DNA of 64,000 nucleotides. Source: Bacteroidia bacterium. Its GTDB lineage: Bacteria; Bacteroidota; Bacteroidia; 2-12-FULL-35-15. The position numbers and the translations under genes were made by a program. Positions 1-64,000 of this stretch are shown here, piece by piece; the stretch's first letter is position 1, and each line of letters begins with the position of its first letter. The notes beneath the pieces were generated by a model, which did not search any database, was not told where the DNA came from, and saw only the letters and a list, made by a program, of their open reading frames with translations. The stretch spans positions 186,001-250,000 of the forward strand of contig JAURXZ010000024.1 of NCBI GenBank assembly GCA_030654175.1. Direction: 5' to 3'.

Positions 1-2
1 TT

Positions 3-842
3 TTGGGGCGAAGAGAAACATTTAAACATCTTATTGTTTTAGGCGGCATCTGTTTGCTTTCTATTATTGCAATTTTAATTGGATTTAAACTTCAACTGTT
101 CCAGGTATATTTAAACGATGAAATTATCAATAACCTGATCATTTTAAATATTTTAGTCAGTTTATTATCTACGCTCGCTTTTATGCTGGCAGTGGCATTG
201 GAGTCCATAAAGCAGGAAAGCCTGATTGAAAAAATGTTCAAAGAAAAAGAAATTTTACTTGCAGAAGTTTTTCACCGTGTAAAAAACAATATGAACATTG
301 TTACAAGTCTATTAAATTTAAAAAAAAATATGTCCGATTCACATGAGGTACAAACGGCACTTGAAGATTGTCGTGGCCGTGTATATGCAATGGCTTTGGT
401 GCATCACAACATATTTACAAACAACAATACCATTGGTTTGAATTTTAAAGATTATGTAAATAGCCTGGTAACAGAAATAACGAACTCCTTAGGTGATAAA
501 GATGAGGTTGAAATTCTTTTGGAAACAGAAGATGTTAACCTGGAATTATCAAATGCAATACCCTGTGGATTAATTTTAAATGAATTAATTACAAACTCCT
601 TTAAATATGGACAATCGGAAAACAAAAAACTGTTGATCCATGTTAAATTGAAAAAAAACAAGAATACAATTGAGCTTGAAGTGAAAGATAATGGTCCGGG
701 GTTTTCGGATGAAGCCCTTCAAAAAACAAACACATTAGGCATTGAACTGATCAAATCTTTATCAGAACAGATTGGCGGAGCACACACCTTTGGTAATGAT
801 ACCGGACTGGTTTTTAATCTTACGTTCAAACAGGCTTCTTAA
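3..842 (+). CDS. HisKA_2-type sensor histidine kinase, possibly cut at its 5' end
   Basis: Membrane sensor kinase predicted to autophosphorylate a histidine and pass phosphate to an unlinked response regulator. Two hydrophobic segments (about residues 9-28 and 43-66) precede the phosphoacceptor helix with the motif EVFHRVKNNMNIV, characteristic of HisKA_2/HWE-like kinases. A HATPase domain follows, with the N-box around LILNELITNSFKYG and the G1 box KDNGPGFSD. The only start in view is a TTG at base 3 and the frame is open to the window edge, so the true N-terminus, perhaps with a sensor domain, may lie upstream. The catalytic part closely resembles the end of the seven-PAS kinase at 38248-42240. 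No response regulator is adjacent. Family assignment is secure; the input signal is unknown. Confidence 0.85.
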   Translation: MGRRETFKHLIVLGGICLLSIIAILIGFKLQLFQVYLNDEIINNLIILNILVSLLSTLAFMLAVALESIKQESLIEKMFKEKEILLAEVFHRVKNNMNIVTSLLNLKKNMSDSHEVQTALEDCRGRVYAMALVHHNIFTNNNTIGLNFKDYVNSLVTEITNSLGDKDEVEILLETEDVNLELSNAIPCGLILNELITNSFKYGQSENKKLLIHVKLKKNKNTIELEVKDNGPGFSDEALQKTNTLGIELIKSLSEQIGGAHTFGNDTGLVFNLTFKQAS

Positions 843-1009
843 GTTCTAATACTCGCCCTAAACCGCAATTACCAGCTGTGTCTTTGAATCGTTCTTGTTC
901 GTTTATTAAACACCAGATAGATCAAAGCGAAGCAGGTAAAAAATTTTATCTTTACTATATTTACGGATCTATTTTAAATAGACATTAACAATATAAAAAA
1001 AACAAAATT

Positions 1010-2167
1010 ATGGATGTTTCTTATATTTTAAATCACTTTGGTGAGGAACGTGAAGAATATTACGGAGCCGTTGCTCCACCGGTGTTTCAAACAAGTAATT
1101 TTTGTTTTAAAACGGTGGCAGAAATGCGTGAAAAATTAAAAAGGGAATTGGAAACCCCTTTTTATTCCAGAGGTTTTAACCCCACTGTATCGGTGCTTAG
1201 AAAAAAAGTGGCAGCGCTGGAGCAGGCCGAGGATGCGCTTGTTTTTTCCAGCGGAAGTGCGGCTGTTGCGGCAGCTGTAATGAGTGTTGTAAAGGCCGGA
1301 GACCATGTGGTTTGTGTTGAAAAACCTTATAGCTGGACCAATAATTTGTTAACCAAATACCTTTCGAAATATGGTGTTACCACCACATTTGTTGATGGTA
1401 AAGAACTGATAAACTTTGTGAATGCCATACAACCGAATACAAAATTAATTTACCTGGAAAGCCCTAATTCATTAACATTTGAGATGCAGGATATTGAAGC
1501 TGTTGCAATTCTTGCCAGATCAAAAAACATTTGCACCATCATTGATAACAGTTATAACTCACCTATTAACCAGCAGCCGATCACCCTTGGGATTGATATG
1601 GTAATACATTCAGCCACTAAGTATTTGAACGGACACAGTGATGTGGTTGCAGGTGTGGTGTGTGGAACAAAAGAGAGGATAATGAAAATGATGGCAGAAG
1701 AATACATGACCATTGGAGGCATTATTTCTGCGCAGGATGCTGCATTGATCGTACGCGGATTAAGAACACTCGAGCTTAGGGTAAACAGAAGCGCTGAAAC
1801 CACTGAAAAGATCATTTCTTTTTTAGAAAATCACCCTAAAATAAAACAGATCAATTACCCCTTCCTATCCACAAACCCACAACTGCATTTGGCTAAAAAA
1901 CAAATGAAGCAAGGCGGAGCTTTGTTTTCAATTGTTTTGAATGCTGAAAAAACTGAACAGATCGAAAAATTCTGTGATGGCCTAAAACGCTTTCTTATGG
2001 CCACTTCCTGGGGAGGTTACGAATCTCTCATTTTTCCGATATGTGCATTGGGTGCAAGTAAAAGCTTTGAAAATCCATTGCCATGGAATTTAGTTCGTTT
2101 GTATATTGGATTGGAAGATGCGGATTTATTGATTGAAGATTTGGGGCAGGCGCTGGATAAGATGTAA
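1010..2167 (+). CDS. PLP-dependent Cys/Met metabolism (transsulfuration) enzyme
   Basis: A fold-type I pyridoxal-phosphate enzyme of the cystathionine gamma-synthase/lyase family, acting on sulfur amino acids such as cystathionine, O-acylhomoserine or methionine. The Schiff-base lysine is K204 in SATKYLNGHSD. The N-terminal YSRGFNPTVSVLRKK region and the FSSGSAAVAAAVMS phosphate-binding loop are typical, and 385 residues is the normal length. It has its own 168-bp upstream gap, where a TATATTTA sequence about 50 bp before the ATG is near the Bacteroidota -7 consensus. I saw no SAM riboswitch there. Lyase, synthase and methionine gamma-lyase cannot be separated from sequence alone, so no symbol is given. 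Confidence 0.9.
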   Translation: MDVSYILNHFGEEREEYYGAVAPPVFQTSNFCFKTVAEMREKLKRELETPFYSRGFNPTVSVLRKKVAALEQAEDALVFSSGSAAVAAAVMSVVKAGDHVVCVEKPYSWTNNLLTKYLSKYGVTTTFVDGKELINFVNAIQPNTKLIYLESPNSLTFEMQDIEAVAILARSKNICTIIDNSYNSPINQQPITLGIDMVIHSATKYLNGHSDVVAGVVCGTKERIMKMMAEEYMTIGGIISAQDAALIVRGLRTLELRVNRSAETTEKIISFLENHPKIKQINYPFLSTNPQLHLAKKQMKQGGALFSIVLNAEKTEQIEKFCDGLKRFLMATSWGGYESLIFPICALGASKSFENPLPWNLVRLYIGLEDADLLIEDLGQALDKM

Positions 2168-2286
2168 AAATAAGCACTTCCTTACCACGCACAAAAGTTG
2201 AAACCGTTAACATCTGAGCTTCCTTCTTCAGATTAATGCCTGGTTCGCCAGCCTTTCAGAGAGTTCGGAAAGCGCCTTTTTTTCTT

Positions 2287-2294
2287 TACCTTTG
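2287..2294 (+). promoter_or_regulatory. Bacteroidota -7 element directly before a start codon
   Basis: TACCTTTG matches the Bacteroidota housekeeping -7 consensus TAnnTTTG. Its last base is only four nucleotides before the ATG at 2299, so transcription probably begins at or within a base or two of the start codon. No convincing -33 TTG was seen at the expected distance. Confidence 0.55.
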
Positions 2295-2298
2295 TTAT

Positions 2299-3279
2299 AT
2301 GAACACCCCAACAAAAAAATCACGCCCTCTCTTTTGGTTCTACATCCTTGTAGGCTATGTGATATTGCAGTTTGTTTGGTGGAGCTACCTGATGGTGGAT
2401 CATAACAATGAAATTTATTACCTGAAAACAGAACTTAATTTATTGAAGGGCGAAACACTTGACGAGGTGGTTTTAAAAGGCAATGAGCTGAACGAAAAAT
2501 TACACAAACGCTGGGTAATGATCTCCGGTGAAGGTGTTGTTTTTATGGGGGTTTTGTTATTAGGTATTTTTCAAATTCGCAAAACATTCAAGAGGGAGGC
2601 GGAACTTTCTCAACAACAGCAAAATTTTTTGTTATCCGTAACTCACGAATTAAAATCACCAATTGCATCCACCAAACTTCAATTACAAACACTTCAAAAA
2701 CACGAGCTCAACCGCGAAAAACAAAAAGAGATCTTAGCCAATGCCATCAATGATACCGACCGTTTAAATAATTTAGTTGAAAACATGTTGTTGGCGGCAA
2801 AAATTGAAAACAGTGTTTATTTACTTCATAAAGAAAACTATAATTTATCGGAATATATTACCGAAGGGATGAATCAAACCATTCAATCATTTCAATACCA
2901 ACAAAAAGTAGAGTTGAGTATTGAGCCCAATATTTACATGGATATAGACAGGACAAATTTCCCTTCCATCATTCTCAATCTCTTTGAAAATGCAGTAAAA
3001 TATTCTCCTGAAGATTCTACTATTGTGGTAAGTTTAAAAAAACAAAATCAAAAAATAATTTTAAGTGTTGCAGATCAGGGAATCGGGATTTCGGATAAAG
3101 AAAAAGAGACAATTTTTCAACGATTTTATCGGTCGGGCAATGAGGAAACCCGAAAAACAAAAGGAACAGGACTTGGCCTATATATTGTAGATTATTTAGT
3201 AAAACAACACAATGGAACAATAACCGTTAAAAATAATACACCGAAAGGAAGTGTTTTTGAGGTTGCGTTTTACGAATAA
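2299..3279 (+). CDS. Two-TM sensor histidine kinase (HisKA + HATPase_c)
   Basis: A classical membrane histidine kinase of 326 residues. Two membrane segments (about residues 11-30 and 76-94) flank a short periplasmic loop. The HisKA helix follows with phosphoacceptor motif SVTHELKSPIASTK, then N box NLFENAVKYSPE, G1 DQGIGISDKEKETIFQRFY and G2 GTGLGLYIVDYL. The frame is open further upstream, but ATG 2299 is preferred: it starts MNTPTKKSRPLFW just before the first membrane helix and lies immediately after a TACCTTTG promoter element. No response regulator is adjacent, so the cognate partner is unknown. It belongs to a different kinase subfamily from the HisKA_2 kinases elsewhere in the window. 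Confidence 0.9.
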   Translation: MNTPTKKSRPLFWFYILVGYVILQFVWWSYLMVDHNNEIYYLKTELNLLKGETLDEVVLKGNELNEKLHKRWVMISGEGVVFMGVLLLGIFQIRKTFKREAELSQQQQNFLLSVTHELKSPIASTKLQLQTLQKHELNREKQKEILANAINDTDRLNNLVENMLLAAKIENSVYLLHKENYNLSEYITEGMNQTIQSFQYQQKVELSIEPNIYMDIDRTNFPSIILNLFENAVKYSPEDSTIVVSLKKQNQKIILSVADQGIGISDKEKETIFQRFYRSGNEETRKTKGTGLGLYIVDYLVKQHNGTITVKNNTPKGSVFEVAFYE

Positions 3280-3394
3280 CGAATTTTGCCGAATAACGAA
3301 TTTTGCATGGTATTTGAATTCGCGGTTTTCGTAAAATTAAAATACAAGTAAACCAACAATGCATTCAAAACAGACTGAGTAATTCTTTCCCTCC

Positions 3395-3459
3395 CACTTT
3401 CTCGACTCCGCTCGAAATGACAGCGCACATGAGTCATTTCGAGCGGAGTCGAGAAAGTG
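3395..3459. repeat. REP-like palindrome, copy 1 (perfect 27-bp arms)
   Basis: Perfect inverted repeat with arms 3395-3421 and 3433-3459 and an 11-nt loop. The right arm contains GTCATTTCGAGCGGAGTCGA. A related palindrome lies at 5246-5303 and decayed relatives near 36203-36253 and 42490-42539. Short direct copies of CGAATAACGAATTTT (about 3283-3306) and their inverted counterparts AAATTCGTTATTCG (about 3512-3541) flank it. The position between a kinase and gpmI suggests a dispersed intergenic element rather than a gene-specific terminator. Confidence 0.85.
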
Positions 3460-3549
3460 TGGAGGCTTAATTTTGGGCTCAAATATTTACAACTGAACCA
3501 ACTAAAACACAAATTCGTTATTCGTTTAAATTCGTTATTCGCAGATCCT

Positions 3550-5064
3550 ATGAAAAAAGTAGCATTAATAATTTTAGATGGTTGGGGGCTTGGTGATGGC
3601 TCAAAATCTGATGCCATAGCCAATTCAAAGACACCCTTTGTAAATAGTTTATATAAAAAATATCCTCATTCTACGTTACGTACATCGGGCGTACATGTTG
3701 GATTACCACAAGGGCAAATGGGTAATAGTGAAGTAGGGCATCTTAATATTGGCGCAGGAAGGGTGGTATATCAGGACCTGGAACTGATCAACAAAGCCAT
3801 TCGTGAAAAAACAATTGACAACAATCCAACTCTTGTAAAAGCCTTTGAATACGCCAAACAAAACAACAAAGCGGTTCACTTTATAGGATTGGTTTCAGAA
3901 GGTGGTGTACATTCATCACAAGCGCACCTGCATTATTTATGCGACATGGCAAAGGCGAATGATCTCCCTAATGTATTTATTCACGCCTTTACAGATGGTC
4001 GCGATACTGACCCGAAAAGCGGTTTAGAATATTTAAAAAACTTAGAAGGTCATTTACAAAGCTCAAGTGGGAAAATCGCAAGCGTAATTGGCCGTTATTA
4101 TGCAATGGATAGGGACAAACGCTGGGAAAGAGTTAAATTAGCCTATGACCTGCTAATAAAAGGCGAAGGTAAAAAAACGAGAAACTTTTTAAAAGAAATT
4201 GAAAACTCTTATTCTGAAAATGTTACTGATGAATTTATTAAACCTATCGTAAATACAGATTCTTCAGGCAATCCGATTGGCACTATTAAAGAAAACGATG
4301 TGGTGATCTGTTTTAATTTCCGCACCGATCGTTGCAGGGAGATCACAGAAGTACTCAGCCAAAAAAACATGCCTGAATTTGGTATGAACACCTTGCCATT
4401 GTATTATGTTACCATGACCAATTACGACAATACATTTAAAAATGTACACATTGTTTTTGATAAAGATAACTTAGCCAATACACTTGGTGAAGTACTTGAA
4501 AAAGCAGAAAAAAAACAAATACGTATTGCCGAAACAGAAAAATATCCTCACGTTACTTTTTTCTTTTCCGGTGGCAGAGAAAAAGAATTTAATGGTGAAA
4601 AACGCATTATGGCGCCATCTCCAAAGGTTGCAACCTATGATCTAAAGCCTGAAATGAGTGCCATTGAATTAACAGATGCAATTATTCCCGAACTACAAAA
4701 AGGCGAAGCCGATTTTATATGTCTTAATTATGCAAATGCAGATATGGTAGGCCATACCGGTGTTTACAGTGCAATAATAAAAGCAGTGGAAACAGTTGAT
4801 AGCTGTTTGAAAAGAGTTGTAGAAACAGGCTTACAAAGTGGTTATTCATTCATCATCATTGCTGATCACGGTAACGCGGATTATGCAATTAACCCCGATG
4901 GTTCTCCAAACACAGCGCACAGCACTAACCCCGTACCTTGTATTTTAATTGATACTGATCATAAGAAAATAAAGGATGGGAAGTTGGCTGACATAGCCCC
5001 AACAATTTTAACAATGATGGGCGTTCCTGTTCCAAAAGAAATGACAGGGGATGTTTTGGTATAA
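3550..5064 (+). CDS. gpmI: 2,3-bisphosphoglycerate-independent phosphoglycerate mutase
   Basis: Interconverts 3- and 2-phosphoglycerate in glycolysis using metal ions and a phosphoserine intermediate, without a 2,3-BPG cofactor. Metal ligand D10 lies in LIILDGWG and nucleophile S60 in GQMGNSEVGHLNIGAGR. FTDGRDTDP and the C-terminal ADHGNADYAINPDGSPNTAH metal motif are present. The 504 residues are normal for iPGM. The frame is open upstream to 3457, but that part runs through the palindromic repeat and AT-rich repeats and has no homology-like content, so ATG 3550 (MKKVALIILDGWG) is chosen. It is monocistronic as far as can be seen; no classical terminator follows. Confidence 0.97.
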   Translation: MKKVALIILDGWGLGDGSKSDAIANSKTPFVNSLYKKYPHSTLRTSGVHVGLPQGQMGNSEVGHLNIGAGRVVYQDLELINKAIREKTIDNNPTLVKAFEYAKQNNKAVHFIGLVSEGGVHSSQAHLHYLCDMAKANDLPNVFIHAFTDGRDTDPKSGLEYLKNLEGHLQSSSGKIASVIGRYYAMDRDKRWERVKLAYDLLIKGEGKKTRNFLKEIENSYSENVTDEFIKPIVNTDSSGNPIGTIKENDVVICFNFRTDRCREITEVLSQKNMPEFGMNTLPLYYVTMTNYDNTFKNVHIVFDKDNLANTLGEVLEKAEKKQIRIAETEKYPHVTFFFSGGREKEFNGEKRIMAPSPKVATYDLKPEMSAIELTDAIIPELQKGEADFICLNYANADMVGHTGVYSAIIKAVETVDSCLKRVVETGLQSGYSFIIIADHGNADYAINPDGSPNTAHSTNPVPCILIDTDHKKIKDGKLADIAPTILTMMGVPVPKEMTGDVLV

Positions 5065-5245
5065 TTGACAACAATTCAAAAAATTGAGAATATCTCCCAA
5101 ACCACTAACATTTTTCTAAAAGCCATTCCGAACTTGCCCGCCCCTTGGCTATCGATGGTTCCGAATCTCATAGGATGCTGAAACATTTTCAGCATGGTGT
5201 AGGATTTGACTTTATATAAGTAAATCGTCATGGTAATCAGCCCCG

Positions 5246-5303
5246 CTTTCTCGACAAGCTCGAAATGACCACGCACGCAGTCATTTCGAGCTTGTCGAGA
5301 AAG
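5246..5303. repeat. REP-like palindrome, copy 2 (perfect 24-bp arms)
   Basis: Arms 5246-5269 and 5280-5303 are perfectly complementary with a 10-nt loop. The right arm begins GTCATTTCGAGCTTGTCGAG, sharing the outer sequence of copy 1 at 3395-3459. The central GCGGAG of copy 1 is replaced by GCTTGT, and the opposite arm changes to match. Paired change in both arms means the ability to fold is kept while sequence drifts. Confidence 0.85.
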
Positions 5304-5410
5304 GTGCGTTAGCTTATATAAGCAATAATGTTATTCTTTAAATAAAATTTAAACAGGCTCGTAACATCTTAGTATAAATAACATCTTTATTTTTAATCGA
5401 ATAAAATTTA

Positions 5411-5418
5411 TACTTTTG
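5411..5418 (+). promoter_or_regulatory. Bacteroidota -7 element of the peroxiredoxin-like gene
   Basis: TACTTTTG fits TAnnTTTG and ends seven nucleotides before the ATG at 5426, implying a leaderless or nearly leaderless transcript. The -33 region shows only T-rich sequence. Confidence 0.5.
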
Positions 5419-5425
5419 GTTAACA

Positions 5426-6409
5426 ATGAAAAGGATACATGTTTTAACAACCATAGGGCTTATTTTTGTTTTCACGGGGATATTCCTGATGCCTTCTGAA
5501 TCTCCATTATTAGCAACCATTTATGTGCTTGCGGGGTATCTTTTTTCAATCAAGGAGGTTTCAAAATACACATCCTGGTATCAGTTTTTAGTGGTTTTTT
5601 TCTCCGCTGCAATTTTAGGCCTCAGCCTTGAAAAAAATTTTCAGCATTTTCCTTTATTAACAGTAGCTACAGTTGTGGCAGCCGGAGGCTCTATACTTAG
5701 GATCGTTTTTTTTCGCGTATTCACTCACACACGGTATGCGTGGTTTGAGCCGTTAATGTTTGCTTCGGCCATATTACTTTACCTCGGTGCAAATGTTTTT
5801 TTCTCTTATGGCTGGCAAGGCTGGACCTTTCCGTTGCTGGTAATTTTTTTTCAAGGTATACTTACTTTTGGTGTTTTAAAAGACAACAAACAGTTGCGGG
5901 GTTTTAACTTTGGAGGAGACAGGATTGCTACCGGTAAAGAAGCCCCTTCCTTTGAATTGCCAGACCAGGAAGGTTGCCTTGTGAGCTTAATGGAATATGT
6001 GGGAAAAAGAAACCTGCTTTTGATCTTTGTTCGTGGCGACTGGTGCCCTGGATGCCACATGATGTTACGCACTTATGAGCGGGATCGAAAAAAATTCCAA
6101 ACCAAAGATATATTAGTAATGGCCATAGGCCCCGATCCGGTGGGCGTTAACCGCGATATGGTATTAAAGCTTGACTTGGATTTTAAGGTACTTTCTGATG
6201 CAGGGCAGCGAACCGCCATGCAATATGGTGTGCAATTAGCGGAATATGAAAATGATTTTGCCGAAAAATATGAGGCCGGAATACCATTGCCCGCATCTTT
6301 TTTGATCGATAAAAAAGGTTTGGTACAATACGTATCAAGACCCGACCGGGTAGGGGAGTTCCTTGATCCAAGAACCATCTTTCCGATCATAGATAATTTA
6401 ACGTATTAA
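5426..6409 (+). CDS. Polytopic membrane protein with peroxiredoxin-like domain
   Basis: The first ~150 residues are strongly hydrophobic, with about six predicted membrane helices. From about residue 165 an AhpC/TSA-like redoxin domain follows (KEAPSFELPDQEG, then FVRGDWCPGCHMMLRTYER). The CPGC pair is C207/C210, and the surrounding RGDWCPGC resembles the WCPxC motif of the peroxiredoxin-like subfamily. The likely role is thiol-based peroxide or disulfide chemistry at the membrane; which face carries the redoxin domain cannot be decided from sequence. The gene ends 17 bp before the phosphatase at 6427, so the two are probably co-transcribed. The membrane domain is not one I can name. A role in stress sensing with its neighbour is inference. 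Confidence 0.8.
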   Translation: MKRIHVLTTIGLIFVFTGIFLMPSESPLLATIYVLAGYLFSIKEVSKYTSWYQFLVVFFSAAILGLSLEKNFQHFPLLTVATVVAAGGSILRIVFFRVFTHTRYAWFEPLMFASAILLYLGANVFFSYGWQGWTFPLLVIFFQGILTFGVLKDNKQLRGFNFGGDRIATGKEAPSFELPDQEGCLVSLMEYVGKRNLLLIFVRGDWCPGCHMMLRTYERDRKKFQTKDILVMAIGPDPVGVNRDMVLKLDLDFKVLSDAGQRTAMQYGVQLAEYENDFAEKYEAGIPLPASFLIDKKGLVQYVSRPDRVGEFLDPRTIFPIIDNLTY

Positions 6410-6426
6410 CAGAATAAGATAACAAC

Positions 6427-7755
6427 ATGCAATACGTAATATGGGTGATCCTCGGGAGTTCTATGCTGGTGGTGCTGGTTATTGCGCTATCGGTTTACCT
6501 GAAACAGGGTTTTACGGAAAGCAGGCTCGAAACAGTTGAAAAGGAAAAGGTCAACTACGAAAGTATAATAGAGCAAGCCAATGATGCAATGTTTGTTATA
6601 GACCTTGTGGATGGACGCGTTCATCAGTGCAACCCCAGTGCTGCCGCGATGCTTGGTTATACTAAAAAAGAACTTGAAAAGAAAACCTTGTTTGACCTGC
6701 AACCAAAGGAACTGCTTGAAAAAAGTTCAAGCACCGTTGCTGATGTTTGGGAAAAAAAGGGCTTGATCTATAAAGATATTCCATTTGTTTGTAAAACCGG
6801 TGAGCTGTTACCTGTTGAATGTAGCGCTAAGGTTGCACCCTTTGCCGGGCGCCCGGCCATCGTTATTTATGCACGTGATATTACTGAACGGTTGCGACTG
6901 GAAAAGGAGATACAGGAACAAAGAGAGATCATTGAGGAAAAGAACAAAGACATTACCGACAGCATTGAATACTCCAAACGGATACAACGCTCCATATTCA
7001 TTGATAAAGATAAACTGAAGGAATATGCTCCTGAATCATTCATTTTTTTTAAGCCAAAAGATATTGTAAGTGGAGATTTTTATTGGTTCACGCACGTAAA
7101 CACCACCCGTGAAATTATCAGTCCGGATGGGGTTTTGGTTAAAGACCAGTTTTCTTTTTTGCTTGTGGCGGCAGTTGACTGCACCGGACACGGAGTTCCC
7201 GGAGCGTTTATGAGTATTATTGGCAATACATTGCTAAATCAGGCTATTAAAGATCCAACAGTTAATTCCCCTTCTGATGCACTCAACTATATCAATAAGG
7301 AACTTAAAAACATGCTGAATCAAAAAGCGGATGAAGCACAGATCCGCGATGGAATGGATATGGCATTGTGCGCTATTGATTTTAAAAGAATGACCCTGGA
7401 TTTTGCAGGGGCAAATAACCCGCTTTACATAATAAGAGGCGATGAATTAATTGAGTTAAAAGCAGATAAACAAGCCATTACCGCTTCATCTGATAGTAAT
7501 GCACTTCCTTATACAAATAAAACATTTGATTTGAAAAAAGATGATTGCATCTATCTTTTCACCGATGGATATGCCGATCAGTTTGGAGGCCTAAAGGGTA
7601 AAAAATTCATGTATAAAAAGTTTAAGGAAACATTAGCCTCCTTGCAGCGAAAAACAATGGATGAGCAAAAGACGATGCTCTATACCACCTTTGAAGACTG
7701 GAAAGGAACGCTTGAACAGGTTGATGATGTGTTGGTTATAGGAGTGAAAGTGTAA
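6427..7755 (+). CDS. PAS domain - SpoIIE/PP2C serine phosphatase
   Basis: A signalling phosphatase of the RsbU/SpoIIE type, predicted to remove phosphate from serine on an anti-sigma-antagonist-like partner. An N-terminal membrane anchor (about residues 4-24) and a short coiled stretch lead to a PAS domain (about 48-155, ending RDITERLRLEKE). A coiled coil of about 35 residues follows, then the SpoIIE domain from KPKDIVSGDFYWF to the C-terminus. Metal-binding aspartates are visible in AAVDCTGHGVPGAFMS and in DGMDMALCAID and FTDGYADQFGG. The KPKDIVSGDFYW wording is typical of Bacteroidota members. The substrate is unknown: no STAS or anti-sigma gene is nearby. It sits 17 bp after the redoxin gene, suggesting a redox-linked PAS input (inference). 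Confidence 0.9.
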   Translation: MQYVIWVILGSSMLVVLVIALSVYLKQGFTESRLETVEKEKVNYESIIEQANDAMFVIDLVDGRVHQCNPSAAAMLGYTKKELEKKTLFDLQPKELLEKSSSTVADVWEKKGLIYKDIPFVCKTGELLPVECSAKVAPFAGRPAIVIYARDITERLRLEKEIQEQREIIEEKNKDITDSIEYSKRIQRSIFIDKDKLKEYAPESFIFFKPKDIVSGDFYWFTHVNTTREIISPDGVLVKDQFSFLLVAAVDCTGHGVPGAFMSIIGNTLLNQAIKDPTVNSPSDALNYINKELKNMLNQKADEAQIRDGMDMALCAIDFKRMTLDFAGANNPLYIIRGDELIELKADKQAITASSDSNALPYTNKTFDLKKDDCIYLFTDGYADQFGGLKGKKFMYKKFKETLASLQRKTMDEQKTMLYTTFEDWKGTLEQVDDVLVIGVKV

Positions 7756-7799
7756 AGCAAAAGTGTGATGGAAAAATTTTTTTAAGTATAAAAATTATA

Positions 7800-8279
7800 A
7801 TGCCCATAATCCACCTTACAACTAGTATAAATGCACCTATCGAACGGTGTTTTGATCTTTCAAGAAGCATTGATCTGCACATGGCATCAACCTCCAAACC
7901 AAATGAAAGAGCAATTGCAGGGGTAACAAAAGGCCTGATAAATAAAGGAGAACAAGTAACCTGGCTCGCCAAACATTTTGGAATAGATCAAAAGCTAACA
8001 GCACAAATTACAGAAATGGATTTCCCGCATTCATTTACTGATGTTCAACTAAAAGGTGCTTTTAAAAGTATGACACATGTACATTCGTTCGAACAGAAAG
8101 GTGAACAAACTATTATGAAAGATCAGTTTGAATTCGAATCACCATTGGGTTTTGTTGGAGAATTATTTAATAAATTAATTTTAAGCGCTTACATGAAACG
8201 TTTTTTAATTGAACGCAATGAGGTTATTAAAACAATTTCGGAATCGGACGAATGGAAAAAATATCTGGCCAAAAATTAG
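7800..8279 (+). CDS. SRPBCC (START-like) family protein
   Basis: A 159-residue soluble protein with the SRPBCC helix-grip pattern: the opening HLTTSINAPIERCFDLSRSIDLHM is the typical first strand and helix, followed by GEQVTWLAKHFGIDQKL, SFTDVQLKGAFKSMTHVHSFE and a long C-terminal helix. Such proteins bind hydrophobic ligands in a deep pocket, and some are annotated as cell-division inhibitor or cyclase/dehydrase relatives. There are no catalytic residues I can point to. The gene follows the phosphatase by 44 bp with no clear promoter and may be read with it. The fold is probable; the ligand is unknown. Confidence 0.75.
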   Translation: MPIIHLTTSINAPIERCFDLSRSIDLHMASTSKPNERAIAGVTKGLINKGEQVTWLAKHFGIDQKLTAQITEMDFPHSFTDVQLKGAFKSMTHVHSFEQKGEQTIMKDQFEFESPLGFVGELFNKLILSAYMKRFLIERNEVIKTISESDEWKKYLAKN

Positions 8280-8698
8280 TTTTATATCTCATCTGCTTTC
8301 TCATAAATAGATATCTGTCAATAGATCGGTATTAAACTTAGGACGTCATTGCGAAGGAGGTACGACTGAAGCAATCTCAAACAAATAATTTGAGATTGCT
8401 TCAGGTAAAAACCCACACAATGAAGCTTCATATAATAGTGTTTTATTAAACATATGATAAAGGATCGTAATTTTAAAATTACTGAATCTGAGGCTAATAT
8501 TTAAAAGTAATTTGATTGTAAATTACTTTACTGACAACCTTTAATTAAGTTGCATCCCAAGTTTTTAACGTTTCAAAATACCTCTACAAGTTCTGAATTA
8601 TATATCTTTTATGCGCTCTTTACAAATTTTTCTATTGTTTGCAGAATTCGTTCACAAAGTGTAATTTAACGCTCTGTGAAAAATTCCATCAATAAGAA
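8280..8698. other. Intergenic region with GTCATTGCGA-type repeat
   Basis: No gene-like ORF. It contains one palindromic repeat (8344-8404), followed by about 290 bp of AT-rich sequence up to the ABC transporter gene. I saw no exact TAnnTTTG element close to the ATG at 8699. Confidence 0.5.
8344..8404. repeat. GTCATTGCGA-type palindromic repeat
   Basis: GTCATTGCGAAGGAGGTACG leads into a perfect 16-bp inverted repeat: arm 8366-8381 (CTGAAGCAATCTCAAA), 7-nt loop, arm 8389-8404. A single copy is visible in this window; its structure matches a dispersed palindromic intergenic element. Confidence 0.6.
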
Positions 8699-10510
8699 AT
8701 GGCAAAAGAAATTTTACTGGAAATAAAGAATTTAGTAACGGAGTTCAGAACTGAAGAAGAATCGGTGAAGGCTCTTGATGATATATCGTTTTCGCTTTCC
8801 TGTGGTGAAACTATTGGTATTGTTGGCGAATCGGGCTCAGGAAAATCTGTTACGGCATTGTCCATAATGCGATTAATACCCAACCCTCCCGGTAAAATTA
8901 CAGGCGGTGAGATCCTATACCACTCAAAAACCAGCGGCACCAAAAACATTGTAAAAATTTCTGAAAAAGAAATGCGCGCATTGCGTGGCAAAGAAATTGC
9001 AATGATCTTTCAGGAACCCATGACATCTCTAAATCCTGTTTATACCTGCGGCAACCAGGTAATGGAGGCCGTTTTGTTGCATCAAAAAGTTTCAAAAAAA
9101 GAAGCGAAAGAAATTACGATCAATTTATTTAATGAAGTTCAGCTTCCACGCCCTTCAATTATTTTTGATAGTTACCCTCATCAGCTGTCGGGTGGCCAAA
9201 AGCAGCGTGTAATGATTGCGATGGCCATGAGCGGCCAGCCAAGCATTTTAATTGCCGATGAACCTACAACAGCGTTGGATGTTACCGTTCAGGCAACTAT
9301 TCTTGATCTGATGCTTAAACTTCAGCGCGAGCGTGATATGGGCATCCTCTTTATCACTCACGACTTGGGAGTTATTGCGGAGCTTGCCGATAAAGTGGTA
9401 GTAATGTATAAAGGGAAAATAGTTGAGCAGGGACCTGTATTGGATATTTTTTCAAACCCTCAGCATCCTTATACAAAAAGTCTTTTAGCGTGCCGCCCAC
9501 CTCTGGATAAGCGCCTGAGCTGGCTTCCTACTGTTGCTCATTTTATGAAAACAGAAGCGAAGGGAGAACGACCGGAAAGTTATCAATCGGTAAGTGAAGT
9601 AACCGATAAGCTTATTGTAAGTAAAGAGGAACGGGCGAATGCGCATAAACTGTTATATAGCAAAGAACCCATTCTTCTGGTTAAAAATTTAAAAACATAC
9701 TTTCCTATTAAAAAGGGAATACTTGGCAAAGTAACGGAATTTGTACGCGCTGTGGACGATGTGAGTTTTGATGTTTACCCTGGCGAAACACTAGGTTTGG
9801 TTGGTGAATCGGGCTGCGGCAAAACAACATTAGGAAGAACTATTTTACGTTTGATCGCACCTACACAAGGTGAAATAATTTTCAACGGAAAAAGTGTAAC
9901 ACAACTTTCTGATAAAGAGATGAGGGCTTTACGCAGGGATATTCAACTTATTTTTCAGGACCCTTATTCTTCCCTTAATCCCAGAATAACTGTCGGGCAA
10001 GCCATTATGGAACCCATGCAGGTTCACGGTATATTAGAGGATGACAAAGCCCGCAAAAATAAAGTTATAGAGATTTTGGAACGTGTAAACATGAATGAGT
10101 CGCATTTTTACCGATACCCCCATGAGTTTTCCGGTGGCCAGCGTCAACGTATATGTATTGCAAGAGCTTTGGCATTGCGGCCTAAATTTATTATCTGTGA
10201 TGAACCCGTTTCTGCACTTGACGTATCTGTTCAGGCGCAGGTATTAAACCTGTTAAATGAATTAAAACGCGAATTTGATTTTACTTACATTTTTATTTCT
10301 CACGATCTGTCAGTTGTGAAATTTATGAGTGATCGTATGGTGGTTATGAACAGAGGGAAAATAGAGGAAATGGGTGATGCGGATGATATTTACAATAACC
10401 CTCAAACGGCATACACGCAAAAATTGATCAGCGCAATTCCAAAAGGGCAACTGGAAGACATCAAAGCCGCCATTGAAAAGAAAAAGAATCAGACACATAA
10501 AACCGCTTGA
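8699..10510 (+). CDS. Fused dipeptide/oligopeptide ABC transporter, two ATPase domains
   Basis: A DppD-DppF-type fusion (603 residues) that energises import of peptides or similar substrates through unlinked permeases. ATPase 1 (about residues 4-265) has Walker [11 protein letters not shown]-loop [15 protein letters not shown], signature [14 protein letters not shown] and Walker [13 protein letters not shown]. An oligopeptide-transporter C-terminal segment follows ([13 protein letters not shown]). ATPase 2 (about 325-590) has [35 protein letters not shown] and [12 protein letters not shown]. Both sites look intact. The genes for the two permeases and the binding protein are not in the window, which is common for this fused form. 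A palindromic repeat lies 29 nt after the stop codon. Confidence 0.95.
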
Positions 10511-10539
10511 TAAAAAGATCTTTAATCTAGCGGCATTTT

Positions 10540-10629
10540 GCGTTAGGGATTGAAGCGTAAATCCTTTTCCGTTTAGAAAAGATTGAAGCGAAAAGCCTGC
10601 CCTTTCTTTTTCAGAAAGGTAACGCCCTA
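10540..10629 (+). repeat. 3'-flank repeat family (GCGTTAGGGATTG), copy A
   Basis: Starts GCGTTAGGGATTGAAGCG and ends GGTAACGCCC. It contains two hairpins: CTTTTC/GAAAAG and CCTTTCT/AGAAAGG (10601-10607/10613-10619). Full copies are at 20757-20850 and 56848-56941 and a tail is at 31792-31810. All lie shortly downstream of a plus-strand stop codon in the same orientation; here the spacing is 29 nt after the ABC transporter gene. Confidence 0.85.
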
Positions 10630-10704
10630 AAAAAACTGAAGCTAAAAATTATACTTTAATAGTTAATACCGCATCATCAGTAATAAAAAAAATTACCACG
10701 GTAA

Positions 10705-12531
10705 ATGACAAAATTGTTCCACAAGCTTTCTTTAGTTGCACTTATATGTAGTTGCTTGTTTATTGGCGTATACCGAATTAACACGGTAGACAAAAAAGAA
10801 ATCTCCTGGGATATTTTAGGATATTACATGTGCCTTCCCGCTACTTTTATTCACCACGACCCTATGCTGAAGGACATTACCTGGCTTAAGGAGGTCAACC
10901 AAAAGAATGATCTTACCGGTACACTTTACCAAATATCAAGCAATGACAAAGGTGAGCCTATGTATGTTTTCTTGTTTGGAATGGCATTGTTTTTTCTTCC
11001 CTTTTTCTTTCTTGGCCATGGTATTGCAGGCGCATCGGGTTATGCAATGGACGGATTCAGTCTCCCCTACCAATATGCGATGGTTATTGGCGGCATCATT
11101 TACACTATTATAGGACTTATCTATTTAAGAAAAGTGTTGCGCCACTTTTTCTCTGAAGGCGTTTCTTCTTTGGTGATGATCCTTGTTGTTTTCGGCACCA
11201 ATTACATTCATCACCTCACGCTTAAAAATTTAGAAACGGTTAACGTTTTATTTATGCTGGTGTGTATCATTGTTTGGAACACTATCCAATGGCATAAAAA
11301 TTTTAAAGCAAAACATCTGTTTACAATTGGCATTAGCATTACGCTGATGGTGCTGATAAAACCAAGCGAAGCCTTTATAATCATTTTACCATTAATGTGG
11401 AATGTTTTTTCTTTCGATAGTTTTAAACAGAAAATAGCGTTGCTGTTTTCAAATAAAAAAAATTTGTTCCTCACTGCCGCAGCATGCCTTCTTCTGGTGT
11501 TCCCGCAACTATGGTACTGGCACACAAAAACAGGACATTATATTTACGACAGTTATATAAATCCTGGCGTTGGGCTCGATCTTTTTTCACCACATATACT
11601 TGATGTTTTATTCAGTTACCGCAAGGGCTGGTTTGTTTATACCCCGGTAATGATATTTTCTATTGTTGGTTTTTATTTTCTTTATAAAAACAACAAACAC
11701 ATTTTCTATGCTATTTTGTTTTATTTTTTAATATCGTTTTACATTATTTGCAGTTGGACCTACTGGTATTATGGAGCCGCCTTTTCGTGTCGCCCGGTTA
11801 TTACAAGCTACCCCCTGCTTGCTATTTGTTTGGGCTACTTTTTATTGTTCATCCAAAAACAAAGCACATTCATTAAAAGCGCATTTGCTTTAGTACTGGT
11901 GTTTTTTATTTTCTTAAACCAGTTTCAGTGGTGGCAGTTAAAAAATTATATTCTTGATCCTTACCGGACCACCAAAGATTATTATTGGGCAACATTTTTG
12001 AAAACATCTGTTGATGAAAACGATCGCAACTTACTTTCAGTAAACCGGGATTTTACCGGCCGGCAAAAGTTTGAAAATAAAACAAAATACAGATCCTTTT
12101 TATTAAAACAGGACACGTTTGATGCAACCACAAGTCAGAATATTCAAACGGATTCTGTTGGTAACGTCTATTATAAAGCATTACCTGATGAGGAATTTTG
12201 TATCACTAATCAATATCTATTTAAAGAGCTGACCGAAAAAGATCATGTTTGGATAAAGGTGAGTATGGACATTCGCTTTCAACCCGACTTTCAGGGACCG
12301 CTGCCTTGTATGGCAATGACAATGGAGCACAAGGGAGGTTCGTATGGGTATTTTGCTCCCGAAATCGCAATTGATTCTACAAAAAAAGGATGGCACAGAT
12401 ACGAATTAGAATACCTTACTCCTGAAATAAGGAATACAAAAGATGTTTGGAAATGTTATATCTGGAAAAGAGGCAAAGGCACTTTTGATATTGACAATTT
12501 TAAGATTGAAATATATGAACCCAACTATTAA
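10705..12531 (+). CDS. Polytopic membrane protein, GT-C-like, with C-terminal beta-rich domain
   Basis: An integral membrane protein of 608 residues with about eleven predicted helices up to residue ~410, and a soluble ~190-residue C-terminal part rich in alternating beta pattern that looks like a carbohydrate-binding jelly-roll. Near the N-terminus the motif EISWDILGYYMCLPATFI is shared with the next gene's EWDIHSYYAYLPAGWIY, as are YRKGWFVYTP and WTYWYYGAAF. The acidic residue in the first periplasmic loop fits a GT-C glycosyltransferase. I do not recognise a named enzyme; transfer of sugar from a lipid-linked donor to a surface polymer is inference. It starts the glycan block and is followed 9 bp later by its paralogue. 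Confidence 0.65.
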   Translation: MTKLFHKLSLVALICSCLFIGVYRINTVDKKEISWDILGYYMCLPATFIHHDPMLKDITWLKEVNQKNDLTGTLYQISSNDKGEPMYVFLFGMALFFLPFFFLGHGIAGASGYAMDGFSLPYQYAMVIGGIIYTIIGLIYLRKVLRHFFSEGVSSLVMILVVFGTNYIHHLTLKNLETVNVLFMLVCIIVWNTIQWHKNFKAKHLFTIGISITLMVLIKPSEAFIIILPLMWNVFSFDSFKQKIALLFSNKKNLFLTAAACLLLVFPQLWYWHTKTGHYIYDSYINPGVGLDLFSPHILDVLFSYRKGWFVYTPVMIFSIVGFYFLYKNNKHIFYAILFYFLISFYIICSWTYWYYGAAFSCRPVITSYPLLAICLGYFLLFIQKQSTFIKSAFALVLVFFIFLNQFQWWQLKNYILDPYRTTKDYYWATFLKTSVDENDRNLLSVNRDFTGRQKFENKTKYRSFLLKQDTFDATTSQNIQTDSVGNVYYKALPDEEFCITNQYLFKELTEKDHVWIKVSMDIRFQPDFQGPLPCMAMTMEHKGGSYGYFAPEIAIDSTKKGWHRYELEYLTPEIRNTKDVWKCYIWKRGKGTFDIDNFKIEIYEPNY

Positions 12532-12536
12532 CTTTG
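12506..12536 (+). promoter_or_regulatory. Promoter overlapping the upstream stop codon (-33 TTG, -7 TAACTTTG)
   Basis: TTG at 12506-12508, a 20-bp spacer and TAACTTTG at 12529-12536 match the Bacteroidota promoter layout. The TA of the -7 element is part of the TAA stop codon (12529-12531) of the preceding gene, and the ATG of the next gene starts four nucleotides after the element. This would give the second paralogue its own leaderless transcript. Confidence 0.55.
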
Positions 12537-12540
12537 TTAA

Positions 12541-13896
12541 ATGAAACTTAAATTATCATCTGTTGCTATTTTAATAGTTGTGCTGGCATGTCTTACAATT
12601 GACATGGGTTTTAAAAACTGGGAAAAGCAACAAAGAGTAATAGAGTGGGACATTCACTCCTATTATGCTTACCTGCCTGCCGGATGGATCTATAAGGATA
12701 TTCACTTAACAAAAAGTGATTACCGGTTTGACGAGCACTATTGGCTCTTTTGGCCAAACCAAACCAAAGAAGGAAAAAATGTAATTAAAACAACAATGGG
12801 TATGGCGATATTATATGCTCCCTTTTTTGTTGTTGCACATACTATAACTAATTTATCCTATTATCCTGAAAACGGTATTTCAGAGCCTTATAAATTTTTG
12901 CTTTTAATGAGTACCCTTTTTTATTTATTTGTTGGACTTGATTTTTTGAAAAAGATACTTGGGCATTACAAATTTTCTGATTTGCATACGTCAGTCACTA
13001 TTTTACTTATCGGGCTAGGAACAAATTTAACTGCGTACGCTTCACAGTCGGCACCTATGTCGCATGTTTATTCGTTTTGTTTATTTGCAGCATTTATTTA
13101 TTACACCATCAAATGGTACGAATTTCAAACACTTAAAAACACCTTGATAATTGGTTTTTTAATTGGTTTAATTTCATTGATACGTCCTTCCAATATTATA
13201 ATAATGCTCTTTTTTGCCCTTTATAATATATCCAGTTTATATGATTTTAAAGAACGGATTTTGTTTTTCAAAAAAACATTCCCCCTGCTTTTATTGATGT
13301 TATTCGCATTTGTCATCGTGTGGATTCCCCAGCTTATTTACTGGAAGATAAGTTCAGGAAGTTATTTCTACTATTCATATCCCGATGAACGATTTTTCTT
13401 TAATGATCCCAAAATCATGAAAGGATTATTTGGATTTCGGAAAGGCTGGCTGATATATACTCCTATGATGGCCTTTGCTTTGGCAGGTATTTTTGCATTA
13501 AAAGGAATATTAAAAAAAATACGATTGCCGATCGTTTTGTTTTTAATTGTTAACATCTATATAACCTTTTCATGGTGGTGCTGGTGGTACGGAGGCTCGT
13601 TCGGGCAACGCGGATTAATAGAAAGTTATGCATTACTTGCCATACCATTCGCATCTTTTGTAAAGTATGTTTCTGAAAAAAGATGGTATTATAACGCAGT
13701 TTTTTATTGCACGGCATTGTTTTTTATCTGGTTGAATCTCTTTCAAACGCTGCAGTTTGAAAACATGTCGTTACATTATGATGGGATGACGAGGGTGCTA
13801 TATTTTAAGCAATTTGGAAAACTGGACAAGATAGATGACTTTGCCAGCTATGTATCTTCTCTTGATTACGAGGAGGCAAAAAAGGGTAAAAGGTAA
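12541..13896 (+). CDS. Polytopic GT-C-like membrane protein, paralogue of the preceding gene
   Basis: A protein of 451 residues with about ten membrane helices, sharing several diagnostic stretches with the 10705-12531 product: WDIHSYYAYLPAGW, FRKGWLIYTPMMAFA, WWCWWYGGSFGQRG and ESYALLAIP. It lacks the C-terminal beta-rich domain, so it is essentially the membrane half of its neighbour. The tandem arrangement (9 bp apart) and conserved blocks indicate duplication followed by loss or gain of the soluble domain. Probable role in glycan transfer or polymer assembly at the inner membrane; the substrate is unknown. Confidence 0.65.
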   Translation: MKLKLSSVAILIVVLACLTIDMGFKNWEKQQRVIEWDIHSYYAYLPAGWIYKDIHLTKSDYRFDEHYWLFWPNQTKEGKNVIKTTMGMAILYAPFFVVAHTITNLSYYPENGISEPYKFLLLMSTLFYLFVGLDFLKKILGHYKFSDLHTSVTILLIGLGTNLTAYASQSAPMSHVYSFCLFAAFIYYTIKWYEFQTLKNTLIIGFLIGLISLIRPSNIIIMLFFALYNISSLYDFKERILFFKKTFPLLLLMLFAFVIVWIPQLIYWKISSGSYFYYSYPDERFFFNDPKIMKGLFGFRKGWLIYTPMMAFALAGIFALKGILKKIRLPIVLFLIVNIYITFSWWCWWYGGSFGQRGLIESYALLAIPFASFVKYVSEKRWYYNAVFYCTALFFIWLNLFQTLQFENMSLHYDGMTRVLYFKQFGKLDKIDDFASYVSSLDYEEAKKGKR

Positions 13897-13960
13897 ATTT
13901 GATCATAAACGCATCCAAAAAAATTAAATCTTCTCAAAAAGTCAATTATAAATCATTCGA

Positions 13961-15841
13961 ATGAATCCAAAATTAGTTGCATGTTTTAAAGTTGTTCTTT
14001 TTCTTGCCCTGGTATATCCTCCCATTTTTATGCACTTGGAAAACCTTCCACTTCGCGTTTGGGATGAAGCAAGGTTAGCTATTAGCGCTCACGAGATGCT
14101 CCAGAACCACAACTACCTGATACCCCATTATAAAGGCAATCCGGACATGTGGGGAACAAAACCTCCTTTGGTTATATGGACACAGGCAATCTTTTATAAG
14201 CTTTTCGGGATGGGGGAATTAGCAGTTAGGTTGCCCTCAGCCTTGGCTGCTTTTCTCACAACCTTGATCATTATGCTGTTTTCGGTCAAATATCTTAAAA
14301 GCTATTGGTTGGGCCTCATTTCGGTTTTAATATTGATCACCTCCTATGGTTATATTAATAATCATGCGGTGCGCACTGGCGACCTCGATGCACCGCTTGC
14401 TTTTTTTACAACGTTGTATTGTTTGTCTTTTTTTCTGTTCATAGAACTCAAGGAAAGAAAATACCTGCATGTATTTTTTTTAGGACTCACTTTAGCAATA
14501 CTTACGAAAAGTGTTCAGGGACTTCTTTTTGTTCCGGCATTAGCTATCTATGTTTTGATAGGGAAACGGTTTCTAGAAATTGTAAAAAATAAATGGTTCT
14601 ATTTCGACCTATTGCTCTGTATTACCATTGTTTTAGGATATTATCTAACCAGGGAACATTACAATCCAGGGTACTTGAGGGCTGTATGGAAAAACGAATT
14701 AGGTGGAAGATACTTATCGGCCTTGGAAGGACATGGATACCCTTTTATGTTTTATTATGATCAACTTATAAGTTCTAAATATGCTGAATGGTTTTTACTG
14801 GTTCCTTGTGGCATAATTGCAGGATTTGTTATTAAAGATGAGAAACTAAAACGCTTGACCCTCTTTAGTTTATTAATGATAGTATCTTATTGGCTGATCA
14901 TATCAATTTCGGTTACCAAATGTGAATGGTATGATGTGCCTCTATATCCATTTCTCGGCATGATGGGTGCAATAGCAATTCATTCCGTTTTTTCATTGTT
15001 AACCGAAGCGGCTGATACTAAACGAATAACTGGGTTTTATTTAATACCTTTTCTCTTTCTGGTGATCGTTTTTTTTAAGCCCTATCAAAAAATAATAGAT
15101 AAAGTATATTTTCCAAAAGAGAACAACCACGAAATAAACGAAATGCGAATTTCATACCTTTTAAAAGAAGCAGTACAATCAAAACGTTCAATTAAAAATC
15201 AATCTGTCTGTTACGATGGACACAATGCCCACCTTTCTTTTTATCTTATTCAATTAAATGAAAAAGATCAACATGTTGGTTTTAAGGATTGGCGTTTTTT
15301 AATGCTAGGTGACATAGTAATAGCCAGTCAGGATAAGGTTAAGGATTATATTGAAAAAAATTATTTATTTGAAGAAACAAATAATTACTTCAATGTAAAA
15401 ACCTATAAAATTAAAGGGACCCGTATCGGAATGGTTGGTGCTAAAGAAGTTCCAGAACGCAAAAAAACGATCTACCTGAAAGCTTTTAATGGAAAATACC
15501 TTGGTGCCACAGAGGCGATGAATCATCTGGTATTAGCGGATAAAGACAAGGCAAGCAAATTAACGATACTTGAAAAAAGGGTTTGTAAAATTGTTTCAGA
15601 TGAGGGTTTGTTTTTTTCTGCCGACCTGGGACAGCAAAATGAAATAACAGCATCAAGGAAGGTTGCAAATGATTGGGAAACATTTACAATGATTGAGCTT
15701 GACAACAATTTCGTAGCCTTCAAAGCCTTTAATGGTAAATATTGGGGCATAGATAAAAAATCATTCCAACTTTCAGCAAACAGCGATACAATAGGCGTTC
15801 AGGAAAAATTCCGGGTAATAAACAGTTCGGGTTCCAGGTAA
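13961..15841 (+). CDS. ArnT/PMT-family glycosyltransferase with C-terminal fascin-like beta-trefoil
   Basis: The N-terminal ~400 residues are a GT-C transferase of the PMT/ArnT (GT39/GT83-like) type: the first periplasmic loop carries LRVWDEARLAISAHEML with the catalytic-type acidic pair, followed by GTKPPLVIWTQAIFYKLFG and GELAVRLPSALAAF. About eleven helices. A periplasmic stalk (about 400-500) leads to a ~125-residue domain with three internal repeats, the first and last with KAFNGKYLGA and KAFNGKYWGI, plus NDWETFTMIE. This is the signature of a fascin-like beta-trefoil. The transferase probably moves a sugar from an undecaprenyl-phosphate donor onto lipid A, protein or polymer. The trefoil may bind carbohydrate (inference). 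The stop is 10 bp from the convergent hydrolase gene. Confidence 0.85.
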   Translation: MNPKLVACFKVVLFLALVYPPIFMHLENLPLRVWDEARLAISAHEMLQNHNYLIPHYKGNPDMWGTKPPLVIWTQAIFYKLFGMGELAVRLPSALAAFLTTLIIMLFSVKYLKSYWLGLISVLILITSYGYINNHAVRTGDLDAPLAFFTTLYCLSFFLFIELKERKYLHVFFLGLTLAILTKSVQGLLFVPALAIYVLIGKRFLEIVKNKWFYFDLLLCITIVLGYYLTREHYNPGYLRAVWKNELGGRYLSALEGHGYPFMFYYDQLISSKYAEWFLLVPCGIIAGFVIKDEKLKRLTLFSLLMIVSYWLIISISVTKCEWYDVPLYPFLGMMGAIAIHSVFSLLTEAADTKRITGFYLIPFLFLVIVFFKPYQKIIDKVYFPKENNHEINEMRISYLLKEAVQSKRSIKNQSVCYDGHNAHLSFYLIQLNEKDQHVGFKDWRFLMLGDIVIASQDKVKDYIEKNYLFEETNNYFNVKTYKIKGTRIGMVGAKEVPERKKTIYLKAFNGKYLGATEAMNHLVLADKDKASKLTILEKRVCKIVSDEGLFFSADLGQQNEITASRKVANDWETFTMIELDNNFVAFKAFNGKYWGIDKKSFQLSANSDTIGVQEKFRVINSSGSR

Positions 15842-15851
15842 TCCAAAAAAT

Positions 15852-17354
15852 TTATTTTGCAAACGAAAGTTTGGATATTTTCAGATTGCCAATATTCATT
15901 GTCGGAATTCCATCCGCCTGTTTCTTTGCTGTATCAGGTAAAACATCTGCACGAATCATGGTATACGAGCTTGCAGAAGCCATCCAATGATAAAACGGGA
16001 AATCGCCCAATAGCTCGAAACTCCCATCCCGTTTGGTAACGGTATGATAGGAGTGGGACCAATATTCATTCCAGGCTAAAATAACACCGCCTTGTATTGG
16101 CTTGTCATTTTCATCGGATAACACTCCAATGATTCGGCAACCTTTGTGCTGGGAATAATTGTAATAGTTAGCAAGGCAGATGCAGCTATCTTTTTTTGCA
16201 TCGGGGTTAAATTTTTTAAATTCCTCAACAATAGGTTTAACAGTTCCTTTAACAGCAATATTTTTTTTTGCCGTTCTTGTTTCGCCTTTCCAATTAACCA
16301 CACCCATAAAATTTGCATGGTAGCTATGCCACTCCACATCTTTATATTGCCACCACGAATACCCTATGGCTCCACAATCGTATGCCTGCTTCAATGTTTT
16401 GTGGGCAAATTGTGCTTGTGTTTCATAGCTTATAGAATCATTGTCGGCCGCAATGGCTGTTTCGCCAATTATCCAGGGCTTTTTAATATAATTAGCATAC
16501 CAATACATTTCGTTCCTGACCTGTTCAGGCTCATATTCATAAGGGTGAATAGAAATAAAATCCACATCGAGAATAGCCGGATCCCACTCAAATACTTCCC
16601 TGATACCGGTTAATCCAATAGTAATTAACTGATCGGGCGCATTTTTTTTTGCCACGGACGCCCATCTGTTCATAGCCTTATGCACCACTTTTTTATCCCT
16701 TTCCGGCACATCAAAATATAATGGTTCATTGAATAGATCGTACGCCAGAATGGTGGTATCATTTCTAAAATGGTGCACCACTTTTTTCAAATTCAATTCA
16801 GTAGCTTTAACATCTGCCGACATGCGTAGGAGCAAAACCGCTTTTAATCCAGCTGTATTAACAACATCAAGCAATTGAGCAATGGCACCTAAATAGGCTT
16901 TGTAATTTTCATCATTCGCAAGCCGGAGAGTTGTATCCCTCAAGTTGCCGATCTTGGCTCTAACCGATAGATTACCGATCAATTCATCATCTATCGACTC
17001 CTCTCCTATTCCAACTAAACGCACCGAATTAAAACCCATCTCTTTGATCAGATCCATATCCGCTTTCAGTTGCATCAAACAGGAATCTTGTGTTATAAAC
17101 TGAAATTTCGCATCGGGGTTGTATGCAATAAACGGGCAAGGCCAAAGGGAATCTTTGTTTGCCTGCATTCCTACAATGTAATTTATCGTGATCGGAAAAA
17201 ATGGCTTTCCATTTAAATTGAATTTATTATTTTTAATGGAAACGAATTTACTTTTATCAGTGGAAACGGCCCCCTCATTTGAATTAACTGGGAGTAAAAA
17301 ATAAAGACCTGAGAAAACTACGAATATAAGAAAAACAAGAAAATACTTTTTCAT
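15852..17354 (-). CDS. Secreted GH5-like glycoside hydrolase with C-terminal beta-sandwich
   Basis: A retaining-type clan GH-A hydrolase (500 residues) with a hydrophobic N-terminal signal or anchor (about residues 4-22). The TIM-barrel motifs are clear: acid/base E210 in YDLFNEPLYFD, FISIHPYEYEP, nucleophile E298 in PWIIGETAIA, and GYSWWQYKDVEW at the end of the barrel. The last ~100 residues (GCRIIGVLSDENDKPIQGG to the end) resemble a carboxypeptidase-regulatory-like sandwich. It would cut a beta-linked glycan outside the cytoplasm. It lies on the opposite strand inside the glycan block, so processing or recycling of the local polymer is a reasonable inference. GH5 subfamily and substrate cannot be set. 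Confidence 0.8.
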   Translation of the reverse strand: MKKYFLVFLIFVVFSGLYFLLPVNSNEGAVSTDKSKFVSIKNNKFNLNGKPFFPITINYIVGMQANKDSLWPCPFIAYNPDAKFQFITQDSCLMQLKADMDLIKEMGFNSVRLVGIGEESIDDELIGNLSVRAKIGNLRDTTLRLANDENYKAYLGAIAQLLDVVNTAGLKAVLLLRMSADVKATELNLKKVVHHFRNDTTILAYDLFNEPLYFDVPERDKKVVHKAMNRWASVAKKNAPDQLITIGLTGIREVFEWDPAILDVDFISIHPYEYEPEQVRNEMYWYANYIKKPWIIGETAIAADNDSISYETQAQFAHKTLKQAYDCGAIGYSWWQYKDVEWHSYHANFMGVVNWKGETRTAKKNIAVKGTVKPIVEEFKKFNPDAKKDSCICLANYYNYSQHKGCRIIGVLSDENDKPIQGGVILAWNEYWSHSYHTVTKRDGSFELLGDFPFYHWMASASSYTMIRADVLPDTAKKQADGIPTMNIGNLKISKLSFAK

Positions 17355-17580
17355 AACAATTTGTTTAGCGCGATTTACCTTTTTTATGCGACACGTTTAT
17401 AAAAAAGGATAAACCAGGCTGATATTTGATTTAGATTTTTTTTAAAATTAATTAATAAATATCAATGACTCGTTACTTTTTTGTCTGTTTCGGCTAAAGC
17501 CTGAATTAATTATCTATTTTTAAGGCTCTTTACACTTTTAGTGTTTTTAACATTGAATTTTATTTTCACCAATTAAAACC

Positions 17581-19011
17581 ATGAATAAAAATAATTTACT
17601 TGTATTTCTTTTAATTATTTTCTGTTTTTCTGTTCTTTTATACTTCGCTCCCAAAAATGAATTTTGCGAAGGGGGGGCAGATAACTACTGGCATTATTTT
17701 TTTTCCAAATATTCGTATCAATATCCTGAATTTTTTTTACATCATTGGGGAAAGCCTTTGTTTATATTACTTAGCGGACCATTTTCTCAATTTGGATTTA
17801 TTGGCATTAAATTGTTTAACATTCTCTGCGGCATTTTGTCTTCGCTTATTTGTTATCGATTTTGCAAAGATCTGGGGCTAAAACACAGTTGGTTAGCGAT
17901 ACCAATATTAATTTTCACACCTGTTTACTTTTTAGTATTGCAAACAGCTTTAACAGAACCTTTGTTTAGCCTTATCCTTATCTTTTCCTCTTATTTATTG
18001 TATAAAGAATCTTTTTTTGCGGGCGCTATTGTAGCTTCTTTGCTCGTTTTTTCGCGCACCGAAGGATTGTTTATCGTGTTTTATTATGCCTCTTATCTCG
18101 TGCTTATTAAACAATGGAAGTACATTCCTCTGTTGGCAAGCACATTTATTGCCTATGCATTTATTGGATTATTGGCCGGACACGATTTTTTGTGGTTTTT
18201 TACCGAGATGCCTTATTCTGTCGAAAGTCCTTATGGCCGGGGAAACTGGTTTCATTTCTTTAAGTATTATAAAAACATTTGGGGCACGCCTCACCTGATA
18301 TTGCTGGTATCGGGCATTATCATTCTGGCAATAAATATCCTTAAAAATAAAGAGTTGAATGTCTTTAAAAACGTCAGCAATAATGCGAAAATTATTTTAT
18401 TGGTTTTGGTTCCCGCATTTTTGTTTTTTTCATTTCATGTTATTGCCTGGAAATATGGAAAGTTTGGATCGGCAGGCTTGGAAAGGGTTTTCGCATGTAT
18501 GATCCCTTGTTGTGCTATATTGTGTGTGTATGCAGTTAATGCGGTTTCAAACATAAAATTGCCTCAATGGGCAATTTACAGCAGCATTGCGATTGCTTTA
18601 TTTTTTATAATATCCTATCCGTTCAATTTATATCATTTCCCTTTAAAGGCTGTTTCGGACGAAAAGGCTGAAAGAGAAGCTGCCGAATGGTTTAAATTAA
18701 ATAAAAAAGAGGGGCAAATTATTTATTATGCCCACCCTGCCATTGTATTTTATGCCGATCTAAATCCATTTGATAAAGTAAATAACAGGGAGTGTTTCGC
18801 CTATCATAAAGATTGTGCTATTGAAAAAACAAAACCTTTCTATTATTTTTGGGATTCTGCCTTTTCCGAATTTTCATGTAATACCAGTATTAATGACCTG
18901 GAAAGCTGCCCCGGAATGAAACGAATTAAAGAATTTAAAGAGAACAATTTTCAACTTTATATATATGAATTCACTCCTGTTGATTCAATAGAGGCTAAAC
19001 AGGGGAGTTAA
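17581..19011 (+). CDS. GT-C-like polytopic membrane protein
   Basis: A 476-residue protein with about ten membrane helices and a soluble C-terminal ~120 residues. The first extracytoplasmic loop holds FCEGGADNYWHYFFSKY and HHWGKPLFILLSG, similar in layout to mannosyltransferase-like GT-C enzymes, in which an aspartate in that loop is catalytic. Later stretches AEWFKLNKKEGQIIYYAHP and the terminal domain resemble Bacteroidota glycosyltransferases of unknown specificity. It reads toward the O-antigen ligase gene 70 bp away and may be co-transcribed. Function as a lipid-phosphate-sugar-dependent transferase is inferred from topology and context. Confidence 0.65.
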   Translation: MNKNNLLVFLLIIFCFSVLLYFAPKNEFCEGGADNYWHYFFSKYSYQYPEFFLHHWGKPLFILLSGPFSQFGFIGIKLFNILCGILSSLICYRFCKDLGLKHSWLAIPILIFTPVYFLVLQTALTEPLFSLILIFSSYLLYKESFFAGAIVASLLVFSRTEGLFIVFYYASYLVLIKQWKYIPLLASTFIAYAFIGLLAGHDFLWFFTEMPYSVESPYGRGNWFHFFKYYKNIWGTPHLILLVSGIIILAINILKNKELNVFKNVSNNAKIILLVLVPAFLFFSFHVIAWKYGKFGSAGLERVFACMIPCCAILCVYAVNAVSNIKLPQWAIYSSIAIALFFIISYPFNLYHFPLKAVSDEKAEREAAEWFKLNKKEGQIIYYAHPAIVFYADLNPFDKVNNRECFAYHKDCAIEKTKPFYYFWDSAFSEFSCNTSINDLESCPGMKRIKEFKENNFQLYIYEFTPVDSIEAKQGS

Positions 19012-19081
19012 ATTATTATTCCGGTACAATTTTATTATAATATTTGCGTTTATCGTCTAAAATAAACGCTTCACGTTTTTT

Positions 19082-20698
19082 ATGAAGGCTCTGTTTCCCG
19101 AAAAGGTTCATTATTATATTTACGTTTTTGCATTAATGATATTAGTGGCCGGATTGCCATTATCAAAATTTTTGATGAGCCTTTCTCAAATAATATTGGC
19201 TTGCAACTGGCTGTTAGAAGGGGATCTTAAAAATAAATTTACTGCCTTTTGGAAAAACAAAACAGCCCTGATAGTAAGCTCTATACTACTTTTGCATTTT
19301 ATTGGACTCACCTACACTTCGGACTTCAGTTATGCCTTTAAAGATATTCGTATTAAGGCCCCCCTGTTTATATTACCATTGATCGTTTCCACATCAAAAC
19401 CCCTTTCCCAAAAGTTATTTGATACTGTTTTGCAGCTATTGGTAGGCGCTGTAATTATCGGAACAATTATTAGTTCACTTATCTTAATTGATGTGATCCA
19501 TCGCCCCGTGATCGATATCCGCGACATTTCTATTTTTATCTCTCATATTCGATTTGCACTGTTGATCTGCGTTGCTATTTTTATTTCATCATATTTTATA
19601 TTTAAAGCTCAACGTGTTTTTAGCAAAATAATATGGACTGGTGTTATTATATGGATGGTGTATTTTTTAATTATAATGGAGTCGATCACCGGTTTAATGG
19701 CCTTATCCGTTACCTTGGTGGGGGTAATTATCTATACAGCCCTTAAATCAAGTAAAAACCCTTCTGAACCATCAAAAAACAAGCTTTTTAGGTATGGCAC
19801 CTTGCTCCTGCTTTTGGGTTCAATGATCCTCCTGGCTTTTTACATAAATTCAATAGCTGCCGAAAACAAACAGAAAGAAATTGTTGATTTCAATAAACTG
19901 GAAACCCACACATCGCTGGGTAATTTATACGAACATGATATTCAATCTGAAGTATCGGAAAACGGGCACCTGATCTGGATGTATTATTCTATTGACGAAT
20001 TAAAGGAAGCCTGGAATAAACGAAGCGTTATTAAGATTGACAGCACCGACCTGAAAGGGAACTCTGTTTATTTTACTCTTTTTCGATTTTTAACATCAAA
20101 AGGCTTAAGAAAGGATGCTCAGGCTGTGTTTTCATTAACGGAGAATGAGATCAAAGCCATTGAGCGTGGCGTTACCAATGTAAATTATCCGGATGTAAGC
20201 AGCTTAAAAGGCCGGATATATGAAACACTCTGGGAAATTGATTTGTATGCAAAAACTGGACAAGTAAACGGACACTCGCTAACGCAACGACTTGAATACT
20301 GGAGAACCGCATTAAGCATCATCAATAATAATTTCTTCTTGGGTGTTGGTACCGGTGATGTTCCAAGGGCTTTTGAACAGGAATATATAAAAAAGGATTC
20401 TTCACTTGGTGAGAAGTGGCGATTAAGGTCGCACAATCAATATTTAGCAATTACAGTGGCCTTTGGTATCATTGGTTTGCTGTGGTTTTTGATAACACTG
20501 ATCTATCCTTTATTGAACAAAAAAACGGGATTCAATTACATGTACATCACCTTTTTTATTATTGCTGTTTTTTCCTTTTTTACCGAAGACACCTTGGAAA
20601 CTCAAGCTGGTGTTACTTTTTTTGCATTCCTGAATAGCTTTTTGTTATTTGCGAAAAAGAAAAGTGGAGAAGAAGTTCCACCCCAGAATACGCTCTAA
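19082..20698 (+). CDS. O-antigen ligase/polymerase family protein (Wzy_C)
   Basis: A 538-residue inner-membrane protein with about twelve helices and one large periplasmic loop (about residues 265-430), as in WaaL ligases and Wzy polymerases. The C-terminal signature is visible: RLEYWRTALSIINNNFFLGV, GTGDVPRAFEQEY, LRSHNQYLAITVAFGIIGLL; the SHNQYL stretch is the family's most conserved motif. It would join or polymerise undecaprenyl-linked glycan on the periplasmic side. Ligase and polymerase cannot be separated without experiment. It ends the glycan block; a palindromic 3'-flank repeat begins 58 nt after its stop. Confidence 0.85.
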   Translation: MKALFPEKVHYYIYVFALMILVAGLPLSKFLMSLSQIILACNWLLEGDLKNKFTAFWKNKTALIVSSILLLHFIGLTYTSDFSYAFKDIRIKAPLFILPLIVSTSKPLSQKLFDTVLQLLVGAVIIGTIISSLILIDVIHRPVIDIRDISIFISHIRFALLICVAIFISSYFIFKAQRVFSKIIWTGVIIWMVYFLIIMESITGLMALSVTLVGVIIYTALKSSKNPSEPSKNKLFRYGTLLLLLGSMILLAFYINSIAAENKQKEIVDFNKLETHTSLGNLYEHDIQSEVSENGHLIWMYYSIDELKEAWNKRSVIKIDSTDLKGNSVYFTLFRFLTSKGLRKDAQAVFSLTENEIKAIERGVTNVNYPDVSSLKGRIYETLWEIDLYAKTGQVNGHSLTQRLEYWRTALSIINNNFFLGVGTGDVPRAFEQEYIKKDSSLGEKWRLRSHNQYLAITVAFGIIGLLWFLITLIYPLLNKKTGFNYMYITFFIIAVFSFFTEDTLETQAGVTFFAFLNSFLLFAKKKSGEEVPPQNTL

Positions 20699-20756
20699 CT
20701 CCAACTTCCGTGATTCTTTATAATGATTTAAGACTCTTCTCAAAGAGGATAATGCT

Positions 20757-20850
20757 GCGTAAGGGATTGCAACGTAAATCCTTTTCTGTTTAGAAAAGAT
20801 TGAAGTGGAAAGCCCGCCCTTTTCTTCTTTAAGAAAAGGAACGCCCAAAT
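20757..20850 (+). repeat. 3'-flank repeat family, copy B
   Basis: Begins GCGTAAGGGATTGCAACG and ends GGAACGCCCAAAT. Hairpin 1 is CTTTTCT/AGAAAAG with a GTTT loop. Hairpin 2 has a 9-bp stem (20818-20826/20831-20839). It lies 58 nt after the O-antigen ligase stop codon, same orientation. Confidence 0.85.
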
Positions 20851-20873
20851 AAAATTAGAAAAAACCACCTTCA

Positions 20874-21632
20874 CTACAACGCTATATTCAATTGATATAG
20901 CAAAGGCTTGCTCGGTGACGCATCATTTTCAAAACTAGCGATCTGAATATTTAAAAGGTAAGTTCCATCATAAATACTATTCGGCACATAGATCATTTCA
21001 GTAATGGTTCGATTCAATTTTGTATTGGTTGGATATTGCCAAAAAGCATGATGCGCCAATAGTTTTCCACCATCAACCTCTTTATCCACAGAGGGCAGAT
21101 CGATCAATAAATGATCAATGCCCAATGCATCAATGAGCTCAGCTGCTTCGTGATGTAAATAAGGAGGGTTTGTATTGGAGTAGTGTTTGTTTATTTTTGA
21201 AGCACTGTTGTCTAAGGTCCTGATAACGATCGCTTCGGGGCGTTTATCACCTAAACAATTTTCAATATGTTGTTTTGTAATTACTTTATCGCCTTCCGAA
21301 TTTTCATCCGGCAAAATGGTGATCAGCTCTGCAATAAAAAAGAATTTTTTCAAACATTGGTTAACACTATAATCCTCTATACTGATATGTCCCACACATT
21401 CGGTATGTGTTCCATTTCCATGAGGATTAAATAATATATTTCTAAAATTTACAGAGCCACCTTGCTTTACATCGCCCACCCAATCACCCATTCGCACAGG
21501 TTCAATTTTTACAGCCGGTGTATACCATGCATTTACATTCTCTTCTCCTGTTCGCAAGGGAATTGAAATGTCGATGGGTTTTGAAAGATCAGCAGTATAG
21601 CTTTTTCCTTTATGAGTGATTTTTGATATCAT
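20874..21632 (-). CDS. Cyclase family protein (kynurenine formamidase-like)
   Basis: A metal-dependent hydrolase of the cyclase/arylformamidase superfamily, about 253 residues. The hallmark metal-binding motif HGxGTHxE is seen as FNPHGNGTHTECVGH, and AIVIRTLDNS plus LLIDLPSVDKEVDGGKLLAH match the family core. Members hydrolyse N-formylkynurenine or related amides and esters; the real substrate is not known here and no tryptophan-degradation gene is near. The ATG at 21632 (MISKITHKGKSY) is chosen, because the longer reading frame to 21671 runs into the arm of a palindromic repeat. It is convergent with the O-antigen ligase gene and downstream of hemW on the same strand. Confidence 0.85.
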   Translation of the reverse strand: MISKITHKGKSYTADLSKPIDISIPLRTGEENVNAWYTPAVKIEPVRMGDWVGDVKQGGSVNFRNILFNPHGNGTHTECVGHISIEDYSVNQCLKKFFFIAELITILPDENSEGDKVITKQHIENCLGDKRPEAIVIRTLDNSASKINKHYSNTNPPYLHHEAAELIDALGIDHLLIDLPSVDKEVDGGKLLAHHAFWQYPTNTKLNRTITEMIYVPNSIYDGTYLLNIQIASFENDASPSKPLLYQLNIAL

Positions 21633-21663
21633 TATTAAATTGTGTTTTTTAATCAAATAAAAA

Positions 21664-21804
21664 TTCACCACTAAGGCACTTAGAACACGGAAGGTCCCGC
21701 TAAGATTCTTTTTTAAGGGACTGCTAAAAAATATTGCAGCGCACCATAAACTAAAGATGCCATTTCTAAGTGTATCTCCGTGTTCTTAGTGCCTTAGTGG
21801 TGAA
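21664..21804. repeat. CACCACTAAGGCAC inverted repeat, copy 1
   Basis: Arms 21664-21691 and 21777-21804 (28 nt, one mismatch) flank an 85-nt spacer. The right arm enters the 3' end of hemW: the last two His codons and the TAA stop of hemW are repeat sequence. A second copy lies at 54187-54307, also downstream of a minus-strand gene (gatA). Confidence 0.85.
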
Positions 21805-22963
21805 AAGCCGGTTCTTTATCAATAAAAAATAAATTACCCGCAATTCTGTCGGCAAACAATTTTCCTTTATCAGTCAAGAACAATTTATTTTTTTCATTCT
21901 TTATTTCATCTGTACGAATATATCTTTCTGCTTCGCTTAAACAATACACTAAATAGTCTTTTCCAAAATGATTTGCTATGTACTTCAAGTCTGTTCCCCA
22001 CATGGTGCGTAATGAAGTTAAAACATATTCGTTATAGCGCTGTGATGTGGTTAATATTTCTTCTTCAAAAGGGATTTTATTTTTTTCAAGTGCCTGAATG
22101 TATAAAGCATTGTTTGAAATATTCGATTGCCTGCTGTTGCCATTATAGGAATGCGCAGAAGGGCCTAAGCCTAAATAAAGTTCTTTTAACCAATAATTAC
22201 TATTGTGTCGGGAGAAAAAATTTTCTTTGCAGAAGTTTGAAATTTCATATTGCACAAAATTATTTTTTCTCATCTCCTCCAGCATTATTTCAAACTGATC
22301 TGCACTTTGTTGTTCGTCCACATTTTTAATTTTCCCTTCCTTCACCAAATGCGCTAAGGCTGTTTTTGGCTCTACAGTCAGGCAATACGAAGAAATGTGT
22401 TTTACTTCAAGATCAAAAGCGGTACGTAAATTATGTTTCCACTTTTCATTTGTTAAAGTGGGAATACCATAGATCAGGTCAATGGTAATATTCTCAAAAC
22501 CCTTATCCTGGGAAGCCTTTACAGCCGACAATGCTTCTTTTGAATTATGGGCACGGTTCATCAGCTTTAGATCCTCATCATAAAAACTTTGAATTCCAAT
22601 ACTTAAACGGTTGATGGGCGTGCCTTTAAATTCTTTTATTTTATTTGATGTCAGATCGTCCGGATTAGCTTCCAGTGTGATCTCCGCATCGTCACTAATT
22701 TTAAAATGTTTGTTAAGTGAATCAAAAATATCCATCAGTTCGGTTTGAGAAAGTAATGATGGTGTTCCTCCTCCCAGGTAAATACTCTGTATCTCATCCT
22801 CTACCGCCCCTCCCAACGGGTTGAGGTATTCTTTTTGTAACTCTATTTCTTTTTTTAGCGCTTTCAAAAATGAATCTTTGTTTTTCAAAGAAGTAGAAAA
22901 ATGAAAGTCGCAATAATGACAAGCTTGTTTACAAAAAGGAATATGAATATAAATGCCTGCCAT
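21794..22963 (-). CDS. hemW: Radical SAM HemW, coproporphyrinogen III oxidase-like
   Basis: A radical S-adenosylmethionine protein of 389 residues. C11, C15 and C18 in YIHIPFCKQACHYCDFHFS form the CX3CX2C site for a 4Fe-4S cluster; IYLGGGTPSLL and ITLEANPDDL follow as SAM-binding elements, with GIQSFYDEDLKLMNRAHN in the barrel and a HemN_C domain at the end. HemW proteins are heme-binding chaperones related to HemN but usually lack coproporphyrinogen oxidase activity. The first cysteine motif occurs at the very N-terminus, as in HemW and unlike HemN. The gene's last codons lie in a palindromic repeat, so the terminal FHH residues are probably repeat-derived. Confidence 0.93.
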   Translation of the reverse strand: MAGIYIHIPFCKQACHYCDFHFSTSLKNKDSFLKALKKEIELQKEYLNPLGGAVEDEIQSIYLGGGTPSLLSQTELMDIFDSLNKHFKISDDAEITLEANPDDLTSNKIKEFKGTPINRLSIGIQSFYDEDLKLMNRAHNSKEALSAVKASQDKGFENITIDLIYGIPTLTNEKWKHNLRTAFDLEVKHISSYCLTVEPKTALAHLVKEGKIKNVDEQQSADQFEIMLEEMRKNNFVQYEISNFCKENFFSRHNSNYWLKELYLGLGPSAHSYNGNSRQSNISNNALYIQALEKNKIPFEEEILTTSQRYNEYVLTSLRTMWGTDLKYIANHFGKDYLVYCLSEAERYIRTDEIKNEKNKLFLTDKGKLFADRIAGNLFFIDKEPAFHH

Positions 22964-23241
22964 TATTTGAAATTATTCGGTTCCGTTCAACCTTCCGTTT
23001 TTGGGAGTGTTACCATTCTTCCGATAGGAGAAGAGGCGGAACGATTTGCTTTAGTTTTAGTTCTGCTAAGGTAATAATTTGTTTCGCTGGTTATGATGTA
23101 ATAAACAATTCATAATTATTTAATTAACGATCATAAAAAATATACATACAACAATATTACATCTTGTTTCTCGTTAGGTTTTCGTTTTAAATAAACAAGG
23201 GCATCTGTTAAATTAGTATTCATCTTCTAAAATAAACAAAT

Positions 23242-24144
23242 ATGAAAAAGACCCAAATGTTATTCACTGGTATTGCATGTCTTGCAATTACAGCTTCCTT
23301 TTGTCAAAACGAGATCAACGGTCAAAACTCAACTATTAAAAAAAGAAAACTAAAAGTTGTTGATGCTGCAATTGCACCCGGTATGACTTTTCACGTTAGC
23401 CCCCTTGGTTCATTCAGCGATTTTCAACAGATCAACCCAAAGTCTGTTTTGTTAAGCGAAAACATGGATGGGTACACTATATCCAATGGTTTTATGGCTT
23501 CTGCAGGTCCCACATTTAATGCCAACCTTGGATTTAATATCGCAAACAATGCAAAAACAGAATATAAATCAAATACTCAATTACGTATTGGAATAACGTT
23601 TTCAGAAATAAGCATGTCGAATAATCTTTCTAAAACCGATAGAAAAAGGTTTGATACCCTGACTTCCAGCCAAACCGGGCAAATGGTATTTTCTGATTCG
23701 GTAACGTATAGCAGTTATACTATGAATTATAAAACTCAACAGTTAAGAATTGATGTTTCAATTATTTATAGAACCAACCCTGCTGCGCGATGGTCGGTTT
23801 TTGGGGGCATTGGCATTGAAGCCGGGGAATCAATAATGGCTTATACCGATATTAATTACAGTGAATATTCAACCGTTACACCGGCAAACAGCACTTCCGG
23901 CACATCATACAGCAGCAATACACCATATCGCTCCGAACAGATCATTAATAAAAATACTTATGGGTATGCCGCGTATTTGCCTATGGGACTTGATTTTAGA
24001 ATAGGCAATAAAAGGGAATTTTTTAAACAACTTCACGTTTTTTATGAAGCCAGACCTTTTGTAAATTACACGTATATACCTGAGCTGGGCAGCATAAACA
24101 GTGTTGGGATCAAAAGCGCACTTGGATTAAGAGTTACTATTTGA
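23242..24144 (+). CDS. Secreted or outer-membrane beta-rich protein, unknown function
   Basis: Not recognised as a named family. It has a clear signal peptide (MKKTQMLFTGIACLAITASF, cleavage likely just after). The rest (~275 residues) alternates polar and hydrophobic residues with many Tyr, Ser, Thr and Asn, as in small beta-barrels or porin-like proteins: QLRIGITFSEISM, QQLRIDVSIIYRTN, WSVFGGIGIEAGE, GLDFRIGNK, HVFYEARPFVNYTY. It ends SALGLRVTI, a terminal strand pattern common in outer-membrane barrels. It stands alone with a 278-bp divergent gap from hemW, so it probably has its own promoter. Confidence 0.65.
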   Translation: MKKTQMLFTGIACLAITASFCQNEINGQNSTIKKRKLKVVDAAIAPGMTFHVSPLGSFSDFQQINPKSVLLSENMDGYTISNGFMASAGPTFNANLGFNIANNAKTEYKSNTQLRIGITFSEISMSNNLSKTDRKRFDTLTSSQTGQMVFSDSVTYSSYTMNYKTQQLRIDVSIIYRTNPAARWSVFGGIGIEAGESIMAYTDINYSEYSTVTPANSTSGTSYSSNTPYRSEQIINKNTYGYAAYLPMGLDFRIGNKREFFKQLHVFYEARPFVNYTYIPELGSINSVGIKSALGLRVTI

Positions 24145-24212
24145 TCCGGGCATAAGAAAAAAACTCTCGGTCTGAATATTAATAACCTTGTCTAGGGCAT
24201 GCTATTTACCCC

Positions 24213-25142
24213 CTACAGAGGCTTCTTCTTCCTCCGGTAGGATTTGGCCCGGCTTGTTTTTTTAAATGGCCAGCTCACTAAATAAACACCAATAATGATA
24301 AGTGCTCCTGAAACAATCTTTCGCGCATCCAGTTCATCATTATGATAATAGTAAACGGCAATGAGGGTTGCCAAAAACGGTTGCAGATAAATATAAATGC
24401 TTACCACAGCCGGACTTAGTGCACGTAAAGCGTACGTGTTTAAAACATAGGCGAAAAAGGTGGTTGCAACCACAACAAAAACAATATCCCACACAATGTT
24501 GGAAGGCATTGTGGCCCATTCTACCTGTTTGAATTCACTGAATCCGAATGGCAACACGTAAAGAAATCCAAATAAAAACACCCACTTTACAATGGTAAAT
24601 GTGTTATATTTTTTCATTAAGGGTTTTACCAGAATGATGTAAAATGCCCATGACATTGAGTTGATCAATATCATTAAATCCCCGGTAATTGTTTCGGAAC
24701 CAAAAGAAAATGATTTATTAAAAAGCAACAGTAACAAAGCTCCCCCAACACCAATAGTGATACCTGCAATTTTACTGATCGAAATTTTTTCTTTTAATAC
24801 TATCGCAGCGATCAGCAATACCACAATAGGGTTGGATACCATAATAATGGATGCATTGATGGGGCTGGTTAAACTTAAGCCCTTTAAAAAAAACAGCTGA
24901 TTCACTGCTACTCCGCAAACAGCCAACAGAGCAATACGGGGAAGATCTTTTTTATCAATTTTTTCTTTGATAAAAAGTGCGCTTACTATCCAAAATAATA
25001 TTAATGCGCCACCAACCCGCATCATTACAAAAGCAAAAGGCTGAACATAGGCAGGCATTACTTCTTTAGCAATAGAATAATTGGCACCATAAATAATATT
25101 TACAGTTAATAATGCTAAATGTGCCTGAATAACTTTGTTCAT
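24213..25142 (-). CDS. EamA/DMT family transporter
   Basis: A ten-helix permease of the drug/metabolite transporter superfamily, made of two EamA repeats of about 140 residues. Repeat 1 contains YGANYSIAKEVMPAYVQP and the PINASIIMVSNPIVVLLIAA segment; repeat 2 contains SWAFYIILVKPLMKKY and SPAVVSIYIYLQPFLATLIA. The C-terminus is basic (KKTSRAKSYRRKKKPL), consistent with a cytoplasmic tail. Members export amino acids, metabolites or drugs; the substrate is not predictable. It lies 38 bp downstream of the ArsC-like gene on the same strand. Confidence 0.88.
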   Translation of the reverse strand: MNKVIQAHLALLTVNIIYGANYSIAKEVMPAYVQPFAFVMMRVGGALILFWIVSALFIKEKIDKKDLPRIALLAVCGVAVNQLFFLKGLSLTSPINASIIMVSNPIVVLLIAAIVLKEKISISKIAGITIGVGGALLLLLFNKSFSFGSETITGDLMILINSMSWAFYIILVKPLMKKYNTFTIVKWVFLFGFLYVLPFGFSEFKQVEWATMPSNIVWDIVFVVVATTFFAYVLNTYALRALSPAVVSIYIYLQPFLATLIAVYYYHNDELDARKIVSGALIIIGVYLVSWPFKKTSRAKSYRRKKKPL

Positions 25143-25180
25143 GTGCTTCTCCCCTGCCCTCCCTTATTGCGGTGGCGTGT

Positions 25181-25531
25181 TTATAATTCTGCTTTAGCAG
25201 CAGCAACAGTGCTTTTAGAATTACCAACAAATATTTTATTGCCGGTAATGATCACGGGGCGTTTTAAAAAGGTGTATTCCTGTAGGATATAATTTTTGTA
25301 ATCTTCTTCTGTTAATTGTTTTTTATCAAGTCCTAAAGCTCTGTATTTAAGGGCGACACGGCTGAACAAAGCTTCGTAGCTCCCTGCCATTTTTTTCATT
25401 TCTGCAAGTTGAGAGGCAGTAATTTTTTCGTTTTTTATATCCTGAAGATCAAATTTTTTATCCTTTAACTCCAGTTCATTCATTATCCTGATACAAGTGG
25501 AACAAGAGCTTAAGTAATATATTTTTTGCAT
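25181..25531 (-). CDS. ArsC/Spx-family thioredoxin-fold protein
   Basis: A small (116 residues) protein of the ArsC/Spx/YffB superfamily. The start MQKIYYLSSCSTCIRIMNEL places C10 and C13 in a CSTC pair at the usual N-terminal site. The ArsC-type helical insert (LFSRVALKYRALGLDKKQLT) and the conserved LKRPVIITGNKIFVG stretch follow, where the cis-proline lies. Members reduce arsenate or act as regulators, as Spx does; no arsenic-resistance genes are adjacent, so an arsenate reductase role is not supported. Eight further codons are open upstream, but the chosen start fits the first beta-strand of the fold. Confidence 0.85.
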   Translation of the reverse strand: MQKIYYLSSCSTCIRIMNELELKDKKFDLQDIKNEKITASQLAEMKKMAGSYEALFSRVALKYRALGLDKKQLTEEDYKNYILQEYTFLKRPVIITGNKIFVGNSKSTVAAAKAEL

Positions 25532-25553
25532 TCTTTTATATTTTTGTACAGAC

Positions 25554-25637
25554 AACGAATCAATACTAATTTACGAATCTATGTGTTAAGAGCAACAAAC
25601 GCTGATTCGTAAATTCGTAAAAATTCGTTATTTGTAA
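25554..25637. repeat. ACGAAT inverted repeat, copy 1
   Basis: AACGAATCAATACTAATTTA begins a stretch also present, with one extra T, at 55829-55856. Within it, AATTTACGAATC (25568-25579) pairs perfectly with GATTCGTAAATT (25604-25615). It lies between pyk and the arsC-like gene, both on the minus strand. Confidence 0.75.
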
Positions 25638-27071
25638 CTATTCTACAACACTAAGTTTAACCATATTTGATCTTCCTTTTTCACTTAAAGGCACACTTGC
25701 AATGTTGATTATAAAATCCTTCGGTTTTACAAATCCGGTCTTTTTCAAAATAAATTTTATATCCGCAATAGTATGATCTGTGCTTATATCTTTATCATAA
25801 TAGAACCCTTTTACGCCCCATACCAGGCTTAAAGTAGTAAGTATATGGTAATTGTCGGTGAACACAAAAATATCGGCTTTAGGGCGATGGCTGGCTAATT
25901 TAAAAGCAGTGTAACCCGAGTGTGTCATGGTTATGATAGCCGTTGCTTTGGTGCGTTGCGCCATTTTTGCCGCGGTATAACAAATAGAATCTGAAATAAA
26001 ACGGTCGTTGTGCATATTTACTTCAGGCGCTGCGTTATCGCGATTATAAATAAGACTTTGTTTTTCTACGTGTTCAATAATTTTTGTCATTGCTTCAACC
26101 ACCTTTGCCGGATGATTCCCTACCGATGTTTCTGCACTTAACATTACAGCATCTGCACCATCCATTACGCTATTGGCCACGTCATTAACTTCGGCACGGG
26201 AGGGGCTGATATTCGTGATCATACTCTCCATCATTTGCGTTGCAATGATCACAGGCTTGGATTCCTCCAGACATTTACGCACCAGCATTTTTTGAATTAC
26301 AGGCACCTCCTGCATCGGCACCTCCACACCCAGGTCGCCACGAGCTACCATTATGGCATCCGTTTCTTTAATTATATTATCAATATCTAAGATCGCTTCA
26401 GGCTTCTCAATTTTAGCTACCACCTTGGTTCTCACATTATGATCAAATTTTTGGATCAGGTATTTTAGTTCAATAATATCAGATGCTGAACGAACAAATG
26501 AAAGCCCCACCCAGTCTACGTTTTGTATTAAAGCAAAATTCAGGTCTTCCAGATCTTTCGCTGTTAAACAAGGTAATGAAATTTTTGTGTTAGGAAGATT
26601 TACTCCTTTTTTTGAAGATAAAATTCCACCATGGCTGATTATAGCTTTTACCTCGTCATTGCCATTGGTTTCTACAACAGTTAACAATAATTTACCATCG
26701 TCAATCAATATATTTTCACCCGCCTTTACATCTTTAGGAAATTGAGGGTAGGTAATGTAAATGCGCTCCGCATTGCCAATACACTCAACGGTGGTGATGA
26801 TGATCTCCTTCCCAGCAACTAATTCTATACTGTTATTTTCAACAATGCCAATGCGTAATTTTGGACCCTGTAAGTCGGCCAGGATCGCAGCGTGGGATCC
26901 GAGTTTTTTATTTACTGCACGTATGTTTTTTATTTGTTCCAATACATTTTCATGAGAGCCATGCGAAAAGTTAATACGGCACACATTTGCCCCAGCCAAT
27001 ATCATTTCTTCGATCACTTCGGCCGATGAAGAGGCCGGACCAAGTGTAACAACAATTTTTGTTCTTTTCAT
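25638..27071 (-). CDS. pyk: Pyruvate kinase
   Basis: Catalyses the last glycolytic step, phosphoenolpyruvate plus ADP to pyruvate plus ATP. The family features are all visible in order: TKIVVTLGPASSSAEVIEEM and VCRINFSHGSHENV at the N-terminus, the B domain, DWVGLSFVRSASDI, the active-site signature KIEKPEAILDIDNIIKETDA, MVARGDLGVEVP, and DGADAVMLSAETSVGNHP, then the C-terminal allosteric domain. The 477 residues are normal. It follows the IPExxxVDY-type gene by 15 bp and is almost certainly in the same transcript. Confidence 0.97.
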   Translation of the reverse strand: MKRTKIVVTLGPASSSAEVIEEMILAGANVCRINFSHGSHENVLEQIKNIRAVNKKLGSHAAILADLQGPKLRIGIVENNSIELVAGKEIIITTVECIGNAERIYITYPQFPKDVKAGENILIDDGKLLLTVVETNGNDEVKAIISHGGILSSKKGVNLPNTKISLPCLTAKDLEDLNFALIQNVDWVGLSFVRSASDIIELKYLIQKFDHNVRTKVVAKIEKPEAILDIDNIIKETDAIMVARGDLGVEVPMQEVPVIQKMLVRKCLEESKPVIIATQMMESMITNISPSRAEVNDVANSVMDGADAVMLSAETSVGNHPAKVVEAMTKIIEHVEKQSLIYNRDNAAPEVNMHNDRFISDSICYTAAKMAQRTKATAIITMTHSGYTAFKLASHRPKADIFVFTDNYHILTTLSLVWGVKGFYYDKDISTDHTIADIKFILKKTGFVKPKDFIINIASVPLSEKGRSNMVKLSVVE

Positions 27072-27086
27072 TTTTTGTAAATATGT

Positions 27087-27575
27087 TTAAAAAATTAAAT
27101 TTACCTTAGATTTAAGATCTGCCACATCAACCAAAACCGCGGTAAGAATAAAATCCAGCGTTTTGATTTTCCTGATCATTTCTTTTATATCTTTTTTTGT
27201 TATTTCTCCCCTGATCACAAAAAAATAATTCATTTGTTTCTGTTCAGGGATTAATATTCCAATTTCTGTAGATTGCGACTCCGTTGCACTTTTACCAAAC
27301 AACGTATTCGATTTCGAATCAAATAATTTGTTTTCACTAAAGTTGGAGATCACAAAGTATTCCATAAACTCATCCGCATCTTCAAAACTAAACAATGAAA
27401 AAAAAGAAGGTGTGTTTTGCTTTTTAGATTTTATTTCAAGCGGATCGCTCTTGGTCAGATCAAGTTCCAGTATATTATTCAGTGCCCAGCATATACGGTA
27501 ATCTTTTTCGTGAGAGGAAATGCCTATCAGCTTAAAATCATAATCGTATTCTATTTTAAGAGTATGCTTCCCCAC
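27087..27575 (-). CDS. IPExxxVDY family protein
   Basis: A 162-residue protein matching the Bacteroidota family named for its IPExxxVDY motif, seen here as IPEQKQMNYFFVI with V-D replaced by M-N. The N-terminus KHTLKIEYDYDFKLIGIS followed by DYRICWALNNIL is typical. Function is not established for the family. The gene usually neighbours pyruvate kinase in Bacteroidota, as it does here, 15 bp upstream. The start is GTG at 27575: the frame has a TGA six codons further upstream and no ATG between. Confidence 0.8.
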   Translation of the reverse strand: MGKHTLKIEYDYDFKLIGISSHEKDYRICWALNNILELDLTKSDPLEIKSKKQNTPSFFSLFSFEDADEFMEYFVISNFSENKLFDSKSNTLFGKSATESQSTEIGILIPEQKQMNYFFVIRGEITKKDIKEMIRKIKTLDFILTAVLVDVADLKSKVNLIF

Positions 27576-27712
27576 AACCGCTTTTTTAAATCAACCGTAA
27601 ATTTATAAATCTAATATGAAGAATGTGTTAAATATTTTATAATAATGAAATAACATTTTAAAATCAGCACTGTACTGCAGGATCTCATTAATAAAAAAGT
27701 ATGCGCTAAATC

Positions 27713-27750
27713 AAAAAGCTCAAATGTTCAGTTGAACATTTGAGCTTTTT
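27713..27750 (-). terminator. Perfect 18-bp hairpin terminator after the PpiD-like gene
   Basis: Arms 27713-27730 and 27733-27750 are perfectly complementary with a 2-nt loop. The outermost bases are A-run/T-run, so either strand ends in a U-run. It lies 48 bp after the stop codon of the minus-strand PpiD-like gene, and nothing on the plus strand ends here, so it most likely terminates that transcript. Confidence 0.85.
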
Positions 27751-27798
27751 AAGTGAACCTAAACATGTTTTTCGAATTCTAAAAAAGAACGCTGATTT

Positions 27799-29985
27799 TT
27801 AATAGAACGTAAATAAACGCTCTGTAATATTTGCATTTGTTTTTAAAGCATCATACACTTCATAATCAACACGTGGCTGAAGTTGCATAAGTGCTGCTTC
27901 TTGTTGTGCTTTATAATCTTTTTGAACAGGAGCTTCAGTAACTGCTTCCACATATACAACATACACTCCATCTTTACCTACCAGTGGTTTGCTTGTCGCT
28001 TTTGCTTTTAATGCCGCTACAGCCCCGATCACAGTTGGTTGATTACCGGCTCCCGGAATAGAAGTTGTGTTAAAGTTAATTTGTTTTGCTTGTTCTACAT
28101 TTAATTTCATTTTAGTTGCAAGAGCATCGATTTGTGTACCTCCACCTATAGCTGTATTAAATTCACTAACAAACATCTCTGCTTTTTTCTCTTTTATCAC
28201 TTTTGCAGTAAGATCTTCTTTTACCTGATCAATTGGTGCAACTCCTTTTTCTTTGATATCGCTTAACACAGCAACCACAAATTTATTTCCGAATTCCAAA
28301 GGCTCAGATACTGTACCTTTTTTATTTTCGTATGCCCAACGGATCAAAGGACGAGGGGACTCTATACCTGCAATGGTTTTATCATTTTCTTTGATACTTT
28401 CCACTACACGTTTGTTTAATTTATTTTCTACAACCGCTTTTTGAAAAAGCTCATCTGTATTGTTTTTTCCTGCAAATTCACTTGCTTTAAGGAATGCTGC
28501 CTGCATTGTTTTGTTGCTCGGCTCTAATTTTCTTTCGATAGTTGCTACCTGAACTTTCTTTTGTGAACCTTTTGTATCAAGCACTTCTATAATGTGGTAT
28601 CCAAATTGTGATTCAGCAATAACGATAGCGCCTTTTTTGTTATCAAGTCCTGCATTTTTAAATGGCTCTACAAACTGGCTGCCCGGATTTAACCAACCAT
28701 AATCTCCACCTTTACCCGGATAATATTCTCCTTCTTTTTTATTCGGAGGCATGTTCTTACCGCCATCGTCAGATAATTTATCAACAAGCTCGCTGAATTT
28801 TGCTCCTTTTTTCAACAAAGCCAATAAACTATCTGCAGTCGTTTTCGCCTGCTCTTTGCTACGTGTAACACTTTCTGATGCTCCTGAACCAGCATAAGCA
28901 ATTAAAATGTGACGAACCTTTGCGGAATCAGCAGCACTTTTAACAGCAATCAATTTAGAAACTTTTAATATCTCATTTTCTTTATAGGGACCTACAACAG
29001 TTCCAACTGCTGCATTAAACATGATAGAATCAATTTCCGGAGATAATGTTCCTTTTGCATGAAAACTAACGTCAAAAAGGCGGTTATCCGATTCTGCGAT
29101 TACAAATAAAGAATCTTCACTTGGTTTAGTTGTTTTAAAAGTGTTCGCTAATGCTATCATACCCACCAACGCCTCATCTTTATCTTCCTGAGAAGGAGTA
29201 ATGTCAAATGCTACGTATTCAATTTTACGTGATGTTTCCTGCTTAAATTCATTTTGATGTGCAGCATAATAAGTGTTTAGATCAGCATCTGCCACTTTAA
29301 TGGTACTATCAGCAACTAATTTGAAATTTTTGGTTACATATTTAATATCTGCATTGGTATTTTGAGCAATATAATCACGTTTTGCAGCCGATGTGGTCAC
29401 ATAAAGACCTTTTTTAATAAGGTTGTTATATTTTTCAATGATACGCATCTGGCGGATATAACTCTCCAACTGAATCCATTGTTTTTCTTGTTCAGGGTTC
29501 ATTTTTTGAGTAAATTCTTTAAGTTTAGCCGGGCTCACCTGTCCTGTTTTCGGATCTGCAAACATCGGAGAAACCTGGTTAGTTTGAGGGTCGCTAAGGT
29601 TACGTACCAATGCAGAATGAGGGTGATCGATCATCAGGTCATACAACTCTTCATCAGAAACAGAAATTCCTAATTTTTCATATTCTTTGTTCATCACCTC
29701 TTCGTTGATCGACTGATTCCATACTTGTTGAATCACACCATCAATTTCGTTTTCGTCCAATACCGTTTTCCCGCTATTGCGTTTTTTGTTTTCAAGCGCT
29801 TCTTGCACTTTAGCATTAAAAGTATTGTAATCAATTGATTTTCCGGCAATTTCACCTACCGATTTGTCCGAATCACCCGCTGAACCTCTTTCAAATAAAC
29901 CGGTTAAAACAAATGCAAATAAGGCCAAACCTACAATTGTTACTAATAATCCGGAACGTTTACGTAAACTTTCTAAAGCACTCAT
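27799..29985 (-). CDS. PpiD/SurA-like membrane-anchored peptidyl-prolyl isomerase
   Basis: A 728-residue periplasmic folding factor anchored by one helix (about residues 12-29, LLVTIVGLALFAFVLTGLFE). The SurA/PpiD N-terminal chaperone domain follows (YNTFNAKVQEALENKKR, VWNQSINEEVMNKEYEKLGI). A parvulin domain starts at AKVRHILIAYAG and includes GGDYGWLNPGSQFVEPF and FGYHIIEVLDTK (about residues 350-475). A long C-terminal region could hold a second, degenerate parvulin fold. It assists outer-membrane and secreted proteins, which are numerous in this phylum. A TATATTTG element lies 75 bp upstream and a strong terminator downstream, so it is probably monocistronic. Confidence 0.9.
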   Translation of the reverse strand: MSALESLRKRSGLLVTIVGLALFAFVLTGLFERGSAGDSDKSVGEIAGKSIDYNTFNAKVQEALENKKRNSGKTVLDENEIDGVIQQVWNQSINEEVMNKEYEKLGISVSDEELYDLMIDHPHSALVRNLSDPQTNQVSPMFADPKTGQVSPAKLKEFTQKMNPEQEKQWIQLESYIRQMRIIEKYNNLIKKGLYVTTSAAKRDYIAQNTNADIKYVTKNFKLVADSTIKVADADLNTYYAAHQNEFKQETSRKIEYVAFDITPSQEDKDEALVGMIALANTFKTTKPSEDSLFVIAESDNRLFDVSFHAKGTLSPEIDSIMFNAAVGTVVGPYKENEILKVSKLIAVKSAADSAKVRHILIAYAGSGASESVTRSKEQAKTTADSLLALLKKGAKFSELVDKLSDDGGKNMPPNKKEGEYYPGKGGDYGWLNPGSQFVEPFKNAGLDNKKGAIVIAESQFGYHIIEVLDTKGSQKKVQVATIERKLEPSNKTMQAAFLKASEFAGKNNTDELFQKAVVENKLNKRVVESIKENDKTIAGIESPRPLIRWAYENKKGTVSEPLEFGNKFVVAVLSDIKEKGVAPIDQVKEDLTAKVIKEKKAEMFVSEFNTAIGGGTQIDALATKMKLNVEQAKQINFNTTSIPGAGNQPTVIGAVAALKAKATSKPLVGKDGVYVVYVEAVTEAPVQKDYKAQQEAALMQLQPRVDYEVYDALKTNANITERLFTFY

Positions 29986-30059
29986 ATTATTGGTTGTTAG
30001 TTATATTAGTTGATAGTTCTTGATTCTTAGATCGTAACTCTTTTTTAATAATTGGGTTG

Positions 30060-30067
30060 CAAATATA
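30060..30067 (-). promoter_or_regulatory. -7 element of the PpiD-like gene
   Basis: TATATTTG on the minus strand, 74 bp before the ATG at 29985, predicts a 5' leader of roughly 65-70 nt. No clear -33 TTG at 20 bp. Confidence 0.5.
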
Positions 30068-30507
30068 AGATTCTTAACGGAATGATTCGGTTTTTTAAGA
30101 AAAATCTAGCATAAACCTGGTTTCGGTGGGAAATTTCAGCCCCCCCCCTGCAAAAAACCTGCAAAATCAAAACCAAAGCCGGGAAAAGACGATAATAATC
30201 AATATTGATAGTTACCCGAATCCGATTTTATTATTGAAACGTCTTTTTATAATCCGATCCGGTTGATAAAAAAACCTTTCTACATGTCGCTCCGGTAGAT
30301 CTTCTGCCTATCCATGCCCTTTTATTTTACAAACGGAATGCTTCTAAATGAGCCAGAAAAGGTCCATTAGGTCTGGCCTGTTTGTTATAAAAAATCAACA
30401 CGGGCATACCTGCCCGATGAGGCCACCTATTCCGGGGGTAAAAATAAACAACGGAAACGGGTCTTGTATTCCGCTTTCCGATATAAACCATACCATCAAA
30501 TTTTTTG

Positions 30508-30515
30508 TAACTTTG
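30508..30515 (+). promoter_or_regulatory. -7 element upstream of apbC
   Basis: TAACTTTG fits TAnnTTTG, 110 bp before the apbC ATG. The implied leader of about 105 nt contains an AGCAGAT/ATCTGCT hairpin followed by a T-rich tract near 30565-30580, which could attenuate transcription (inference). Confidence 0.5.
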
Positions 30516-30625
30516 CATGGTTAAAAAATTGGCTTGCAAAAAGGAGCAGATGGTTTAGATCTGCTTTTGCCCCCTTTTTTACGCCATATTAATTCATTTT
30601 CAATTTCATATAAAAAATAAAGACA

Positions 30626-31723
30626 ATGAGCATTACAAAAGAACAGGTTTTAGAAGCTTTAAAAAATGTAGAGGATCCGGATTTAAAAAAGGATCTGGTA
30701 ACGCTGGGCATGATAAAGGATTTAGAGGTTGAAGGTAAAAATGTAAGTTTTACAGTGGTGCTTACAACACCTGCCTGCCCTATGAAAGAGATGATTCACA
30801 AAGCATGTGTAAATGCGGTTTTACATTTTATTGATAAAGAAGCGAATGTAAATGTAAAAATGACCTCTGATGTTACTTCCCGTAAAAGCGGTGGACCTTT
30901 ATTGCCACATGTGAAAAATATTATTGGAGTTGCATCCGGTAAGGGTGGTGTTGGGAAATCAACAGTAGCTTCTAATCTGGCTTTGGCACTGGTAAAACTG
31001 GGCGCAAAGGTAGGTTTGGTGGATGCTGATATTTATGGTCCTTCGCAAACTATTATGTTTGATGTGGTACACGAAAAACCTATGATCAAGGTAATTGACG
31101 GTAAAAACAAAATTATTCCTGTTGAAAGTTATGGTGTAAAATTATTATCCATCGGTTTTTTTGCTGATACCTCACAAGCCATTGTTTGGAGAGGGCCTAT
31201 GGCAGCAAAAGCATTGATACAAATGTTTTCGGATGCCGAATGGGGTGAATTGGATTATATGATCATTGATCTTCCTCCCGGAACAGGTGATATTCATTTA
31301 TCCTTGGTTGGAGCCGTTCCTTTGAATGGGGTTGTAATTGTAAGTACACCTCAACTTGTAGCATTGGCTGATGCAAAAAAAGGTGTTGGAATGTTTAAGT
31401 TGCCTTCTATAAACGTACCGGTTTTAGGTATTGTAGAGAACATGTCTTACTTCACTCCACCTGAATTGCCAAACAATAAATATTACATTTTTGGTAAAGA
31501 CGGAGCAAAAAAACTAGCCGAAGAATTAGAAGTGCCTCTATTAGGAGAAATACCATTAGTGCAAAGTATTTGCGAAGCTGGTGATGCCGGTCGCCCGGCA
31601 GTATTGCAGGAAACCACACCTCAGGCGATCGCCTTTATGGAAATGGCAAGCAAAGTGGCTCAGCAATTATCAATACAAAATGCAAAAACCCCGGTAGCGC
31701 AAGTGGCGAATGTTAACGGTTAA
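30626..31723 (+). CDS. apbC: Mrp/ApbC-family P-loop iron-sulfur carrier, lacking the C-terminal CxxC
   Basis: An Fe-S cluster scaffold or carrier ATPase (365 residues). A MIP18 (DUF59) domain occupies residues 1-95 (TPACPMKEMIHKACVNAV). The P-loop NTPase follows with the deviant Walker A GKGGVGKST (K106, K111), DADIYGPSQTIMF, and YMIIDLPPGTGDIHLSL. Mrp/Nbp35 proteins normally carry a C-terminal CxxC that binds a bridging cluster at the dimer interface. Here the equivalent region after VENMSY reads FTPPELPNNKYYIFG, with no cysteine pair. It may therefore hold the cluster otherwise or act through the MIP18 cysteine. It is preceded by a promoter at 30508 and followed by two repeats. Confidence 0.92.
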   Translation: MSITKEQVLEALKNVEDPDLKKDLVTLGMIKDLEVEGKNVSFTVVLTTPACPMKEMIHKACVNAVLHFIDKEANVNVKMTSDVTSRKSGGPLLPHVKNIIGVASGKGGVGKSTVASNLALALVKLGAKVGLVDADIYGPSQTIMFDVVHEKPMIKVIDGKNKIIPVESYGVKLLSIGFFADTSQAIVWRGPMAAKALIQMFSDAEWGELDYMIIDLPPGTGDIHLSLVGAVPLNGVVIVSTPQLVALADAKKGVGMFKLPSINVPVLGIVENMSYFTPPELPNNKYYIFGKDGAKKLAEELEVPLLGEIPLVQSICEAGDAGRPAVLQETTPQAIAFMEMASKVAQQLSIQNAKTPVAQVANVNG

Positions 31724-31738
31724 CATTCTGTTTTTTTA

Positions 31739-31787
31739 CCTCACCCCTCAATCCCCTCTCCAACTGGAGAGGGGGAAGGGGGTGAGG
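31739..31787. repeat. CCTCACCCC...GGGTGAGG palindrome
   Basis: An imperfect inverted repeat (CCTCACCC against GGGTGAGG outside, CCCCTCTCC against GGAGAGGGG inside), 15 nt after the apbC stop codon. It is strikingly GC-rich for this genome and looks like a dispersed element; it could also act as a transcription end. Confidence 0.65.
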
Positions 31788-31791
31788 TAGA

Positions 31792-31810
31792 AAAAGGAAC
31801 GCCCAAATAA
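31792..31810 (+). repeat. Tail fragment of the 3'-flank repeat family, copy D
   Basis: AAAAGGAACGCCCAAATAA matches the last ~18 nt of copies B and C. The front of the element is absent; the CCTCACCCC palindrome occupies its place. Position (68 nt after the apbC stop codon) and orientation follow the same rule as the full copies. Confidence 0.55.
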
Positions 31811-31882
31811 AAAAGCTTTTAGACCAATTGATTTTTTATTGATCGACTAAGATTCATAAGCAATGGACCACAAAAGGCCCTC

Positions 31883-33403
31883 ATGAAAACAATGAACTCT
31901 AAAACTGCCCTATTTACAACCCTTTGTTTAACACTATTTATTTATAGCGCTGTAGCTCAAAACTACAGATACACCTCTACCCTGTTCCCTTCCTCTGCCA
32001 TAACCCCTAACGTGGTTTACGGCACAGCCAATTTCTTAAACGGCCCTTATAATGACGAAAACAACACAAGTGTTGGAAATCTGATAATGGACATTTACCG
32101 GCCACAAGGCGACACCTGCACCAATCGTCCGGTGATATTATTTGCCCATGGAGGAGGTTTTTTTTCCGGCACCAGGAACAATAACGACATGGCCGCTTTT
32201 TGCGATAGTTTTGCCAGAATGGGCTACGTTACCGCAACCTTCGATTACCGGATGGGAGTTTATACTTCTTCCAACTCCTCGCTTCATTATACCAGAACCG
32301 TTTACAGAGCAATACAAGATGGAAGAACTGCTGTGAGATACTTTAGAGCAAATGCCGCCATATATGGGATCAATCCCAATAAAATTTACTTTGCCGGAAG
32401 CAGTGCCGGTGCATTTATTGGCTTGCAAAGCATTTATATGGATGAGCCGTCAGAAAAACCGGCATCAGCAGGTGCAATTACATATACCGATATTATTGCC
32501 CCTTTCAATTTTAGCGGCCCCGATCTTGGTGGATACAACATTGGCGATAACCTATCCTTTAATGGAGAGCCGGACGCAGTCCTGTCGCTCTGGGGAGGAG
32601 TTGCATCAACCGGTTTAATTACCTCAACCAATAATCAACCTGTATTTCTTGTTCATGGCACCATAGACCCAATTGTCCCTTTTGATATAGGCTCCCCCTT
32701 CAGTTTGCCATCTTTACCCAATACATACGGCAGCAAACAAATTAATCTCAAACTCGATTCACTTGGATTAACTGACAAGGAAACCTATTTTGTGCCTAAT
32801 CAGGGGCACGAATTTTATGGCGTTACAAACGGAATGTGGAACACCGGTTTTGGCGGAAACGCCTACTGGGATACGATTGTAAACAGGTCAGCCATTTTTT
32901 TCTGGAAACACCACAAACCGCTTGCAAACTTTAGCAGTTCGGCAACACAGTTAAATGTAAATTTCACTGATAACAGTTCCGGTTCTATTCTCTGGCATTG
33001 GGATTTCGGAGATAGCAACTCGAGTAATTTACAAAACCCGGTTCACACCTATGCAAGTGATGGCACCTACACCGTTAACCTATATATCGAAAATAATATC
33101 CAGAGCTGGGATACGATCAGTCATCAAATAACAATTACTGCAACGGGTATTGATAAACTAAAATCAAACAATTTTAGTGTTTTCCCTATTCCCTCTAATG
33201 GCCCGGTTTATATAAACTTTAAGTATGTGTTGAAGAATGCCTCGGTTCAATTATTTAATACACGCGGACAACTTATTCAGGAAAAATTTTATCAAAACAA
33301 CGATCAGTTAACTATTAATTTGAGTGGTTTAGAAAACAACATTTACTTTATCAGGATACTTACCAACGAAGAGATATCCTGGGTCAAAGTAATAAAAAAT
33401 TAG
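31883..33403 (+). CDS. Secreted alpha/beta-hydrolase (esterase) with PKD and T9SS sorting domains
   Basis: A 506-residue exported hydrolase. Signal peptide about 1-25 (TALFTTLCLTLFIYSAVA). The alpha/beta-hydrolase domain (about 50-345) has oxyanion motif VILFAHGGGFFSG, nucleophile elbow YFAGSSAGAFIG, an acid around VHGTIDPIVPFD, and a histidine in NQGHEFYG, as in carboxylesterase/feruloyl-esterase-like enzymes. A PKD domain follows (LWHWDFGDSNSSNLQNPVHT), then a Por-type C-terminal sorting domain (FSVFPIPSNGPVYINF ... NIYFIRILTNEEISWVKVIKN). So it should leave the cell by the type IX system. The substrate is unknown. Two possible starts, 31883 and 31892 (MNSKT), cannot be separated. Confidence 0.9.
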   Translation: MKTMNSKTALFTTLCLTLFIYSAVAQNYRYTSTLFPSSAITPNVVYGTANFLNGPYNDENNTSVGNLIMDIYRPQGDTCTNRPVILFAHGGGFFSGTRNNNDMAAFCDSFARMGYVTATFDYRMGVYTSSNSSLHYTRTVYRAIQDGRTAVRYFRANAAIYGINPNKIYFAGSSAGAFIGLQSIYMDEPSEKPASAGAITYTDIIAPFNFSGPDLGGYNIGDNLSFNGEPDAVLSLWGGVASTGLITSTNNQPVFLVHGTIDPIVPFDIGSPFSLPSLPNTYGSKQINLKLDSLGLTDKETYFVPNQGHEFYGVTNGMWNTGFGGNAYWDTIVNRSAIFFWKHHKPLANFSSSATQLNVNFTDNSSGSILWHWDFGDSNSSNLQNPVHTYASDGTYTVNLYIENNIQSWDTISHQITITATGIDKLKSNNFSVFPIPSNGPVYINFKYVLKNASVQLFNTRGQLIQEKFYQNNDQLTINLSGLENNIYFIRILTNEEISWVKVIKN

Positions 33404-33800
33404 TTCTGTTTATTTTACAATAATCCTATAAGTGATTCACCGGAACAAGTACGGAAGCATCAACTTATAAACCGGGAAGGCATTTTATTTCCTAAAGTGG
33501 TGATTTTTTTCTTCAAATACACCCCAACAACCTTTTCTATACATAAAAAAGATTTCTGCTTTATTATTTTTATGCTGCTGCAATGCCCTTGCAATGGCGG
33601 TTTAGTCCAATTACAGTCAGGGGCTTTACAAACACTCTTTCCCCATAATTCCATCCATCGTTTTGTTTATTTTCAAGTTGGCACAAATTTTTAATTGTGT
33701 CTTTTATCACAGATTATTGAGCAATAAACTCATTAAAATGAAATAAATCATTGAAAATTATTAAAACGAACCAACTCTTATTCTAAAAAAACAAAAAATC
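33404..33800. other. Intergenic region upstream of the REC-CRP regulator
   Basis: 397 bp with no supportable gene. A 64-codon minus-strand ORF (33460-33654) contains a Cys-rich stretch but no family I recognise. The notable element is a CRP/FNR-like dyad at 33696-33711. Confidence 0.5.
33696..33711. promoter_or_regulatory. Candidate CRP/FNR-family operator
   Basis: TGTGTCTTTTATCACA has half-sites TGTG(T) and TCACA separated as in CRP/FNR sites, 89 bp before the start of a gene whose product has a CRP-type HTH. A second weaker dyad, CACAA-N8-TTGTG (33682-33699), overlaps it. Autoregulation is inferred. Confidence 0.45.
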
Positions 33801-34868
33801 ATGACGATGAATAACACAATCCTTATTGTTGAAGACAACACTGATATTCGCGAAAACGCTTCCAGATTGCTGGAATCTGCCGGGTATAAAACCTTTACAG
33901 CCGATAATGGAAAAATCGGACTGGAGTCTGCCCGCAAATACATGCCTGATCTGATATTGTGCGATATTATGATGCCAATACTTGATGGTTATGGTGTTTT
34001 GCGTGCACTGGAGAATATCCCGGAAATGGCAAGCGTTCCATTCATTTTTATGACGGCTAAAACAGAGAAAGCTGATTTTAGAAAAGGTATGGATCTGGGT
34101 GCTGATGATTATCTTCCAAAACCATTCACCGGTGATGACCTATTGAGAGTAGTGAGCACACGATTAAAGAAAAGCAGGTTGAATAGAAAGACTTTGGAAA
34201 ATAATGCTGACGGAGAAGCTGATTTTACCGACACCACTAAAACATTAAATGATATTAATATTTTAACAGATCACAAAACCCTGAAAAAAGTAAAGAAAAA
34301 AGAAATGTTATTTATGGAGGGGAACTCCTCCAATGTGCTTTACTTAGTGGTGTCCGGGAAAATAATAACCTATAAAACCAATGAATGGGGCAAAAAATAT
34401 ACTACTGAAATTTATAAGGAAAAAGATTTTTTGGGATACGGTTCATTATTCGATGAAGGCAAACACAAGGAGTCTGCGATAGCAATTGAAAATTCTGAAA
34501 TTGCTATTATTCCTAAACAAGAGTTCTTTCAATTGTTACATGCTAATAAAGAAGTGGCGATGAAGTTTTTGAAACTTTTGTCAAACAACCTTTCCGGATC
34601 GGAAGAAAAGTTATTGAAACTTGCTTATGATTCCGCAAGAAAACGAGTAGCAGAAGCTCTGATCTTTGTTTCAAAAAAATATGACATGAATGATAAAAAC
34701 GAATGCACCTTTCCCCTGTATAGAGAAAATATTTCCTCACTTGCCGGAATAACTCCAGAATCGGTTAGTCGCAATCTTACAGATTTCAAAGTGGAAAAAT
34801 TAATTGAAACCGATAATGGTAAAATAAAGATCATCGATCTGCGAAAACTCGAAACGCTTAAAAATTAA
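33801..34868 (+). CDS. Response regulator: receiver + cNMP-binding + CRP-type HTH
   Basis: A transcription regulator (355 residues) joining a phosphoreceiver to a CRP/FNR-like output. Receiver about 4-125: phospho-acceptor aspartate in DLILCDIMMPILDG, switch threonine in FIFMTAKTEKADF, lysine in DYLPKPFTGDDLL. Cyclic-nucleotide-binding-like barrel about 150-260 (EMLFMEGNSSNVLYLVVSGK, DFLGYGSLFDEGKHKESAIA). HTH_Crp domain about 280-350 (LYRENISSLAGITPESVSRN). The effector-domain residues that bind cAMP are not clearly conserved, so the barrel may bind another ligand or none. No kinase is adjacent. A CRP-like dyad lies 89 bp upstream. Confidence 0.92.
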   Translation: MTMNNTILIVEDNTDIRENASRLLESAGYKTFTADNGKIGLESARKYMPDLILCDIMMPILDGYGVLRALENIPEMASVPFIFMTAKTEKADFRKGMDLGADDYLPKPFTGDDLLRVVSTRLKKSRLNRKTLENNADGEADFTDTTKTLNDINILTDHKTLKKVKKKEMLFMEGNSSNVLYLVVSGKIITYKTNEWGKKYTTEIYKEKDFLGYGSLFDEGKHKESAIAIENSEIAIIPKQEFFQLLHANKEVAMKFLKLLSNNLSGSEEKLLKLAYDSARKRVAEALIFVSKKYDMNDKNECTFPLYRENISSLAGITPESVSRNLTDFKVEKLIETDNGKIKIIDLRKLETLKN

Positions 34869-34896
34869 AGATTGAAAATCTTTCGGGGAGCTATCC

Positions 34897-35425
34897 GTGT
34901 TTTATTAAAAAAAACGTTGAAAAAACATCAATAAAAACGGTTTTTCATCAAATAAAGAGGCATTTATTCGAAAAAATAAGATTTTATGCGGATTTCCATT
35001 TCTTTAAGATGGAAAATCAGTAAAAACAAGGTGCTTGCGTGTATCTATCTATTAATAAAGAATGAAAAACAATTAAATAAAGTGGTTTTTATTGAAAAAA
35101 TAGGCGCTTTTTACGAAAAACTGAGGTATTTATTGGGATTTTCAGTTTTTATGGATGGAAATTGCTGAAAGTCGCATCAACGTTTTATCTGTGTTTCTAT
35201 TGAAAAGAAGCAATAATCATTAAAAATGACAATTTTAATCGAAAAATCATGCTTTTTAGGCAAAAAAACAAGGTTTTAATAAAGAATTTTCAATTTGAAA
35301 GATAAAAAGAACAGCGAAAATTTTCACATCAATGTTATATGTGTTCTATTAAAATAGAGCCTAAAATCATCAAAAAATACCATTTTTCATTAAAAAAAGG
35401 AAATTTTATACGAAAAACCATGATT
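34897..35425. repeat. Degenerate tandem array, four ~150-bp modules with phased A- and T-tracts
   Basis: Modules begin at 34897, 35039, 35191 and 35341 (periods 142, 152, 150), each opening with GTGT(T/A)..CTATT followed by A-rich sequence. Before modules 3 and 4 the sequences CATCAACGTTTTATC and CATCAATGTTATAT also match. Inside modules, A-runs and T-runs alternate: in module 3, A-runs start at 35222, 35242, 35262 and T-runs at 35233, 35253, 35274; in module 4, A-runs at 35372, 35392, 35413 and T-runs at 35383, 35404. The ~20.5-bp period with T-runs halfway places a tract about every helical turn. The fourth module is cut off by the PEBP start codon at 35420. A 60-codon ORF inside (34986-35168) is not convincing. 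The function is unknown. Confidence 0.7.
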
Positions 35426-35896
35426 TCACAGGAAATTCTACTTTCTAAAGAATTAAAAGCATTGGATGTTACAAGTAGTGCATTCGAAAACCAAAAATTA
35501 ATTCCTGTAAAATATACCTGCGATGGGGAAAATATAAATCCCCCCTTAACAATTAAAAATATTCCACTTGAAGCCAAAAGCATGGTGCTGATAATTGATG
35601 ATCCTGATGCCCCTATAAGGGCCTGGGTACATTGGATCGTATGGAATATTCCGCTTGGCAAAGAGATAAAAGAAAATAGCGTTCCCGGCATAGAGGGCTG
35701 GAATGACTTTAGAAACCAGAATTATGGCGGCCCGTGCCCACTTTCGGGTGTGCACAGGTATTTTTTCAAAGTTTATGTATTGGACGACTTGCTTGACCTT
35801 AAACCCGCATCAACAAAAACCGAACTCGAAAAAGCAATGAACCCGCACATTATTGCATTTGGCGAATTGGTTGGATTATATAAACGAGCCGAATAA
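35420..35896 (+). CDS. YbhB/YbcL (PEBP) family protein
   Basis: A small cytosolic protein (158 residues) of the phosphatidylethanolamine-binding protein family, bacterial YbhB/YbcL branch. Conserved ligand-site blocks are present: CDGENINPPLTIKNIP, LIIDDPDAPIRAWVHWIVWN, and GGPCPLSGVHRYFFKVYVLD (the GxHRY motif). The reading frame is open to 35339, but the upstream 27 codons lie in the last module of the A/T-tract array and are not protein-like, so ATG 35420 (MISQEILLSKELKAL) is chosen; family length agrees. Members are suspected modulators of signalling or lipid binders; there is no defined reaction. Confidence 0.9.
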   Translation: MISQEILLSKELKALDVTSSAFENQKLIPVKYTCDGENINPPLTIKNIPLEAKSMVLIIDDPDAPIRAWVHWIVWNIPLGKEIKENSVPGIEGWNDFRNQNYGGPCPLSGVHRYFFKVYVLDDLLDLKPASTKTELEKAMNPHIIAFGELVGLYKRAE

Positions 35897-36319
35897 GGTT
35901 TTGTACGAATCTGATTTGAAAACCTATTTGGAAACAAGTGTTGGTATTAACCAGGGTTCGATTAATAAAAAAATAAAAATTATGGGCTTAAGCCCAATAA
36001 AATAAGACATTTCAACCACGGTTTTCAGACCGTGGTTATAAAAAAACGAAGCGCAAGCTACTCAAATAGCAATTATTACCATTTGGGGGTACTAATAACC
36101 AAGCCTTTTAAGACGTGGGGTTAAAACAAACACCCCTTTATTATTCGGCTTTAGCCTTGAATCAAATCCAACTCAGGTTATTATAGCCCCACCCACCTAA
36201 AATTCAAAACTCCGCTAAAACCAACAATATACTTGTCAATTCGAGCGGAGTTATGATTCTTTTTCAAGAATATTTTAGAAAGAGTCTTAAAGTTGAAATA
36301 TTTTCAACTCAAAGTCAGA
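35897..36319. other. Intergenic region with several small palindromes
   Basis: 423 bp without a gene, between convergent PEBP and glutamate dehydrogenase genes. It has GGGCTTAAGCCC (35984-35995), AACCACGG/CCGTGGTT with an 8-nt loop (36014-36037), a decayed REP-like element (36203-36253), and a GTTGAAA/TTTCAAC hairpin (36292-36308) just after the gdhA stop codon on the minus strand. None is a classic intrinsic terminator with a U-run. Confidence 0.55.
36203..36253. repeat. Decayed REP-like palindrome
   Basis: GTCAATTCGAGCGGAGT (36235-36251) differs at one position from the corresponding 17 nt of copy 1 (3433 onward). The left arm survives only as ACTCCGCT, giving a short pairing of AACTCCGCT (36208-36216) with AGCGGAGTT (36244-36252). 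Confidence 0.6.
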
Positions 36320-37600
36320 CTAATATTTTCCTTTTGCTTTAATACCAAATTCAACCTTCTTCAAAGCAGTGATATAAGCTGCAATTCGCATAGTTGATTT
36401 ATATTGCTGCATATTGTTCCATACATGTTCAAAAGCTTCGTTCATAGAAGTATCATGTTTGGAATTCACTTCTTCTTCTGTCCAATAGTGTCCGTAACTG
36501 TTTTGTACCCACTCAAAGTAAGATACAGTAACACCACCGCTATTGGCCAAAATATCAGGAACTACTATAATTCCTTTTTCTTGTAAAACATTATCTGCTG
36601 CAGGAACCGTAGGGCCATTTGCACCTTCAATAATCAGTTTTGCTTTGATGTTTGCTGCGATCTCTTCAGTGATTACATTCTGCAAAGCTGCAGGAACTAA
36701 TATATCAACATTGGCGGTTAAAAGCTCTATGTTTTTGATTTCAACACCACCCGTAAATCCTTTTAATGTATTATTGTTTTCTTTCGCAAAACGTATTGCA
36801 GCTTGTATGTCAATTCCTTTTTCGTTCCAAAGTGTTGCAGTATGATCACCAATAGCACATACTCTAATTCCGCTTTGACTCAATAAACGTGCAGCATTTA
36901 AACCAACATTACCAAAACCTTGTACAGCAGCAGTAACTTTTTTAGGATCTAAATTCATTTTCTTTAAAGCAGCCAAAGTTGCTACCATTACACCACGTCC
37001 TGTTGCGGTTTCGCGACCTAAAGAGCCACCAATACCAACAGGCTTGCCAGTTACAACTCCCGGAAAATTACCACGATAAACTTTATTGTAAGCATCCACT
37101 ATCCAGGCCATTTCACGTGCACCTGTTCCCATATCAGGAGCTGGAATATCTTTATCCGGACCAAATACATCAGCCAATGCAACTGTATATGCCTTTGTTA
37201 AGCGCTCTAATTCTCCAACACTCATATTGCGAGGATCACACTTAATACCGCCTTTTGCACCACCGTATGGTAAATTAGCTACAGCACACTTAAATGTCAT
37301 CCATGCTGAAAGGGCTTTTACTTCGTCATCACACACATCCATGCCATAACGTATTCCACCTTTTGATGGCCCTAAAATTGTTGAATGAATTGTTCTAAAA
37401 CCTTCGAAAACTTCAATCTTTCCATTATCCATGATAATTGGAAGAGAAACCTTTACTTGTTTTTGAGGACTTCTTAATACAATAGCGACTTCTTCTGATA
37501 AACCATAAATTTTTGCTGCAATATCAAGTCTGGCTAATACTGCATCAAACATACTACCTTCATGGTGTTCAACTTTTGTGGCGTTTGTTTTTGTTGTCAT
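36320..37600 (-). CDS. gdhA: Glu/Leu/Phe/Val dehydrogenase (glutamate dehydrogenase)
   Basis: An NAD(P)-dependent amino-acid dehydrogenase (426 residues), most likely interconverting glutamate and 2-oxoglutarate plus ammonia. The catalytic lysine motif is PYGGAKGGIKCDP, preceded by GPSKGGIRYGMDV; PAPDMGTGAREMAWIVDAY follows, and the Rossmann motif is VQGFGNVGLNAARLL. The first 14 codons of the longer frame are ignored: ATG 37600 (MTTKTNATKVEHHEG) fits the family. It is monocistronic, with a 647-bp gap on its 5' side. Dinucleotide preference (NAD or NADP) is not decided. Confidence 0.92.
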   Translation of the reverse strand: MTTKTNATKVEHHEGSMFDAVLARLDIAAKIYGLSEEVAIVLRSPQKQVKVSLPIIMDNGKIEVFEGFRTIHSTILGPSKGGIRYGMDVCDDEVKALSAWMTFKCAVANLPYGGAKGGIKCDPRNMSVGELERLTKAYTVALADVFGPDKDIPAPDMGTGAREMAWIVDAYNKVYRGNFPGVVTGKPVGIGGSLGRETATGRGVMVATLAALKKMNLDPKKVTAAVQGFGNVGLNAARLLSQSGIRVCAIGDHTATLWNEKGIDIQAAIRFAKENNNTLKGFTGGVEIKNIELLTANVDILVPAALQNVITEEIAANIKAKLIIEGANGPTVPAADNVLQEKGIIVVPDILANSGGVTVSYFEWVQNSYGHYWTEEEVNSKHDTSMNEAFEHVWNNMQQYKSTMRIAAYITALKKVEFGIKAKGKY

Positions 37601-38247
37601 ATTTTTATGTTTAGTTTCTTCTCTATTCTTTTGGAGAAACATGTTTAGGACAGCGAAATTACTAAAAATTACAGACCAAGAAAAAACAAATGATTAAAAA
37701 AAAGCCTTGTATTCCTTAAAATGATTGATTTCTCATATAATTGCCGATCCAAAAACCATGACTAAAAATAATTTATGTATACATCTCCTTGTCAATGAGC
37801 ACTCTATTTTTTTTAAATGTTTTTAATCACTTTTTACTCTTATAATTTATTTGCCCCCTTGTGGTTACTAAATCGTGTCTTTTTTGCTGATATGTTAAAT
37901 TTTTGCAAAATTCTGTGACGAAAGTGCCAAAAATTGCGACAATGTTCTAACTTTGAACGTCCAATGAGTCAAAAAAATTCGTAATTTGCTAAATCTAAAA
38001 CAATAGCTTATTCGAAATTGAGTTTTTTAAAGCCATTTGTTAGGCTGAAAAGCCCTGAAAATAAAGTGTTATAATTAAAATTTACTGACTATAAAAACCA
38101 ACTATTAAACCCTGAACAAAATTTATTATATCTATTATTTCACAATCAAAAATAGATGAAACCATAATTTTTAATCATTCAAATGGGCCAAATAACTAAA
38201 CAGTATCTTTTTTTTATTTGAAGATGATACATTCAAAAAAATAGAAC
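37601..38247. other. Divergent intergenic region between gdhA and the PAS kinase
   Basis: 647 bp without a supportable gene. One plus-strand TAACTTTG (37948-37955) fits the -7 consensus but lies 292 bp before the kinase start, with no TTG at a good distance; if used, it gives a long leader. The rest is plain AT-rich sequence with no strong hairpin. Confidence 0.45.
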
Positions 38248-41200
38248 ATGAAATTGAGTAATCCATTAAAATACGCTATTGCTACGCTATTGGCTGGCAC
38301 GTTGATTTTATTTTTAGTTATTTATGTAGAACAAAAAACCATAGCCGTAGGCAACGAAAACACTCCCCTTCTTGCATTGGTAGAACACATAAAAAACAAA
38401 TCCAAAAGTGCACATATTTGGTTTGAAAAAGCCATGAGGAGAGACAAAAACACGGTTTTTGAAAAAGATATGTATGCAAGCCTGGATTCTACAGTCCAAC
38501 TATTTAATAAGGTGCTGGAAGGGGGAGAAACAGAGCTTGGTGTTTTCCATAAATCAACAAATCTGGAAATCAATAATACTCTAAAGCAATTACTATTAAA
38601 CAGTGAGGATCTTAAACAATTGGCAGAACAGAGAATGCTGTTAATAATGAAGTCTGCTTCCAACAAAAGAAAAGGTAAGGGCGCTAAAAAAATTGTTGTG
38701 GCAAAAGGAGAAGAAGTTGGCGGGGCTTTAGATCAGGCGTTTGACGCCTCCTACGAAAAACTACAGGGTAATTATGAAGGTCTTGCTACACTTGTTAAAA
38801 TGAAAATAGTGCAAGACAACGGTGTTCTTAATGATCTTTTTTGGGTGTCCGTTTTTCTTATCATTGTAGTTTTTGGTTTTTTTAGTTTTCTTTTATACAA
38901 AATATCAAACAATGAAAGGCTGGCGGGTAATGCATTAATGGTGAGTGAGAAGCGCTTCCGCACCATTTTTGAAGAAGCCCCTTTAGGTATTGCCCTGATA
39001 GACCCTGTTACAGGAATAATTCATGAAATAAACCCCAAATACTCCGAAATTATTGGCCGTAGTAAAGAGGAAATGAATAATGTTGATTGGATGACCATTA
39101 CTCACCCTGATGATATACTGGAAGGTGTTGCACAAAAGGCGCTAATGAGCGAGCATAAATTAAAATCTTTTAAAATGTCTAAAAGGTACATTCATTCTGA
39201 TGGATCTACCGTTTGGGGAGATGTATCTATCGCCTCAATTGAAACGGGCGATAAATCACAACACCTTCAATTGTGCATGGTGGAAGATATAACCGAACAA
39301 AAAAGGATAGAAGATGCGTTAAAAATTTCTGAAAATGAATTGCGTGGAATGTTTGCATGTATGGATGACTTGATTTTTGAATTGAGTGACGAAGGAGTGT
39401 ACTTAAAAATTGCTCCTACCAACCCCTCCCTACTTTTTAAACCAGCCGACACACTTTTGGGAAAACGATTGAATGAAATTTTTCCAAAAAAAGAAGCAGA
39501 ATGGTTTATTTCAAAAATACTTCAAACATTGAAGGAAAAGAAAAACATAAATATGGAATATACCCTTCCTATTGATGACAAAGAAATTACATTCGAAGCA
39601 ACCATTTCACCGCTGACGGAGAAATCAGTGCTTTGTATTGCACGTGACATTACAGCCCGCAAACATGCGGAAGAGGAAATTATCAAAAGCCAAGTAAATT
39701 TTGAGAATGCACAAAAACTTGCAAAGATCGGAAGCTGGGAATTTAACCTCCTCACCTCTGAGTTGGTTTGGTCCAAAGAACTGTATCGGATTTTTGAATT
39801 AGAAGGGCACCCTGCTGAAGGCCTTTACGAATCGTACAGAAATAAATTTCACCCTGATGATTTAATACTATTAGACAATGCTACTCACGATGCTATTCAA
39901 AATAAGCTCGGATATAATTTTGAACATAGGATATTGGATAATGGAAAAAACATAATTTATCTTTCTTGTATTGGCGAAGTAATAAAAAATGATGAGGGTA
40001 AGCTAATTGCCTTAAAAGGAACCTGCCAAGACATTACCACCCGAAAAAAGATGGAAAATCTGTTAAAGGAGACGGAACAAAACGCCTTGCTGGTAAGACA
40101 TGCCGCACAAGTACCTGGAATTGTTTATCAATATCAAATTTACCCTGACGGAAGTTTTGTGTTTCCTTTTGTAAGTGAAGGGGTAATGGATCTTTGTGAG
40201 CTTAGCGCTGAAGAAGTTATGCAAGACGGGGCTAAGTTATTTAATTGTGTTCATCCGGATGATATAGAAGGGCTTATGTTGTCAATCAATGAGTCTCTAA
40301 AAACATTAAATAACTGGAAATATGAATACAGAGTAAATTTACCTAAAAAAGGAACAAGGTGGATAAAGGGAAACTCTAAACCGGAGAAACTATCGGATGG
40401 AAGCACATTATGGCATGGATACCTTATAGACATTACCGAATCAAAAGAGGCAAAAGAAGCTTTACAAATAAGCAAAGATAAGCAGGAAGCCGTTTTTAAT
40501 GGCTCCAATGATGCTATAATGCTGTTAACACGAAAAGGATTTTTCGATTGCAATCCAAAAACATTGGAAATGTTTGGACTGGCAGACCGAAAAGAGTTTA
40601 TAGAAAGTCATCCTTCCGACTCCTCACCTGCCTTTCAGCCTGATGGCCAAGAATCTTTAACTAAATCGAATGCGATGATCGAAATTGCTTTTGAAAAAGG
40701 CGTCAACCGGTTTGAATGGGTGCATCAGCGAAAAAATGGAGAAAAGTTCCCCGCTGAGGTTTTACTTTCAGCTTTCAATTATGGTAATGAACGTGTTTTA
40801 CAGGCCACGGTTCATGATATCACAGAGCGAAAGCTGGTAGAGAAAAGACTATTAGAATTCAAGCACTTTTTTAACAATAGCGCAGACTTTGCATGCATTG
40901 CAAATACCAACGGATATTTTGAAACGGTAAACCAGAATTTTGAAAAAGTATTGGGCTATTCGGAAAAAGAATTACTTGAAAATCAATTTTTGAGTTTCGT
41001 ACACCCCGATGATATTGATTCAACACTAAGTGAGATTGCGAAACTGAAAACAGGGTCTCTCACCACACAATTTGTGAACAGGTACAGAAAAAAAGATGGA
41101 AGCTATTTGTGGTTTTCATGGAACACAACCCCTAATTCCGACACTGGTAAACTATATGCCATTGCCAGAGACATTACCTATCAAAAAAGAGCCGAAGAAA

Positions 41201-42240
41201 AAATTAAGAGCAGCGAAGAAAAATACCGTTCGGTAGTTGAAAACGCAGCAGATATGATTATCACTTTTGATAGTAATTACACAATTCAATTTATAAATCA
41301 CTTGCGGCCAGGGTCTCCTACAGATCAGGTTATTGGGAAAAGTATTTTTAACCTTATTCCACATGAATATCAGGAACGGGTTAAACAGAAGATAAAAAAA
41401 GTATTCGAAGATAAATTACCACAGAGCTATGAACTGCCGGGGCAACATTTAGATGGCTCCTCTGCGTGGTATTCCACTAATCTGGGTCCTGTATTTTCAG
41501 GTGATGAAGTAAGTGGGATAACATTAATAATACGAGACATTTCCGACAGCAAAAAAGCAGAAGAAAAAATCCAGCAATCGCTGAAAGAAAAAGAAATTCT
41601 TCTGCAAGAGGTTCATCACAGGGTTAAAAACAATCTCCAGATAATATTAAGTATCCTTAATTTGCAGCATGCTCAAATAACCGATAAAAAAACACTCGAT
41701 CTCGTAAGAGACATACGAAGCAGAATAAAGGCCATGTCTTTTATTCACGAGCTTCTTTATCAAACCGATGATTTTTCAAGTATAAATTTTTCAGACTACA
41801 TTACTAATATCACAAACAACCTGATCTATTCCTATACCCAAAACCAAACAATTGATTTAAAGTTGGATGTCGGTGCCATTTTTCTTGATCTGGACAGCGC
41901 CATTCCGTGTGGACTGATAATAAACGAAATAGTAACCAATGCACTGAAATACGCATTTACTGAGCAGGAAAACGGAGAAGTCAGTGTTTCCTTAACTCAA
42001 AAAAATGATTTCATTCAATTAACTATTTCTGATAATGGCAAAGGCCTTCCGTCTAATATCGACTTTAGAAATACAGAATCGTTAGGAATGCAATTAGTAG
42101 TTACACTTGTTCAACAGCTTGGTGGTGAAATAGTGCTTGATAATTCAAACGGGGCAAAATATACCATTACATTTAAAATGATAAATAAGGCTGAATCAGG
42201 CAGTACAAATAATAAAACCCTGGAGATTGAGAACGCTTGA
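38248..42240 (+). CDS. Seven-PAS membrane sensor histidine kinase (HisKA_2)
   Basis: A very large (1330-residue) sensor kinase. A periplasmic helical sensor (about 30-195) lies between two membrane helices (about 8-28 and 196-218). Seven consecutive PAS modules follow, each ending in a DIT-type linker: ITEQKR (~352), ITARKH, ITTRKK, ITESKE, ITERKL, ITYQKR and ISDSKK (~1100). The HisKA_2 phosphoacceptor is in LQEVHHRVKNNLQIILSIL and the HATPase G1 box in SDNGKGLPSN. There is no receiver domain, so it must signal to a separate regulator. The PAS modules probably sense several small ligands or redox states, but no cofactor residues can be assigned. The kinase core resembles the one at 3-842. Confidence 0.93.
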   Translation: MKLSNPLKYAIATLLAGTLILFLVIYVEQKTIAVGNENTPLLALVEHIKNKSKSAHIWFEKAMRRDKNTVFEKDMYASLDSTVQLFNKVLEGGETELGVFHKSTNLEINNTLKQLLLNSEDLKQLAEQRMLLIMKSASNKRKGKGAKKIVVAKGEEVGGALDQAFDASYEKLQGNYEGLATLVKMKIVQDNGVLNDLFWVSVFLIIVVFGFFSFLLYKISNNERLAGNALMVSEKRFRTIFEEAPLGIALIDPVTGIIHEINPKYSEIIGRSKEEMNNVDWMTITHPDDILEGVAQKALMSEHKLKSFKMSKRYIHSDGSTVWGDVSIASIETGDKSQHLQLCMVEDITEQKRIEDALKISENELRGMFACMDDLIFELSDEGVYLKIAPTNPSLLFKPADTLLGKRLNEIFPKKEAEWFISKILQTLKEKKNINMEYTLPIDDKEITFEATISPLTEKSVLCIARDITARKHAEEEIIKSQVNFENAQKLAKIGSWEFNLLTSELVWSKELYRIFELEGHPAEGLYESYRNKFHPDDLILLDNATHDAIQNKLGYNFEHRILDNGKNIIYLSCIGEVIKNDEGKLIALKGTCQDITTRKKMENLLKETEQNALLVRHAAQVPGIVYQYQIYPDGSFVFPFVSEGVMDLCELSAEEVMQDGAKLFNCVHPDDIEGLMLSINESLKTLNNWKYEYRVNLPKKGTRWIKGNSKPEKLSDGSTLWHGYLIDITESKEAKEALQISKDKQEAVFNGSNDAIMLLTRKGFFDCNPKTLEMFGLADRKEFIESHPSDSSPAFQPDGQESLTKSNAMIEIAFEKGVNRFEWVHQRKNGEKFPAEVLLSAFNYGNERVLQATVHDITERKLVEKRLLEFKHFFNNSADFACIANTNGYFETVNQNFEKVLGYSEKELLENQFLSFVHPDDIDSTLSEIAKLKTGSLTTQFVNRYRKKDGSYLWFSWNTTPNSDTGKLYAIARDITYQKRAEEKIKSSEEKYRSVVENAADMIITFDSNYTIQFINHLRPGSPTDQVIGKSIFNLIPHEYQERVKQKIKKVFEDKLPQSYELPGQHLDGSSAWYSTNLGPVFSGDEVSGITLIIRDISDSKKAEEKIQQSLKEKEILLQEVHHRVKNNLQIILSILNLQHAQITDKKTLDLVRDIRSRIKAMSFIHELLYQTDDFSSINFSDYITNITNNLIYSYTQNQTIDLKLDVGAIFLDLDSAIPCGLIINEIVTNALKYAFTEQENGEVSVSLTQKNDFIQLTISDNGKGLPSNIDFRNTESLGMQLVVTLVQQLGGEIVLDNSNGAKYTITFKMINKAESGSTNNKTLEIENA

Positions 42241-42293
42241 TAATGTTATACCAGACCTTGTTTTTTTTAAGAATAGTTGAATGGATGGATAAG

Positions 42294-42326
42294 AAACCTG
42301 ACAGGTTTTCAAAATCTGTTAGGTTT
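42294..42326. repeat. AAACCTGACAGGTTT-type palindrome
   Basis: AAACCTGACAGGTTTT pairs with AAAATCTGTTAGGTTT across the centre with two G·T or mismatched positions. It is one of several unrelated palindromic elements in this gap. Confidence 0.6.
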
Positions 42327-42489
42327 AACTGCCTTTAAAAATAAAATTATTGGATTAATTTGTAACAAGTGTTGGTAATATATTTCACCGTCATCCCGAA
42401 GAGCCACTTTTGGCGATTAGGGATCTTGTTCTTCTGGGTAGGTCTTTTTTATTGAGCCCACTCTCCTTCTGACTATAAAGAAATGGGGT

Positions 42490-42539
42490 GCTTCAGAATA
42501 ACCATGTAAGTAGTTATTTCAAGCAGAATCAAGAAAGTG
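42490..42539. repeat. Decayed REP-like palindrome with transition-only differences
   Basis: The right arm at 42513-42539 aligns over 27 nt with copy 1 (3433-3459) and differs at five positions, every one C-to-T or G-to-A. The left arm (about 42490-42505) is only faintly recognisable and the ability to fold is lost. Confidence 0.6.
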
Positions 42540-42615
42540 TTAAGGATAGGGTCTTCAAACTATTGTGAATATGTTATGGGCAACATTCATCCCCACAGGT
42601 TGAAGCTTTAACAAA

Positions 42616-42652
42616 AAAAAGTCCCGTATCGAAATTCAATACGGGACTTTTT
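42616..42652 (-). terminator. 14-bp hairpin terminator after the DUF4412 gene
   Basis: AAAAAGTCCCGTAT (42616-42629) pairs perfectly with ATACGGGACTTTTT (42639-42652) around a 9-nt loop, with A-runs and T-runs on the outside. It is 17 bp after the stop codon of the minus-strand gene at 42670 and may also stop plus-strand transcripts of the kinase. Confidence 0.85.
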
Positions 42653-42669
42653 AAATAATTGAGATCTGA

Positions 42670-43317
42670 TTATTTCTCAAATTTATTATACCCTTTTGGT
42701 ATGTCGTAAACTGTTTTGTCAACAACCTTTTTGGTGATCTTGGTAACTTCCAAACGACCTGTTTCTTTTCCTCTTAGATCTGTTTGTACAGAAAGCATCG
42801 GGAACATGTTTTTGGTATTTGGGATCTGTAAAAAGTAAACAGAAGCTTTGTCTTTACGATTTAATTGGTGTAACAATTTATCAAAGAAAGCAAATTTTCC
42901 ATCCGCTAACCAATAGGTAATAATTGTGCCCTCTGTATTGTTTGTTACAATATATTCAACACATTTATACCCTTGAAGGTTTTTTACATTTTGCCCTTTT
43001 GTAACGGTACATGTTCCTTTAATTACCGGCTCAGAAGGTGTAGGCTGATCCATATAAAGTTTACGCTCATGATTTAATGACTTCATGGTTTTTGCTTCCA
43101 GGTTCACTAAAAAAGAACCTTCCACTTTTTTTGACCTTCCACCAATTTCGTCAACTCTCACTAAATTCTCTTTTACATAATAAACATAACTGGTAGTGTC
43201 AGTTGCTGTTCCTTTTTTGAATTCGATAACACCTTCGAATGATTGTGACAGAGCGGTTAACGAAAACATCGTTATCATCATAACTCCAGGTACAATTTTT
43301 AAAATCGCTTTTTTCAT
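42670..43317 (-). CDS. Secreted DUF4412-like protein
   Basis: A 215-residue exported protein: signal peptide MKKAILKIVPGVMMITMFSL, followed by FEGVIEFKKGTATDTTSYVY, then LVRVDEIGGRSKKVEGSFLV and LVNLEAKTMKSLNHERKLYM. This matches the Bacteroidota DUF4412 pattern (a lipocalin-like or LolA-like beta-rich fold). No catalytic residues are recognisable; function is unknown, probably an envelope protein. A TATATTTG element 148 bp upstream and a strong terminator downstream make it an independent transcript. Confidence 0.75.
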   Translation of the reverse strand: MKKAILKIVPGVMMITMFSLTALSQSFEGVIEFKKGTATDTTSYVYYVKENLVRVDEIGGRSKKVEGSFLVNLEAKTMKSLNHERKLYMDQPTPSEPVIKGTCTVTKGQNVKNLQGYKCVEYIVTNNTEGTIITYWLADGKFAFFDKLLHQLNRKDKASVYFLQIPNTKNMFPMLSVQTDLRGKETGRLEVTKITKKVVDKTVYDIPKGYNKFEK

Positions 43318-43464
43318 TTGTTCAGTTATTAATATTACGTTTGATTATATTCCTTGTTGGTTAAAACTCTTATTTCTAAGCGTGCTAAAAATACTAAATT
43401 TTAATTGGCCACGAACCCTATTCCAAAACTTGTGCCAAATTTTTATAATGCAACACCTTGGCTA

Positions 43465-43472
43465 CAAATATA
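43465..43472 (-). promoter_or_regulatory. -7 element upstream of the DUF4412 gene
   Basis: TATATTTG on the minus strand, 147 bp before the ATG, implying a leader of about 140 nt. The remainder of the 43318-43613 gap is AT-rich with no other signal. Confidence 0.45.
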
Positions 43473-43613
43473 AAAATTTTTTAGAATATCTGAGGGTTAT
43501 TAAACTTTGTTTAAAAATCAATATATCGATCGGAAAGATAGATATTGGTATTGAGATGTAAGGTATCCGATAAAAAACATTTCAACACTCCAATACTCAT
43601 ATCTCATACCGGT

Positions 43614-45047
43614 TTATTTTCGCTTCAAAAAATCAAACAACAAACGCACACCAACTCCTGTGCCCCCTTTAATACGATAAGCATCTTTTGCCGTTAAAAA
43701 AGCCGGGCCGGCAATATCAAGGTGCATCCATGGATAATCGATGTAACGCGCTAAAAATTTACCTGCTGTGATGCTTCCGGCATAAGAGCCGCCAAGATTT
43801 TTCATATCTGCGATATCCGATTTTATCTGTTCGTCAAAATCATCCCAAAAAGGCATTTCGGCCAATCGTTCAAAAACAGCATTTCCACTTTCTTTTAATT
43901 CATTCTTTGTTTTTTCATCTGCTGTTCCCATCGCTACAATACCCGATGTTCCAATAGCTGCTATTGCCGCGCCTGTGAGTGTTGCCAGGTCAATTACCAA
44001 TTCCGGTTTATATTTTTGTGCATACACCAAAGCATCCGCTAATATCATTCTGCCTTCAGCATCTGCGTTAACCATTTCTACTGTTAAGCCATTGTACATA
44101 GTAATTACATCCCCCGGAACATAAGCGTTACCACCCGGACGATTATCCGTTGCAGGAACAATCCCAATTACATGAACAGGTAATTTTGCTTTTGCAACAG
44201 CGTATAAAGTCCCTCCAACTGCTGCTCCTCCTGCCATATCACATTTCATCATGTCCATACTATTTGGAGTGGGCTTTAAACTCAGTCCGCCCGTATCATA
44301 TACCACGCCTTTGCCGATCAAAACTATTGGATGTTTATTTTTTGCGTTCTTTGGTTTATACTCCATTATTGTGAATGTTGGTGGATCCACACTTCCTAAA
44401 TTAACTGCCAGTAATCCACCCATTTTCATGGATTTTATTTTTGCTTTATCAAATACTTCTACTTTAAAACCGGCTTCTTTACCAAGTTTTTGAAACTCTT
44501 TGGAAAGTTGTGTTGCCGTTAAAAAATTAGCCGGTTCATTAACCAGTGTGCGGCAAAGGCCCGTTGCATCCACAACAATGTTCAATTCATCTGCATCGGT
44601 TTTAGTGATGTTTTTACCAACAATAAAAATTGATCTAAGAGAATACTCCTCTTTCTTTTTGTCTTTTTTATATTTCAAAAATTGATAATTACTCAAGGCA
44701 AGGCCTTCGGCAAACGCTAAAACCTTAGCCGTTTTATTTTCCATGTCTACAATAGTGATGTTCTCTATTTTATAATCAACAACAAGTGAATGCATTGTAT
44801 TTGCTGCTCTGCGAAGCGATTCTAAAGTAAGGTGCTTCTCTTTTTTAACGTCTATCACCTGAATAAAAACATAACGATTGAGTTGATTTATACAAACGAA
44901 AAATTTTTCCTTTTTAGTGATTTCTATTTTAATGAAATCAATTTCAGCTTTGCTCAAGCCATAATTATTAAAACTGCTGTTTTTTTCGCACAACAAAATA
45001 ATACTCTCTGTATTGCTTACTGTAGATTTTTTGGAGATAGTAGTCAT
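43614..45047 (-). CDS. pepA: Leucyl aminopeptidase (M17 family)
   Basis: A cytosolic di-zinc aminopeptidase of 477 residues that releases N-terminal residues from peptides. Catalytic-domain motifs: VLIGKGVVYDTGGLSLKP (first metal and catalytic lysine region), MKCDMAGGAAVGGTLYAVA, and the M17 signature NADAEGRMILADAL, followed by LATLTGAAIAAIGTSG and the C-terminal GGTGVGVRLLFDFL. The N-terminal macro-like domain is present but divergent. VYDTGG replaces the more usual TFDSGG, a conservative change. The start MTTISKKSTVS follows AT-rich sequence with no clear promoter consensus. Confidence 0.93.
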   Translation of the reverse strand: MTTISKKSTVSNTESIILLCEKNSSFNNYGLSKAEIDFIKIEITKKEKFFVCINQLNRYVFIQVIDVKKEKHLTLESLRRAANTMHSLVVDYKIENITIVDMENKTAKVLAFAEGLALSNYQFLKYKKDKKKEEYSLRSIFIVGKNITKTDADELNIVVDATGLCRTLVNEPANFLTATQLSKEFQKLGKEAGFKVEVFDKAKIKSMKMGGLLAVNLGSVDPPTFTIMEYKPKNAKNKHPIVLIGKGVVYDTGGLSLKPTPNSMDMMKCDMAGGAAVGGTLYAVAKAKLPVHVIGIVPATDNRPGGNAYVPGDVITMYNGLTVEMVNADAEGRMILADALVYAQKYKPELVIDLATLTGAAIAAIGTSGIVAMGTADEKTKNELKESGNAVFERLAEMPFWDDFDEQIKSDIADMKNLGGSYAGSITAGKFLARYIDYPWMHLDIAGPAFLTAKDAYRIKGGTGVGVRLLFDFLKRK

Positions 45048-45672
45048 ATAATATTTTTAATTGATAAGCTATAAATGTAATTATTATTTTAATACAAAAG
45101 CATATCAAACAGTTATTACATCAGCATTATACCAATGTAAACTAAATTTTAAATCCGTTTGGCTACAAATAATGGTTGGGCAAAAAGAATGTGCAAAATC
45201 ACTCATTGTACCTTTCGTCATAGTATCAAAAAAATAAAATGAACATCCTGTTTTTAATAGCAGATATTTTATAAATTTGTAAGAGGCTTTATCTTTTTAA
45301 AGAAAACAGGCAGATAGTTGAAAAATAAAAATTTGGCCGGTTACTGAAATTCAGAATAAACATGAACCTTTGTTCTGCCCCGCAATGGTAAGTAAAACAA
45401 ATTAAAAAGCATACGCTCGCGCTGAATTTATGTCAGCATTTCAAGGGCAGTTTGAGGAACTACTGATAAACCACCGGGCAGACAACTCCGGAATAGAAGT
45501 AAGAACTCTTCGTTCATTTATATTGAAACCTTAAATAGTGCCTGAATAAAAACTATCACATTCATTCTGTTTCTTTTTTTCTGTTTTACAATACTTTTAA
45601 ATAAAATTATTACGAATGCCAAAGCGTTTAATTCGTAACCCGATCATATTAGTTTAACCAATTAAACGAAAA
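45048..45672. other. Divergent intergenic region, possible gene remnant
   Basis: 625 bp with no intact gene. One short plus-strand stretch, 45406-45534, encodes about 42 codons of balanced composition (...AEFMSAFQGQFEELLINHR...) ending in TAA, without recognisable homology; it may be a remnant. No exact TAnnTTTG element was found near the hydrolase start at 45673. Confidence 0.4.
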
Positions 45673-48672
45673 ATGAAAATCAAAAAAACTTCCAATCTTG
45701 TGTCTCGAATACCATTTCTTCCTTTGATCATTTTACTTGTTTTTTCCTCTGCGCAAGGTTTTAGCCAGGCTATCCCTAACAATGGTAAGTTTGATGATAT
45801 ATCGGAACTTACCACCCGTTACACCATTCCATTTATTATGCCGGATAGTACCGCATTAATGACGGATGTTTTTCTTCCTATTGTGCAGGATAATTTTATT
45901 GTAGAAGTGGATCTTGATGGCCCGGGAGGTTTTCCACCTCAGCCGGTAGAACTTATAAAGAAAGGAACTCAGCTATTAATTTACGATTCACTTAACGGAC
46001 AACCCAACCCAAATATCTATCAGCTGCCTTTAATATTTTCGCGAACACCCTACAACAAAGGCGACCAAACAGAGCAGGGAGGACTATTGGGTTTATTGGG
46101 GTATGGTTTTGCGATGCAGGATTTGCGTGGACGCTACACTTCAAAAGGTGTTTACCTTCCTCTTTACAGCGATGGCTGGAACAAAGATCCTTATCACCCT
46201 AATTATAAACACATACTGGATGTTACCCCCCTCACTGACCCTAAAAACGGCAACAAGCACGAAGATGGTTATAACAGTGTACAGTTTATTTTAAATGATC
46301 TGAAGAAAGAATTTGACCTGAACGGTGATGGTATTGTTGATACTGTGGATAATATGTTCAACGGAAGAATTGGTACATTTGGTGCTTCTGCGTTGGGTTA
46401 TAACCAATACCAGGCTGCCGCTGCCCACAAAATAGACCCAACCCTACCCGGACTAAAATGTTTATTACCTATTGTTGGGCCGGCTGAATTTTTTAAAAGC
46501 ACCGGATTTCATAACGGTGTTTTCAGGGACCGCCTGGTTACCGGCTGGCTCAAAGGCCAGATATTTACAGGCACTGATGCTTATAATGAATTTCAGGATT
46601 CTACACAGGTTGCGAATGACAATGACATACAAGATGAAATACATAGCGCTGCCGATTATGGTTTGCCAAATAAATTTGTAGCAGCAAACAATACCATCGA
46701 CCATTTTTCGGCTTATCGGTATTATGACCTGAGTGGCACTTTGGGACCAGCCGGTTATTACCCAAATTCAGCCGGAAGAAAGGATATGGATGCCAGCAGG
46801 GCAATGGTGAATCAATATGGAGAAGGTGATGCAAATGGAACCACAAGCCGCTATAGTAATATGGAGGTACCTATTTATAACCTTACCGGATGGTGGGATA
46901 TTTTCATTGACGGACAAATAGAATCAAGAAATTATGTTGAGAAATACGTAAGCAATACGTATGGAAATAAAAACCTGCAAAAAATAGTGATCGGCCCATG
47001 GGCTCATGGCACCATCGGTTCCAGGGAAACAGGCGACATGAGAGGCGCAAACAAATATCCTGCAAATGTTACAGAAGGTATTGGCGCTGAGCTTTCAGGA
47101 GATTCCGCTTTATCCATATCAAAACTTTTGAAATCAGATTTTGTTACCTGGTATCGTTACAACCTGAATTATAACACCAGCCAGTATATTGGTGACCCGA
47201 AATTTATGATACCCGAAAGCCATAAATGGCAGGCTTTGGCAGGAGGCCTTGCATACATAAGAGCTCCGTCTAAAAATTTCAAAATGACCTTTTACGAGTT
47301 CCTGAATTATATGAATGGTTCGGATAGCTTGAGAAATCTCGAGTTTCAATACGTGGTCGGTTCAGATACTATTAATGGCAATATTGTTACGGACACCATC
47401 AGTGTGCCCCCTACCGGTCAATCTCAGCTATCCGGTTTGGATCCGGGCCACATTGACCCCATACCGGCCAAAGATTATGCCGCAGCTCCAAATGTGAAGT
47501 TTTACGTTGTTGGGCCTGTTAATGATGGTGTTTCAGAAAACAGCACTGTCGGAAATTATTGGTTCTCGGCAAACACCTTCCCTATCACCACAGATATTTC
47601 CAAACAAAAAATGTACCTGCACAATAACGGAGGACTTGATTTTACTGCCCCTTCAGCAGACGAAGGTTTTAAAATTTATGTACATGACCCTGACAACCCT
47701 GTTCTTACAGCCGGTGGGGGTAATATGCTTGAGCAAATTCCGAACAGCAACGAAGATACAGAAGGACAAGTAGATGTGGCGAGCCTTCCGTATGCTGCTT
47801 ATACAATGAACCGCCCAGGAGTGGTAAGTTTTACAAGCGATCTTATCCAGGACTCTTTAAGTATCATTGGGTTTCCTGTTGCCACATTGTACGCAAAATC
47901 TAACCCTTCAGGAGCCAGCAGCGGCCTTACCGATACCGACTTTATGGTTCGTATTTTAGATGTATATCCTGATGGAAGAGAGTTGTTTGTAGTTGAAGGG
48001 GCGGTGAATGCAAGAGCAAGGTTATACGCCAAGAACATTGTTGAAAATCCGGGAATGGACGAGGATTACCCTTTTGCAAATGACCTTACACCTTTTACCA
48101 ATATCAATGTGAACGAGGTGTATGAATATAAATTCAAATGTTTCCCTATAGGTTACACATTTGGAAAAAATCACAAGATCAAAATCCTGATCAGCAGCAG
48201 CAACTTCACCCGTTTCCAGGTAAATCCGAATATTCCTATTGCGGAAGGAGAGTTTTTTAGAAGAAAACCGGGTGATGGACAAGGCACCAATAAAACTCCT
48301 GATGGAACTTTTATGATGCCAAGGGTTGCGGTTCAGCGAATTGCTTTTTCTAATCAATACCCTACAAATATTGAGCTTCCCGTTTACCAGGGAACTATTT
48401 TAAATACTGAACAAAACAATCGCCATTCAGCAATGGATGTATTGGTTTACCCAAATCCGGCTGCTGATGCAGTAACTGTTTATCTTTCTAAGAACGGAGA
48501 ATATAAAGTTACGTTGTTTGACATTACCGGTAAACGAATGCTTCAATCAAAATCGTTTAATGAGATGATAAAAATAAATGTAGAGGAGATCCCTGCAGGG
48601 CTTTATTTTGTTGAAGTAATTGACAATAAAACATCTGAAAAAATTACCAATAAATTGATAATTACGAAATAG
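45673..48672 (+). CDS. Secreted CocE/NonD-type hydrolase (X-Pro dipeptidyl-peptidase S15-like) with T9SS sorting domain
   Basis: A 999-residue exported serine hydrolase. Signal peptide about 1-32. The S15/CocE alpha/beta-hydrolase domain begins DSTALMTDVFLPI; PLIFSRTPYNKGDQ and GFAMQDLRGRYTSKG are family hallmarks. Nucleophile elbow RIGTFGASALGYNQYQAAA, acid in GWWDIFIDGQIES and histidine in IGPWAHGTIGSRE complete a Ser-Asp-His triad. The C-terminal jelly-roll (X-Pro-type, about 700-890) and a Por sorting domain (VYPNPAADAVTVYL ... GLYFVEVI) follow. Members cleave peptides or acyl esters, glutaryl-type amides included. An ~80-residue insertion after VFLPI is unusual. A TonB-dependent receptor starts 87 bp downstream, perhaps importing the product (inference). 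Confidence 0.9.
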   Translation: MKIKKTSNLVSRIPFLPLIILLVFSSAQGFSQAIPNNGKFDDISELTTRYTIPFIMPDSTALMTDVFLPIVQDNFIVEVDLDGPGGFPPQPVELIKKGTQLLIYDSLNGQPNPNIYQLPLIFSRTPYNKGDQTEQGGLLGLLGYGFAMQDLRGRYTSKGVYLPLYSDGWNKDPYHPNYKHILDVTPLTDPKNGNKHEDGYNSVQFILNDLKKEFDLNGDGIVDTVDNMFNGRIGTFGASALGYNQYQAAAAHKIDPTLPGLKCLLPIVGPAEFFKSTGFHNGVFRDRLVTGWLKGQIFTGTDAYNEFQDSTQVANDNDIQDEIHSAADYGLPNKFVAANNTIDHFSAYRYYDLSGTLGPAGYYPNSAGRKDMDASRAMVNQYGEGDANGTTSRYSNMEVPIYNLTGWWDIFIDGQIESRNYVEKYVSNTYGNKNLQKIVIGPWAHGTIGSRETGDMRGANKYPANVTEGIGAELSGDSALSISKLLKSDFVTWYRYNLNYNTSQYIGDPKFMIPESHKWQALAGGLAYIRAPSKNFKMTFYEFLNYMNGSDSLRNLEFQYVVGSDTINGNIVTDTISVPPTGQSQLSGLDPGHIDPIPAKDYAAAPNVKFYVVGPVNDGVSENSTVGNYWFSANTFPITTDISKQKMYLHNNGGLDFTAPSADEGFKIYVHDPDNPVLTAGGGNMLEQIPNSNEDTEGQVDVASLPYAAYTMNRPGVVSFTSDLIQDSLSIIGFPVATLYAKSNPSGASSGLTDTDFMVRILDVYPDGRELFVVEGAVNARARLYAKNIVENPGMDEDYPFANDLTPFTNINVNEVYEYKFKCFPIGYTFGKNHKIKILISSSNFTRFQVNPNIPIAEGEFFRRKPGDGQGTNKTPDGTFMMPRVAVQRIAFSNQYPTNIELPVYQGTILNTEQNNRHSAMDVLVYPNPAADAVTVYLSKNGEYKVTLFDITGKRMLQSKSFNEMIKINVEEIPAGLYFVEVIDNKTSEKITNKLIITK

Positions 48673-48759
48673 GTTATTAATAATTTTAAGCACTTGTTTG
48701 AGCCACAGAGTGGCTAAATTCTAACATCAGTTACAAAGTATAAACAACCTAATAACCAA

Positions 48760-51534
48760 ATGAGAAAACTTTACACCTTAGCTTTTTTATTTCTATTTTT
48801 TGTTACAAATAATCTCTGCGCCCAGGAACAAAAAATTTCCGGTAAGCTAACAGATAAAAACACCAAACAACCTCTTGCCTTTGCCAATATTGTGATAAAG
48901 GGCACCACCAAGGGCGTTACTACGGACGTAAATGGAAATTATGAATTAACGATCGATTCTACTGATAAAGAAGAGACCATTTTACAGGTTTCATATATTG
49001 GGTATAGCATACAGGAAGTTATTGTTAAAAAAGGCGAAACCACTGCGAATATTGTTCTTGAACCAGCTGTTGTTTTTGGTAAAGAAATTGTTGTAACAGG
49101 CTCTCGGGTTAGCGAAACCATCAGGGAATCATCCGCTTCCATTCAAAAAATGAATTCCAGAGAGATCAAAGAAGTGGCTTCGGGCGATTTTTATGAAGGA
49201 ATGGGTACCCTGAAAGGTGTTGATATCAATCAGTCCAGCATGGGCTTTAAAGTTGTTAATATGCGAGGCTTTAACAGCACCGCTCCTGTAAGGATAGTTC
49301 AGTTCATTGATGGAATGGACAACCAGGCACCCGGCCTTAGTTTCCCTGTCGGCAACCTGGTAGGGGCAAGTGATATTGACTTACAGAGCGTAGAAATAAT
49401 AACAGGGGCCGCTTCTGCACTCTATGGGCCTAATGCCTTCCAGGGTGTGGTGAGTATGGCTACCAAAAATCCCTATGAATTTCCGGGAACAAGTGTTCAG
49501 CTAAAAGGTGGAACCAATAAACTTGCAGAAGGTCAGTTTCGTTATGCAGAAGCATTTGGTGAACATAAACAATGGGCTGTAAAAGGAACAGCATCCTTCA
49601 TCCGCGCTGACGATTGGATTGCGAATGACCCTGTTGCCAATAACTATGGAGATATTTCGACAACGCAAGATCTTAGTGCTATTGTAAGAGGTTTGAAATA
49701 CAGCAGCGATCCTGATAAAGCAGAGACCTTTACAAAAATTAACGACTGGCTCGACTTTAACCAGGAAGGTTTCAGGGGATTAGGGAAAAAAACCATCAAC
49801 GCTCCGGGTTATATGGAAACGTCCTTATCGGATAATATTACCAAAAGTGTGAAACTTGGAGCAGAGGTTCATTATAAATTCAGCGACAGCTTAAAAGCGT
49901 CTTATGTTTTTAAGTATGGTGAAGGCACTGCTGTATATCAGGGCTCTAACCGTTATAGCATTAATAATATCCGTTTCAATCAGCATAAAATAGACCTTAC
50001 GGGCAAACAGTTTAATTTGAAAGCCTATAGAACTACCGAAAATGCGGGCGATTCCTATGATATTGTTTTTACAGGGATCAATATTTCTAAGGCCGGGGTT
50101 CCTAATTATATTTCTAATTACCTCAGCACTTACTTTAATTCTTTATCCGCTAATACCAATACTTTTCAGGATGATCTGCAAAGCTGGATGGTAGATTCGG
50201 CAGCTTCTCAGGCCAGCACCTCAGCCAGTACGGCATGGTATAAGCCGGGAACTCCGGAGTTTGATTCAATAAAAAACAGGAGCATTAATGATCCACGCCT
50301 GGCAACAGGTTCCAAATTCCTTGACCAGTCCTCACTCACTCATTTTGAAGGACAATATAATTTCGATTTTAAATTTGCAGATATTATTGCCGGTGAATCG
50401 TTGAGATTGTTCAATCCCAAATCTTACGGAACCATATTTCGTGATACGCTAATAAATAAGGCAGATACATTAGCAGACGGTACCGACAATCCAAACGGAG
50501 AATATGCTGATATTTCAACCTATGAAATAGGTGGATTTATCCAGGCAAGCAAAAAAGTGTTTAGCAATGAAACGAATAAACTTACGCTTACAGGCTCTAT
50601 CCGGTTGGATAAGAACAAGAATTACAATGCTCAAACCTCTCCAAGGGTTTCTGCGGTTTATACACACAGGGACAATACATTCAGACTATCCGCTCAATCG
50701 GCTTTTCGCGCACCTACGCTGCAGAACCAGTTTCTGTTGCTTGATATAGGCCCGATAATTTTAAAGGGTAACCTAGAAGGCGCTGATAATCTATACACCT
50801 TAGAATCTGTGCAGGCCTTTAATTCTCTTTACGATTCTACTTTCGAAATAGATCCATCGCTTCTAAAAACCACTGTTTTGGCACCTATTCAGCCGGAACA
50901 GGTAAAAACAATAGAACTGGGATACAGAGGAGTTCTTGTAAATAAAGTGTATGTGGATGCTGCTGTTTATTACAATGTGTACACTAATTTTATTGGCGAA
51001 ACCCGCGTGGTCCACCCCAAAGGAGATGCAATAGCGGGTGAAGAAAGCGGACTCGATGCAGTATTGGCAGAGAATTACCAACTATACCAGATACCAATCA
51101 ATGCTAAGGAAAAGGTAAGCAGCTACGGTAGCGTTATAGGGCTTGCTTATTATCTGAAACAAAATTATACTGTTACCTTAAATTATACTTATTCCGCTTT
51201 AAATACCACCAAATTGAGTGATGATATTATTCCGGGATTCAACACTCCAAAACATAAAATAAATGTGGGTCTTAAAGGAAGAAAAATTTATAAAGACCTT
51301 GGTTTTTCTACTAATTTTCAATGGGTAGATACTTATCAATGGCAAAGCACCTTTGGAGATGGCGTGGTGAATAGTTATAGAATTGTGGATCTGCAATTAA
51401 GTTATGAGTTGACAAAAATTCATTCTACATTTCGTTTAGGGGCTTCGAACCTCCTGGATGAAAAACGCAGAGAGGCTTACGGCTCTCCTACTATCGGCCG
51501 AATGATATATACTACGTGGCTGTTTGAGATGTAG
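48760..51534 (+). CDS. TonB-dependent outer-membrane receptor
   Basis: A 924-residue beta-barrel receptor for energy-dependent uptake. Signal peptide about 1-21 (ending NNLCAQE). A carboxypeptidase-regulatory-like domain (about 24-103, SGKLTDKNTKQPLAFANIVI) precedes the plug domain (about 108-235), with VVTGSRVSETIRESSASIQK, VVNMRGFNSTAPVRIVQFID, EIITGAASALYGPNAFQGVV and SMATKNP; the barrel then ends RMIYTTWLFEM. Unlike SusC proteins it is not followed by a SusD lipoprotein gene, so a small ligand such as a peptide, siderophore or vitamin is as likely as a glycan. It follows a secreted S15-like hydrolase by 87 bp. Confidence 0.92.
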   Translation: MRKLYTLAFLFLFFVTNNLCAQEQKISGKLTDKNTKQPLAFANIVIKGTTKGVTTDVNGNYELTIDSTDKEETILQVSYIGYSIQEVIVKKGETTANIVLEPAVVFGKEIVVTGSRVSETIRESSASIQKMNSREIKEVASGDFYEGMGTLKGVDINQSSMGFKVVNMRGFNSTAPVRIVQFIDGMDNQAPGLSFPVGNLVGASDIDLQSVEIITGAASALYGPNAFQGVVSMATKNPYEFPGTSVQLKGGTNKLAEGQFRYAEAFGEHKQWAVKGTASFIRADDWIANDPVANNYGDISTTQDLSAIVRGLKYSSDPDKAETFTKINDWLDFNQEGFRGLGKKTINAPGYMETSLSDNITKSVKLGAEVHYKFSDSLKASYVFKYGEGTAVYQGSNRYSINNIRFNQHKIDLTGKQFNLKAYRTTENAGDSYDIVFTGINISKAGVPNYISNYLSTYFNSLSANTNTFQDDLQSWMVDSAASQASTSASTAWYKPGTPEFDSIKNRSINDPRLATGSKFLDQSSLTHFEGQYNFDFKFADIIAGESLRLFNPKSYGTIFRDTLINKADTLADGTDNPNGEYADISTYEIGGFIQASKKVFSNETNKLTLTGSIRLDKNKNYNAQTSPRVSAVYTHRDNTFRLSAQSAFRAPTLQNQFLLLDIGPIILKGNLEGADNLYTLESVQAFNSLYDSTFEIDPSLLKTTVLAPIQPEQVKTIELGYRGVLVNKVYVDAAVYYNVYTNFIGETRVVHPKGDAIAGEESGLDAVLAENYQLYQIPINAKEKVSSYGSVIGLAYYLKQNYTVTLNYTYSALNTTKLSDDIIPGFNTPKHKINVGLKGRKIYKDLGFSTNFQWVDTYQWQSTFGDGVVNSYRIVDLQLSYELTKIHSTFRLGASNLLDEKRREAYGSPTIGRMIYTTWLFEM

Positions 51535-51650
51535 GTTCTGCTAATTTTCGAATTTTGGCGAATTGCGAATCTACGTTGATTAAAAATTATTGGCTACCGA
51601 AAAAGTGTTAAATTGCCAAAGTTTAATCACCAAATCATAATTATATAAAC

Positions 51651-52517
51651 ATGGAAACAAGCGTACTTACATCAGTTTTATTGCCTCTTGCTATTGCGAT
51701 CATCATGATCGGACTTGGGCTTTCACTTACTATTGATGATTTTAAACGCGTGGTTGTTTACCCGAAGGCTGTTATTATCGGCTTGATTTGTCAAATGTTG
51801 ATTTTACCGGCAGTCTGTTTTTTTATTGCTATTGGCTTTAACCTTTCACCCGAATTAGCTGTTGGTTTAATGCTTCTTTCGGCTGCACCCGGTGGGGCAA
51901 CTGCAAATTTATACAGCCATCTTGCAAAAGGAGATGTAGCACTTAACGTATCGCTTACAGCCGTTAATAGTGTGCTTGCGCTTTTTACCCTTCCGTTCAT
52001 CGTCAATTTTGCAATTGCTTATTTTATGCAGACAGATCAGGTAGTTCCAATGCAATTCAAAAAAGTGATTGAAGTGTGCATGATTGTTTTGGTTCCTGTA
52101 GCAATTGGTATGCTGGTAAGGTCAAAGTCCCCCTCACTCGCTTTAAAGCTGGATAAACCCGTTAAAATAGCCTCTGTGATCTTTCTAGCCCTTATCATCA
52201 CACTTGCTGTGCTGAAAGAAAAGGCGCACATCGTTCAGTATTTTCAGGAAGTCGGGCTTGCTGCTCTTGTGTTTAATTTATTAAGTATGGGAATTGGCTA
52301 TTTTGTCCCTCAACTATTTAATCTCGGCAAGAAACAAGCTATTGCTATTGGTATGGAGATTGGCATTCACAATGGGACATTGGCCATCTATATTGCACTA
52401 AGTGTTATTGGAAACAGCGCCATGAGCATCCCTGCAGCCATTTATAGCCTTATTATGTTCTTTACGGCTGCTATGTTTGGTTATTGGGTGAGTAGAGGGA
52501 GTACAGTTTTAAGTTAA
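51651..52517 (+). CDS. Bile acid:sodium symporter family (BASS) transporter
   Basis: A 288-residue membrane protein with nine to ten helices. The BASS pattern is visible: LSLTIDDFKRVVVYPKAVII near the N-terminus, GLMLLSAAPGGATANLYSHL (the GG-containing sodium-site helix), and AIAIGMEIGIHNGTLAIYIA, the conserved E-N motif helix. Members co-transport organic anions (bile acids, keto acids, pantoate and others) with sodium. The substrate is not predictable. It sits 116 bp after the TonB receptor in the same direction, possibly with its own promoter. Confidence 0.9.
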   Translation: METSVLTSVLLPLAIAIIMIGLGLSLTIDDFKRVVVYPKAVIIGLICQMLILPAVCFFIAIGFNLSPELAVGLMLLSAAPGGATANLYSHLAKGDVALNVSLTAVNSVLALFTLPFIVNFAIAYFMQTDQVVPMQFKKVIEVCMIVLVPVAIGMLVRSKSPSLALKLDKPVKIASVIFLALIITLAVLKEKAHIVQYFQEVGLAALVFNLLSMGIGYFVPQLFNLGKKQAIAIGMEIGIHNGTLAIYIALSVIGNSAMSIPAAIYSLIMFFTAAMFGYWVSRGSTVLS

Positions 52518-52561
52518 AGCAGTATACTTTTTAACGCTTCAAAATGCAACATAAAAAAAGC

Positions 52562-54064
52562 TTACAAAGCATTAATCTTAATCACCTTCCCTGGCAACAA
52601 ATTATAGTTAACACCAAAATTATTCAGTCGTTTTATTTCATCAACAGTTGTATTGTTTCTTTCTGCTATTTTATATAGAGAATCGCCCTTTTTAACAGTG
52701 TAAAGTTTGAAACCATCAGTAGAGGTCTCCGTATTTTTAGCCGTTGTAACAACTGGTGCGGAATTGTTTGCTGGCACAATAACTTTTTTCTCCCCAGGCT
52801 TTTTATCATGAGCATATATGGTTAATTTTTTGCCTGCCGATATTGTATTAGAGGTAATTCCATTCCAGCTTTTAATGTCCGAAACAGTGCATCCATATTT
52901 TTTTGCAATTACAGCTAAACCTTCGCCTTTTTTAACAACATGTATCCTCTTTATTTCCTGGCTTGCTATCACATCAATGCTAAGTACATCCGGCTTCTGG
53001 AAATTGTAAATGTTCGCTTCGTTATTAATAAAAGTGGCAATTTTATCAGATGGAAGCGTTAAAAAGCTTGGCTCACCAGATATTACAGGTATCACACGTT
53101 TACGGTAACTCGGATTTAAATACTGGAGCTCATCATCAGTAATATTCAGCATGGAAGAAATCTGATCAAACGAAAGCTGATGTTTTACTACAACCGTATC
53201 TACCTCTAAAAATATTTTTTTCGGAATTGCCGTTTGAATGTTGTGTTCCGAAGTGTAATTCATAATATAATTCACTGCAATAAATGCCGGAACATATCCT
53301 TGCGTTTCTGTAGGTAAATACGGGCGGATCTCCCAATATGTTTTTTTTCCACCGCTTCTGCGAATGGCTTTATTTACTGTCCCCGGACCGCCATTATACG
53401 CAGCAAGCACCATTTGCCAGTCACCAAAAAGACCGTACAGGTATTGAAAATATTCACATGCGGCCTGGGTTGATTTATAAGGGTCGCATCGCTCATCAAC
53501 ATAAGAGGTTACCTGTAATCCAAACATTTTACCTGTGGGGTACATAAATTGCCACAACCCCATTGCCGCTGAACGGCTTTTTGCCATTGGGTTCAAAGCC
53601 GATTCGCATATCGCCAGATATTTTAATTCTAGAGGCAAATTATACTTGTCCAGCATCTCCTCGAACATTGGAAAATAATATTGTGAAAGGGCCATCATTC
53701 TTGAAACCTGCTCACGTCTGCGCATGGTATACATATTAATATAGCCCTGTACATAAGGGTTATATTCAAGGTCGAAGGGAGAAAGCGCATCTAACTTAGC
53801 AAGTCTTGCTTCATAGATCAAATCATCATAATGTGGAATAGAGTCTATTGCAAAATGATATTTGGGGTTTTTAGGGTAATTTATTTTTGCATACCCCTTT
53901 TCAAACAGATCCAGTTTGTATAACTTATCAAGAGCAGCAACAATAGGGTCGTCCTGAATTAACTCTGGAGCTATGGGCGCTTGTGAAAACGCCTCAGATC
54001 CGGAACCGATCCAAAAAAGAAAGCAAAAAAGGGGGATTATAAAACAGAAAGAAGTTTTTTTCAT
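52562..54064 (-). CDS. Lytic transglycosylase with two LysM domains (MltD-like)
   Basis: A murein-cutting enzyme of 500 residues, exported by an N-terminal signal (about 1-28). The SLT domain contains LPLELKYLAICESALNPMAK with catalytic glutamate in ICES, then SRSAAMGLWQFMYPTGKMFG, VDERCDPYKSTQAACEYFQY and MVLAAYNGGPGTVNKAIRRS. LysM domain 1 begins RIHVVKKGEGLAVIAKKYG and LysM 2 begins KLYTVKKGDSLYKIAERNN, both ending in basic-hydrophobic strands that bind peptidoglycan. It is minus-strand, downstream of gatA and tatA, a grouping that makes sense for envelope growth (inference). No lipobox is visible. Confidence 0.92.
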   Translation of the reverse strand: MKKTSFCFIIPLFCFLFWIGSGSEAFSQAPIAPELIQDDPIVAALDKLYKLDLFEKGYAKINYPKNPKYHFAIDSIPHYDDLIYEARLAKLDALSPFDLEYNPYVQGYINMYTMRRREQVSRMMALSQYYFPMFEEMLDKYNLPLELKYLAICESALNPMAKSRSAAMGLWQFMYPTGKMFGLQVTSYVDERCDPYKSTQAACEYFQYLYGLFGDWQMVLAAYNGGPGTVNKAIRRSGGKKTYWEIRPYLPTETQGYVPAFIAVNYIMNYTSEHNIQTAIPKKIFLEVDTVVVKHQLSFDQISSMLNITDDELQYLNPSYRKRVIPVISGEPSFLTLPSDKIATFINNEANIYNFQKPDVLSIDVIASQEIKRIHVVKKGEGLAVIAKKYGCTVSDIKSWNGITSNTISAGKKLTIYAHDKKPGEKKVIVPANNSAPVVTTAKNTETSTDGFKLYTVKKGDSLYKIAERNNTTVDEIKRLNNFGVNYNLLPGKVIKINAL

Positions 54065-54186
54065 AGATTCTAAAACGAAAGCATTTGGAAAATGTTATGA
54101 CTTCTTACAAATATCGCAATCATAAACCGAAATACAAAGGAGTTTAAGTGATTGTATGTTTTTATTGTGAAAATTTAAGGAAAATC

Positions 54187-54307
54187 ACCACTAAGGCACT
54201 AAGAACACAAAGACTCACTAAGATTTTTTCTAAGTCATTACTTAGTGGTATAAAGTATTGTAAGATTTTTTCTAAGTGTTACTGGGTGTTCTTAGTGCCT
54301 TAGTGGT
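54187..54307. repeat. CACCACTAAGGCAC inverted repeat, copy 2
   Basis: Perfect 22-bp arms, 54187-54208 and 54286-54307. The interior carries an exact 17-bp direct repeat, TAAGATTTTTTCTAAGT, at 54219-54235 and 54261-54277. It lies 17 bp after the gatA stop codon on the minus strand. Same arm sequence as copy 1 at 21664-21804. Confidence 0.85.
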
Positions 54308-54324
54308 AAAAAGGGCAGGATGAA

Positions 54325-55815
54325 CTATGTTCCCATCAACTGTTTGGAAAAAGAAAGCAAATCACTTTCAGCAAAACTTTTGGCCATTAATTGTACACCG
54401 AAAGGCAATCCGTTTGAATGCTTTCCTATTGGCAATGAAATAGCAGGAAGTCCGGTGATATTGGCTTGCACAGTAAAGATATCTTCTAAGTACATTGCAA
54501 TAGGGTCTGCGCTTTTTTTCCCGAACTCGAAGGCTGTTCCAGGTGTTGTAGGCAAAAGAATAAAATCGTAATTATTTAAAATTTCGTTTGTTTTGTTTTT
54601 TAATACCCTGCGAACCCGTTGCCCCTTTGAATAGTATGCATCATAATAACCGGAGCTTAATACAAATGTGCCCAGCATTATTCTACGTTTCACCTCTTCT
54701 CCAAAACCTTCCGAACGTGATTTTTTATAAACGGAATCAAGTCCAGAGGACGCTGCATCCGAGTCATTAGCGGCTGCTCCCTCTGTAACGGCAACCTTTG
54801 CGGAAGCCGCTTTAATATTAGCACTACGGTAACCGTAAGTAATTCCGGCATAACGTGCTAAATTAGAGGAAGCCTCAGCTGTTGTTAATACATAATAGGT
54901 TGGAACAAGGTAATCGAGATAAGGGAAATCAACAGCTTCTACAACATGCCCTGCTGCTTTTAGCTTATTGATAATATCATTTATGCGAACTTTTATTTCA
55001 GCGTCAAGCCCACTGCTCTCCAAACAATCTTTTAAATAGGCGATACGAAACTTAGTTGTATTTGCATTTAATTCTTTTGAATATTCAGGAACAGGTTTTA
55101 ACGATACAGTGCTGTCGTGCTCGTCCTTTCCGGACATGACTTCCATTATTAAAGCTGCATCTTCAATGTTTTTTGTTAATGGCCCTATCTGATCAAATGA
55201 GGATGCGTAAGCAATTGCACCGTGTCTTGAAACTCTTCCATAGGTGGGTTTTAAACCAACAACCCCACAAAACGATGCAGGCTGACGAATAGAACCACCC
55301 GTATCTGTTCCAAGTGCAGCAAGGCACAGATCAGCTGCCACCGCCACAGCAGAGCCACCCGATGAACCGCCAGGAACACGTTTTATATCATGCGGATTTA
55401 ACACTTTTCCAAAAGCAGAATTTTCGTTAGAGCTGCCCATCGCAAACTCATCGCAATTGCAACGGCCAATGATTATAGCATCTTCATTTAAAAGGCGCTC
55501 CACTACAGTTGCACTGAAAAGTGATTCAAACCCTTCTAAAATTTTTGACGATGCAGAAACTTTATGTCCTTTGTAACAAATATTATCTTTCAGTGCAATA
55601 ACCATCCCGGCAAGCTTTCCGGCCGTTTTATTTTTCACTTTTTCATCCACCAAAACAGCCTTTTCTAATGCTGATTTTTCGAAAACCTCCAAAAAAGCAT
55701 TTAGGTGCTTATTATCATTTATGCGATTTATGTAGGATTTGGTCAATTCAACACAGGAAACGTTATTGCTGAATAAGTCGGATTGTACTTCTGAAAGGGA
55801 GTTGTAAGTTTTCAC
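54325..55815 (-). CDS. gatA: Asp-tRNA(Asn)/Glu-tRNA(Gln) amidotransferase subunit A
   Basis: The amidase subunit of GatCAB, which makes Gln-tRNA and/or Asn-tRNA by transamidation, releasing ammonia from glutamine. The amidase-signature Ser-cisSer-Lys triad is visible: lysine in VIALKDNICYKG, cis-serine in VPGGSSGGSAVAVAADLC, nucleophile in LGTDTGGSIRQPASFCG; GLKPTYGRVSRHGAIAYASS follows. The 496 residues are normal. gatB and gatC are not in the window. The start is GTG at 55815 (GTG AAA ACT TAC), with no ATG nearby in frame. Upstream it shares a repeat-filled gap with tatA on the same strand. Confidence 0.93.
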   Translation of the reverse strand: MKTYNSLSEVQSDLFSNNVSCVELTKSYINRINDNKHLNAFLEVFEKSALEKAVLVDEKVKNKTAGKLAGMVIALKDNICYKGHKVSASSKILEGFESLFSATVVERLLNEDAIIIGRCNCDEFAMGSSNENSAFGKVLNPHDIKRVPGGSSGGSAVAVAADLCLAALGTDTGGSIRQPASFCGVVGLKPTYGRVSRHGAIAYASSFDQIGPLTKNIEDAALIMEVMSGKDEHDSTVSLKPVPEYSKELNANTTKFRIAYLKDCLESSGLDAEIKVRINDIINKLKAAGHVVEAVDFPYLDYLVPTYYVLTTAEASSNLARYAGITYGYRSANIKAASAKVAVTEGAAANDSDAASSGLDSVYKKSRSEGFGEEVKRRIMLGTFVLSSGYYDAYYSKGQRVRRVLKNKTNEILNNYDFILLPTTPGTAFEFGKKSADPIAMYLEDIFTVQANITGLPAISLPIGKHSNGLPFGVQLMAKSFAESDLLSFSKQLMGT

Positions 55816-55828
55816 AAAGGTTATGAAT

Positions 55829-55952
55829 AACGAATCAATACTAATTTTACGAATCTATTATATACTTATGGGCAGCTAACCAACAAAAACGAATTTACGA
55901 ATCTGTTATTTGCTTTTTCTTAGCGCACAGATCGGTAAATTCGTATAAATTG
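55829..55952. repeat. ACGAAT inverted repeat, copy 2
   Basis: AACGAATCAATACTAATTTT begins 28 nt nearly identical to 25554-25580. Further ACGAATTTACGAATCTGTTA (about 55889) and GGTAAATTCGT (55931) units follow. It fills most of the gatA-tatA gap. Confidence 0.7.
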
Positions 55953-55970
55953 ATTTATCTGTAAAGGAGA

Positions 55971-56177
55971 TTAGTCCTTTTTTTCCGGAGTAGCTGTGGT
56001 GTTATTTTCGCCATCAGTTCCTTTTGATGCGTCTTTAAAATCTTTTATACCTCTTCCAAGGCCTTTCATTAGTTCAGGGATTTTTTTACCACCAAAAAGC
56101 AAAAGAACAATTACCAAAATTACAATAACTTCGGTACCACCTAAACCTAAAAATCCAATTAAAACACTATTTAACAT
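55971..56177 (-). CDS. tatA: Twin-arginine translocase subunit TatA/E
   Basis: A 68-residue Sec-independent export component. It has a short N-terminal membrane helix ([20 protein letters not shown]) with the FGGKKIPEL hinge typical of TatA, then an amphipathic helix ([17 protein letters not shown]) and a short charged, unstructured tail. TatA oligomers form the pore or weaken the membrane for folded substrates; tatC is not in the window. TATCTTTG 27 bp upstream gives a short leader. Confidence 0.92.
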
Positions 56178-56204
56178 TTTGTTCTGATATTAATTTATAA
56201 TATA

Positions 56205-56212
56205 CAAAGATA
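56205..56212 (-). promoter_or_regulatory. -7 element of tatA
   Basis: TATCTTTG on the minus strand, 27 bp before the tatA ATG; predicted leader about 22 nt. A TTG lies about 15 bp upstream, shorter than the usual spacing. Confidence 0.5.
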
Positions 56213-56417
56213 AGCAAAAATTAACGCCAAATAGCATTCGCGAATCGAAAAGAATGTCTGAAAAAATGATACAATAAAATAATGCTGAGTAAATTGACCT
56301 TGCATGGTCAGTTTGAGTCTTTTTCCTGGAAATAAAGTTTTTTTAAACTACTTTTATTTATAATTTAATTGAATAGCCTTTATCGCGCTGCAAAAATAAT
56401 TTTCAAAACCAATAATA

Positions 56418-56780
56418 ATGGCGGAACATAATGATACCGGTACTAAAGGAGAAGAATTGGCTGCCACTTTTTTGCAAAACAAAGGGTATTCTATCCTTGA
56501 AAAAAACTGGCGCTTTAAAAATCTGGAAGCAGATATTATAGCCACGGTTGCCAACACATTGGTTATTGCAGAAGTGAAAACAAGAAAAAGTAATTATTTT
56601 GGTGAGCCGGAAACGTTCGTTAACAAACAAAAACAAAAAAACCTGATCAAAACAGCCCAGGAATATATTGAGCGCAATCAACTCGATCTGGAGGTTCGTT
56701 TTGATATCATTTCCATCATACTTGGAGACAGTCAAATGAAAATTAATCATATTGAAGATGCATTTTATCCCTTGGTGTAA
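56418..56780 (+). CDS. yraN: YraN family (UPF0102) endonuclease-like protein
   Basis: A 120-residue protein of the YraN/UPF0102 family with a PD-(D/E)xK nuclease-like core. Conserved GTKGEELAATFLQNKGYSIL is followed by the metal-site pattern NLEADIIA and LVIAEVKTRKS (the D and E-x-K positions), then AQEYIERNQLDLEVRFDIIS. The family is widespread; its cellular role is still uncertain, although the fold suggests nucleic-acid cutting. It is divergent from tatA and 67 nt upstream of a 3'-flank repeat. The neighbours give no further clue. Confidence 0.9.
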   Translation: MAEHNDTGTKGEELAATFLQNKGYSILEKNWRFKNLEADIIATVANTLVIAEVKTRKSNYFGEPETFVNKQKQKNLIKTAQEYIERNQLDLEVRFDIISIILGDSQMKINHIEDAFYPLV

Positions 56781-56847
56781 GTTCTTTTGAAATTAGGCGG
56801 GTGGTATTATCTTTAATAAACATTCACCTCTTTCTACAGATAATGTT

Positions 56848-56941
56848 GCGTTAGGGATTGCAACGGAAATCCTTTTCTGTTTAGAAAAGATTGAAGTGGA
56901 AAGCCCGCCCTTTTCCATTTGAGGAAAAGGAACGCCCAAAT
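56848..56941 (+). repeat. 3'-flank repeat family, copy C
   Basis: Begins GCGTTAGGGATTGCAACGG and ends GGAACGCCCAAAT. Hairpin 2 has an 8-bp stem CCTTTTCC/GGAAAAGG (56909-56916/56923-56930); compare the 9-bp CCTTTTCTT/AAGAAAAGG of copy B. 67 nt after the yraN stop codon, same orientation. Confidence 0.85.
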
Positions 56942-57029
56942 GAATTAGATCCTTCTAAATCTGCGTCCTCATAAACACCACATGCACTGTAATTTAACTA
57001 TATAAAGCTAAACTATCATTTTTTCAATT

Positions 57030-57037
57030 TATATTTG
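57030..57037 (+). promoter_or_regulatory. -7 element of gapA
   Basis: TATATTTG ending 15 nt before the ATG at 57053, so a leader of about 8-10 nt is predicted. No good -33 TTG at 20 bp. Confidence 0.5.
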
Positions 57038-57040
57038 TAA

Positions 57041-58048
<1,008 letters not shown>

Positions 58049-58108
58049 AAGGTTTCCTGTTTAATGAATAAGCCAAAGGCTGCGCCTCGAGATGTCTGCA
58101 TAAAATTA

Positions 58109-58166
58109 GCCACAGATTGCACAGATTCACGCAGATAAATTTGTGGTAATTTGTGAAATCTGTGGC
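58109..58166. repeat. GCCACAGATT palindromic repeat
   Basis: GCCACAGATT (58109-58118) pairs with AATCTGTGGC (58157-58166). The interior CACAGATTCACGCAGAT and TTTGTGGTAATTTGTGAA extend the partial pairing. Flanking CCTCGAG copies (58087-58093, 58211-58217) may belong to another unit. Confidence 0.65.
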
Positions 58167-58248
58167 AAAGAAATTACAACAACAAATTGCTTACCAACAA
58201 AGGAGGCGAAACCTCGAGGAGTTCACTAAATTAAACATATATTTTTGC

Positions 58249-58279
58249 TTGACTTAAGAATACCGTTTCCGTATATTTG
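58249..58279 (+). promoter_or_regulatory. Promoter of the metal-efflux operon (-33 TTG, -7 TATATTTG)
   Basis: TTGAC at 58249-58253, a 20-bp spacer from the TTG and TATATTTG at 58272-58279 fit the Bacteroidota layout. The -7 element ends five nucleotides before the TTG start codon at 58285, implying a leaderless operon transcript. Confidence 0.6.
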
Positions 58280-58284
58280 CGCCA

Positions 58285-58668
58285 TTGAAAAAGCTAATCG
58301 CTATATCATTTGTTTTCGTTTTTCTGTATGCTAATACAGAACTGCATCAGCTATTGAAATTACCTGTTTTGGTTCACCATTATTTAGAACATCACCAAGA
58401 AGGTAATCTCGCTTCATTTGTTGGTTTTCTAGATAACCATTATAACAGCAAAAAATCTCATCCGGATAACGATCATCACGACCATCAGAATTTGCCATTC
58501 AAAACAGATTGTGCAAATGTTCACACCTCATTGGCTTATACCGGTCATCAACAATACTCATTTCAGTACACACCACCTGTTTCAGTAAAAGTAAATGTTG
58601 TGTATAATGAGATAATTTATTCCTCCGCAAGCCTTTCCAATATTTGGCAGCCGCCAAAATTCAGTTAA
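58285..58668 (+). CDS. Small His-rich exported protein leading the metal-efflux operon
   Basis: A 127-residue protein with a signal peptide (KKLIAISFVFVFLYANTEL) and a conserved-looking LKLPVLVHHYLEHHQEG followed by a histidine/aspartate cluster, HPDNDHHDHQNLPFKTDC. It resembles a Bacteroidota family often encoded just before CzcA-type pumps, with the pattern LP-hydrophobic-HY-EH and a later LPFK. The histidines could bind Zn, Co or Ni in the periplasm, as an accessory or buffering protein (inference). The start is TTG: the frame has a TAA ten codons upstream and contains no ATG. It precedes the RND gene by 91 bp and is probably co-transcribed with it. Confidence 0.75.
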   Translation: MKKLIAISFVFVFLYANTELHQLLKLPVLVHHYLEHHQEGNLASFVGFLDNHYNSKKSHPDNDHHDHQNLPFKTDCANVHTSLAYTGHQQYSFQYTPPVSVKVNVVYNEIIYSSASLSNIWQPPKFS

Positions 58669-58759
58669 TGAATTTATGAGTGTCCGCAACCGGATACAAA
58701 AAAACTGTTTACGGTGCTGATGTACCGCGAACAATCATTCATTTCAAATTTCTGAAATT

Positions 58760-61700
58760 ATGCTTAGTAAAATTATTGCGTTCTCCATAAAGAACAAACT
58801 CATCATTGGGCTTTTCGTTTTAGCATTGATCGCTTACGGACTTTACCAATTCACAAAATTACCAATTGATGCGGTGCCTGATATCACCGACAACCAGGTG
58901 CAGGTAATCACCGTTACACCATCGTTAGGTGCGCCCGATGTGGAGCGCCTTATCACTTTTCCTATTGAACAAGCAAACAGCAACATACCCGGACTGAAAG
59001 AAATTCGCAGTTTTTCGAGGTTTGGTTTGTCGCTGATAACTATTGTTTTTGATGACGATGTGGATATTTATTGGGCAAGACAGCAGGTTACAGAACGGCT
59101 GAAAATTGCAGAACAGCAAATTCCAAAAGGTCTGGGTTCACCTGAATTAGCACCCGTTACAACAGGTCTTGGAGAAATTTACCAATATGTTTTAAAACCA
59201 AAACACGGTTACGAAACCAAATACAATGCAACCGAATTAAGAACCATTCAGGATTGGCTCGTTCGCAGGCAACTGATCGGTGTGAAAGGCGTAGCGGATG
59301 TAAGCAGCTTTGGTGGTAAAGTAAAACAATATGAAATAGCCATCAACCCATCAAATCTTCAATCCCACAACATCACCATCAACGATGTGTTTACGGCATT
59401 AGAAAAAAACAACGAAAACACCGGAGGTGCATACATAGAAAAAGCATCCACAGTGCTTTATATCCGCACCGAAGGGTTGATCGGAAATATGGAGGATATA
59501 AAAAATATAGTTGTAAAAAACACCTCCAACGGAACACCTCTTTTGATAAGCGATGTGGCTGAAGTACGTATTGGTAATGCTACACGATACGGAGCTATGA
59601 CTTATAACGATGAAGGCGAAGTTACAGGAGCCGTAGTAATGATGTTGAAGGGCGACAACAGCAGCAGGGTAATAGAAGATGTAAAAGATAAAATTGCTCA
59701 GATCAGAAAAACGTTACCGGAAGGTGTAGAAATAGAGCCGTTTTTAGACCGGACAAAAATGGTGAACAGCGCCATCAGCACAGTTTCAAAAAATTTAATG
59801 GAAGGTGCGTTGATCGTAATTTTTGTATTGGTTTTATTTCTTGGAAATTTCAGAGCAGGAATTTTAGTTGCTTCCGTAATTCCGTTGTCAATGCTGTTTG
59901 CAGTGATCATGATGAACATGTTTGGCGTTAGTGGAAACCTAATGAGTTTGGGGGCTCTGGACTTTGGGTTAATTGTGGATGGTGCTGTAATCATTGTAGA
60001 AGCAGTGATGCACAGTTTAATTCTTGGCAATAAATCGGGGATTCTAAAAATAAATCAAAGTGAAATGGACACCGAAGTAAACCGTTCAGCAAGCAGAATG
60101 ATGAACAGTGCGGTGTTCGGGCAAATTATCATTCTGATCGTGTATCTCCCAATTTTTACGCTTGAAGGAATTGAAGGGAAAATGTTTAAGCCAATGGCGC
60201 AAACTGTTGTATTTGCTTTGCTTGGGGCATTCATTCTTTCTCTTACTTATATCCCAATGATGAGCACTTTGTTTCTTAGCAAAAACATTTCTCCAAAGAA
60301 AAATTTTTCTGATAGAATGATGGACTTCTTTATAAACATTCATCAAAAATATTTAATCAGGGTTTTAGAATTTCCTAAAACAGTTATCGGCATTTCAATT
60401 TCTCTTTTGCTGATCGCTTTTGTTGTTTTATCAACTATGGGCGGAGAGTTTATTCCAACACTGCCTGAAGGTGATTTTGCAGTAGAAACAAGGGTTTTAA
60501 CAGGAAGTAACATAACCACTTCTTCGGAAGCTATCATGAAATCTGCGCACATCTTAATAAATAAATTTCCCGAAATAGAAAAAATTGTGGGCAAAACCGG
60601 AAGTGGTGAAATTCCAACCGACCCTATGCCAATGGAGGCATCGGACATGATGATCATTTTGAAAGATAAATCGGAATGGACATCGGCAGAAACATGGACC
60701 GAATTATCTGAAAAAATGAGCGAAGCATTAAAAGATGTACCCGGTGTAACATTCAGTTTTCAATATCCTGTTGCAATGCGTTTCAATGAACTAATGACAG
60801 GCGCAAAGCAAGATGTGGTTTGTAAAATATTTGGTGAAAATTTAGATACACTTTCAAAATATTCAAAGCTCCTTGGCGCTGTGGCAGAGAAAGTGGATGG
60901 CGCACAAAATATTTATGTGGAGCCAATAGACGGACTTCCGCAGCTCATCATTAATTACAAACGCAACCTTATTGCGCAATTCGGTTTAAATATCCAGGAC
61001 ATCAATAAAGTGGTGAACACAGCCTTTGCCGGGCAAAGTAGCGGACTGGTCTTCGAAGATGAAAAACGTTTTGATCTGGTGGTTCGTCTTGCTGGCGAGC
61101 AGCGCCAAAGCTTAGAAGATGTGCGAGATCTTTTGATCCCAACCCCTCAGGGAACACAAATCCCCTTGCACCAGGTAGCCGATGTTTCTATTCAGGAAAG
61201 CGTTAATCAAATACAACGGGAAGATGCCAAACGAAGGATCATTGTTGGTTTTAATGTCCGTGGCAGAGACGTTCAGAGCATTGTAACAGATCTGCAGGCG
61301 CAAATTGAAACCCGATTAAAGCTGCCAACAGGTTATTACATCACTTATGGCGGAGCATTTGAAAATTTAGTGGCTGCAAAAAAACGCCTCTCACTTGCTG
61401 TTCCCATTTCATTGTTACTGATCTTTCTGCTCCTCTATTTTGCATTTGGCTCAATGAAACAGGGGGTGTTGATCTATTCAGCTATTCCGCTTTCTGCTAT
61501 CGGTGGCATTTTGTTTTTAGCACTGAGAGGGATGCCGTTCAGCATAAGTGCAGGTGTGGGTTTCATTGCACTGTTTGGTGTGGCGGTATTAAACGGAATT
61601 GTATTGATAGCGGAATTTAACCGTTTAAAAAGTGCCGGTGAAACGGATGCAAAAAAAATTGTTTTACAAGGAACAAAATTGCGCTTACGCCCGGTACTAA

Positions 61701-63121
61701 TGACCGCATTTGTTGCATCTCTTGGTTTTTTACCAATGGCAATAAGCACGGGGGCCGGGGCTGAAGTTCAACGCCCATTAGCAACGGTTGTTATTGGTGG
61801 TTTGTTGATCGCCACTTTCCTTACCCTGTTTGTGTTACCAACACTTTACATCATTTTCGAAAAAGGCTTTACAAAAAGGAATAAAAAACAAATAAAGCCT
61901 GTAAGCGCCATTATTCTTGTGTTGGTTACCTTTTCAATGATTGCCTCTACAGCCAATGCGCAACAACCCATTGAGCTTAAAGCGGCCATTGATTCTGCTT
62001 ATTCAAATAATTTAACGCTTAGGTCGGAGAAGTTAAATGTGGAGGCTTATTCGAAATTAAAACGTGCAGGGTGGGATTTACCACAAACATCATTAACAGG
62101 AGAATATGGGCAATTTAACAGCGCTTTTAAGGATACAAAATTGGGCATCTCTCAGGGCTTTAAATTTCCTACGGTTTATTCGAAACAAAAGTCTGTTTTA
62201 ACAAGTGAATGGCAAAATGCTGAATTAACGTTGGAGGTAAGAAAAGCAGAATTAAAAAAAGAAGTGAGTTCTTCCTTTTATAGTTTGGTTTATACGCGTC
62301 AATTGAAAACCATTTTGCTCGAAATGGATAGCATTTACAGCGTTTTTCTTAAAAATGCAGAACTGAAGTTTGATAAAGGCGAAAGCAATGTTTTGGAAAA
62401 AAATACAGCCATATCGCAACGCGGACAAATACAACTCCAATTGCAAGAGGTAGAGCAGGAATACGCTAATTTAATATTGGAGTTTAATTTATTGTTGAAT
62501 ACAAAAGTTATTTATGTTCCGATAAATACACTATTAAAAATGGATGCCCCCGCTGTTAGTGACGCAGGTATTATAAAGCAGCACCCGTTTTTGCAACAAC
62601 TGGAACAACAACAACAGATCAGCAGATCAAAACTGAACTTAGAAAGGTCTATGTTGCTACCCGATCTGTTTGCCGGTTATAATAATATGAGTATAACCGG
62701 ATTGGGCCCGGACAATATTTATTATAACCCATCCAGCAGGTTTCAATCTATCCACGCAGGTATAGGAATTCCATTGTTTTTTGGTTCTCAAAAAGCAAAG
62801 ATCAGCACGCTAAAAATTAATCAGCAGATTGCTGAAAATAATGTAAATGCGGGTACTGCAATGCTTGAACTTAACTATAAAAAAGCGGTTCAGGAGTTTG
62901 CAACCAACTCTAAAATGGTTAATTATTACGAAAGTCAGGCAATCAAAAATGCGGACGAAACCATGAAAGCAGCTGCCCTTCAATACAACAGCGGAAATAT
63001 CAATTACCTGGAATGGGTAATGCTTACAAACCAAATTGTTACCATTAAAGCAGAATATCTGACTGCTGTTAAAAAATTAAATTTCAGCATCATTGAGATC
63101 AACTATCTAACCAACAAATAA
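58760..63121 (+). CDS. czcA: HME-RND heavy-metal efflux pump CzcA fused to a CzcC/TolC-like channel
   Basis: A 1453-residue fusion. Residues 1-~1040 are a CzcA-type RND pump with twelve membrane helices; TM4 carries LDFGLIVDGAVIIVEA, the D-D-E pattern of divalent-metal (Zn/Co/Cd/Ni) HME pumps, unlike the CusA type. Proton-driven export of metal from periplasm or cytoplasm is expected. After TM12 and a basic stretch (KGFTKRNKKQIK) comes a second signal-like segment, PVSAIILVLVTFSMIASTA, with cleavage-like ANA-QQ (residues 1065-1069), then ~385 residues of outer-membrane efflux protein with long coiled helices (SYSNNLTLRSEKLNVEAYSK and similar). The adaptor follows 11 bp downstream. The pump-channel fusion is known in Bacteroidota. 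Confidence 0.93.
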   Translation: MLSKIIAFSIKNKLIIGLFVLALIAYGLYQFTKLPIDAVPDITDNQVQVITVTPSLGAPDVERLITFPIEQANSNIPGLKEIRSFSRFGLSLITIVFDDDVDIYWARQQVTERLKIAEQQIPKGLGSPELAPVTTGLGEIYQYVLKPKHGYETKYNATELRTIQDWLVRRQLIGVKGVADVSSFGGKVKQYEIAINPSNLQSHNITINDVFTALEKNNENTGGAYIEKASTVLYIRTEGLIGNMEDIKNIVVKNTSNGTPLLISDVAEVRIGNATRYGAMTYNDEGEVTGAVVMMLKGDNSSRVIEDVKDKIAQIRKTLPEGVEIEPFLDRTKMVNSAISTVSKNLMEGALIVIFVLVLFLGNFRAGILVASVIPLSMLFAVIMMNMFGVSGNLMSLGALDFGLIVDGAVIIVEAVMHSLILGNKSGILKINQSEMDTEVNRSASRMMNSAVFGQIIILIVYLPIFTLEGIEGKMFKPMAQTVVFALLGAFILSLTYIPMMSTLFLSKNISPKKNFSDRMMDFFINIHQKYLIRVLEFPKTVIGISISLLLIAFVVLSTMGGEFIPTLPEGDFAVETRVLTGSNITTSSEAIMKSAHILINKFPEIEKIVGKTGSGEIPTDPMPMEASDMMIILKDKSEWTSAETWTELSEKMSEALKDVPGVTFSFQYPVAMRFNELMTGAKQDVVCKIFGENLDTLSKYSKLLGAVAEKVDGAQNIYVEPIDGLPQLIINYKRNLIAQFGLNIQDINKVVNTAFAGQSSGLVFEDEKRFDLVVRLAGEQRQSLEDVRDLLIPTPQGTQIPLHQVADVSIQESVNQIQREDAKRRIIVGFNVRGRDVQSIVTDLQAQIETRLKLPTGYYITYGGAFENLVAAKKRLSLAVPISLLLIFLLLYFAFGSMKQGVLIYSAIPLSAIGGILFLALRGMPFSISAGVGFIALFGVAVLNGIVLIAEFNRLKSAGETDAKKIVLQGTKLRLRPVLMTAFVASLGFLPMAISTGAGAEVQRPLATVVIGGLLIATFLTLFVLPTLYIIFEKGFTKRNKKQIKPVSAIILVLVTFSMIASTANAQQPIELKAAIDSAYSNNLTLRSEKLNVEAYSKLKRAGWDLPQTSLTGEYGQFNSAFKDTKLGISQGFKFPTVYSKQKSVLTSEWQNAELTLEVRKAELKKEVSSSFYSLVYTRQLKTILLEMDSIYSVFLKNAELKFDKGESNVLEKNTAISQRGQIQLQLQEVEQEYANLILEFNLLLNTKVIYVPINTLLKMDAPAVSDAGIIKQHPFLQQLEQQQQISRSKLNLERSMLLPDLFAGYNNMSITGLGPDNIYYNPSSRFQSIHAGIGIPLFFGSQKAKISTLKINQQIAENNVNAGTAMLELNYKKAVQEFATNSKMVNYYESQAIKNADETMKAAALQYNSGNINYLEWVMLTNQIVTIKAEYLTAVKKLNFSIIEINYLTNK

Positions 63122-63132
63122 AAATTATCATT

Positions 63133-64000
63133 ATGAAAAAATATATCATCCTTTTGGTTTCATCAGCATTATTAATGTCGTGTGGATCTGAAACAAAAAC
63201 AGAGAATACAGCAACTGTTGCTCCTGAGGAAACAACAGTTCAGTTAACAGATGCACAATTAAAGAACATTTCATTAACCACGGGCAAATTGGAGTTAAAA
63301 TCCATTTCATCCATTCTTAAAGTAAATGGAACAATTGATGTACCGCCTCAAAATCTGGTATCCGTCAGTGTGCCTTTGGGCGGGTTCTTAAAATCAACAA
63401 AATTATTGCCCGGCATGCACATCTTTAAAGGAGATGTGATTGCTATAATGGAGGATCAGCAATACATTCAGCTGCAACAGGATTATTTAACCACTGCCGT
63501 TAATTTAAAATACACGGAAGCGGATTATAATCGCCAGAAAGATCTAAATCAGAGTAAAGCCACAAGCGACAAAGCTTTTCAGCAAGCAGAGGCGGATTAT
63601 ACCAATCAAAAAATAACCTTAAAATCATTGAATGAAAAGTTAAAACTAATTGGAATAAATCCTGAAAAATTAAATGAAAACACCATTTCCCGCAGTATTT
63701 CCATTACTTCCCCAATTGATGGATATGTATCAAAAGTGAATGTGAATATTGGAAAATATGTAAATTCTACGGATGTATTGTTTGAATTGGTAAACCCGCA
63801 AGACATCCATTTGGGCTTAACCGTATTTGAAAAAGATCTGGATAAATTATTCATTGGTCAAAAGGTATTTGCTTATACCAACAATAATCCCGGTAAAAAA
63901 TACCCTTGCGACATAATATTGATCGGTAAAGACCTTTCGGATGAGAGAAGTGTGGAAGTTCATTGCCATTTCGAGAAATATGATAAATCCTTAATTCCGG
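63133..64000 (+). CDS. czcB: CzcB-type membrane fusion lipoprotein, cut by the window end
   Basis: The periplasmic adaptor of the metal pump, 289 codons visible and still open at the window edge. Signal peptide with lipobox LLMSCGSE (cysteine 17), so probably lipid-anchored. HlyD-like organisation: the first half of a lipoyl/barrel-sandwich (GTIDVPPQNLVSVSVPLGGF, LPGMHIFKGDVIAIMEDQQ), a coiled hairpin (QLQQDYLTTAVNLKYTEADY to about residue 180), the second lipoyl half (SITSPIDGYVSKVNVNIGKY) and the start of the beta-barrel (DIHLGLTVFEKDL). It begins 11 bp after czcA, so the two are in one transcript. Confidence 0.92.
   Translation, partial: MKKYIILLVSSALLMSCGSETKTENTATVAPEETTVQLTDAQLKNISLTTGKLELKSISSILKVNGTIDVPPQNLVSVSVPLGGFLKSTKLLPGMHIFKGDVIAIMEDQQYIQLQQDYLTTAVNLKYTEADYNRQKDLNQSKATSDKAFQQAEADYTNQKITLKSLNEKLKLIGINPEKLNENTISRSISITSPIDGYVSKVNVNIGKYVNSTDVLFELVNPQDIHLGLTVFEKDLDKLFIGQKVFAYTNNNPGKKYPCDIILIGKDLSDERSVEVHCHFEKYDKSLIP

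Follow-up and report, generated by a model that had tools for sequence, protein, structure and literature searches.

A tandem array of about 530-550 bp (34893-35419) fills the intergenic gap between a REC-CRP regulator gene and the PEBP gene that follows it on the same strand; it comprises four copies of one module, diverged from each other and spaced 147 bp apart on average, and is predicted to be intrinsically curved. In our estimate, the chances are about even that it represents an element of curved DNA in front of the PEBP gene, which would have arisen by serial duplication of a segment of ~147 bp and would shape PEBP transcription. All positions refer to the window, i.e., the whole stretch of 64,000 nucleotides that was analysed, which belongs to contig C31 of a 5.1-Mb Bacteroidetes metagenome-assembled genome (G000); the features are compiled in Table 1. 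The original prediction, made from the letters of the window, described a region that is constitutively curved and was built up by repeated duplication, and this account agrees with the predicted curvature, the tandem structure and the tract-specific conservation reported here. It overlooked three points: the resemblance of the modules to the PEBP leader plus gene start, a period equal to 14 helical turns of 10.5 bp, and the frequent occurrence, in some sister genomes, of intergenic arrays with periods at multiples of 21 bp (21n arrays).

Table 1. Features of the array and its neighbourhood (window positions), and the 21n arrays sampled in other genomes.
Feature	Position	Strand	Basis
REC-CRP regulator gene	33801..34868	+	ORF, 355 aa; PF00072, PF00027, PF13545 (Pfam)
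Module 1, most upstream	34893..35035	+	alignments of modules; profile match 34894-35011, 74 bits
Module 2	35036..35185	+	alignments of modules; profile match 35040-35157, 77.5 bits
Module 3	35186..35333	+	alignments of modules; profile match 35187-35305, 66.9 bits
Module 4, PEBP leader through start codon into first PEBP codons	35334..35460	+	alignments of modules; profile match 35338-35453, 71.7 bits
A-runs and T-runs (35, at least 4 bases each)	34900..35417	.	tract list, phasing, tract conservation
Top conserved non-tract block	35292..35335	+	identical 14- and 24-bp blocks in G017, AATTTGAAAGATAA and CAGCGAAAATTTTCACATCAATGT
PEBP (YbhB/YbcL family) gene	35420..35896	+	ORF, 158 aa; PF01161, TIGR00481
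21n arrays sampled	L314-L333, L334-L373, L272, L276, L166		genomes G003, G004, G014, G026, G027, G034

The regulator combines a response-regulator receiver, a cNMP-binding and a Crp-type HTH domain (Pfam), and the nearest matches of the protein come mostly from uncultured Bacteroidetes MAGs. The neighbourhood of the two genes is retained in several related genomes (L012, L065 and, with one additional gene in between, L014) and therefore suggests a functional link between REC-CRP and PEBP. No PEBP was found in viral contigs. About 50 bp 5' of the REC-CRP gene, the window holds the dyad AATGAAATAAATCATT (33737-33752) with CRP-type TGA-N6-TCA spacing, which is identical in G017, a genome of the same genus, and is a possible REC-CRP autoregulatory site.

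Four modules had been proposed with starts at 34897, 35039, 35191 and 35341, and all of them indeed open with GTGT; likewise, all A-runs and T-runs on the earlier list are found, give or take about one base. Module 3 contains the longest chain of alternating tracts, with runs at 35222 (A), 35233 (T), 35242 (A), 35253 (T), 35262 (A) and 35274 (T). Aligned to itself at lags of at least 100 (Smith-Waterman), the array scores 79, compared to 15.9±2.3 and a maximum of 23 in 200 dinucleotide shuffles, and its G017 ortholog scores 86, compared to 16.6±2.6; the claimed self-similarity at ~150 bp thus lies far above shuffled sequence. Autocorrelation is strongest at a lag of 147, followed by 146 and 20, with further secondary lags at 21 and 41, and peaks at 146/145 in G017. 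In the power spectrum of A4/T4 positions, the maximum lies at 10.5 bp for unsigned tracts (A+T) and at 21.0 bp for signed ones (A minus T); all 95 AT-rich 560-bp windows drawn from 400 kb of G000 stay below both values, in line with the suggestion that periodicity at 10-21 bp would exceed that of other AT-rich gaps. The tracts are phased with a Rayleigh R of 0.52 at 10.52 bp. The array holds two chains of five to six alternating tracts; such chains are absent from a 400-kb sample of its own genome and from the rest of the window, and 400 kb of other genus genomes contained one five-long chain.

Tandem Repeats Finder (TRF) missed the array when run on the window because the copies are too diverged. 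Using BLAST and a sequence profile, no convincing homologous modules were found at other loci of G000; in G000 as in G017 the modules are confined to a single locus, and the array does not qualify as a dispersed repeat (REP, MITE). Short BLAST matches of 28 bp in other genomes (query 184-211) have weak E-values. Elsewhere in the window, a dispersed repeat of ~105 bp at 20748-20863 has more than 30 copies in G017, and both a short dispersed repeat at 42294-42390 and a short palindromic one at 54181-54311 match many G017 contigs on both strands. A protein-coding repeat is ruled out by stop codons in all six frames of the array in both species (6-19 per frame), and no open frame is kept.

The intrinsic curvature of the array is a prediction of models. 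In a dinucleotide wedge model, whose parameters were checked on the textbook sequences phased A6, GA4T4C and GT4A4C only, curvature over 400 bp amounts to 0.22, compared to a maximum of 0.157 among 391,820 positions of the same genome and of 0.175 in other same-genus DNA examined, the genomic background consisting of sampled stretches. This makes the array, as modelled, the most curved 400-bp stretch of the window and of ~790 kb of DNA from its own genome and others of the genus, with an end-to-end distance of 24% of the contour and a genomic mean of 80%. A second calculation, in which 3 degrees per tract base are summed in phase, gives 156 versus a background maximum of 126 in 200-bp windows and 247 versus 226 in 500-bp windows. 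The array combines two traits of intrinsically curved DNA, i.e., A-tracts of at least four bases at the helical repeat of 10-11 bp and a high predicted curvature relative to the genomic background.

Of 35 further genomes in the genus, one (G017) has an orthologous array, located at the same place and 80% identical; G017 also keeps the PEBP start codon. The same gene pair lacks the array in G022 and in the groundwater MAG L065. Between G000 and G017, indels in the array are mostly single-base, and the array difference is 0.18, compared to a synonymous difference per site of 0.39 in PEBP and 0.40 in REC-CRP. Only 10 of the 174 sites in A-runs and T-runs changed (5.7%), compared to 47 of 221 other A/T sites (21.3%; odds ratio 4.4, p=1e-5), and by this alignment the set of runs is the conserved part of the array. 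The contrast between tracts and spacers is absent from other aligned intergenic DNA of the two genomes (49/450 vs 176/1349, p=0.25). When the observed substitutions and indels are placed randomly, curvature comes to 0.11±0.03, compared to 0.20 and 0.22 in the real sequences, which are matched by 1 and 0 of 400 simulations in the two directions; the phasing power itself beats chance retention in one direction only, from G000 to G017. Tract-specific conservation and retention of curvature therefore support selection on the phased tracts and suggest, for a single species pair, that it acts on the bend of the DNA rather than on an encoded message. The top conserved block outside the tracts sits ~85-130 bp 5' of the PEBP ATG and is a candidate promoter or operator of the PEBP gene, a function inferred from its conservation and position; Bacteroidetes promoter motifs and CRP/FNR-type dyads were not recognised in the array.

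The eight modules of G000 and G017 align end to end, and module 4 crosses the PEBP start codon. The array had been thought to stop exactly at this codon; however, likeness in a fixed register extends past it, for ~40 nt of the PEBP reading frame. Of 42 positions, 25, 20 and 22 in the tails of modules 1, 2 and 3 are identical to the ~42 nt around and after the PEBP start, with 14-16 identities expected (p<0.0005, 0.01 and 0.01 in G000; p=0.0025, 0.04 and 0.004 in G017). Gapped alignment of the tails to the PEBP 5' end at free positions is mostly not significant, and because only the fixed-register test supports the likeness of the tails, the link to the PEBP start is graded as moderate. The likeliest origin of the modules, judging from these alignments, is serial tandem duplication of a ~147-bp segment with the PEBP leader, probably plus the first PEBP codons.

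Weak matches in sister genomes proved to be other helically phased arrays, with units of 21 bp in G027 and 42 bp in G003. A length of 21 bp corresponds to two helical turns, and also to seven codons. Searched with a pattern in which six A-runs follow each other at exactly 21 bp, G003, G004, G011, G013, G014, G026, G027 and G034 each give 52-125 overlapping hits, G001 gives two, and all further members of the genus, the window genome and G017 among them, give none; three other families (G038, G044, G050) also have hits, though fewer. In 880 kb of array-rich genomes, most of it chosen away from hits already known, there are 38 intergenic tandem arrays, of which 26 have a period at an exact multiple of 21 bp and 31 lie within 1 bp of one, compared to 1 of 15 at an exact multiple in 1120 kb of array-poor genomes; here, intergenic means outside ORFs of at least 150 aa rather than outside annotated genes. 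The 26/38 deviate from the expectation of 1/21 with a binomial p=6e-26, and rich differ from poor genomes with p=5e-5. Periods of 21, 42, 63, 84, 105 and 126 bp were seen, with units that are locus-specific, few being common to several loci, and 40-85% AT. Dyad symmetry (z>3) characterizes about half of the arrays (23 of 49 examined, the window array among them). A codon-position signature was not found in the 21n arrays; a stop-free frame exists in 26 of 28, with 20.3±2.0 expected, and some of them may encode 7-residue repeats. Two 21-bp arrays of G027 (L272 5030-5062, L276 1498-1540) each lie next to a perfect hairpin resembling a terminator, with the sequence ACAGGTTTTTCGATTGAAAAACCTGTTTTTT or a close variant of it; as the hairpin shares the sequence theme of the array unit, the latter may derive from a terminator stem. 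The literature searched for 21-bp intergenic arrays yielded nothing relevant and no published name. By estimate, certain members of the genus carry ~150 such arrays and other members almost none; so sharp a presence or absence among relatives would suggest that some mechanism reads out the helical repeat or a seven-codon unit.

The window array shares with the 21n arrays its intergenic site, a locus-specific unit, an internal 21-bp unit and a period at a multiple of 21 bp, with lag 147 (7x21) being the strongest, although G017 peaks at 146. However, 21n arrays are usually less diverged, detectable by TRF and present many times per genome, whereas the window genome has essentially one array. 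The array fits the class by period, but not by unit identity or abundance, and is therefore not assigned to it; it may be an old relative. A far-reaching proposal, which we regard as doubtful, is that it is an old, decayed member of arrays quantised to two helical turns, which was kept as a curved upstream element, and that an enzyme or a DNA-coating protein generates or maintains the class. That the array is nothing but a decayed 21n array, left by an amplification mechanism tied to two helical turns, has a very small probability: the period, the internal lags of 20, 21 and 41 and the reality of the class in sister genomes speak for it, but the 21-bp A-run pattern has no match in the window genome or G017, the units are too diverged for TRF, and 14% of arbitrary periods would fall within 1 bp of some multiple of 21.

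In the preferred reading of a curved element acting on PEBP, A-runs and T-runs follow each other about every helical turn and alternate in a 21-bp unit of two turns. As the tracts recur with each turn, their small bends would add up on a single side of the helix and give the 550 bp a strong curve. The upstream curve might wrap the DNA onto RNA polymerase and thereby aid PEBP transcription; alternatively, it could fix the apex of a supercoil or a nucleoid-protein site beside the PEBP promoter. We infer that the bend was kept because of a role in PEBP transcription, a view against which it counts that PEBP orthologs elsewhere lack the array. The same absence from other genus members with the gene pair, together with the tandem and diverged nature of the copies, is what a neutral satellite would predict, in which slippage or unequal exchange produced three duplications of an AT-rich leader, with curvature as a by-product without a role. 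Such a satellite would not be expected to diverge more slowly than synonymous sites, to show a tract-specific conservation that is not seen in other intergenic DNA, or to retain its curvature against simulated mutation in both directions, and we consider this explanation rather unlikely.

Selection on shape instead of spacer sequence would also suit a site of chromosome architecture (for a nucleoid protein, gyrase or the apex of a plectoneme) that lies before PEBP by chance and does not specifically regulate it, and the literature ties phased A-tracts to nucleoid proteins and supercoil apices (PMC3940949, PMC4132750, PMC9825172). Yet module 4 is the PEBP leader, from which the other modules appear to be derived, and a general site is not expected to copy the start of a gene; we judge this possibility unlikely. 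An array of small-RNA or 5'-leader RNA units, which the original prediction had also entertained as a set of diverged small RNAs, is very unlikely. It would draw on A-runs that are able to pair with T-runs and on the GATTT...GAAA-like inverted pair, which had been reported for three modules and is clear in modules 1 and 2, but only partial in module 3. However, no conserved RNA structure results from this pair, the eight modules have no consensus structure, the fold of the whole region has a z of -1.5 with 6 of 100 shuffles being as good, and neither a match of the array in Rfam at relaxed threshold nor an intrinsic terminator within it was found.

Curved DNA with helically phased A-tracts is known upstream of bacterial promoters, i.e., in UP elements and upstream curved regions. 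With these the array has in common the helix-phased A-runs and T-runs, the intergenic position 5' of a gene and the strong predicted curvature; it differs by its length (~530 bp with 35 tracts), by the alternation of A-runs and T-runs, and by its four duplicated modules of ~147 bp that seemingly include the gene start, and no consensus promoter was recognised in it against which the tracts could be aligned. The statement that no named element has this nested architecture holds in the literature searched. In Helicobacter pylori, sabA carries a single promoter-proximal homopolymer tract that changes in length by slippage and alters the DNA axis and polymerase contact (PMC4081817); this rheostat shares A-/T-tracts near the promoter region of a gene, whereas in the array the phased tracts are numerous, short and spread over diverged modules. 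The literature on phased A-tracts in promoters and nucleoids makes a role as a curved upstream element plausible (PMC9825172, PMC4132750, PMC3940949, PMC4081817). Clusters of the “structural code” show the same 10-11 bp AA/TT periodicity, which has been tied to bending and nucleoid folding, but are weak statistical signals or clusters of ~100 bp in both coding and non-coding DNA (PMC4132750, PMC3940949). The array, in contrast, is a single dense and discrete element of tandem build that is conserved in an ortholog. In bacterial genomes, phased A-tracts mostly amount to a statistical signal whose role is under debate; a discrete element of 530 bp, in which the tracts and not the spacers are conserved, makes the claim of selection on shape testable at one locus.
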